Positions 1-35,908 of a DNA stretch of 35,908 nt are shown piece after piece. The notes beneath the pieces were generated by a model, which saw only the letters and a program-made list of their open reading frames with translations, was not told the DNA's origin and made no database searches. How positions within the stretch are numbered: the first letter of the stretch is position 1; the number at the start of each line of letters is the position of its first letter. The translations under genes and the position numbers were made by a program. This DNA comes from Terriglobia bacterium (GTDB taxonomy: Bacteria; Acidobacteriota; Terriglobia; Bryobacterales; Bryobacteraceae), in the NCBI GenBank assembly GCA_021324185.1, contig JAJPJN010000136.1, forward strand, positions 1 through 35,908. The letters are read 5' to 3'.

Positions 1-262
1 CAATAACTGGAAACGCGTCTTGGAAACAGCGGAGTCTGCCATGAGCAGGACCTGCGGCCGCGGCTGGCTCGATCTGCAGCGCTACGCAATCAGCGCCTGC
101 GATGCGCTCGGCTATGCCGAGGCCGCCAAGGCGCTTCGATCCGAGTTGAAAGCCTTCCTGCTGGATTTCCCGGAACTGCACGTTTCCACGTTGAATGACG
201 ACACCGGCACAGCCAATCCCGAAACGCTGAACTGGCTTCGGAAAGAAGGGCTGATCAGCTAG
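1..262 (+). CDS. tssA: Type VI secretion protein TssA, C-terminal fragment
   Basis: Only the last 87 or so codons are present; the reading frame is open to the left edge, so the gene starts outside the window. The fragment begins NNWKRVLETAES and contains the helical pattern RGWLDLQRYAISACDALGY, then a short tail ending with PETLNWLRKEG. This resembles the C-terminal VasJ/ImpA-type region of TssA proteins (W..vl, DLql..al..lG, then an acidic tail with a T..WL motif). TssA proteins cap or coordinate sheath and tube polymerisation in the cytoplasm. The identification rests on this pattern and on the next gene, tssE, starting one base after the stop. It would be weak on sequence alone. Confidence 0.72.
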   Translation, partial: NNWKRVLETAESAMSRTCGRGWLDLQRYAISACDALGYAEAAKALRSELKAFLLDFPELHVSTLNDDTGTANPETLNWLRKEGLIS

Positions 263-263
263 C

Positions 264-758
264 ATGGCTCGCACAAGACTCGAAGCCCCGATCGGCCTCT
301 CCGTTATGGACCGGCTCATCGATGAAGATCTGCGAATTCCCGATAAGCAGTTGACGCGCTCCGAATCTTTACGCAAGCTGCGCGACGCCGTGCGGCGTGA
401 TCTCGAATGGCTTCTCAATACGCGCCATCCCGTTGTCGCTGCGCCGCCGAATTCGCAGCTTCAACGCTCGCTCTACATGTACGGCGTCCCGGATATCACG
501 TCGCTGAGCGCCAAGAACATGGCTGATCGGGAACACCTGTTGCAAGCCATGCAGGCCACCATCGAGCATTTTGAGCCGCGCATCGCCAACCCGCGCGTGA
601 CGCTCGCCGCCGAGCAGGACGAGAAAGTACCCGTGCTGCGGTTTGTGATTGAAGGATTACTGAGAATCGATCCGAGCCCCGAGCAGATTGCTTTTGGCGC
701 CGTGGTCGAGCTGGCGAGCGGCGAATGCAGAGTGCAAAGCGAAGTTCATGCGAGATGA
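264..758 (+). CDS. tssE: Type VI secretion baseplate protein TssE (gp25-like)
   Basis: A 164-aa protein of the gp25/lysozyme-like baseplate family. It opens with a short lead and the family pattern SVMDRLIDED, then RSESLRKLRDAVRRDLEWLLNTR, a conserved helix followed by the loop with a Tyr-Gly-hydrophobic motif (YMYGVPDITSL), and ends in a beta-rich half (NPRVTLAAEQ...LRFVIEGLLRIDP). TssE forms the baseplate wedge with TssF, TssG and TssK and recruits the sheath. The ATG lies one base after the tssA stop. The stop falls 11 bases inside tssF, so the two are probably translationally coupled. Length is normal for the family. Confidence 0.92.
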   Translation: MARTRLEAPIGLSVMDRLIDEDLRIPDKQLTRSESLRKLRDAVRRDLEWLLNTRHPVVAAPPNSQLQRSLYMYGVPDITSLSAKNMADREHLLQAMQATIEHFEPRIANPRVTLAAEQDEKVPVLRFVIEGLLRIDPSPEQIAFGAVVELASGECRVQSEVHAR

Positions 759-2574
759 GCTCTTAGAGTATTACGAGAGCGAGCTCTCTTTTCTCCGCAG
801 CATGGGCGCGGAGTTCGCGGACAAATACCCCACGGTGGCGTCGCATCTGCTTCTGGGCGCAACCGGTTCGGAAGACCCGCATGTCGAACGGCTGGTGGAA
901 GCCTTCGCGTTTCTCGCCGCCCGCGTTCATCTGAAAATCGACGATGATTTTCCGGAGATCGTCGAGTCGTTTCTCAACGTTCTTTATCCGCACTATCTCC
1001 GCCCCATGCCGTCGTTTTCCGTCGTCGAGTTCAACGTCGATCCGGAGCAGGGAAAGCTAACCACAAACCTGCGCATCCCGCGCGAATCGCTGCTGTATTC
1101 GCGGCCGGTAGAGAGCGTGCAATGCAAGTTCCGCACCTGCTACGACACGGTTGTCTCTCCCTTACGCGTGGCCAAGGCCTCGTGGCGCACTCCGGAACGG
1201 TTGGACCCGCCTTTAAAAGCCCCTGAAGCAGTGGCTGCCTGCAGCCTGGAGCTGGCCTGTTTTCCCGACGTGCAGTTCAAGTCGCTGAAATTGGATGCGC
1301 TGCGCTTTTTCCTGCATGGAGAAGGCAAAGACATCTACACGCTATATGAACTGCTGTTCAATAACTGCATCGGCATCGTAGTGCGGAATCCCGACGACCT
1401 GAAGCAGCGTGTCGTCGAGCTACCCGCAAGCAGCCTGCGCGCGATCGGCTTCCGCGATGACGAAGCCGTGCTGCCGTACCCGCGCCGCTCGTTCACCGGC
1501 TATCGCATTCTGCAGGAGTACTTCACTTTTCCGGAAAAATTCCTGTTTATCGAATTGGGAAATCTGGACGTGCTATCGAGAGATGCGTTTTCAACGCGCG
1601 CGGAAATCGTTTTCCTGATCTCGCGCTTCGAACGCCCTGACCGCCAGCAGGCGCTCGAGCTGAACATCACGCCCTCGACCTTTAAGCTCGGCTGCACTCC
1701 CATCGTGAACCTGTTCCCGGTTTCAGCCGAGCCCATCCTGATGGAGCAGCTTCGCTTCGAATATCCGGTGATACCGGATGTTCGGCGCCGTCATGCGCTC
1801 GAAGTATTCTCTATCGATAACGTAAGAACAACCAGCCCTGACCGCCGCGAGGTGACTCAATACGAGCCGTTCTATTCGAGCCAGCACGGAAGAACCAACC
1901 GCGATCAGACATTCTGGACAGCCACACGGCGCCCTTCTACGCGCGAGCATGATGCGGGCACGGAGGTCTACCTGAGCCTGGTCGATACCTCCGGCCGGTC
2001 GGCCAAAGCGGGAAACGAAACGCTCAACATACGATGCACCTGTACCAATCGCGATCTGCCGGCGCGTCTTCCGCCCATCAGTGAGTTTGAGCTGGAAGGA
2101 GGCTCCGCAGTAAAGCGCATCACTTCGCTGCAGAAGCCGACAAATACCTTACGGCCGCCCTTGCGAAGAGGCTTGCAGTGGCGCCTCATCTCTCACTTTA
2201 CGCTGAATTATCTTTCACTCACCGAGGAAGGGCGCGGCGCGCTCCAGGAAATACTTCGCCTGTATAACTTCAGCGAAGAGCCGGCCATCGAGAAGCACAT
2301 CGCCGGGATAACGGCGCTCCGCAGTAACCGCCACTTCGCCCGGGTGATCTCCGAACACGGCATCAGCTTTGCGCGCGGCGTGCGCGTGAACATCGAATTC
2401 GATGAGGAGATGTTTGTGGGTGCGGGCGTATTTCTCTTTGCTTCCGTGCTGGAGCATTTTCTCGGGATGTACGTCTCCTTGAACAGCTTCACCCAGCTCA
2501 TCGCACGCACCAAGCAGCGAAAGGAGGTTCTCCGCGAATGGCAGCCGCGAGCGGGACAGAAAATCTTGCTCTAG
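748..2574 (+). CDS. tssF: Type VI secretion baseplate protein TssF (VasA/ImpG)
   Basis: 608 aa from the chosen start. The N-terminus MRDELLEYYESELSFLR is the usual TssF opening, followed by the family's F...YP..A..L and ED PHVERL...FAFLAARV blocks (about residues 20-60) and the LYPHYLRPMPSFSVVEF segment near residue 85. The C-terminal part carries the typical FARGVRVNIEFDEEMFVGAG and LFASVLEHFLGMYVSLNSF stretches. An in-frame TTG/GTG-type start 60 bases upstream is possible, but it would add a tail unlike the family, so ATG 748 is preferred; this overlaps tssE by 11 bases. TssF is a structural wedge protein of the cytoplasmic baseplate. Confidence 0.94.
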   Translation: MRDELLEYYESELSFLRSMGAEFADKYPTVASHLLLGATGSEDPHVERLVEAFAFLAARVHLKIDDDFPEIVESFLNVLYPHYLRPMPSFSVVEFNVDPEQGKLTTNLRIPRESLLYSRPVESVQCKFRTCYDTVVSPLRVAKASWRTPERLDPPLKAPEAVAACSLELACFPDVQFKSLKLDALRFFLHGEGKDIYTLYELLFNNCIGIVVRNPDDLKQRVVELPASSLRAIGFRDDEAVLPYPRRSFTGYRILQEYFTFPEKFLFIELGNLDVLSRDAFSTRAEIVFLISRFERPDRQQALELNITPSTFKLGCTPIVNLFPVSAEPILMEQLRFEYPVIPDVRRRHALEVFSIDNVRTTSPDRREVTQYEPFYSSQHGRTNRDQTFWTATRRPSTREHDAGTEVYLSLVDTSGRSAKAGNETLNIRCTCTNRDLPARLPPISEFELEGGSAVKRITSLQKPTNTLRPPLRRGLQWRLISHFTLNYLSLTEEGRGALQEILRLYNFSEEPAIEKHIAGITALRSNRHFARVISEHGISFARGVRVNIEFDEEMFVGAGVFLFASVLEHFLGMYVSLNSFTQLIARTKQRKEVLREWQPRAGQKILL

Positions 2575-3572
2575 TACGAAGCAGCGTGGAAGACCGCCTG
2601 TTTTCCCAGCCGTATTCGTTCGAGTTCGCGCAGGCGATGCGCCTGCTACAGATCTTTTATCCGCACAGCAGTCCCGTTGGCCTGTTCACATCGCCGGATT
2701 CCGAAGTGGTGCGCTTTGGCCAGCGCGCCGTGCTCACTTTTCCGGCCAGCGAAATTCATGAAATGGAGGCGCGCCCGGCGAAGCCGCCCCTGATGCGGAT
2801 CAACTTCATGGGCCTGATCGGCCCGCTGGGCGTGCTTCCGCTCTATTACACGGAGCTGGTCTCCGAGCGATTGCGCGAGCGCGACCGCGTGCTGCTCGAT
2901 TTTCTCGACATATTCCAGCACCGGATGGTCTCGCTGTTTTATCGAGCCTGGCAGAAGCATCGTTTTCTGGTTCTTTACGAGCAGGGCCGCGGTGATGCGT
3001 TCACGCACTATCTGCTCGATATCGCCGGCCTGGGGACGAAAGGCTTGCAGAACCGGCAACGAATTGCCGACCTCTCGTTCGTCTACTATGCCGGGCTACT
3101 GGCGCAGCAGCCACGCAGCGCCGAAGCTTTGCGGCTTCTGCTAAACGACTATTTCGAAGTGCCCGTGCGCGTGGAACAGTTTCTGGGTGGATGGTACCGG
3201 CTGGATGAATCCTCGCAATGCAATTTGGAGGATTTATGCGCGCCCTCGCAGCAGTTGGGGTTCGGAGCGGTTGTTGGCGATGAAATTTGGGATCCGCAAT
3301 CGCGCGTGCGGGTTGTTCTGGGGCCGCTGAATTTGAAGCGCTACCTCGATTTTCTTCCCTCGGGCACCGCCTTTAAGCCGCTGCAGACGATTGTGCGGTT
3401 CTTTGCCGGTGAAGAATTCGATTTTGAAGTTCAACTGATCCTCAAGCGGGAAGAGACTCCGGGTTTGGAAATCGGGGGAACCGGTGAAACAGCGCCGCAG
3501 CTCGGTTGGGTAAGCTGGTCCAAAACCCGTACGATGGAATACAATCCTTGCGAGACGATTTTGCAGCTTTAA
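2538..3572 (+). CDS. tssG: Type VI secretion baseplate protein TssG (VasB/ImpH)
   Basis: 344 aa, the normal length for TssG. Recognisable family blocks are YSFEFAQAMRLLQIFYP near residue 28, the MRINFMGLIGPLGVLPLYYTE block near residue 90, a RDRVLLDFLDIFQHRMVSLFYRAWQKHR helix near 120, and GAVVGDEIWDPQSRVRVVLGPL near 250. It starts inside the last 37 bases of tssF and has a strong ribosome site AAGGAGG at 2521-2527, ten bases before the ATG, which supports this start despite the overlap. TssG bridges TssF and TssK in the baseplate wedge. Confidence 0.94.
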   Translation: MAAASGTENLALVRSSVEDRLFSQPYSFEFAQAMRLLQIFYPHSSPVGLFTSPDSEVVRFGQRAVLTFPASEIHEMEARPAKPPLMRINFMGLIGPLGVLPLYYTELVSERLRERDRVLLDFLDIFQHRMVSLFYRAWQKHRFLVLYEQGRGDAFTHYLLDIAGLGTKGLQNRQRIADLSFVYYAGLLAQQPRSAEALRLLLNDYFEVPVRVEQFLGGWYRLDESSQCNLEDLCAPSQQLGFGAVVGDEIWDPQSRVRVVLGPLNLKRYLDFLPSGTAFKPLQTIVRFFAGEEFDFEVQLILKREETPGLEIGGTGETAPQLGWVSWSKTRTMEYNPCETILQL

Positions 3573-3622
3573 GCACGAAATGGCGTTAGTATTGTTGGCG
3601 CCGGAAGAAGAAAGGTAAACGT

Positions 3623-6373
3623 ATGAACGTAAATTTGAAGTCCCTGGTCGGGAGAATGAACGATACCACCCGCGGCTCGCTCGAAGCGGCAGCCGGATTG
3701 TGCTTATCGCGAACCCACTACGACATTGAAATCGAACATTTCTTGATGAAGCTTCTTGATCGCCAGGACAGCGATCTGCACCATATTTTGAAGCATTTCG
3801 GCGTGGACAAATCGCGCTTCACAACGGAATTGAACCGCGCTTTGGACAAACTCAAAACCGGCAATGCGCGCACGCCTTCCTTCAGCCCGTCCTTGGTCAA
3901 GATGCTTACCAACGCATGGACGCTGGGCTCACTGGAGTTTGCGGGCGCCCAGATCCGCTCCGGTTTCGCCATCCTGGCGCTTTTCGCCGATGAGGAGCTC
4001 TCGCGGCTGGTAAAGGACTTCAGCCGCGAATTGCAAGTCATACAACCAGAGGCGCTGCGGCGCGATTTTTTCAATATTGTGGTCAGTTCGCCGGAAGATG
4101 CAGGCACGGCGGCGGCCGCTTCAGCCGGACTGCCGGGCGCAGCGGCCGGAGCACCCGGCGCGGCTGCAAACAGCAAGAGTCCAAACCTGGACCAATACAC
4201 GGTCAATCTGACCGAGAATGCCAAAAAAGGCAAGATCGATACGGTTCTCGGAAGAGACGCTGAAATCCGGCAGATTGTCGACATCCTCATGCGCCGCAGG
4301 CAGAACAACCCGATTTTGACCGGAGAGGCCGGTGTCGGAAAAACGGCGGTAGTAGAAGGCTTTGCATTACGCGTCGCCCAGGGAGACGTGCCGCCGCCAT
4401 TGAAGAACGTCGTCGTGCGCACTCTGGATTTGGCTTTATTGCAAGCCGGAGCCGGGATTAAAGGCGAATTTGAAAACCGGCTGAAAGGCCTAATAGAAGA
4501 AGTCAAGAAATCGCCCGTTCCCATCATCCTGTTTATCGATGAAGCGCACACCATGATCGGCGCGGGCGGCCAGGCCGGCCAGAATGACGCGGCAAACCTG
4601 TTGAAGCCGGCATTAGCGCGCGGCGAGCTGCGCACTATCGCGGCCACCACCTGGTCTGAGTACAAGAAATATTTCGAAAAAGACCCGGCGCTGGCGCGCC
4701 GCTTTCAGGTGGTGAAGGTGGAAGAGCCGAGCGAATCGCAATGCATGGTGATGTTGCGCGGCATTGTGGGAGCCCTCGAAAAGCATCACAAAGTTCGCAT
4801 TCTGGACGAAGGTGTAACGGCGGCCGTGAAGCTCTCTCATCGTTATCTCGCCGGGCGCCAGTTGCCGGATAAAGCCGTCAGCGTACTCGATACCGCTTGC
4901 GCGCGCCTCGCCCTGGGACAGAATGCAACGCCCTCCGCAATTGAAGATTTGCACAGGCAACTGGACGATTTGGAAGTCCAGGAGCGTGTTCTGAGGCGTG
5001 AAGCTGCAACCGGCGCCGATCACAGCGAGCGCATTGAGGAATTGCTCGCGCAAAAACAGACGCTTTCTGAAAATCTGGCTGAACTCGAGGGCAAATGGGA
5101 AAAAACCAAAACTCTGGTGGAGCAGATCCGCGATATCCGCGCGCAACTCGAAGCTCATGCCGAGGGCGCTCACGTGGCGCCGGCGAACGGCAGCGGCGGC
5201 GCGGCCGCGGCAGCGTCGGCAGGCGATGGCGGCACAGCGAAAGCGGCTCAGACGGCGGGCGCTACTGCCGTCGCAACGGCTGAAAACGGCACTGAATTAC
5301 GCGCCAAGCTTGCCGAATTAACCAAAGAACTGGAACAGGTGCAGGGCGAGACCGCACTCATGCAGGTCTGCGTAGATGCCTCGATTGTCGGGCAGGTGAT
5401 TTCCGGCTGGACCGGTATCCCGCTCGGGAAAATGATCAAGGACGAAATCGGCATTGTCTTGGAACTCGACAAACATTTGGGCCGCCGTGTCATCGGACAG
5501 AATTACTCGTTGCACCTGATCAGTCAACGCATTCAAACCGGGCGCGCGAGCCTCGACGATCCCGGAAAGCCACTCGGGGTCTTCATGCTGGTAGGGCCCA
5601 GCGGCGTCGGCAAAACGGAAACAGCACTCGCGCTTGCGGACCTGCTCTATGGCGGCGAGCACAATCTCATCACCATCAACATGTCTGAATTTCAGGAAGC
5701 GCATACGGTATCGACGCTGAAGGGGTCGCCTCCGGGATATGTCGGCTATGGAGAAGGTGGCGTTTTGACCGAAGCGGTGAGGCGCCGGCCGTATTCGGTG
5801 GTCCTTCTGGACGAAGTCGAAAAGGCACATCCGGATGTATTGGAGCTTTTCTATCAGGTTTTCGACAAGGGCATGATGGAAGACGGCGAAGGCCGCGAGA
5901 TTGATTTCAAGAACACCATCATCATCCTGACGACCAATGCGTGTACCGATCAGCTAGCCAAACTTACCGCCGATCCGGAAAGCATCCCCAGTCCCGAGGG
6001 GATTCTGAAGGCCATCAAGCCGGAACTGAATAAGATCTTTAAGCCCGCGTTCCTGGGCCGTATGGTCATCATTCCCTACTATCCGATTCGCGATGAGAAT
6101 TTGAAGAAGATTGTGGAGCTGAAGCTTGGAAAGATCAAACGGCGCATGCTCGAGACGCACAAGATTCAACTTCATTACGAGCAGGATGTAATCGAGGAAG
6201 TAGCGAAGCGCTGCACGGAAGTCGAGAGTGGCGCGCGCAACGTCGATAACATCCTCACCCATACGTTGCTGCCTGATATTTCGCGGAAGCTGCTGACCAG
6301 CCTGGCTGAAGGAGAAAAAATGAGTTCAGTCCGCGTCAGCATCGGGACGGATGGTTCGTTCCAGTACGCTTGA
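3623..6373 (+). CDS. clpV: Type VI secretion AAA+ ATPase ClpV (TssH)
   Basis: 916-aa Clp-type ATPase that disassembles the contracted T6SS sheath (TssB/TssC) in the cytoplasm. An N-terminal Clp repeat domain occupies about residues 5-150. The first AAA+ module has Walker A GEAGVGKT at 234-241 and Walker B ILFIDEAH near 300. A coiled-coil middle region follows at about 440-590. The second module has Walker A GPSGVGKT at 658-665 and LLDEVEKAHP near 730. ClpV rather than ClpB is favoured by position between tssG and vgrG and the N-terminal region. Two Ala/Gly-rich low-complexity stretches (about residues 160-185 and 521-556) are unusual. GGAAGAAGAAAGG precedes the ATG. Confidence 0.95.
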   Translation: MNVNLKSLVGRMNDTTRGSLEAAAGLCLSRTHYDIEIEHFLMKLLDRQDSDLHHILKHFGVDKSRFTTELNRALDKLKTGNARTPSFSPSLVKMLTNAWTLGSLEFAGAQIRSGFAILALFADEELSRLVKDFSRELQVIQPEALRRDFFNIVVSSPEDAGTAAAASAGLPGAAAGAPGAAANSKSPNLDQYTVNLTENAKKGKIDTVLGRDAEIRQIVDILMRRRQNNPILTGEAGVGKTAVVEGFALRVAQGDVPPPLKNVVVRTLDLALLQAGAGIKGEFENRLKGLIEEVKKSPVPIILFIDEAHTMIGAGGQAGQNDAANLLKPALARGELRTIAATTWSEYKKYFEKDPALARRFQVVKVEEPSESQCMVMLRGIVGALEKHHKVRILDEGVTAAVKLSHRYLAGRQLPDKAVSVLDTACARLALGQNATPSAIEDLHRQLDDLEVQERVLRREAATGADHSERIEELLAQKQTLSENLAELEGKWEKTKTLVEQIRDIRAQLEAHAEGAHVAPANGSGGAAAAASAGDGGTAKAAQTAGATAVATAENGTELRAKLAELTKELEQVQGETALMQVCVDASIVGQVISGWTGIPLGKMIKDEIGIVLELDKHLGRRVIGQNYSLHLISQRIQTGRASLDDPGKPLGVFMLVGPSGVGKTETALALADLLYGGEHNLITINMSEFQEAHTVSTLKGSPPGYVGYGEGGVLTEAVRRRPYSVVLLDEVEKAHPDVLELFYQVFDKGMMEDGEGREIDFKNTIIILTTNACTDQLAKLTADPESIPSPEGILKAIKPELNKIFKPAFLGRMVIIPYYPIRDENLKKIVELKLGKIKRRMLETHKIQLHYEQDVIEEVAKRCTEVESGARNVDNILTHTLLPDISRKLLTSLAEGEKMSSVRVSIGTDGSFQYA

Positions 6374-6435
6374 ATCGGCCCAAACGGGCACGGGAGATCA
6401 ATTCGTAAGTTCGGGCGGCGAATCCGGAGACATGT

Positions 6436-8451
6436 ATGCCTGAAACCATTACTCAAGCGAAGCGGCTGTTGCACCTATCTACGCCGGCCGGCGATGATGT
6501 TCTGCTGATCCATAGCTTCACCGGCTACGAGGCCATTTCACGGCCATTCCGGTATGTGCTGGAGATGGTTGCAGATCGCCTGACCAATAAGCCGGCGCGG
6601 GTGGTGCCACACGAATTGGTGGGCCAGATGTTCACGTTGCAAGTGGTTCTGGATGGGGCCGAGCAGCCGAAAGTCATCACCGGCTATTGCGAGAGCTTCT
6701 CGACAGGCGCGGTGGACGATGAATTCGCTCACTACACGGCTGTGCTGGTGCCCTGGTTTTCATTTCTCAACCTGAATTCCAACATCCGCTTTTTTCAGAA
6801 AATGACTGTGCCGGACATCGTCGCGAAAGTAATCGACCAAGCGGGCTACGGGAGCGCGTTCCAGGACAATACGAGGAAAGCTTACACGTCCTGGGATTAC
6901 TGCACCCAGTATCGGGAAACCGATTTTGTGTTTATCAATCGCATTTTGGAAGCTGAAGGAATCTATTACTACTTCGCTCCCGATGAACAGCAAGGGCACA
7001 AGCTGGTGATTGCAGATGCTATCTCGTGTTACGAGGACTTGCCCAATATTTCGTCCTTTGCCTATTCGCCCGTAACGGGCATTCAGGAACTAAAAGATAC
7101 CATCCGTGTGTGGACTTCTGAAGAACGCATTCACACGGGCAAGTGGACTGTCCGGGATTATCACCATGAGCTGCCAACCAATGATCTGGAAAGCTCGGAG
7201 CCATCCAAGGACGTTGCATCGAAAGGCAAGACCTTCACGATGTACGATTTTCCGGGCGAGTATGCGAAGAAATTCAACGAACCCTCCAAACGTACGGCGG
7301 ACGTGAAGCAGGAAGGAGAAAAAATCGGCAAGGTGAAAATGCTCGCCGAGGAAGCCGCGCGCGTGGAGTGCAGTGGAGTATCAAGGTGCCGCGCGTTTAT
7401 GACGGGCTACAAGATTACGGTAACGGGAGGCGCCGCCGCCGGAAACTATTTACTCACGGAGGTGATGCATCAGGCCCATCAGCAACCGGCCTATCGGGAT
7501 CGTGACGAAGTTCCCGACGCATACAGCAACACCTTCAAGTGCATGGACGCAGCGACTCTGTACGTGCCACGGCAGATCACGCCGAAGCCGCTCATCTACG
7601 GCCTGCAGACCGCCCTGGTGGCAACCGATACCAGCGGCGAAGAGATTTGGCCGGATAAGTACGGAAGAGTGAAAGTGATCTTCCCATGGGACCGCGACGG
7701 CAACAATTCCTGCTGGCTGCGCGTCGCGCAGCCCTGGGCGGGGAAATCGTGGGGCCAGCAATGGCTGCCGCGTGTGGGCGATGAGGTGGTCGTCAGCTTT
7801 TTAGAAGGCGATCCGGATCATCCGATTGTCGTCGGGAGCGTGTACAACGCCGACAACATGCCGGTTTTCACTCTGCCCGATAACAAGACACAGAGCGGAA
7901 TTCAGACACACAGCAGTAAAGGTGGCGGCTCGTCGGATTACAACATGCTGCGCTTTGAGGATAAAGAAGGTTCCGAAGAGATCTACATTCAGGCGCAAAA
8001 GGACTGGAATTCGCTTATCAAACACGATGAGACTCGAACCGTCAAGAACAACCGCACGACGACCATTCACGTCAACGATACGCGCACTGTCGAGACCGGG
8101 GACGACAAGCTCACGGTCCAGGAAGGTAATCGCACGACGACCATTCACGTCAACGACTCGCGCACACTCGAAACAGGCGACGACACGATTTCGGTTCAGG
8201 CCGGTAAGCGGTCCATCACGGTAGCGCAGGATATTTCGCAGACCTCGCAGCAAGGAAACATTTCAACCACGGCCGCCATGGGCAACATTTCGGAAACTGC
8301 CGATCTGGGCAACATCACCATACAGGCGTCAGTTGGGAAAATCACCATCAGCGGGCTCTCCGGCGTAACGATTTCCTGCGGCGCCAGTTCCATCGAGATG
8401 ACGCCGGCTTCTATTTCCATCAGCGCGCCCATGGTGCTGATCAACTCATAA
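6436..8451 (+). CDS. vgrG: Type VI secretion spike protein VgrG (TssI)
   Basis: 671-aa needle-tip protein. The N-terminal gp27-like part holds LLIHSFTGYEAISRPFRY and the QYRETDFVFINRILEAEGIYYYF block (about residues 155-178), typical of VgrG. The OB-fold region has the diagnostic DKYGRVKVIFPWDRDG and LRVAQPWAGKSWGQQWLPR (about 415-450), then GDEVVVSFLEGDPDHPIVVGSVYN. The C-terminal gp5-like beta-helix (about 540-671) is built from short repeats, including a 26-residue tandem duplication, and ends without an extra effector domain, so this is probably a structural spike. No PAAR, adaptor or effector gene follows it; tssK is next. GGAGA lies just upstream of the ATG. Confidence 0.96.
   Translation: MPETITQAKRLLHLSTPAGDDVLLIHSFTGYEAISRPFRYVLEMVADRLTNKPARVVPHELVGQMFTLQVVLDGAEQPKVITGYCESFSTGAVDDEFAHYTAVLVPWFSFLNLNSNIRFFQKMTVPDIVAKVIDQAGYGSAFQDNTRKAYTSWDYCTQYRETDFVFINRILEAEGIYYYFAPDEQQGHKLVIADAISCYEDLPNISSFAYSPVTGIQELKDTIRVWTSEERIHTGKWTVRDYHHELPTNDLESSEPSKDVASKGKTFTMYDFPGEYAKKFNEPSKRTADVKQEGEKIGKVKMLAEEAARVECSGVSRCRAFMTGYKITVTGGAAAGNYLLTEVMHQAHQQPAYRDRDEVPDAYSNTFKCMDAATLYVPRQITPKPLIYGLQTALVATDTSGEEIWPDKYGRVKVIFPWDRDGNNSCWLRVAQPWAGKSWGQQWLPRVGDEVVVSFLEGDPDHPIVVGSVYNADNMPVFTLPDNKTQSGIQTHSSKGGGSSDYNMLRFEDKEGSEEIYIQAQKDWNSLIKHDETRTVKNNRTTTIHVNDTRTVETGDDKLTVQEGNRTTTIHVNDSRTLETGDDTISVQAGKRSITVAQDISQTSQQGNISTTAAMGNISETADLGNITIQASVGKITISGLSGVTISCGASSIEMTPASISISAPMVLINS
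8053..8208 (+). repeat. Tandem 78-bp duplication inside vgrG
   Basis: Two adjacent 78-base units (8053-8130 and 8131-8208) encode residues 540-565 and 566-591. Both begin with the same 26 bases (opening CGCACGACGACCATTCACG), giving RTTTIHVND in each, followed by TRTVETGDDKLTV and SRTLETGDDTISV. The near-identity at DNA level over the first part indicates a fairly recent in-frame duplication that lengthens the spike beta-helix by one turn set. Confidence 0.85.
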
Positions 8452-8491
8452 TCTCGGGCGTAACGCTGTATGCTTACATTGACCCCCATTT

Positions 8492-9838
8492 ATGAGAAGG
8501 CTTCAGCCCGTCATTTGGGCCAAGGGTACATTTCTTTCTCCCCAGCATCTGCAGGCGCAGGATGTCTTTCATGAAGACCTGCTGCAGTTTCGAACCGACG
8601 CTCTCAGCTTTTCGCCCTGGGGTTTTCGCACACTGACGCTGAGCCGCGAGGCTCTGGCGGCAGGCGACCTCGCCATCGACCGCGCTTCCGGCATTTTCCC
8701 GGACGGCCTGGTGTTCGATATTCCGGATAGCGATGCTGCCCCGGCGCCCAAGCCTTTGGCGTCTTATTTCGATGCCACGCGTGACACCATCGATGTGTAT
8801 CTCGCGGTTCCGGCTTGGCAGCCGGGAGCTGTAAACATTGCCACGCCCGCGAGTCCGAACGCCGATACGCGGTATCGCGCCGAAGTCAGTCTTTTGCGCG
8901 ATGAGAACGCATCCCAGGTAGAGCGCCCGGTGCAGGTGGCGCGGAAGAATTTGCGGCTGCTGGTGGATAGCGAAGCACGCGTGGGGACGCCGGTTATGAA
9001 GATCGCGCGGGTGACGCGTACCGATAGCGGAATTCTGCAGCTTGATCCGGTGTACGTTCCGCCGCTGCTTGACATCCAGGCAAGCGATTACCTGATGTCG
9101 ATTCTGCGCCGGCTGCTCGAAATTCTAATCGCTAAGAGCGCCACTCTTTCCGGCATGAGGCGGCAGAAGAATCAAGGCCTGGCGGATTTCAGCGCCTCGG
9201 ATGTCGCAAATTTCTGGCTGCTGTATACGGTTAATACGTTTCTTCCGCATCTGCGCCATTTGTTTGAAGTGCGGCGCGGCCATCCGGAGGTGCTTTTCAA
9301 TGCGATGAACGCGCTCGGCGGCGCGCTGACGACATTTTCAACCAAAATTCTTCCGCGCGATCTGCCGCTGTACGATCATCGCGAGCTTGGGCCGCGCTTT
9401 ACCGACCTGGATGACAAGCTGCGCTATCTGCTTGAAACGGTTATCCCGAGCAATTTTGTCTCGCTGCCGCTGCGCTACACCAGCACGTCGATCTATGCCA
9501 CTGCGATTAACGACGACAAATACCTGCACAACACCAAGATGTATCTTGCGGTGAGTGCTGAGATGCCGGAAGGCGAACTGATCGGCAGAGCCCCGCAGCT
9601 TATCAAGCCGTGCTCAGCGACCCATCTGGAGCACCTGGTGCGTAACGCGCTGCCGGGTTTGTCTCTCCGGCACGTGATACCGCCGACTGCAATTCCGGTG
9701 AAACTGAACTACCAGTATTTCAGCCTGAATCAGGACGGCCCGTGCTGGGAGGCGATCCGCCGTTCCCGCAACTTCGCAGTGTGGGTACCGGCAGATTTCC
9801 CGAACCCGCAGCTCGAACTGATCGTACTACTGCCTTAG
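8492..9838 (+). CDS. tssK: Type VI secretion baseplate protein TssK (ImpJ/VasE)
   Basis: 448 aa, matching the TssK family length. The opening RRLQPVIWAKGTFLSPQHLQAQD is the highly characteristic TssK N-terminus (W..G.fL.PQH.Q), followed by SPWGFRTLTLSREALAAGDLAI and a C-terminal half with LRHLFEVRRGHPEVLFNAMNALGGALTTF, also typical. TssK joins the baseplate to the TssJLM membrane complex and is usually followed by tssL. Here tssL and tssM are absent and an unrelated permease follows. No clear Shine-Dalgarno sequence is visible before the ATG, but the N-terminal motif fixes the start closely. Confidence 0.95.
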   Translation: MRRLQPVIWAKGTFLSPQHLQAQDVFHEDLLQFRTDALSFSPWGFRTLTLSREALAAGDLAIDRASGIFPDGLVFDIPDSDAAPAPKPLASYFDATRDTIDVYLAVPAWQPGAVNIATPASPNADTRYRAEVSLLRDENASQVERPVQVARKNLRLLVDSEARVGTPVMKIARVTRTDSGILQLDPVYVPPLLDIQASDYLMSILRRLLEILIAKSATLSGMRRQKNQGLADFSASDVANFWLLYTVNTFLPHLRHLFEVRRGHPEVLFNAMNALGGALTTFSTKILPRDLPLYDHRELGPRFTDLDDKLRYLLETVIPSNFVSLPLRYTSTSIYATAINDDKYLHNTKMYLAVSAEMPEGELIGRAPQLIKPCSATHLEHLVRNALPGLSLRHVIPPTAIPVKLNYQYFSLNQDGPCWEAIRRSRNFAVWVPADFPNPQLELIVLLP

Positions 9839-9845
9839 GTGACCT

Positions 9846-12248
9846 ATGAGTTCGATACGCTCTCTCCTGCGCACGCCGGGATTTTCGTTGCTGGTCGTGT
9901 TGACGATGGCCGTAGGCATTGCCGCCGCGACCGCGCTGTTCAGCGTAGTGGATGCGGTTCTGCTGCAACCGCTGCCGTTTCACGATTCCGGGCGCGTCGT
10001 CGCCCTTCACACCGCCTGGCCGGCAAAGGACCGGGTTGCTCCTCGCGTCACCGGCGGCGACTTCATGGACCTGCGTTCCGGGCTCCACAGCTTTACCGCC
10101 CTGGCGCTTTATTACGGCGGAGAAGTTGGTGTGCGGCTCGCCAGCCATGCGCAATTCGCGCGAACGTTTTGGGCCGATCCGAACTTTTTTCATGTGCTCG
10201 ATGTCACGCCTGCGATGGGACGTTTGCCCCAGCAACAAGATGCCGGGCAAGCCGCTATCCTGACCGTCTCGTTCGCGCGAACGAATTGGGGCGACGCCGC
10301 ACGCGCGCTCGGCCAGGTTGTGAACGTCGACAACAAGCCTTATGAAGTGATCGGGCTGGTTGAGGATCAATTCGCCTTCCCCGAGCGAGCGGAGGTCTGG
10401 TTGACCGCTTCGGCCGATCCAGAAAACCGGAATCGCACAGCATTCAATTATTACGCCGTCGGGCGATTGCGGCCGGGAGTGAAAATGGCGCAGGCGCAGG
10501 CGGAGCTTTCTACCGCAGCGGTCAGGCTGGCCAACGCAGCACCGGCATCGAACCGGGGCAAAACGTTCCGCATTTTATCTCTGCAGGAAGATGTAACCGG
10601 GCCTGCGCGAACGACGCTTTTGTTTTTGTTCGGGGGTGCCGGGTTGCTGCTCTTTATCTCGTGCGCCAATGCGGCAAATTTGATGCTGGCGCGCGCGGCC
10701 GGGCGCACACGGGACATTGCGGTTCGCGTTTCGCTCGGTTCCGGTGCAACCGGGATCATTCGATTACTCTTTGCCGAAGGTTTGCTGCTTGGATGTATGG
10801 CCGGTGTTACCGGCATCCTGCTGGCCGACGCCGCCATTCATGCCATCGTTCCGTTTATTCCCGCGACGGTTCCACGCTCCGGCACTTTACTGCAGATGCA
10901 TTGGCCGGTGCTGATCTTTGCGCTGGCTGTCTCCTTCTTTACCGTCGTCGTGTGCAGTTTGGCTCCGGCGCTGCAGTTGCGAAAAGTAGATGTATCGGCG
11001 GTGTTGAAACAGGCGCCGGGGCGTGGATTCATCGGGGGTGACGCTCGCTTGCGCAATGCCATTCTGGTGGCTCAGATTGCGCTCTGCTGCATCCTGTGCG
11101 TGGGGGCTGCGCTGCTGTCACGCAGCTTGCTGGCGCTGATTCACACGCCGTTAGGGTACAACCCGGAAGGCGTCCTGGTGATGTACGCAGATGCTCCGGC
11201 ATTCACCACGCAAGAGTACACGGACAGCATACGAACGTTCGAAAGCGCGCTGGATGAGATTCGCGCGATTCCGGGCGTGCGTTCTGCGGCTGCCGTGATG
11301 GGGCTGCCGGCCGGCAGATATGGCTCAAACGGCGGCTACCTGATAGAAGGCGTTCACATCCAGGCCGGGCAAGATCCGTTCAAAATGAATTGGCCTACTG
11401 ATGTGCCGGAAGCTACCTTCGCTCTGGCCGGCCCTGACTATTTCAAAACCGTCGGAATCCCCTTACTTGCCGGCCGCGACTTCACGCTGCGCGATCAGTA
11501 CAACGCTCCCTTTACCGCCATCGTGAGTCAATCGCTGGTGCGGCAGTCTTTTGGTTCTGCGAATCCAATCGGCAGGCGTATCTACTGCGGCCTCGACTCG
11601 CCCAAGCCGATGACGATTGTAGGCGTGGTTGGCGATGTGCGGCAGAATTCTCCGGCGTCCCGGTTCGAACCCGAAATCTATATGCCGTTCCAGCAGCATC
11701 CCTCGTATGCAAATGAGATGCAGGTCGTGGTGCGGTCAAACGCCGACCCGAAAATCCTGATCCCGGATTTGCGCAAGACAATGTACCGGCTGGCGCCGTC
11801 TATGGCAACGAGTTTTACAACCTTCTCCGCCATGGTTCAAGATTCGATCTCGGCGCCGCGTTTTCGAGCAGCTTTGGCCATTGCTTTCGCGCTGTTGGCA
11901 GTTACTTTGGCGATAACGGGCGTATATGGCGTGATGGCGTACTATGTCAGCGAACGGCGCGCGGAACTGGGCTTGCGCATGGCGCTGGGGGCAGATAGAA
12001 CCTCCATTGTTGCGCTCGTTTTCCGGCGCGCATTGTCACTCGGAGTCATCGGATTAACCATCGGCGTTGCCTGTGCAGTGGTGATGAGCCGCGCGGTTGG
12101 GAATTTGCTCTACGGAGTTGGCGCGCTGGATGTGCCGACGTACTGCGTGGGAGCGATTGTGGTGCTCTTCTTCACGATGTTGGCGACGTGTCTTCCCACC
12201 TGGAGCGCTACGCGAATCGATCCGGCCGAAGCGCTGCGCACGGAATGA
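9846..12248 (+). CDS. ADOP/MacB-FtsX family ABC-type permease
   Basis: 800-aa membrane protein with the duplicated MacB_PCD plus FtsX layout. TM1 lies at about 13-35 in the signature [20 protein letters not shown], followed by a first extracytoplasmic domain with [15 protein letters not shown] and a cluster of TMs at about 265-385. A new TM near 405-425 starts the second half, with a second extracytoplasmic domain ([29 protein letters not shown]) and three C-terminal TMs ([29 protein letters not shown]). The family is greatly expanded in Acidobacteria. No ATPase partner is adjacent. It starts seven bases after the tssK stop and may be co-transcribed with the T6SS genes, but a role in secretion cannot be deduced. 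Its substrate is unknown. Confidence 0.9.
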
Positions 12249-12274
12249 TCGGGACGCAAAAGCAGTACCGCGCC

Positions 12275-14227
12275 TCAATCCTCCTCGTGCTGCGCGGCGA
12301 GCGCCGACACCACACTCATATCTTCGAGCGTGGTGATGTCTCCGGTGACCGAATGAGTCGTTACAATCTCGCGCAGTAAGCGCCGCATGATTTTGCCGCT
12401 CCGCGTCTTCGGCAATGCTTCGGTAAACCGGATCTCTTCCGGGCGTGCAAAGGCGCCGATTTCATGCGCGACCCACTGGCGCAACTCCTCGCGCAACTGC
12501 TCGGTATTGTAATCGCCCTTTTTCAAGGTCACAAAGGCACATACGGCCTGCCCGGTAATTTCATGCGGCTTGGCGACAACGGCCGCTTCGGCAACGGCGG
12601 GATGATGGACCAGCGCCGATTCCACTTCCATTGTGCTCAGGCGGTGGCCGCTGACGTTCATCACATCGTCGACGCGGCCCAGAATCCAGTAATAGCCGTC
12701 GCTATCGCGCCGCGCCGCATCGCCGGTGAAATAAGCGCCCGGCACGCGCGACCAATACTGTTCTTTGAAGCGCTCCGGGTCCTTCCAAATCGTGCGCGCC
12801 ATGCTGGGCCACGGCCAGTGAATGATGAGATAGCCTTCCTTGTTGTCCTCCACCGGCTCCCCGCGCGCGTCCACGACGTCGGGGAAAATGCCGGGCAGCG
12901 GCAGAGTGGCGGAGCCCGGTTTTTGCGGCACCGCGCCCGGAATGGGCGCAATCATAATGGCGCCGGTCTCCGTCTGCCACCAGGTGTCCACAACCGGGCA
13001 ACGTTCCTTGCCGATCACTTTGTAATACCATTCCCACGCCGCCGGATTGATTGGTTCGCCCACCGAGCCCAGCAGCCGCAGTGTCGACAGGTTGTGCGCC
13101 TCAGGCCACTTATTCCCCTGGCGAATCAGCGCGCGAATTGCGGTAGGCGAGGTGTAGAAGATAGTGACACGATATTTCTCGACAATAGACCAGAACCGGT
13201 CGTAGGCTGGATAATCAGGCGCGCCTTCATACATCACCACCGTCGCGCCTGCGCACAAGGGCCCGTACACGATGTAGCTGTGGCCGGTCACCCAACCGAT
13301 ATCGGCGGTACACCAAAAAATGTCGTCTTCTTTCAGATCGAAGACCCATTTCATACTCATCGAAGTTTGCAGCAAGTAACCGGCGGTGGTGTGCAGAATG
13401 CCCTTGGGCTTGCCGGTGGTGCCGGAAGTGTAGAGCACGTAGAGGGGATGCTCGGCATCGAGTTTAGCCGGCTCGCACGGATCGGTAGTCGCCGGCGTGC
13501 TGGCAGCAGCCGCTTCCGCATCGTGCCACCAGATATCGCGGCCGTTCTTCATGTCGATGGCTGAACCGGTGCGACGATAGACGACGACGTTTCGCACGTG
13601 CGCCAGCCCCTCCAGCGCCTCATCCACAGCCGCTTTGAGGCGAACTTCTTTGCCTCGCCGCCAGCCTCCATCCGCCGTGATCACGAGGCGCGCATCCAGA
13701 TCCTGAATACGCGCACGCAGCGCTTCCGCCGAAAAGCCGCCGAACACGACGCTATGGATGATTCCGAGCCGCGCGCAGGCCAGCATGGCGACGGCGAGTT
13801 CCGGAATCATGGGCATGTAGATAATGACGCGATCGTTGACTCGCAGGCCGAGATGCCGGAGTGCGTTTGCAAAGCGTGTGACCAGGTGATGCAACTCTTC
13901 GTAAGTAATGCTGCGCTGATCGCCCGCCGGCTCGCCTTCCCACAAGATTGCCGGCTTTGCCTTGCGCCCATCGGTCAGATGCCGGTCGACGCAGTTGTAG
14001 CAGGCATTGATGCGGCCTCCGGAGAACCATTTAGCGAAGGGAGGGTCCCACTCCAGGGTTTTGAGGGGTTGAGTAAACCAGGAAAGTTCGCTGTGGGCGA
14101 GGTCTCCCCAAAAGCGGCCCGGATCGTGGCGCGCGCGCGCATACATCTCGCGGTAGGCTTCCATTCCACTCACGTTGGCGCGCGACGCAAACGCGTGGCT
14201 GGGAGGATAGGTTTTTGATTCGCTCAT
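12275..14227 (-). CDS. acs: Acetyl-CoA synthetase (AMP-forming)
   Basis: 650-aa adenylate-forming enzyme that converts acetate, ATP and CoA to acetyl-CoA via acetyl-AMP. The ATP-binding loop YTSGTTGKPKG lies near residue 270, WWQTETGAIM near 415 and YFTGDAARRDSDGYYWILGRVDDVMNVSGHRLS around 500-530. The C-terminal catalytic lysine, target of acetylation in the family, is K612 in PKTRSGKIMRR. An N-terminal ACAS_N segment (AYREMYARARHDPGRFWGD) and full length argue for acetate rather than longer acids. The gene converges on the ADOP permease with 26 bases between stops, and is divergent from the DUF2905 gene with 86 bases between starts. Confidence 0.96.
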   Translation of the reverse strand: MSESKTYPPSHAFASRANVSGMEAYREMYARARHDPGRFWGDLAHSELSWFTQPLKTLEWDPPFAKWFSGGRINACYNCVDRHLTDGRKAKPAILWEGEPAGDQRSITYEELHHLVTRFANALRHLGLRVNDRVIIYMPMIPELAVAMLACARLGIIHSVVFGGFSAEALRARIQDLDARLVITADGGWRRGKEVRLKAAVDEALEGLAHVRNVVVYRRTGSAIDMKNGRDIWWHDAEAAAASTPATTDPCEPAKLDAEHPLYVLYTSGTTGKPKGILHTTAGYLLQTSMSMKWVFDLKEDDIFWCTADIGWVTGHSYIVYGPLCAGATVVMYEGAPDYPAYDRFWSIVEKYRVTIFYTSPTAIRALIRQGNKWPEAHNLSTLRLLGSVGEPINPAAWEWYYKVIGKERCPVVDTWWQTETGAIMIAPIPGAVPQKPGSATLPLPGIFPDVVDARGEPVEDNKEGYLIIHWPWPSMARTIWKDPERFKEQYWSRVPGAYFTGDAARRDSDGYYWILGRVDDVMNVSGHRLSTMEVESALVHHPAVAEAAVVAKPHEITGQAVCAFVTLKKGDYNTEQLREELRQWVAHEIGAFARPEEIRFTEALPKTRSGKIMRRLLREIVTTHSVTGDITTLEDMSVVSALAAQHEED

Positions 14228-14313
14228 AGCTCAAAAGGGCGTTCCAGCGGCCAGTTTATCTCAGCACTCCGGCGCGCCTGCTTGCGGTGGCGTTGCGTCA
14301 AACTAGAGAGAGC

Positions 14314-14532
14314 ATGAACTTAGGACGCCTCCTCATCGCCGCCGGATTAGTGCTGGCCGCGCTCGGGGTGCTTGTTCTGCTGATTAGCAGGTTGAACGTA
14401 CCGCTCGGGCGCCTGCCGGGCGACATCGTCTGGCGCGGCAAAAACACGACTTTCTACTTTCCCTGGGTCACCTGCCTAGTGATTAGTATCCTTCTGACTC
14501 TGATTCTCTGGATCGCGAACCGCAGGATGTGA
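14314..14532 (+). CDS. DUF2905 family small membrane protein
   Basis: 72-aa protein with two hydrophobic segments (about residues 5-25 and 47-67) separated by the conserved GRLPGDIVWRGKNTTFYFP block that defines DUF2905. The family is widespread and has no assigned function. ATG 14314 is chosen over a TTG 27 bases upstream because AGAGAGAGC precedes it and the shorter N-terminus matches the family. It ends nine bases before the glycosyltransferase start, so the two are probably co-transcribed. Confidence 0.88.
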   Translation: MNLGRLLIAAGLVLAALGVLVLLISRLNVPLGRLPGDIVWRGKNTTFYFPWVTCLVISILLTLILWIANRRM

Positions 14533-14541
14533 TGGCCTGAC

Positions 14542-15855
14542 ATGACACGCCTTCACATCCGCCGCTGGCACGCTTTTGCGCTGCTCGGCGGCATCGCCAT
14601 TGTTGCTTCGTTGTTTCTGGCCAAGGATGTAGATTTCCGCGTTTATTGGTTGGGAGTAACAGGTTTTTTCGGCGGCACGCGCCCGGCCTACGGCCCGCAA
14701 AGCGGGCTCGGATTTCCGATGGAATACCGCTATCCACCGGTGACGTACTTGCTTTTATGGCCGATTGGCTTGCTGCCGCTGCGTGCGGCAGGCTTTGGCT
14801 GGATGCTCGCCGAATGGATCACGGCCGGTTGGGCGGTGTGGCTCGCGCTGCGGGTCCGGCGGCTTCGATTCGATGCGCCGGCAATTCTCGCCGTGCTGGC
14901 GTTTCTGTGCGCTTACCTGGTGCTGGCGGTGAGGTACGGCAATGTCCAGCCGTTTGTCATCGCGTGGATTTTTGCCGCCCTGATTCTGGCGGAAACGCGC
15001 CCGCTTGCGGCCGGCATTCTATTGGCTCTGGCGGCAACGTTCAAGATCTGGCCGGTTCTGTTTCTGCCCTGGGTATTGCCGCGCGCCAGGAGGCGCGCTG
15101 CCGCCTGGTTTGCGATTGTGCTGGCGGCACTCTGGAGCGCGCCGCTGGCGTTCTTCGGAGTGCGAGGTTACTGGGCGCTGCTCGAGGCGTGGTACGCCGC
15201 GGTCGGTCGCGTGGGCACAACCTATTCGGAGTTCTATTATTTTCCGGGACAATCGATTCGCGGTCTGCTGTTGCGCTGGTTGACGCCTGTTGCTCCGCCG
15301 CTCGGCTATTTTCCACGCATAAACATCCTGTCTCTAGACCCCCAAACGGCGGTCCACATCTGGATGGCGGCGGCGGCTGTCCTGTACGGCGTGTTTGCAA
15401 TCTGGATGTTCAAGTGCGGCCGCAGAACGCTATGGGTTTGGGACGGTGCCGCTTTTGTTCTGTATTCGATGATCGAGCCCTATGCGGTGAAGAGCGGTCT
15501 TATATCGCTGGCTCCGGCGGTGCTGACGGCGGGTTGCTTGTTCGCATTGCGCCGCGAGGATGGCAGGAGCGCGGCGGTGCGCTGGGCGAACGGTTTGTTT
15601 CTGGCCGCGGCAGCAATATCCTTTGTGCAAGCCATTCTGCAGTACAAACCGTGGCAGCGCTACCTGCTCAGCTTCGGAATGGATTTCTGGGGCGAGTGTC
15701 TTTTACTGGCGGCATTCGCCATCTGGATCGGTTGGACGCGGCTGCCATACCGGTTGACTCCGGCGCAAGATTCTGATCGGGCGGTGCGAGGGTCTGGGGA
15801 GGGTAGTACGGGAGCTTATTTGGACGATGCGCGTGTTTCCAAAGCCATGAGATAA
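14542..15855 (+). CDS. DUF2029 / GT87 family polytopic glycosyltransferase
   Basis: 437-aa integral membrane protein with about nine or ten hydrophobic segments. An early extracytoplasmic loop holds DVDFRVYWLGVTGFFGGTRPAYGPQ and EYRYPPVTYLLLWPIGLLPL, the pattern of the alpha-mannosyltransferase-like GT87 family (GxDFxvYw, then FxYPP). RYGNVQPFVIAW and LALAATFKIWPVLFLPWVL (about 130-175) are further family hallmarks (GQ/GN.n, KiyP). Members transfer sugars from polyprenyl-phosphate donors on the outer face of the membrane. The acceptor here is unknown. The C-terminal 30 residues run into the tRNA-like sequence below, so the natural end may have been changed there. Confidence 0.85.
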   Translation: MTRLHIRRWHAFALLGGIAIVASLFLAKDVDFRVYWLGVTGFFGGTRPAYGPQSGLGFPMEYRYPPVTYLLLWPIGLLPLRAAGFGWMLAEWITAGWAVWLALRVRRLRFDAPAILAVLAFLCAYLVLAVRYGNVQPFVIAWIFAALILAETRPLAAGILLALAATFKIWPVLFLPWVLPRARRRAAAWFAIVLAALWSAPLAFFGVRGYWALLEAWYAAVGRVGTTYSEFYYFPGQSIRGLLLRWLTPVAPPLGYFPRINILSLDPQTAVHIWMAAAAVLYGVFAIWMFKCGRRTLWVWDGAAFVLYSMIEPYAVKSGLISLAPAVLTAGCLFALRREDGRSAAVRWANGLFLAAAAISFVQAILQYKPWQRYLLSFGMDFWGECLLLAAFAIWIGWTRLPYRLTPAQDSDRAVRGSGEGSTGAYLDDARVSKAMR

Positions 15856-15879
15856 CTGGTTCGAATCCAGTCGGGACTA
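15805..15879 (+). pseudogene. tRNA-like remnant (intact T arm and 3' acceptor strand)
   Basis: A perfect 17-base T arm is present: ACTGG, loop TTCGAAT, CCAGT (15855-15871). It is followed by a seven-base acceptor-like CGGGACT and a discriminator A at 15879. Upstream, GTG...TTTCCAAAG...CAT resembles a damaged anticodon arm and TTTGGACG resembles a D loop, but the best 5' acceptor match (15805-15811) pairs at only five of seven positions and no proper five-pair anticodon stem forms. It overlaps the last codons of the GT87 gene. It is therefore either a decayed tRNA or a tRNA 3'-end copy left by an integrating element; a functional tRNA is unlikely. Confidence 0.45.
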
Positions 15880-15939
15880 GCAAAACTTCGCCGCCGCCAC
15901 TGGACGTGGAGGCCGCTGTATTTGGAATTGGGTGGCGGG

Positions 15940-16704
15940 CTAACGCCCTTTGAATCCCGTTTGCAGCGCGCGGATCTGGCTGTGAAAAATTCTCATCCTG
16001 AGGTCTTGCTCATCGAAGCTTTCTTCACCCGCTACAAAGCGCTCCAGAAATCCTTCAACGTATTTCGCTTCCTCATTCGTGGCCAGCTTTCGCAGATCGA
16101 GACCCAGAAGAAACGCGTTGGCCATGTTGAAGTCGGGAAGTTCGGCGTCGAACACCTCGTCCGAAAATAGTCGATTAGTTCCTGATGCGTATCGGCCCAG
16201 AATGATCTCAATGTCCTGGAGGTCTTTGGCCCGGCGATTCGGGTCTTCCATGTAGGCAATGATCTTTAACAGCGCCGTGACGCTTGCAGGCGCGACACGA
16301 ATAGGCTTGCCCGCCGAAAGATCGACACTGATAGCATTCGCAAAGACATGATCAAATCCAGATAGGGTCATTCTAAACTGGCTTGTTGGCCAGAGGATTG
16401 ATCCGATCCGCCGGAGGGCGGGGCCAGCGGGCAAAAGGTCCAGAATGGTCTGCCGTGGGGCGACCCAGCGATGCTCAAGCTTAGACGACTGTTTCCATCC
16501 GATAGCTAAGAGCCGTTGTATTAACTGGCTGAACTCGTGGAGATCCAGGGCTACCGTGAGGTCGACGTCGAGTGTAAAGCGCCCGATGTCACCGACTGAC
16601 AACAAGAGTGCCGTCGCTGCGATGATCACGACATCCGCATCCATGTCATCGCAGATTTTGCAGATCATATCCGGGAAAGAGCCACCGGAGCCGTTGATCA
16701 ACAC
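15940..16704 (-). CDS. AbiEii-type nucleotidyltransferase (toxin-like)
   Basis: 254 aa. The nucleotidyltransferase core has IIAATALLLSVGDIGRFTLDVDLTV near residues 27-51, where the DVD supplies the metal-binding Asp-x-Asp. The downstream AYMEDPNRRAKDLQDIEIIL, with a KD..D motif (about 160-178), is characteristic of AbiEii-like proteins. AbiEii enzymes are the toxin half of type IV toxin-antitoxin/abortive infection pairs. The usual AbiEi regulator is not visible upstream. The GTG start is preceded by GAGGA five bases upstream. The gene sits between a tRNA-like scar and unrelated genes, consistent with mobile cargo. A solitary nucleotidyltransferase with a different role is possible. Confidence 0.75.
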   Translation of the reverse strand: MLINGSGGSFPDMICKICDDMDADVVIIAATALLLSVGDIGRFTLDVDLTVALDLHEFSQLIQRLLAIGWKQSSKLEHRWVAPRQTILDLLPAGPALRRIGSILWPTSQFRMTLSGFDHVFANAISVDLSAGKPIRVAPASVTALLKIIAYMEDPNRRAKDLQDIEIILGRYASGTNRLFSDEVFDAELPDFNMANAFLLGLDLRKLATNEEAKYVEGFLERFVAGEESFDEQDLRMRIFHSQIRALQTGFKGR

Positions 16705-16726
16705 ATTTCCTCAATCAGGATCCGCA

Positions 16727-16915
16727 TCAAACTCGAGCCAGGCGCATCTCCCGCGACTCTTCGAGGACCTGGATTGCGACTTCGCGGCTGACCGTGGGAA
16801 AGGGCGGGAATAAACGCGCTGCGAAAGCGGTACTCCCAATTGTGAAGACCGTCTTGGCAAAACATGCTTGGGTAACCGGCGGAGCTTTGCTGAGTTTAGT
16901 TGCCGTCTGTTCCAT
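16727..16915 (-). CDS. Questionable 62-aa ORF just upstream of the AbiEii-type gene
   Basis: This small frame ends 22 bases before the GTG of the nucleotidyltransferase and is in the right place for an antitoxin. Its last part (FPTVSREVAIQVLEESREMR) looks amphipathic and protein-like. Against it, it overlaps the N-terminal region of the haem-binding protein on the other strand by more than 100 bases, has no clear ribosome site, and matches no family I recognise. It is listed only because the toxin-like gene lacks a partner. Confidence 0.18.
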   Translation of the reverse strand: MEQTATKLSKAPPVTQACFAKTVFTIGSTAFAARLFPPFPTVSREVAIQVLEESREMRLARV

Positions 16916-17366
16916 AGCAATTCATCCATTCGGAAGGCCAAGACAAGTCGACTTTGGTAAGCAACCTCCCGCCGGTGAGTTGAAGCTTCCATCGCAAATC
17001 GCCGTGGTACTCGGGCGTTCTTGCATGGACTGCCACTCGAACCAAACCGCGTGGCCTTGGTACAGCTATGTGGCGCCCGTGTCATGGCTCATCGAACGCG
17101 ATGTTTATCGCGGGCGCAATCGCTTAAATCTCTCGGAGTGGCAACAGTACACCATGGAGCAGCAACAGAAGCTCCTGGCAGACATCGCGTCTGCGGTTAA
17201 GAACCGCGAAATGCCGTTGAAGCAATACACGTTGGTTCATCGCGATGCGAAGTTGTCAGATGCCGAAACGGATCTCGTCTATGGCTGGGCACGGGTCGAG
17301 CGCCGAAAACTGAAAACCAGGCTCCTGGTTGTTGCGCCGAGCGCAGACCAGCGGGACGGCAGATGA
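16794..17366 (+). CDS. Membrane-anchored haem-binding domain protein (CxxCH)
   Basis: 190 aa from the furthest start. A single hydrophobic segment (AWVTGGALLSLVAVCSIAIHPF, about residues 25-46) is followed by a periplasmic domain. That domain carries SCMDCHSNQTAWPWYSYVAP, where CMDCH is the covalent haem c motif, then VSWLIERDVYRGRNRLNLSEW and a tail with EMPLKQYTLVHRDAKLS. This is the Haem_bd family of small c-type cytochromes. Starts at GTG 16842 or TTG 16854 would remove the charged lead and are equally plausible, since none has a good Shine-Dalgarno. The next gene on the same strand is a Tat-exported phosphoesterase-cupredoxin, suggesting a shared periplasmic function. Confidence 0.85.
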   Translation: MGKGGNKRAAKAVLPIVKTVLAKHAWVTGGALLSLVAVCSIAIHPFGRPRQVDFGKQPPAGELKLPSQIAVVLGRSCMDCHSNQTAWPWYSYVAPVSWLIERDVYRGRNRLNLSEWQQYTMEQQQKLLADIASAVKNREMPLKQYTLVHRDAKLSDAETDLVYGWARVERRKLKTRLLVVAPSADQRDGR

Positions 17367-17492
17367 TGCGCTATTGCGCCTCTTTCCGCCAACGAAAAAT
17401 AAAAACGCCAGGGCGGGAATATTTCTGTTGCAGCCTCGGTACTGCTGATTGAGAGCGTGCGAGACACGCCGGGTTTCAAAAAGGAAAAGGAT

Positions 17493-18752
17493 ATGGCTCG
17501 TCGAATCAAAGAAAACTCGAATAGAGATGGAGTGGACCGCCGCGGATTTTTGCAATGCATGGCTTGGGCGGGAACTGGCATGGTCTGGACCGCTACAGGC
17601 GGGATACTGAGCTCGAAAGCCTTCGGTCAAATGGCGAATCACGAGATGGGCGGAGGCGGAGGATTCAGCTTCGTTCAGATCAGCGATAGCCACATCGGCT
17701 TCAACAAAGCCGCGAACACCGACGTCACCGCAACATTCCAAGAGGCCGTCAAGAAAATCAACGCACTGGAGCGCACGCCCGACTTTGTAATTCATACAGG
17801 CGACTTGAGCCACCTTTCAAAACCGGCTGAATTCGACACGCTCGATCAGGTGCTGAAGTCGTCGAAATCCGGCAAAACGTTCTTTGTGCCGGGCGAGCAT
17901 GACATGCTCGTCGACAACGGCCAGCAATATCTGGAACGCTACGGAAAGGGCACTAAGGGCGCAGGCTGGTTCAGCTTCGATCACAAAGGCGTGCATTTCA
18001 TCGGGCTTGTGAATGTAGTCGATCTGAAGGCGGGCGGCCTTGGAACACTTGGGGCGGAACAATTGAGCTGGCTGCAAAAGGATCTTGCAGGGCTCGGCAG
18101 CAGCACTCCCATCGTGGTGTTTGCGCACATCCCTTTGTGGAGCGTGTATCCGGAGTGGGGATGGGGCACTGACGATGGAATGACAGCTCTGTCGTACATG
18201 AAGCGGTTTGGGTCAGTTACTGTGTTGAACGGCCACATTCATCAAACGATGCAGAAGGTGGAAGGCAACGTCTTCTATCACACCGCGATGTCAACCGCGT
18301 TTCCGCAACCGCAGCCGGGCGCCGCAGCATCACCAGGGCCCATGAAAGTTCCGGCAGGCCAGCTACGCGATGTGCTGGGCATCACGCATGTAAATTACGT
18401 AGCGCGCAACCACACGCTTGCGGTAGTCGATTCCACTCTGGCGATGGCGGCAACGGGGCGGGCAAGTTTTGAAAACACTGCGGATGAGGCACAGGTCAAG
18501 ATCGACAATTTCAGCTTTCTGCCAAAGTCTCTAACCGTTAAAGCCGGGACTACTGTCACGTGGACGAATCGGGACGACATCCCGCACACGGCCACGAGCA
18601 CAGAAAAGAAATTCACCTCTCCAATCCTTGATACCGACCAAGCGTTCTCGTTCCGATTCCAGGAGGCGGGTTCTTATCCGTACTTCTGCAAGATTCATCC
18701 CACCATGACGGGAAGCATCGTTGTCGAGAAAAATGCTTCGGGGGCTGCCTGA
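17493..18752 (+). CDS. Tat-exported calcineurin-like phosphoesterase with C-terminal cupredoxin domain
   Basis: 419 aa. A twin-arginine signal (DRRGFLQ at 15-21 and the hydrophobic stretch after it) directs export of the folded, metal-loaded protein. The metallophosphoesterase core shows QISDSHIGF (DxH), IHTGDLSH (GDxxx), PGEHD in place of the usual GNHD, VFAHIPLW and LNGHIHQ (GHxH). The last 90 residues form a plastocyanin-like domain: FLPKSLTVKAGTTVTWTNRD, then IPHTAT, YFCKIHPTM, giving candidate type-1 copper ligands His, Cys, His, Met. ATG 17493 is preferred over a GTG 36 bases upstream because AAGGAAAAGG precedes it. Substrate is unknown; possible targets are phosphodiesters at the cell surface. 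Confidence 0.9.
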   Translation: MARRIKENSNRDGVDRRGFLQCMAWAGTGMVWTATGGILSSKAFGQMANHEMGGGGGFSFVQISDSHIGFNKAANTDVTATFQEAVKKINALERTPDFVIHTGDLSHLSKPAEFDTLDQVLKSSKSGKTFFVPGEHDMLVDNGQQYLERYGKGTKGAGWFSFDHKGVHFIGLVNVVDLKAGGLGTLGAEQLSWLQKDLAGLGSSTPIVVFAHIPLWSVYPEWGWGTDDGMTALSYMKRFGSVTVLNGHIHQTMQKVEGNVFYHTAMSTAFPQPQPGAAASPGPMKVPAGQLRDVLGITHVNYVARNHTLAVVDSTLAMAATGRASFENTADEAQVKIDNFSFLPKSLTVKAGTTVTWTNRDDIPHTATSTEKKFTSPILDTDQAFSFRFQEAGSYPYFCKIHPTMTGSIVVEKNASGAA

Positions 18753-18860
18753 GGCAAAGGAGCGAATCAGGATTGAAGGCCTTCTACTGGCGAGTGGCCG
18801 AACTTTCCTGAAGCATACGTAATGCAGCACTACGCGAATGGCCTTGTGCGGAGGGCGAAT

Positions 18861-18899
18861 CGCCTACAGGCGGGGCTGGCGGTTCGGGTGTTGAACCCG
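18861..18899 (+). other. Two consecutive hairpins in the leader of the 74-aa gene
   Basis: The first hairpin is CGCC-TACA-GGCG (18861-18872). The second is CGGGT-GTTGA-ACCCG (18885-18899), which is followed by TATCCTTTTT and then the ribosome site GAGGAGG. The second hairpin plus T-run could act as a terminator for the phosphoesterase gene, or the pair could form a structured leader controlling the small downstream gene. Neither is distinguishable by eye. Confidence 0.35.
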
Positions 18900-18924
18900 G
18901 TATCCTTTTTAGAGGAGGCTCGAA

Positions 18925-19149
18925 GTGCAAATCCGCGAAATGTCTGATCAGGAGTTTCAACTCCATGCACTCTCCATCCTCCAGCGCGAGCTCGGGGCGG
19001 AGGGCTTTGCGCGTTTCTTACGCCTGTATCGTTCCGGCCGGGGCAACTACACAGAAGAACGGGATCAATGGCTGAAAGGCGCCACAATCGACGAAATCGT
19101 CGAACAGATTCGCGCCTCCGACCAGACCGTGCGCCAAGTCAAGCAGTAG
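18925..19149 (+). CDS. Conserved-looking small protein of unknown function, 74 aa
   Basis: The product is acidic and largely helical: MQIREMSDQEFQLHALSIL, RELGAEGFARFLRLYRSGRG, then EERDQWLKGATIDEIVEQIR. The start is GTG with a strong GAGGAGG ribosome site eight bases upstream, so translation is credible. The pattern (QELGxxGfaRFLRLY, then a short polar tail) is reminiscent of small proteins often found beside antitoxin or regulator genes, but I cannot assign a family. It is preceded by two hairpins and is convergent with pgeF, 44 bases between stops. No function is proposed. Confidence 0.75.
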   Translation: MQIREMSDQEFQLHALSILQRELGAEGFARFLRLYRSGRGNYTEERDQWLKGATIDEIVEQIRASDQTVRQVKQ

Positions 19150-19193
19150 GCGCCCGGTACACGACAACCGCCAAACACCATTGATGGAAGCAA

Positions 19194-19868
19194 TCATCTC
19201 AGGCGCGAAATTGCGGCCAGCATACGGCCGGGGTTCTCGTGCTCGCGCCGGAATGAAAAAAATTGCCCGCTCTGACAAGCGGTACACAATTCGCAATCGA
19301 AGATATGGCCTGAAGGCACGCCGGCATCTTCCATCTGCCTGCGATTCGCGAGCGGTAGATTGACCTTCCGCGACATCTCTTCGTGCTCGCGCCACTCCGG
19401 AAACCAGGCCTCCAGGTTGGCGGCAACGTCCCGGCCCACTTCATAGCAGCAGCAGCGAATACAGGGGCCCATCGCCGCATACATATCGGCCGGTTTGGTG
19501 CCGAAATCGCGGCCCATCTGCTCGATGGTCTTCTGAACCAGTTCACCGGCCGTGCCGCGCCAGCCGGCATGAACGGCGCCAACAGCTCTGGTGCGGCAAT
19601 CGAGTAGCAGAATGGGCACGCAATCCGCCGTGCGGATCCCGATCGCCTTGCCGGCTTCATCCGTAATCAGCGCGTCGCCTTCCTGCTCGCGGTTCTGCGC
19701 ATGCCAGCCATTCACGTTGCAAACGCGCGAGGAGTGTACCTGCTTCAGCGTGATATCTGCCTGCGGATTCGCATCGCGTGTGCCGAATCCGTGTTTCTGC
19801 CAGATGAATTCCTGAAATCCATCGCAGCGATAGATGCCGTCCGGCCCCAGCCGGAACGAATTAGTCAT
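19194..19868 (-). CDS. pgeF: Laccase-domain protein PgeF/YfiH (peptidoglycan editing factor)
   Basis: 224 aa from ATG 19868; a TTG 15 bases further upstream is also in frame. The multi-copper polyphenol oxidoreductase-like fold is shown by QVHSSRVCNVNG, EGDALITDEAGKAIGIRTADCVPILLLD, and AVGAVHAGWRGTAGELV, which together carry the conserved His, Cys and His that bind zinc in this family. MGPCIRCCCYEVG and the FDCELCTACQSGQFFSFRR tail are also typical. In E. coli the protein removes wrongly incorporated serine from peptidoglycan precursors; purine nucleosidase-like activities are also reported for the family. Confidence 0.93.
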   Translation of the reverse strand: MTNSFRLGPDGIYRCDGFQEFIWQKHGFGTRDANPQADITLKQVHSSRVCNVNGWHAQNREQEGDALITDEAGKAIGIRTADCVPILLLDCRTRAVGAVHAGWRGTAGELVQKTIEQMGRDFGTKPADMYAAMGPCIRCCCYEVGRDVAANLEAWFPEWREHEEMSRKVNLPLANRRQMEDAGVPSGHIFDCELCTACQSGQFFSFRREHENPGRMLAAISRLR

Positions 19869-19901
19869 GGCTATTAGACGCAATGGAGCAGGACAATGCT
19901 G

Positions 19902-20882
19902 CTAGCCGCGGCTGAAGGCTTCGAGTTGCCCCGCCTGTTTCCGGCGAGCCAGATCGGCCCGATACCAATCGAGCGTCAGACGCAATCCCTGCTCAAACGT
20001 GAAGCGCGGGCTGTGGCCCAAATCGCGCACTGCCGCCGTGGTGTCCGCCTGTGAATCCCGTACATCGCCCTCGCGTGGCGGCCCGTACAGGGCGGGAATC
20101 TCGACTCCTTCAATCTGCTGCAGCAACTGCCAGGCTTGATTTAGCGTGATGCGGTTTCCGTTGCCTGCGTTGTACACTTTGCCGGAAACGCCGCGTGCGT
20201 GCGATGCCTTCAAGAGCAAAGCGGCCACGTCCTCGACATAGGTGAAATCGCGCGATTGTTCGCCGTCTCCGTAAATGGTGGGGCTGCGCCGTTCGAGAAC
20301 ACATCTCATGAAAATCGAGAGCACGCCGGAATAGACGCTCGTGGGGTCCTGGCGCGGCCCGAATACGTTGAAGAACCGCAGAGAGACCGTTTCGAGCCCA
20401 TAACACGACGAAAAAATGGTCGCATAGTATTCGCCCACCAGCTTTTGCAGGGCATAGGGCGATTTCGGCCGCGGCGTCATGCTTTCCGTTTTCGGAAGTA
20501 CTTCGGTATCGCCGTAGGCCGAGGATGATGCCGCATAAACGACCCGCGCAACTTTTCCTTCAACCGCAGCGCGCAACACATTGAACGTGCCGTTGATATT
20601 GGTGTCGTGGCTGGGAACTGGATCGGCAATCGACTTCGGCACCGAAGGCAGAGCGCCTAGATGAAACACGCGGTACGCGCCGGCAATCACCGGCGCAATG
20701 CGGCCGTAGTCTCGAAGATCGTATTCATGGACAGTGATTTCATCGGCCACGTCTTCCAAATTGTCGAGTTTGCCGGTTGAAAGATTATCGATGACGTGGA
20801 CCCGGCGCCCTTCGGCAAGCAGCGCTCGAACCAGCGCAGACCCGATGAATCCGGCCCCGCCGGTAACTACGTAACGGTTCAT
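19902..20882 (-). CDS. NAD-dependent nucleotide-sugar epimerase/dehydratase (GalE-like)
   Basis: 326-aa extended short-chain dehydrogenase. The Rossmann motif GGAGFIG is at residues 8-14, VIDNLSTGKLDNLED follows, the Ser in AASSSAYGD lies near 120, and the catalytic YxxxK is Y143-K147 in SPYALQK. The substrate half has LRFFNVFGPRQDPTSVYSGV and the IYGDGEQSRDFTYVEDVA motif common to UDP-glucose/UDP-GlcNAc 4-epimerases of the WbpP/WbnK type. It probably supplies an epimerised sugar for cell-surface polysaccharide. The exact sugar cannot be read from the sequence. It is divergent from purC, with 213 bases between start codons. Confidence 0.9.
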   Translation of the reverse strand: MNRYVVTGGAGFIGSALVRALLAEGRRVHVIDNLSTGKLDNLEDVADEITVHEYDLRDYGRIAPVIAGAYRVFHLGALPSVPKSIADPVPSHDTNINGTFNVLRAAVEGKVARVVYAASSSAYGDTEVLPKTESMTPRPKSPYALQKLVGEYYATIFSSCYGLETVSLRFFNVFGPRQDPTSVYSGVLSIFMRCVLERRSPTIYGDGEQSRDFTYVEDVAALLLKASHARGVSGKVYNAGNGNRITLNQAWQLLQQIEGVEIPALYGPPREGDVRDSQADTTAAVRDLGHSPRFTFEQGLRLTLDWYRADLARRKQAGQLEAFSRG

Positions 20883-20977
20883 ATTGTTTGTTTACTAACC
20901 ATCTTTATTGGCGTCCGGCATTGGCGCCCGCCTTCTTATAGTGATATCGGACAAACTCTCCGGTTTGCATATATTAT

Positions 20978-20994
20978 CGGCGGGCATATCGCCG
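20978..20994 (+). other. Inverted repeat in the epimerase-purC divergent region
   Basis: CGGCG, seven bases, CGCCG forms a short hairpin or dyad. It lies in the 213-base region between the two divergent start codons, close to an AT-rich stretch (TTGCATATATTAT, 20966-20978) that could hold a promoter -10 element. The rest of this region shows no recognisable riboswitch. An operator or leader role is possible but unproven. Confidence 0.25.
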
Positions 20995-21095
20995 GAAACT
21001 TCGTTGCAAAACTGCCAGCGGAAGGCTTTCCGGCATCGCTTCAGTGTAGCGGTTCTTTTGCAATGCAAGGCTCTGGCATACTCAGGAAAACGATT

Positions 21096-22004
21096 ATGTG
21101 CCAAGACGAAATCCTGCTCGAATCGAAGCTGCCGCTGCCCTTGAAGACGCGCGGGAAAGTGCGGGATGTTTACGAACTGGACGGCCATCTGCTCTTTGTC
21201 GCCACTGACCGCATCTCGGCGTTCGATTGCGTACTTGGCAGCGGGATCCCCTGTAAGGGTCGCATCCTCACGCAGATGTCGCTGTTCTGGTTTGATTTTC
21301 TCAAGCCGATAGTGCCCAACCATTTAGAAACGGCGGACATAGACGACTACCCGAAGAAGCTCGCACGGTACCGCAAAACACTCGAGGGCCGTTCCATGCT
21401 CGTGAAGACGGCGGAGATGATTCCGGTGGAGTGTGTCGCGCGTGGTTATCTTGCCGGCTCAGGATGGAAGGACTATCAGAAGACCGGCAAAGTTTGCGGC
21501 ATTCCTCTGCCGCCCGGCCTGCGCGATGGCGACCGGCTTCCGGAGCCCATCTTTACACCGGCCACCAAGGCGCAAACAGGCCATGATGTGAACGTCCCGT
21601 TCCAATACGTCGCCAAGATATTGGGGGTCGATCTTGCCGGCCAGTTGCGCGATTTGACGTTAGAGATTTACAACCGCGCCTCTGCGCATGCGCTGGCGCG
21701 AGGCATCATTTTGGCGGATACTAAATTTGAATTTGGTTTTGTAGCCGGGCAGCTTTTGCTTGCAGATGAGGTGCTTACTCCCGATTCATCACGTTACTGG
21801 CCAGCCGATACTTACAAACCCGGCGGGCCGCAATTTTCGTTTGATAAGCAGTACGTTCGGGATTATCTCGAAACGCTGTCCTGGAACAAGCAGCCGCCCG
21901 CACCGGCTCTGCCCGAAGAAGTGATGCGGAAGACGAGCGAAAAATATCAGGAGGCCTACACGCGGATTACCGGTCAATCGTTGAAGATTTCCGCAAGCGT
22001 TTAA
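21096..22004 (+). CDS. purC: Phosphoribosylaminoimidazole-succinocarboxamide synthase
   Basis: 302 aa; SAICAR synthetase, the ATP-dependent ligation of aspartate to CAIR in purine synthesis. Signature segments are TRGKVRDVYELDGHLLFVATDRISAFD (residues about 17-43), the conserved VECVARGYLAGSGWKDYQ, PEPIFTPATKAQTGHDVNV, and LADTKFEFGF near 210. The C-terminal SRYWPADTYKPGGPQFSFDKQYVRDYL is also standard. The length fits the long form. ATG 21096 with AGGAAAA just upstream is preferred; in-frame starts further upstream would add sequence unlike any purC. The cvpA-like gene begins one base after the stop. Confidence 0.97.
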   Translation: MCQDEILLESKLPLPLKTRGKVRDVYELDGHLLFVATDRISAFDCVLGSGIPCKGRILTQMSLFWFDFLKPIVPNHLETADIDDYPKKLARYRKTLEGRSMLVKTAEMIPVECVARGYLAGSGWKDYQKTGKVCGIPLPPGLRDGDRLPEPIFTPATKAQTGHDVNVPFQYVAKILGVDLAGQLRDLTLEIYNRASAHALARGIILADTKFEFGFVAGQLLLADEVLTPDSSRYWPADTYKPGGPQFSFDKQYVRDYLETLSWNKQPPAPALPEEVMRKTSEKYQEAYTRITGQSLKISASV

Positions 22005-22005
22005 G

Positions 22006-22566
22006 ATGCTCACCATCACCTGGGTCGATATCGCGCTGATACTGATCATCCTGTGGTCCATCGCAACGGGATTGCGTGCGGGCTTGGCGCGTGTTCTTGT
22101 CGGCTTCGTGGCGGTGATCGCGGCGTTTCTGGCCGGCTTCTGGTGCTATCGCCTGATCGCGATCAAGCTATCTCCCTGGATTGCCAACGCCAGAGTGGCT
22201 GATTTCGCCGGCTTCTTTATCGTATTTATTGCCATAATGCTTTTAGGATCGTTAGTGGCGGCGATCCTTTCGAAGCTGTTCGAATGGGTCGGGCTTTCAT
22301 GGCTCAATCGATTACTGGGCGGAGCAGCAGGCTTTTTCCGCGGCGTTCTGCTGATTGCGGTGGTTGTTGACATGCTGGTTGCATTTGCGCCTTCCCCCAC
22401 ACCCAAAGTGCTTGAGCATTCGATTGTCGTGCCTTACGTCAGCGACGTTGCCGGATGGCTTGTCGATCTGGCGCCGCGCGCGCTCAAAGACGCATTCGAT
22501 CAGCAGATGGAAAACCTGAGGCAGTTTTGGGCCCATCCCTCCGGCAAACCCACTCAGGCTGCGTGA
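22006..22566 (+). CDS. cvpA: CvpA family inner membrane protein
   Basis: 186 aa with four hydrophobic segments (about residues 4-21, 26-49, 66-90 and 103-128). The first block, WVDIALILIILWSIATGLRAGLARVLVGF, and the GLSWLNRLLGGAAGFFRGVLLIAVVVDML segment are characteristic of CvpA (colicin V production) proteins. The C-terminal 60 residues are cytoplasmic or periplasmic and polar. The ATG lies one base after the purC stop, so it is translationally coupled to purC. CvpA genes are often linked to purine genes (purF in E. coli), and the same link is seen here. Its function is linked in other bacteria to envelope stress tolerance. Confidence 0.88.
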   Translation: MLTITWVDIALILIILWSIATGLRAGLARVLVGFVAVIAAFLAGFWCYRLIAIKLSPWIANARVADFAGFFIVFIAIMLLGSLVAAILSKLFEWVGLSWLNRLLGGAAGFFRGVLLIAVVVDMLVAFAPSPTPKVLEHSIVVPYVSDVAGWLVDLAPRALKDAFDQQMENLRQFWAHPSGKPTQAA

Positions 22567-22596
22567 TCCTTTTTGAGCTGCATTCGAAAATAGGAA

Positions 22597-23250
22597 TTGC
22601 TTCTCATCTTCGACCTTGACGGCACGCTCATCGATTCGGCAGAAGATCTGGCCATCTCGATGAATGCAACGCGCGCGCATTTCGGGCTTCCGGCGCTGGC
22701 GCCATCGATTATCTATTCATTCGTCGGCAATGGCGCCGCTGTTCTTGTGAAGAAAGCGATGGGCCCCGGCGCCACCCAGGAAATTTTGGACGAAGCTCTC
22801 GCGTTCTTTCTGCGCTTCTATCGCGTCCACGCGCTCGAACATACTCGCTTTTATCCGGGTGTCCGCGAAGCGGTTGAAAAACTCGCGGCAGACGGCCACA
22901 CGCTGGCCGTGTTGACCAATAAGCCCGTCCGCATCAGCCGGGACATGATCGCCGCGCTGGGGGCGGCGCCGCTCTTTTATCGCATCTATGGCGGGGATAG
23001 TTTTGCGGCCAAGAAGCCCGATCCCATCGGCGTCACAACTCTGCTTTCCGAAACAAATACAGCCATTGCTGAGGCCGTGCTGATCGGCGATAGCGGCGTC
23101 GATATCCAGACTGCCCGAAACGCCGGCGTGCAGAGTGTCGGGGTGGCCTGGGGATTCCAGCCCGAGGCCTTTGAGGTGCATCCACCCGACAAGATCGTGT
23201 ACCGGCCCGACGAATTAATCGGCATCATCAAAGCACGGGTTCTGCAGTAG
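22597..23250 (+). CDS. gph: Phosphoglycolate phosphatase-like HAD hydrolase
   Basis: 217 aa, HAD superfamily. The nucleophile motif LIFDLDGTLIDS is at residues 3-14; motif II is LAVLTNKP (about 105), motif III lysine KKPDP (about 139) and motif IV VLIGDSGVDIQTARNAG (about 162). The alpha-helical cap (FVGNGAAVLVKKAMGP) is of the Gph type. The start is TTG, placing the nucleophile motif directly after the initiator as usual for the family. It likely hydrolyses 2-phosphoglycolate, although close relatives act on other small phosphoesters. Its end overlaps the tail of the acetyltransferase gene on the other strand by 23 bases. Confidence 0.9.
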   Translation: MLLIFDLDGTLIDSAEDLAISMNATRAHFGLPALAPSIIYSFVGNGAAVLVKKAMGPGATQEILDEALAFFLRFYRVHALEHTRFYPGVREAVEKLAADGHTLAVLTNKPVRISRDMIAALGAAPLFYRIYGGDSFAAKKPDPIGVTTLLSETNTAIAEAVLIGDSGVDIQTARNAGVQSVGVAWGFQPEAFEVHPPDKIVYRPDELIGIIKARVLQ

Positions 23251-23932
23251 AGTTCAAGCTGGAGAGCGAAACGCGCTGCCTGCCTGTCTTATCGAAGTTT
23301 GCTGGTGCGAGCCATTGTTCGAAATTCCGTTTGCGCTCGGGCCATTCGCGATCAATAATCGAGAACCACGCTGTATCGCGGTTCCGGCCCTTGACGATCA
23401 TGTGCTGCCGGAAAATGCCTTCGAACTGAAAGCCGAAGCGCAACGCCGCGCGGCGCGACCTCTGGTTCTGCGCATCACACTTCCATTCGTAGCGGCGGTA
23501 GTGCAGATCGTCAAAAACGTATCGCGCCATCAGATACATCGCCTCCGTTGCTGCGGCTGTGCGCTGAAGCGACGGTCCATAGACGATGTGTCCCACTTCG
23601 ATGCAGCGGTGTGCCGGCTCTATGCGCAGATAGGAGGCATAGCCCTTAGCGTTGCCGTCGCTATGATCCACGATGGCAAAGAAGAGAGGATCTTCGCTGG
23701 CGGCCTTGTTCTCTAAATGCGCTTCGAACGCCCGAAAGTCGGCGAATGGTCCGGCTCCCATATAGGTCCAAAGCCCGTCGTTTTCCGGACCGCACGTGTG
23801 CTGGTAAAGCGACTGCGCATGCACCTCCCGGCGCAGCGGCGTAATGGTGACAAATCGGCCGCGAAGTGTTAGGCGCTCGGGACGAGTTCCGGGTAGCAAT
23901 GCCTCACCGGCTCCGGATGCTTTATACTGCAT
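23228..23932 (-). CDS. GNAT family N-acetyltransferase (RimJ/RimL-like)
   Basis: 234 aa. It opens with a short lead, then LRGRFVTITPLRREVHAQSLY, the usual beginning of the Acetyltransf_3 (RimJ/RimL-type) group. The acetyl-CoA site region is FFAIVDHSDGNAKGYASYLRI ... EVGHIVYGPSLQRTAAATEAMYLMARYVFDDL, and YRRYEWKCDAQNQRSRRAALRFGF followed by EGIFRQHMIVKGRNRDTAWFSI are hallmark C-terminal segments. The target could be an amino group on a small molecule or protein N-terminus. ATG 23932 is chosen; longer in-frame extension would run through the opposite-strand selenoprotein gene. Only nine bases separate the two divergent start codons. Confidence 0.88.
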   Translation of the reverse strand: MQYKASGAGEALLPGTRPERLTLRGRFVTITPLRREVHAQSLYQHTCGPENDGLWTYMGAGPFADFRAFEAHLENKAASEDPLFFAIVDHSDGNAKGYASYLRIEPAHRCIEVGHIVYGPSLQRTAAATEAMYLMARYVFDDLHYRRYEWKCDAQNQRSRRAALRFGFQFEGIFRQHMIVKGRNRDTAWFSIIDREWPERKRNFEQWLAPANFDKTGRQRVSLSSLNSTAEPVL

Positions 23933-23941
23933 AGTTCGTAG

Positions 23942-24643
23942 ATGAAAGTCAGAAAGTTCCTCGTAATTGTAGCCCTTGCGATTGCCGTGCTGTACTGTTG
24001 CGCCTTTGCGGGGTTCGATTACGCGATGCACCAGCCGCCGGAAACCTTCGGCAACGTGATGAAGCATACCGGGCCCGCGCCCTTTCTGATCTTTCCTTTT
24101 GAAAGCATGTGGAAGAGCGCGCGAGCGGGACATCTTGCTCCCGGCGACATGGCGCCGGATTTCACGCTGCCGCTGCTGAATCATTCAGGCAGCGTGACGC
24201 TATCTTCGTTTCGCGGCGCAAAGCCGGTTGTGCTCATCTTTGGCAGTTACACTTGACCGCCATTTCGCCGGGAGGTTCCCGCGCTCAACAATCTGTACCA
24301 GCAATACAAAGACAGCGTCGCTTTCTACGTGGTCTACATCGATGAGGCGCATCCGTCTGACATCTGGCAGATGGAGAGCAATGTGCATGAGGGCGTACTC
24401 TTTCGCAATCCGACCACCGCGATTGAGCGCGAACAGGTAGCCGGCGCATGCGTGCGCAATCTGCATATTGCCATGCCTGCTCTGATTGATTCCATCAACA
24501 ATCAGGTGGAACGGCAGTATACCGGCTGGCCCGACCGTTTGTATCTGATCGGTACCGATGGCCGCGTGCGCTATAAGAGCGAGCCGGGGCCGTTTGGGTT
24601 TGAGCCGTCGAAACTGTCCGCGGCGCTCTCAGCCGGAGCATAG
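23942..24643 (+). CDS. Deiodinase-like thioredoxin-fold selenoprotein (in-frame TGA = Sec105)
   Basis: 233 aa when TGA at 24254-24256 is read as selenocysteine; the frame continues without another stop to TAG 24641. An N-terminal membrane anchor (residues about 5-24) is followed by a redoxin start (GDMAPDFTLPLL, then LSSFRGAKPVVLIFGSYT) and the active site T-U105-PPFRREVP. Beyond it are YIDEAHPSDIW (deiodinases have YIEEAHASDGW, with conserved Glu and His) and DRLYLIGTDGRVRYKSEPGP, matching the deiodinase C-terminus. Family knowledge predicts reduction or reductive dehalogenation chemistry by the selenol; the substrate is unknown. No strong Shine-Dalgarno is visible; TATACT (23923-23928) may be a -10 box. 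The alternative is a Cys-to-stop pseudogene, but the intact downstream frame and SECIS-like hairpin argue against it. Confidence 0.88.
24266..24283 (+). promoter_or_regulatory. Putative bacterial SECIS element
   Basis: Directly after the in-frame TGA the RNA can fold as CG (24266-24267), a bulged C (24268), CGGG (24269-24272), loop AGGTT, CCCG (24278-24281), CG (24282-24283). The first loop G is 18 bases after the TGA, inside the spacing known for bacterial SECIS hairpins. The loop's AGGU and a bulge in the 5' arm resemble the E. coli fdhF element bound by SelB. It lies within coding sequence, as expected in bacteria. Confidence 0.75.
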
Positions 24644-24665
24644 AGCAAAGAGCTAAATTAGATAT

Positions 24666-24854
24666 ATGGCTCACCCCAACAATCTTCGATTTGGCGAAGC
24701 CGACTGGGCAATAGACGAAGAGGATGACGCGACGCTCGCGGGAATTGAAGACGCCGTGAAAGCGGCTGATGAAGACAAGGTCAAGCCTCAAGAAGAAGTC
24801 CGCAAGCTCCTCCCGCAGTGGATTTCAAAATTTTCTACACCGAACCCGCGCTAA
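24666..24854 (+). CDS. Small antitoxin-like protein, 62 aa
   Basis: Acidic N-terminus followed by a helical stretch, ATLAGIEDAVKAADEDKVK, then PQEEVRKLLPQWISKFS. The pattern (aLaaIeeGi.aadeGr..p.eEVr..l..Wi.K) resembles short antitoxin-like proteins that accompany RelE/ParE-type toxins. No toxin gene follows: the next 180 bases hold no matching ORF. It begins 22 bases after the selenoprotein stop and may be co-transcribed with it. ATG with AT-rich upstream sequence and no clear ribosome site. Function unproven; an orphan antitoxin or residual half of a lost module is the best guess. Confidence 0.6.
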   Translation: MAHPNNLRFGEADWAIDEEDDATLAGIEDAVKAADEDKVKPQEEVRKLLPQWISKFSTPNPR

Positions 24855-24878
24855 CCACCGCTTCGTGAGTTCTTCGCG

Positions 24879-24937
24879 ATGTGATTATAGCCCCAGTTAA
24901 ATGCACCCGCATGTGATTCTCCTCACCTATTAAATGC
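24879..24937 (+). repeat. Pair of imperfect direct repeats upstream of the YfdX-like gene
   Basis: ATGTGATT, 10 bases, TTAAATGC (24879-24904) is repeated as ATGTGATT, 11 bases, TTAAATGC (24911-24937), giving a period of 32-33 bases, about three helical turns. The spacing places both copies on the same DNA face, which would suit paired binding by a regulator. They lie about 95-155 bases before the start codon. Confidence 0.55.
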
Positions 24938-24985
24938 GCCTGAGTTATCCGAACTAACAAAGTTATTAGGTCCCCGTCCAAGCCG

Positions 24986-25011
24986 GTAGCCCGTACATTC
25001 GGGCCAGCTAC
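24986..25011 (+). other. Leader hairpin before the YfdX-like gene
   Basis: GTAG and CCCG pair with CGGG and CTAC around a TACATT loop, with a four-base bulge (CCAG) on the 3' side. It ends eight bases before the ribosome site AGGAG (25019-25023). No T-run follows, so it is not a terminator; it may be a 5' UTR stability or regulatory element. Confidence 0.35.
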
Positions 25012-25033
25012 AGTCCCTAGGAGAAAACACAGC

Positions 25034-25906
25034 ATGAAAGTTCGTTACTTATCCGCAATGTGTGTGGTTTGTCAACTCACACTGATGACATCCTTGCTAA
25101 GTGCTGCACCGCCGCAGACAAACTCAAGCAGTAGCAGCACGGCAGCTTCCAGTGCAAACAGTCAAAGCGCCAAGCACATGACCCAACTTGCAACTAAGCT
25201 CCTTCAGCAGGTAACCGACGCCAAGCAGGCGATCTCAAATAATAACAAGCAAGCCGCGCTGAAGGATGTGAATCAGGCTCTTGCAGACCGCAACCAGCTC
25301 GCCTCCGTGGCCAAGGCCAACGGGTACAACTTAGTCGTACCGTTATACACCGAGTTCGACGAAAGCTCCACCCTGGCTCCCCTCATCTCTGCACGCAAAG
25401 GGAACCAGAATTCAAAGCCAAAGAACGCGCTGAACAGTTACACTCCGATTACGGTAGATCAGGTTTCCGGCGAATACACATTTATCGGGCTGGATCTCGA
25501 TAAAGCGAAGACGCGTTTGGAGGCAGCGAAGACGGCACTCAACAATGGAAACAACCAGGCGGCCTCGGATTCACTCGACGCAATCGGAACTGATCTGGTG
25601 ATGGAGACCGATCAAATGAGCCTGCCGCTGCTCGCCGCCCGCGAAAACCTCAACATCGCGGAATCTGCGGTTAAGAACGGGCATAACAAGGAAGCCGCTG
25701 CAGCCCTCAAAGAAGCATCGACGGATCTTAACAAGTATGTGGACGCGAACGCGAACAGTCAACATGCCGAAGATGCGAAAAACCTGAGTAAGACAATTGA
25801 TGCTTACTCGAACACACTCAGCCAGTCTCATGCGGGCTCAGCCGCTAAGATCGACGGATGGTGGCACCAGGTCGATAATTGGTTCAACCACCCGTCTAAG
25901 TCCTGA
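25034..25906 (+). CDS. Exported YfdX-like helical protein
   Basis: 290 aa with a signal peptide (MKVRYLSAMCVVCQLTLMTS, cleavage probably after SAA near residue 25) and a Ser/Thr/Ala-rich linker. The mature part is mostly helical, with duplicated patterns such as DAKQAISNNNKQAALKDVNQAL and ENLNIAESAVKNGHNKEAAA, plus a VPLYTEFDESSTLAP segment. These fit the YfdX family (periplasmic or cytoplasmic proteins tied to acid and multidrug response in enterics), although the match is by pattern only. AGGAG is ten bases upstream of the ATG. Asn/Gln/Lys-rich composition differs from neighbours. It is preceded by direct repeats and a hairpin, suggesting regulated expression. Confidence 0.65.
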   Translation: MKVRYLSAMCVVCQLTLMTSLLSAAPPQTNSSSSSTAASSANSQSAKHMTQLATKLLQQVTDAKQAISNNNKQAALKDVNQALADRNQLASVAKANGYNLVVPLYTEFDESSTLAPLISARKGNQNSKPKNALNSYTPITVDQVSGEYTFIGLDLDKAKTRLEAAKTALNNGNNQAASDSLDAIGTDLVMETDQMSLPLLAARENLNIAESAVKNGHNKEAAAALKEASTDLNKYVDANANSQHAEDAKNLSKTIDAYSNTLSQSHAGSAAKIDGWWHQVDNWFNHPSKS

Positions 25907-25949
25907 ATAGCGTTTCGAGCCGGTTTCGTTGTAGCTTGAGGCCGCGCCG

Positions 25950-28037
25950 TTACTCTTCTTCTTCCACATGCATGTGCGCCTTGGCCGCAGCGATAATCTT
26001 TTCAGCCTGCGGCTGCGGCACATAGTCGTAATGATCAAATTCCATGTGGAAGGAGGCGCGGCCTTGGGTCTTGGAGATGAGATCGTTCTGATACGTCAGC
26101 ATCTCCGCCATGGGCACCTGGGCGCGGATGGTTTGCATGTTGCCTTTCAGGTCCATGCCCGTGATGCGGCCCCGGCGGCCGTTGAAATCGCTCATCAAAT
26201 CGCCGGCAAATTCTGCGGGTGTTTCCACTTCCACATTCATGATGGGCTCGAGCAACGCTGGTTTGGCCTGCTGCATGGCTGCCCGGAATGCTTTCCGGCC
26301 CGCCAGCTTGAACGCCATTTCGGACGAATCCACGTCATGGTAGGAGCCGTCGTACAGCGTCACGCGAAAATCGGTCACCGGGTAGCCGGCAATGAAGCCC
26401 TGCTCGGCTGCTTCGAGAATTCCTTTTTCCACCGCTGGAATGAATTGCCTGGGAATTGCGCCGCCGAAAATGTCGTTTACGAACTGAAACTTCTCGCCGC
26501 GCGCAAGCGGTTCCAGCTTGATCCAGCAGTCGCCGAACTGGCCGTGGCCGCCGGTCTGCTTTTTGTGGCGGCCTTGCACACTGGCTGTGCCGCGCACCGT
26601 CTCGCGATACGGAATCTTCGGCGCCTTCAGTTCCACTTCCACGCCATACCGTCGCTTCAGGCGGCTGACTACAATTTCGACATGCTGCTGGCCGTTGCCG
26701 GCCAAAAGAAATTCCTTCGTTTGCGGATCGCGGTAGAAACGTAGCGACCGGTCTTCTTCCAGAATCTTTGAAAGCGCCGTGCTGAGGCGGTCCTCATCAT
26801 TTCGCGTCTTGGCGGAGATCGCGTAGGCAATGGACGGCTCCGGCAGCTCAATGCCGCGAATCACAACACAATTCGTCTTTTCGCAGAGAGTATCCCCAGT
26901 CAATGTCTCCTTCAGCTTCGCAACCACGCCGATGTCGCCGGCGCGCAGTTCGGTGATGGGCTGCATCTGCTTTCCGAACGGGGTTGCGATATGCGCCAGG
27001 CGCTCGCTCGCGTTCGAGCGCATATTCGTCAGATGCGCATCGTCCTTGATGGTCCCGGACATCACCTTGAAATAGGAAACACGCCCCGCAAACGGGTCGG
27101 CGGCTGTCTTGAAAACGAAGATGCTCGGCGAGTCTTTCGGATCAATCTTCTTCGTCGTTTCCTGGCCGTTTTGCGTTGCCGCAACCGGCGCGCGCTCGAG
27201 CGGCGAGGGCATAATCTCGGCGACAAAATTCAAGAGCGCGTCGGAACCAACGTTCTGAAGAGCCGAGCCGCACAGGATCGGAAAAATTTTGCGCTCGCGC
27301 ACCGATTGCTGTAAGCCGCTGATGATGTGCTCAACCGGCAAAGTGCCGCTCGAGAAAAACTCCTCCATCAGTTCGTCATTGCCTTCCGCAATCATCTCTA
27401 CCAGCGCTTCGTGGGCCGCATCTGCCTCGGCTTTGAGCTCGGCAGGAATCTCGCCTTCTTTGCCCTTGCCCTCGCCGGGCTTATAGGTGTAGCTGCGCAT
27501 GCGGATCAGGTCGATGACACCGCTAAAATTCTTCTCCTCGCCCAGCGGCAGAAAAACCGGCACTGCGGCCCTGCCGAAGACTTCGTGAACGTTATCGACC
27601 ACGCGCTGGAAGGAAGATCGCTCCCGGTCCAGCTTGTTGACCACCAGCGCGCATGGCAGCTTGAACTCCTCCGCGAATCCCCACACCTTCTCAGTGCTGA
27701 CTTCTACGCCCGCCACGCCATCGAGCAGCAGCAGCGCCGAATCCGCCGCCAGCATCGTGGAGCGCGCATCGTTCAGGAAAATGTTATAACCGGGCGTGTC
27801 GATGAGGTTCAGCTTCGTCTTCTGCCAGGCAAATGCGGCCAGCGCCGAGGTAATCGTGAGCTTCCGCGCAATCTCTTCTTCGTCGAAATCGGTGATCGTA
27901 TTGCCTTCGTCGACTTTGAGATGCCGGTCAGTCGCGCCTGTCGTCGCCAGCAGCGCTGATGTCAACGACGTCTTCCCGCAGTGCCCATGCCCAATTAAAG
28001 CCACGTTCCGAATGTCGGAACTATCGAAGACCCTCAT
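25950..28037 (-). CDS. Elongation factor G-like translational GTPase (EF-G paralogue)
   Basis: 695 aa with the full EF-G domain order. The G1 loop is GHGHCGKT (residues 16-23) instead of the AHIDAGKT of canonical EF-G. The switch I region holds EGNTITDFDEEEIARKLTI, G3 is DTPGYN (about 81), and G4 is NKLD. Domains II-V follow, with GHGQFGDCWIKLEP (about 490) and C-terminal EVETPAEFAGDLMSDFNGRRGRI. The divergent G1 and lone position, away from rpsL/rpsG/tuf, indicate the EF-G-like subgroup rather than the housekeeping fusA. GGAGG lies nine bases before the ATG. It probably acts on the ribosome, but translocation versus recycling or rescue cannot be told. Confidence 0.9.
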   Translation of the reverse strand: MRVFDSSDIRNVALIGHGHCGKTSLTSALLATTGATDRHLKVDEGNTITDFDEEEIARKLTITSALAAFAWQKTKLNLIDTPGYNIFLNDARSTMLAADSALLLLDGVAGVEVSTEKVWGFAEEFKLPCALVVNKLDRERSSFQRVVDNVHEVFGRAAVPVFLPLGEEKNFSGVIDLIRMRSYTYKPGEGKGKEGEIPAELKAEADAAHEALVEMIAEGNDELMEEFFSSGTLPVEHIISGLQQSVRERKIFPILCGSALQNVGSDALLNFVAEIMPSPLERAPVAATQNGQETTKKIDPKDSPSIFVFKTAADPFAGRVSYFKVMSGTIKDDAHLTNMRSNASERLAHIATPFGKQMQPITELRAGDIGVVAKLKETLTGDTLCEKTNCVVIRGIELPEPSIAYAISAKTRNDEDRLSTALSKILEEDRSLRFYRDPQTKEFLLAGNGQQHVEIVVSRLKRRYGVEVELKAPKIPYRETVRGTASVQGRHKKQTGGHGQFGDCWIKLEPLARGEKFQFVNDIFGGAIPRQFIPAVEKGILEAAEQGFIAGYPVTDFRVTLYDGSYHDVDSSEMAFKLAGRKAFRAAMQQAKPALLEPIMNVEVETPAEFAGDLMSDFNGRRGRITGMDLKGNMQTIRAQVPMAEMLTYQNDLISKTQGRASFHMEFDHYDYVPQPQAEKIIAAAKAHMHVEEEE

Positions 28038-28098
28038 ATCTTTTTGCCTCCAGATGAGCGGCCAGACTGGCAGTGAGGCGGCGCTTGATTCCGCAAAC

Positions 28099-28263
28099 TC
28101 ATAGATATTGAGCAGGCGTCGCCGGACAGCCGTTGATTAGCTGGCCGAAGTCGAGAGCATAGCAAACCGGGCCCGAAGAATCGGCAAACCAAAGCGATTG
28201 CCCGCCATCTGCCGCTATCCCCGGATAGCTACGGAACCCGTTGACTTCTTGCCGCCGCGAATC
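28099..28263 (-). pseudogene. Coding-like remnant with no start codon
   Basis: Directly after the stop of the S9 peptidase, in the same frame, about 54 codons read through to TGA 28099-28101. The stretch contains NGFRSYPGIAADGGQSLWF and ADSSGPVCYALDFGQLINGC, a protein-like composition with two Cys, but no ATG, GTG or TTG in frame. It resembles the C-terminal end of an exported, possibly pilin-like, protein. It may be the tail of a gene deleted when the peptidase operon inserted, or readthrough sequence. The rest of the 28038-28263 gap shows nothing recognisable. Confidence 0.35.
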
Positions 28264-30831
28264 TCAATTCTGGCTGCTGGCGCCCTCGGCCGCGTCCGGC
28301 GATAGCGACACCTTGTTCCAATCCGGTGGTTCCACGCCCAGCAGATTGTGAACGAAAAAATCGTCACGATAGTGCTCGGTATTTAGTATCCCGACGCCGT
28401 GGTTCTGCCCTGGGATGTACAGCATCTCAAAATGCTTATGGGCCTTTACCAGCGCGTTCACTACTTGGAGTGACGATGCCGGATCGACATTGCTATCCAT
28501 CTCACCAACAATAATCAATGCCTTGCCTTGCAAGCGATAGGCGTTATCTACATTGGAGGACGCAGCGTACTGGGGACCGACAGGCCAGCCCATCCACTGC
28601 TCGTTCCACCAAAGCTTATCCATGCGGTTGTCGTGGCAGCCGCTGTTTGTGACCACAACTTTGTAGAAATCAGGATGGAACAACACACCGCCGAGCGAGT
28701 TCTGCCCGCCCGCCGATGTTCCAAAGATGCCTGCGCGCGAAATGTCGTAATACGGATACTTGGCCGCCACCGCCTTGTGCCACAGAATGCGATCCGGGAA
28801 CCCGGCATCGCCCAGATTTTTATACGCGACGTCGTGAAATGCCTTCGAGCGGTTGCTGGTGCCCATGCCGTCAATGTGAACCACGATGAACCCGAGATCG
28901 GCCAGCGCCTGATCCGGCGACACAGCGATAAATGTCTTGGGTACAAACGAACCCTGCGGCCCCGCATAGATGTTTTCAATCACCGGATATTTTTTCGACG
29001 GATCGAAGTTGGTGGGGCGGATGATAATTCCCCAGATGTCGGTCTTTCCATCGCGCCCCTTAGCGACAAATACTTCAGGATATTTGAACCCGGCGGCCAG
29101 GAGAGCGGAAGCGTCGCCTTTATCCAGGTCGAGAATCATTTTCTGATCTTCCGTTCGATGCAATTGCGCAACGGGCGGAAGATCGACGCGCTGCCACGTG
29201 TCTACGTAATATTTGTGATCGCGCGAAAAATTGATGCTGTGAGTAGCATCGGCCTCAGTTAGCCGGGTAAGTCCTGTGCCATCGAAGTTGACCCGATAGA
29301 ACTGCGTGAAATACGGATCTTCCCCCGGAACAGATCCACCTGCATCAAACCAGATCTGGCGCTTGTCGTCATCCACCCAATCCACATTGCGCACCAGCCA
29401 GTCGCCCTTTGTAATCTGGTTCTTCACTTGACCGGTCACACCGTCGTATAAGTACAGATGCTCCCAGCCGTCGCGCTCGGAGGCCCAGATGATCTCTTTG
29501 CCGTCATTCACGTCGTGGCGGTATTTTCTGCCCGCAGACATGCCGGGGCCGAGATTGTTGTAGTAAATGAATGTGTTTGAAGTCTCAGTAATAAGAGGGC
29601 GCGCTTTACCCGTCTGAGCGTCCACTTCAATGACACGATAGACCTGATGCCCGCGCTGGTTGTATTCAAAGGTAAATGCCCGGCTATCTTTCCACCAGAC
29701 CGGCGGGCTGAGGGAATAAGGATTCGGAAACAGCGCGTTATCGATTTCAATCTCTTTTTTCGTTTCGATATCGAACAGCGCGGGATGTGCAATGTCCAAC
29801 GTGTCGCCCGGCTTCGCGTAATGAATCGTCATGTGCTTGGGCTGAATCTGGTCGGGCGGTGACGATTCGATGTACATCACCTCGCGGTCGTAACCGGGCC
29901 GCGTGTGATATGCAACCAGCTTCTTAGAGTCAGGCGACCACGCAATCGATCTCAGGGTGTAGTAATTGCCCTCGGAACCATCCGTACTAAGTGGAACGCC
30001 GGGATGATCGCCCACCGGCTTAATAAATACGTTGAAGTTCTCAATGAACGCCTCCCACTTACCGTCAAAAGAGGCGCAAACCTCCGGCGGTTGAGGCGGA
30101 AGCTGATCCGGAAACTGCGATCCAACACCCAGCCGCGCCGGACGCTCCGTTCGATTCTGCGCCTGTGCGCGATGAAGCTGCGGCGCGCACGCATGTTGCG
30201 CCGGTCCGTAGCGGCCTTCGTCTCCATCTTGCGATGCAGGCGGCTCATATGGGAGCCCATCCACCGGATCTCCGCCGATTTCCTGCGGGTTCAGAACGGA
30301 TTCATCGCCCGAAACGTCACGGCCCGGCCCGCGCGCGGGAATGGGACCTTGCCTGGTACACGTGTATTCGGTGAGACTGCACTTGTACAAAATGCCGCCT
30401 GTGCCGAACTGAATCGCTTTGTCGCCGTCAATAAAGGTCAGAGGCGCAGTGGAACCCGGCGCTACCGGGCGGCGATCGGGTCTCGCCTGTTGCGGCGCGA
30501 ACGGCAGCGCGAGCGCCGTATATTTGTGACCGGTGGCGGTGGAGATCGCCTCAGCCAGCTTCTCATGATCGAAGGCCGGCTTTTTCGACGGAACGGTCGC
30601 ATCCACCAGCACGAATTCCGTACCGCCTTTCACAGTGCGCGGATACCAGAAGTGGTCGCTATCTCCAATCCAGTTAATTGGACCCGGCACGTTCACCACC
30701 AGCCCGCGTGCCTTCGCTTGCAGCCCGTGCGCGCGCTGGTAATCCGCCAGCGTGCCCTGCCCCCAAAGCGGCGTGCTCGCCAGCAGCATACAAATGACGA
30801 AAGCCGGCTTATTCGAAAAAGTTTTACGCAT
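28264..30831 (-). CDS. Secreted S9 family (dipeptidyl peptidase IV-like) serine peptidase
   Basis: 855 aa after choosing ATG 30831, which has GGAG six bases upstream and begins a clear signal peptide ([20 protein letters not shown], cut after WGQ). The N-terminal two-thirds is a DPPIV-type beta-propeller ([50 protein letters not shown]). The catalytic alpha/beta-hydrolase domain has GTSAGG with nucleophile S706, then D779 in GEMDSNVDP and H811 in GQNHGVG. DPPIV-like enzymes release dipeptides from N-termini, often after Pro or Ala. It lies 29 bases after an HExxH protein gene and downstream of a TonB receptor, so it is likely part of a peptide-use operon. Confidence 0.92.
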
Positions 30832-30860
30832 AAGTCTCCTCAGTGCCGTCGCCGCCGCAA

Positions 30861-33065
30861 TTAATGTGGATTGATAGTCATGGATGCACGGTGCCCGGTC
30901 ACCGTGGACCAATAATAAATCCACTGCTTCCCAATCGCGCTCGTCCGCTCGAGTAAGTCAGGCGACGGCTTCTTTCCATGCTCCACGATGACTACCATAC
31001 CGGTGTTGAAGTTCTTTTGCGCCTGACCCACAGCGGGCTGGCGTGGCCCTTCGGCCGCAATGACATCGTCAATGGTTACTTTGATTCGATCCGCCTTGAA
31101 AACAGGATGGCCGTTCGCGTCCTTGCCGGCAGGCACCAGGTTCTTGAGCAGGAAAAACGTTGGAACCTCGGCCGGCGAAATCAGGCCCATTAAGTAAAGG
31201 TCCAGATACGAATAACCCGTCGCCGGCACATAGTAATCGTCATCAAGCTGGGTAAATGTCCCGTCGAAGTTGTCCTGCCAGACCCCGCCGCCCATCGCCG
31301 ACGCTTCCACCGGCCGCTGATACGGAAATGCCACGGGAGCTTGCAAGCCTCTGGCCCAATGCGTAGGGCCAAGCGGAATCAACTCGCCATTAATCTTTGC
31401 CGAAACGAAGGCCGACCAGCGATGCCCCATCTCATGCCCAATCTGCGACATGGCGTAGTTATAAGGCAGCATCTTGCCGTCCGGCGTGCTTTCATCCAAC
31501 TGATGCTCATAGTAATCGATATCGCGGCTGTTGCCCGTGTGTTCGCCGGCAGGCGGATATTCCTGCATCTGGTTTGATCCAACATACACCGGCTGTATAA
31601 ATCCCCATTGAAATCGCCCGGCACTGCAGTAACTCTCAATTCCTCTTTCGGTCTGTCCGATGCCGGTTACATGGCCGCCCATGGGGCCGTTGCTGGGCGT
31701 GCCGGCTTCCTGATTATCAACGCGAAAATCCGAGTAATAAGCGAGAAAGTCGAACTTATCGCCGAGTGCGTTAATTACGGTACAGCTCAAATCTCTGGGG
31801 TTAGGCAATGACAGGTAATGAAATGCCTCGTAGACGACGGTAAACGGGCCCTCGTTGGCGCCTAAGGACGAAAAATGCACCTCCGGACTACGAATTCCGG
31901 AAAGCGATACCGGATGTTCGGGCACTTGCGAGGTGATGTTCGATGCATTCTCTCCCGCCGCCGCATCGGCGGAAATCGTAATGTTTCTGCTGTTCCGGAA
32001 CGCAGCCGGCAGCAGCCCTTGAATGGCGATGCTGTTCCCGCTTACCTTGACCTCCCGGGCGATGCCCGGCCCAAACGCGACATAGCGGGAATTGCCGGAA
32101 GCGCCATTCCGGCCCGGCCGGCCGATGCCGCGAACTGTCCAGACAACGCGCTCTGCGTTCGGCGCGTCCATATAGATGCGGTATCGTAAGCCGGTTAATC
32201 CCGGGTCTCCTTCCGCCAGCGCCGGCCCGCGAGTCTCTAAAGTAATTTTCAGGAACATCTCATCAACCGCCGACACTCTCAACTTGCTGATATCGGCGTA
32301 TGGCGAGGCTTGGGGATGAGCTTCGCCGGGAATTGACGTGATCAACTTTTCTTTTCCGCTATCGACTTTCGGATACAATCCGACAATCGCATCTCGCGCC
32401 GCCAACTGGTTGTACGACATCTCAATCGCGCCGTCTTTTTGCAGCACTAACTGAAAACGGTTGACCGTCGGCTTCCAGGTGAAGTCTTGTATGTTGCCCC
32501 AGGGCTCGGTCAAGTCCCAGGTGATCACTGCCCGGTCCGGCAATTCCTTGGCATACTTTTTGCCCGACATTCTGGGCTTGAGGAAGACGCTGATTCCCGG
32601 AACCGTGTTGACGATTGAGGAAGCGGCCACGGACAACTGATCGAAGCGCCCCATTGGAAATCCGCCGCCGCCGTGCTCGTTCGGCCCGTTCTGAGGCAAG
32701 CCAAACGTCACTGTTCCTGTCGTGCCCACAGCGAAGGAATCCCATTTTTGACCGGAAAACGGAAATGAGAAGTTGTGCAGCGTGACCCGGCTGCCGGTGA
32801 TCTCAGAGCCGAACTCCGCATCCCAATCGAGCGGAAGGTTTTCTACCTTATAGCCGCTCCCTGCAGGCTTAAATCGCAGAGTGCGGTGATCAAGGTCAAA
32901 CAGGTTTGCTTTTCCCAGCGCGTTCTCGTTCAGCTCCATCACGATCAGATCGCCCTGCGTCGTGATAGTGCCGATCGAGTGTCCCGGCTCGAAATTCTGC
33001 TGTGCCCGCAGTGGGCTGAAAAAACTTGCAGTTCCAAGGCCGAAAAGAACAATTAGCCGGCGCAC
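30861..33065 (-). CDS. Secreted zincin-like protein (HExxH) of unrecognised family
   Basis: About 734 aa from GTG 33065; the product then begins [21 protein letters not shown], a good signal peptide. A GTG at 33089 would add eight residues and overlap the TonB receptor gene by 20 bases. The middle is beta-rich and Ig- or jelly-roll-like. Around residue 545 lies [12 protein letters not shown] with a zinc-protease HExxH motif, followed by [14 protein letters not shown] and [18 protein letters not shown], a pattern seen in several uncharacterised extracellular metalloprotease-like proteins. The third zinc ligand is not obvious. It sits between the TonB receptor and S9 peptidase genes, which supports a role in extracellular protein breakdown. 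Confidence 0.7.
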
Positions 33066-33069
33066 GCGA

Positions 33070-35908
33070 TTACCACTGTAAGTAAGCACGTAATTGAAGA
33101 ACTCTCTGACCTACTAACAAGCTGCTTGTCTGCCCAAAAGTAGCGAACGTGATACTAATTGAGCTGCCGGTCGCCGATACCGGGCTGAAGATCTGGTGAT
33201 TGAAGGCATTGAGAGCCTCTACTTGAAATCCGAAGCGCAGGTTTTCGAAAATGGGCACCTCCTTGGATAGCGCAAAATCATTGCTAATCAGATGCGGGCC
33301 ATGCAAATAGACGAAAGCGCCAAATTGACCGGGCGTCGTGTTTGGGGCGAGAACAGCAGTGTTTGACCTTCCATCTGGTCCGATGAGATTCGGGCTGACG
33401 TAGTTGACGCTCTTGTTTGCATTCCCGTAAAACACATTAAACATGTTCTGAAGCTGCGCCGCCGATATTCCGTTCAGAATCACCCCGCCGTTACCGAGCG
33501 TCCCGTTATTGTTGTTCCAGCTAAAGCCATTCACCGGATAGTAATTGCTAGTGAGCTCAAATACATCGCCGGATGTGAGTCGATGAATTCCGGCGATTGT
33601 CCAGTCACCCACAATCGCATTTAGAAATGAGTTGGAAATATTGATCAACTTCCCTTTGCCTATCGGCAGGCTGTAGTTCCAATAAGCTTGAAAAACGTGG
33701 CGAATGTCGAATGGACTCGGCCCGTAATCCAAATGGTCATTCGCAAGCGTTCTCTCGTTTGACTGCGCAGTCTGATTGCTTGCGTTAAACATATTCGAAA
33801 GAGTGTGGCTCCAGGTGTAGTTGGCGGAAAAACTAAATCCATGACTGTAAGCCTTGCGAACTTCTATTTGCAGGCCATTGTAGTTTGAATATCCGTTATC
33901 GTCCTGATAAAAAAGCCCTGTGGCAAATGGATTCGGTTCGAATATGTTAATCGGATAAGGCCCCTGTACTGTGTGGGAAATGCTGCCGCACGGTGCAAAT
34001 TTGTTGCCGACTAAATTGCAATAGTAAATGGGCGTCGTAGCCAGGCTGTGCGCAAAAGCCCCTGCCTGACCGGTCGTCAGATCGGTAATGAAAGTGCCGT
34101 TTGTAAACGTCGAAGAGGTCGCGCTGCCAAAGGCCGTGGACATAATCGGCAGTGCAGCTTGTCCGGGCAGCCCGCGGTTCGAAAAATTGTTCGTTACGCC
34201 GTTCGCGGTATTGATGGCCAGGTTATTCTGCGCATTGATGAATTCCTGCAGAAAACCGTTATGGAAGATGTCGTCCTCCTGGACGGCATAGTAGTGCCAC
34301 ATCCGCGTCGACTTGTTACCGACGTACCGCGCCTCAAACACGGTGTTCTGCGCAAGTTCCCTCTGAATGCCGAATGTCCAGTTTTGTACATAAGGCTGCC
34401 GGAGGTTCGGATTGATTCCGTACACTCCGTTCGCAAAAGTGAAATCCGATTCCGGAAGAGTGGTTGCAAATGCCGGAGGGTTGGTAATCAACGCTGGCGC
34501 CGGTGACGCTAAGGTTAGGCCGCCCGGCGTAAAGCCCGGTTGCCCTGGCGATAACGACTGAGACTGCACGGAGCCGCCGTTCGAGGACATCACATTCGAG
34601 ATAGCGTTCATGCCCTCCTGATAGAAGTTGATACCGTAACTGCCTCGAATGACCGTTCCGTGGCCGAGGAGAGCGCCCAGCCAGCCGCTATTGTCAGGTT
34701 TCGGATTCCAGGCGAAGCCGAAATTCGGGGATGGCTGCTTATAGTCAGCACCATAGGCGGCCGACCGCTGCGTCAGAACAGGATTCTGATTCGGCGAAAG
34801 AGCGCCCGGTTCTAAAGCGTAATAGGATGGCCCGAATAGATTCGTATACGTGGGGACCAAATCGATGTTATTGGTGTTTCGAACCGGCGTAGTAAATTCC
34901 CAGCGCAGGCCGTAGTTGAGCGTCAGAGTTGAAGAAACATGATACGAATCCTGGAAGTAAAGACCGCTTGTCGTGTATGCGAAGCGTTGCGTCACCGGCG
35001 AAAACGGGGCGTATTGCTTCGTCAACTCGTTGATGTCATACCCGCTCGAAATATTGCTCACCCGGCCGGTCAAAAGAGCATAGAGTTGTTCAGCGTTGCC
35101 GATATCAGGGCTGCGAATGGCAGGAAGATTTGCCGAACTGAAAATGGAAGCGACCGGGTCGCTGGCGCTGACACCCAACGTGTAAGTCGGTATCCCGGCG
35201 CCGCCAGGAGCATTAAAAGAACTTTCCCAGAAACTGGAGTGCAACCAGCTAGCGCCAAAACTGAACGAGTGCGATCCCTTCAGCCAGCTCAAGTTGTCGC
35301 GAAACTGAAAAACCGGATTGTTGCGAATAAACGGAGTTTCGCTGGGGACAACCGCAGTTACCGATAGCCCCAAGTTGACATACCGATTTCCGTACGGCGC
35401 CCACTGGTTGTAGTTTGTCCCTTGGTAGAAATACTCGCCGTTGCTCTGCACGCCAAAGCTGGCGGAATTCAGCATCGTCGGCGTGATAGTCCAATCTACC
35501 GCGTTTGTGGCGACGTAAGTAGTGATCTTATAAGCGCCGCCTAACACCGTAAGGCCCGGATATTGCGGCGTCCCCGCAATGTTGTTATGGCGGAGATTCC
35601 AGGTGCCGTGCCATGCAATCTTGGGCGCGATCTGATAGTCAAGCCGGACCGTCGGATAGTAAGTCGTGTTGTTCGTGGGTTGGTTCCAATTCAGCGTTTC
35701 GTGAATCAGGTCTGTTGTGCTGGGGGTGACTACGCCCTTGCCGAGTGTTCCGTTGGTGGTGCTGAATATGTTGGCCACCGTTGGATCGATCGCGCCGGGA
35801 TAGCCCTTCGCTGCCGCGAGCTGAAGCAGGTTCACGGTATGGGTGGCATTATCGGAACCCACGTAGGAAAATACGCCCGATTGCGCCAGAGGCGTCAGTG
35901 TGGTGGCG
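33070..35908 (-). CDS. TonB-dependent receptor, Oar-like, C-terminal part (gene cut by window edge)
   Basis: At least 945 codons, open to the right edge; the plug domain and N-terminus lie outside the window. The visible part is a large outer-membrane beta-barrel: alternating Tyr/Phe/Asn-rich strands such as YYPTVRLDYQIAPKIAWHGT, SSTLTLNYGLRWEFTTPV, and the acidobacterial Oar-type hallmarks YVQNWTFGIQRELAQNTVFE, ARYVGNKSTRMWHY, YNGLQIEVRKAYSHGFSF and SANYTWSHTLS. The C-terminus NLRFGFQVEALNAFNHQIF and RVLQLRAYLQW closes the barrel with a terminal aromatic residue, as expected for BAM recognition. Substrate is unknown; adjacency to peptidases suggests peptides or proteins. Confidence 0.92.
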   Translation of the reverse strand, partial: ATTLTPLAQSGVFSYVGSDNATHTVNLLQLAAAKGYPGAIDPTVANIFSTTNGTLGKGVVTPSTTDLIHETLNWNQPTNNTTYYPTVRLDYQIAPKIAWHGTWNLRHNNIAGTPQYPGLTVLGGAYKITTYVATNAVDWTITPTMLNSASFGVQSNGEYFYQGTNYNQWAPYGNRYVNLGLSVTAVVPSETPFIRNNPVFQFRDNLSWLKGSHSFSFGASWLHSSFWESSFNAPGGAGIPTYTLGVSASDPVASIFSSANLPAIRSPDIGNAEQLYALLTGRVSNISSGYDINELTKQYAPFSPVTQRFAYTTSGLYFQDSYHVSSTLTLNYGLRWEFTTPVRNTNNIDLVPTYTNLFGPSYYALEPGALSPNQNPVLTQRSAAYGADYKQPSPNFGFAWNPKPDNSGWLGALLGHGTVIRGSYGINFYQEGMNAISNVMSSNGGSVQSQSLSPGQPGFTPGGLTLASPAPALITNPPAFATTLPESDFTFANGVYGINPNLRQPYVQNWTFGIQRELAQNTVFEARYVGNKSTRMWHYYAVQEDDIFHNGFLQEFINAQNNLAINTANGVTNNFSNRGLPGQAALPIMSTAFGSATSSTFTNGTFITDLTTGQAGAFAHSLATTPIYYCNLVGNKFAPCGSISHTVQGPYPINIFEPNPFATGLFYQDDNGYSNYNGLQIEVRKAYSHGFSFSANYTWSHTLSNMFNASNQTAQSNERTLANDHLDYGPSPFDIRHVFQAYWNYSLPIGKGKLINISNSFLNAIVGDWTIAGIHRLTSGDVFELTSNYYPVNGFSWNNNNGTLGNGGVILNGISAAQLQNMFNVFYGNANKSVNYVSPNLIGPDGRSNTAVLAPNTTPGQFGAFVYLHGPHLISNDFALSKEVPIFENLRFGFQVEALNAFNHQIFSPVSATGSSISITFATFGQTSSLLVGQRVLQLRAYLQW

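Follow-up and report, generated by a model that had tools for sequence, protein, structure and literature searches.

A predicted membrane-anchored selenoprotein of the deiodinase family, with its second cysteine at residue 170, in an Acidobacteriota genome

Introduction

The locus studied here raises the question of whether a TGA codon lying within a deiodinase-like reading frame of a soil Terriglobia bacterium encodes selenocysteine (Sec), and what chemistry the product would then perform. Standard-code ORF calling breaks this gene into two. The window, i.e. the whole 35,908-nucleotide stretch of DNA that was analysed, corresponds to contig C91 in an assembly of 4.70 Mb (184 contigs, 96.85% complete).

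Deiodinase-like bacterial selenoproteins have been in print since 2005, when they were described from the Sargasso Sea (PMC1088965). Marine members were described again in the 2008 GOS survey, in a table that gives no motif (PMC2398784), and the tables of two reviews list the motif UxxC for deiodinase-like selenoproteins (PMC9312934, PMC13188914). A Dictyostelium homologue is also described (PMC2375036), and the passages of a 2006 survey that concern Acidobacteria count four selenoproteins there and do not mention a deiodinase (PMC1794560). Our literature search, which covered mostly open-access journal papers, found no treatment of deiodinase-like selenoproteins from Acidobacteriota.

Results

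A single gene interrupted by one TGA codon

The features of the locus are collected in Table 1. Translated with TGA as U, the frame is one 233-residue gene whose single TGA, residue 105, lies in the active site. Under standard-code decoding the same frame breaks up into a pair of ORFs that each reach 100 aa (23942-24253 and 24329-24640), which confirms the claim of an earlier note on this DNA that two same-frame ORFs flank one TGA at 24254-24256; its further claim that this codon occupies the catalytic position is supported, U105 falling in a deiodinase-type active-site motif. TGA is the stop codon in 8 of the 17 window ORFs looked at (a set that includes the selenoprotein gene), so the genetic code as a whole is unchanged and the recoding is local. 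Among homologues, the median pN/pS (uncorrected, ungapped) is 0.47 upstream and 0.40 downstream of the TGA, and pN equals or exceeds pS in 0 of 435 pairs. Both halves of the gene, before and after the TGA, are under purifying selection.

Table 1. Coordinates of the selenoprotein gene, its elements and its divergent neighbour in the window.
Feature	Position	Strand	Basis
GNAT acetyltransferase, divergent neighbour	23228..23932	-	Pfam; start choice inferred
Selenoprotein gene of the deiodinase family (PF00837); 233 residues + TAG stop	23942..24643	+	translation, Pfam, structure matches
N-terminal membrane-spanning anchor at residues 7-25 (mean hydropathy 2.68; net charge of +3 ahead of it)	23960..24016	+	hydropathy; predicted topology
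Active-site motif S102-Y-T104-U105-P-P-F108	24245..24265	+	homologue alignment
In-frame TGA, read as Sec105	24254..24256	+	translation, codon comparison with homologues
SECIS hairpin of bacterial type with 7 pairs and GGU (24274-24276) as its apical loop	24267..24284	+	folding, covariation, synonymous shuffles
YIDEAHPSDIW block, residues 132-142 (Tyr132, Glu135, His137, Trp142)	24335..24367	+	alignment
Cys170, candidate resolving cysteine	24449..24451	+	alignment of homologues

The TGA codon is conserved among relatives

Among 150 genomes from the same family as the window, 52 carry a homologue with one internal TGA. The count takes in one-TGA matches at E<=1.3e-46 and leaves out a weaker, split TGA-bearing match in genome G013 (8.2e-32), along with other weaker rows that contain a TGA. 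Given this count, and a family in print since 2005, the earlier description of bacterial deiodinase homologues as few does not hold. In a draw of 396 genomes from the phylum, 24 contain a homologue match at 1e-20, and a search of a plasmid collection gave no match. At the loci that were fetched, TGA occupies the residue-105 position in 30 of 30 from the family, and it is the Sec codon at all 80 named loci, which are the top 80 among 164 confirmed by a family-profile scan; the two sets overlap partly, and counts across both are of distinct sequences. The scan for the named loci used peptide patterns from and beside the active-site motif and may thereby have favoured Sec forms. The titles of 79 of the 80 name groups that we take to be Acidobacteriota, and the title of the remaining one (L085, Nevskia soli) is probably wrong. 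Records of named strains with Sec-form relatives include Occallatibacter savannae AB23 (L104) and Acidicapsa dinghuensis 4GSKX (L099).

Cysteine homologues at position 105, for which the earlier note had proposed to look, exist: a TGC or TGT codon stands at the Sec position in nine loci (L142, L151, L155, L157-L161 and L163). Four of these (L157, L159, L160 and L163) share the deiodinase domain and keep Cys170, but differ from the window protein in having Cys in place of Sec and in bearing TPR repeats within a long N-terminal region. One close homologue (L156, G009:C284) has GGA (Gly) at the Sec codon; it retains the hairpin and Cys170, selA is present in its genome, and its Gly codon is either a recent loss or a sequence error. 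Five loci (L162, L164, L165, L166 and L169), in which the motif gave no codon, are in none of these counts.

A SECIS-like hairpin follows the TGA codon

Taken alone, the hairpin of the window is ordinary (z 0.18 against dinucleotide shuffles, with 11% of synonymous shuffles as stable), and single-sequence folding was replaced by a comparative test. Numbering from the T of TGA, bases 14-20 pair with bases 24-28 and 30-31, and all 203 cells pair in 30 hairpin sequences (29 distinct). Two pairs are changed on both sides among these 30 sequences, pair 15-30 from C-G to G-C in four and pair 20-24 from A-U to C-G in one, and slid versions of the hairpin gave 0 such pairs every time. Of 500 shuffles, 0 matched the covariation score and 15 matched the number of pairs changed on both sides. 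The third codon positions at bases 18, 21 and 27 do not vary in any of the 30 sequences, and those beyond about 36 do. When 107 distinct 48-mers were each compared with 300 synonymous shuffles, the local fold was stabler than the shuffle mean (z<0) in all 107; the 5% stability tail was reached by 49 and missed by 58. GG stands at bases 21-22 in 102 of 107 distinct sequences. All these sequences are related, and the counts are therefore not independent trials. Comparison among homologues thus finds a hairpin just 3' of the UGA with a G in its apical loop, and an apical-loop G near the UGA is a feature of bacterial SECIS elements as described in the Sargasso Sea report (PMC1088965). An Rfam search of positions 23500-25100 returned no family at E<=1. 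Possible hairpins of other sequence, in a slightly shifted place, are seen in L140, L145 and L146.

The genome encodes the selenocysteine machinery

The window's genome contains selB (376.7 bits), selA (500.9 bits) and selD (364.5 bits), each over its cut-off, as well as a tRNA-Sec over its cut-off (72 bits; UCA anticodon by ARAGORN). All four components that the earlier note had named as a check are thus present, and the absence of selB and tRNA-Sec, which it took as counting against its claim, was not found. The genome holds a second gene with an in-frame TGA (L175, G000:C68:10137-10886), which is formate-dehydrogenase-like with the motif QARI-U-HSSTVPSLG; a strong 8-pair hairpin follows its TGA, and it is a probable second selenoprotein. 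It scores below the TIGR01591 cut-off.

Across the 150 family genomes, selA is over its cut-off in 48 of the 52 that bear the TGA gene versus 76 of the 98 others (Fisher p 0.024), a co-occurrence that carries little weight, given that almost all members of the family have selA. In 11 genomes there is no selA match at all, and the TGA gene is missing from each of them. Four TGA-bearing genomes have no selA over cut-off: in G030, G084 and G142 a tRNA-Sec was found by ARAGORN, and in G096 the two over-cut-off tRNA-Sec covariance matches are tRNA-Leu and tRNA-Ser. Since selB is over its cut-off in G096 (339.4 bits), a gap in that assembly is likely.

The protein belongs to the deiodinase family

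The top Pfam match is T4_deiodinase, PF00837 (E 2.2e-26, 93.1 bits versus a curated cut-off of 27 bits), and this comparison, another that had been proposed, supports the deiodinase-like identity. AhpC-TSA (51.6 bits) and Redoxin (45.8 bits) are also over their own cut-offs but below PF00837, the reverse of the order that marks a typical peroxiredoxin. The best solved relatives in a single-sequence search are mouse Dio3 (1.3e-17; structure 4tr3) and Dio2 (5.4e-14; structure 9h48). With a 30-row profile they are found at 1.4e-25 and 1.4e-23, respectively, and the next solved structure, a thioredoxin-family protein, at 2.1e-7. The NCBIfam model NF038285 (deiodinase_rel) matches residues 68-229 (E 3.7e-58), but its score of 197.6 bits falls short of the 250-bit cut-off; the model extends further at the N-terminus than the window protein does. 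On sequence evidence, the gene is a real selenoprotein gene of the deiodinase family.

The active site resembles that of the animal deiodinases

Residue numbers and roles in the animal enzymes are those given in passages of PMC7506546, PMC9141512 and PMC11592359. In the alignment, Dio3 residues Ser167, Thr169, Sec170, Pro171 and Pro172 correspond to Ser102, Thr104, Sec105, Pro106 and Pro107, and the block formed by Tyr132, Glu135, His137 and Trp142 is the counterpart of the proton-relay and omega-loop residues Tyr197, Glu200, His202 and Trp207. Vertebrate DIO1-3 thus share with the window protein the Sec, the Ser/Thr before it, the Pro-Pro after it, the Tyr/Glu/His/Trp block and a near-C-terminal Gly-Pro turn, whereas the SECIS-like hairpin directly after the UGA and the conserved Cys170 are features of the window side. 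Before residues were counted, 25 of 144 rows that were identical in the catalytic segment were dropped. One alignment of the homologues omits L131 and L148. Thr104, Pro106, Pro107, Tyr132, Glu135 and His137 are kept in all 109 distinct Sec forms, Ser102 in 106 and Trp142 in 102.

Other positions depart, or may depart, from the animal enzymes. The proximal cysteine that DIO1 and DIO3 carry two residues before Sec (Ala in DIO2) is Tyr103 in the window protein, giving the motif GSYT-U-PPF, and Cys occupies position 103 in 3 of 109 Sec forms. Within a loop whose alignment is uncertain, the position aligned with Dio3 His219 (DIO1 His174) is Asn156 and is variable among the 109 forms (S 63, N 18, Q 10, D 7, T 4, M 2, with 5 not shown). 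By our own count on the alignment, Dio3 Arg275 falls on Pro215. The published bacterial deiodinase-like selenoproteins, as described, share the PF00837 domain, the Sec form, the bacterial SECIS and Cys homologues with the present ones; compared with the published UxxC motif, a Cys three residues after the Sec position occurs in 0 of 144 rows here, though the two may still be the same.

The exact motif GSCTUPPF is present in three members of the phylum (L140, L145 and L146). On a 60-row tree, which omits the long or partial rows L146, L147, L151 and L155 (two of them Cys forms), mouse Dio2 and Dio3 group with L140 and L145. The support of 94/81 narrowly misses what the tool sets as its mark (95 and 80), and the mouse branch has a length of 4.08 changes per site. 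The tree is only a hint of kinship between the animal enzymes and the GSCTUPPF proteins.

A second cysteine is found mostly at one of three places

In the 109 Sec forms, Cys170 occurs in 95, Cys153 in 4 and Cys103 in 3, and never two of the three together; the clades with Cys153 or Cys103, two in number, carry it instead of Cys170. Cys170 is the only other cysteine of the segment in 92 forms, and the Gly form retains it, as do 7 of the 9 forms with Cys at position 105. The remaining seven Sec forms have no Cys at these positions (six have one elsewhere, including the broken copy L148, and one has none), so a resolving cysteine at these places is not universal. The Cys-position states need four changes on the 60-row tree, and the exclusivity therefore rests on few events. 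The Sec/Cys states need at least one change, a lower bound because two Cys forms were left out of the tree. For DIO1, passages of the PMC7506546/PMC9141512/PMC11592359 set report that the proximal Cys124 was shown to bond with the catalytic residue, 126, and is needed for GSH recycling, which is a precedent for the Cys103 type of bacterial relative. We infer from these alignments that one resolving cysteine is required in most members, that its place has shifted, and that Cys170 serves in the window protein.

A predicted membrane anchor and an unconserved neighbourhood

The earlier note's description of the protein as membrane-anchored fits its hydropathy. The mean hydropathy of the N-terminal 19-mer exceeds 1.6 in 27 of 30 homologues, and the net positive charge is larger before than after it in 27 of 30, some starts being uncertain. 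An N-terminal membrane anchor is shared with the vertebrate enzymes, DIO1-3 being described as membrane-anchored (PMC9141512). The anchor layout suggests a periplasmic catalytic domain. A DsbD_TM protein over its cut-off is encoded in the window's genome and could supply reductant.

The ORF of the divergent GNAT acetyltransferase is listed at 23228-24184; if it began instead at the in-frame ATG at 23932, the start codons of the two genes would lie 9 bases apart. Comparison of the 80 named loci and the window (ORFs >=100 aa, flanks of up to 5 kb, some contigs shorter) found no conserved gene neighbourhood, the commonest unrelated neighbour family occurring at 20 loci with varying strand; the neighbours thus give no pointer to the substrate or the reductant. 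A promoter scan around the gene found 0 sites, with 0.6 expected. Elsewhere in the window are a YfdX-family protein downstream of the selenoprotein gene (25034-25906, plus strand), an elongation factor G-like protein (25950-28037, minus strand) and an AbiEii-type nucleotidyltransferase (PF08843, 15940-16704, minus strand), which its Pfam name marks as the toxin component of a type IV toxin-antitoxin system.

Discussion

We are moderately confident that the gene encodes a membrane-anchored, outward-facing selenoenzyme in which Sec105 would be resolved by Cys170. In the mechanism that we propose, SelB and Sec-tRNA would read the UGA at residue 105 owing to the downstream hairpin, which spans bases 14-31 when the T of TGA is base 1. 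A single N-terminal helix would hold the product in the inner membrane, and the thioredoxin-fold deiodinase domain would face the periplasm. Sec105, tuned by Ser102, Thr104, Tyr132, Glu135 and His137 as in the animal deiodinases, would attack an electrophilic substrate, and the oxidised Sec may then be resolved by Cys170 as an intramolecular selenenylsulfide. Re-reduction would fall to a thiol system, for which the DsbD-type membrane protein encoded in the genome is a candidate. If Sec105 and Cys170 act in this way, a peroxide is the substrate that we would tentatively name, a carbon-halogen bond is a doubtful candidate, and some other substrate is slightly more doubtful still.

The function itself admits several explanations. 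The protein could quite possibly, though we would not assert it, be a Sec-type peroxidase that is peroxiredoxin-like on the same fold. The AhpC-TSA and Redoxin matches over their cut-offs are consistent with such a function, a Sec/Cys pair fits peroxidase recycling, and the Dio2 structure paper within the PMC7506546/PMC9141512/PMC11592359 set notes a likeness to peroxiredoxins; set against this, PF00837 is the better match and the deiodinase Tyr/Glu/His block, kept in all 109 Sec forms, is absent from 2ls5 in the one non-deiodinase alignment shown. It is rather unlikely that the protein is a reductive dehalogenase for natural soil organo-iodine or organo-bromine compounds that works like the animal deiodinases. 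The core deiodinase residues kept in the Sec forms, the lead of Dio3 and Dio2 far ahead of the next, thioredoxin-like, solved proteins, and the exact GSCTUPPF motif of L140, L145 and L146, two of which (L140 and L145) group with the mouse enzymes, all speak for dehalogenation. However, the His219-aligned position is variable (in an uncertainly aligned loop), Dio3 Arg275 falls on a proline, neighbours are not conserved at the 80 named loci and the window, and the mouse branch is very long with support just under the tool's mark. In addition, the Sargasso Sea report (PMC1088965) argues for another function because thyroid hormones are not expected in bacteria.

Recoding of UGA competes with termination, and the TGA might accordingly be a regulated stop that releases a functional short N-terminal product, but this is very improbable, as constraint beyond residue 105 is about equal to that before it and the later part contains the Glu/His/Trp and Cys residues. 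That the gene is a pseudogene with a nonsense TGA, or that a Cys codon was misread as TGA in sequencing, is hardly credible: TGA is one base from TGC, TGT and TGG and the relative L156 has GGA, but TGA stands at the same codon in every one of the named and family loci, overlapping sets from many assemblies, the downstream sequence is constrained, hairpin pairs are compensated and the genome has the Sec machinery.

Returning to a Sec105/Cys170 selenoenzyme, the kind of protein has been known since 2005, and the present one is a variant whose Sec/Cys arrangement differs from those of DIO1 and DIO3. A more novel but improbable reading is that the Acidobacteriota hold a large family of membrane-anchored, Sec-dependent, cofactor-free reductive dehalogenases of soil organo-iodine and organo-bromine, in which the GSCTUPPF branch would be the closest bacterial kin of the animal deiodinases and the resolving cysteine would have moved between three places. 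The relatives keep the deiodinase site and carry the extra cysteine in different places, which makes their chemistry testable. As the window and the named strains offer Sec-form relatives, most with one further cysteine, the function of these proteins, their origin and their resolving step can be put to the test.
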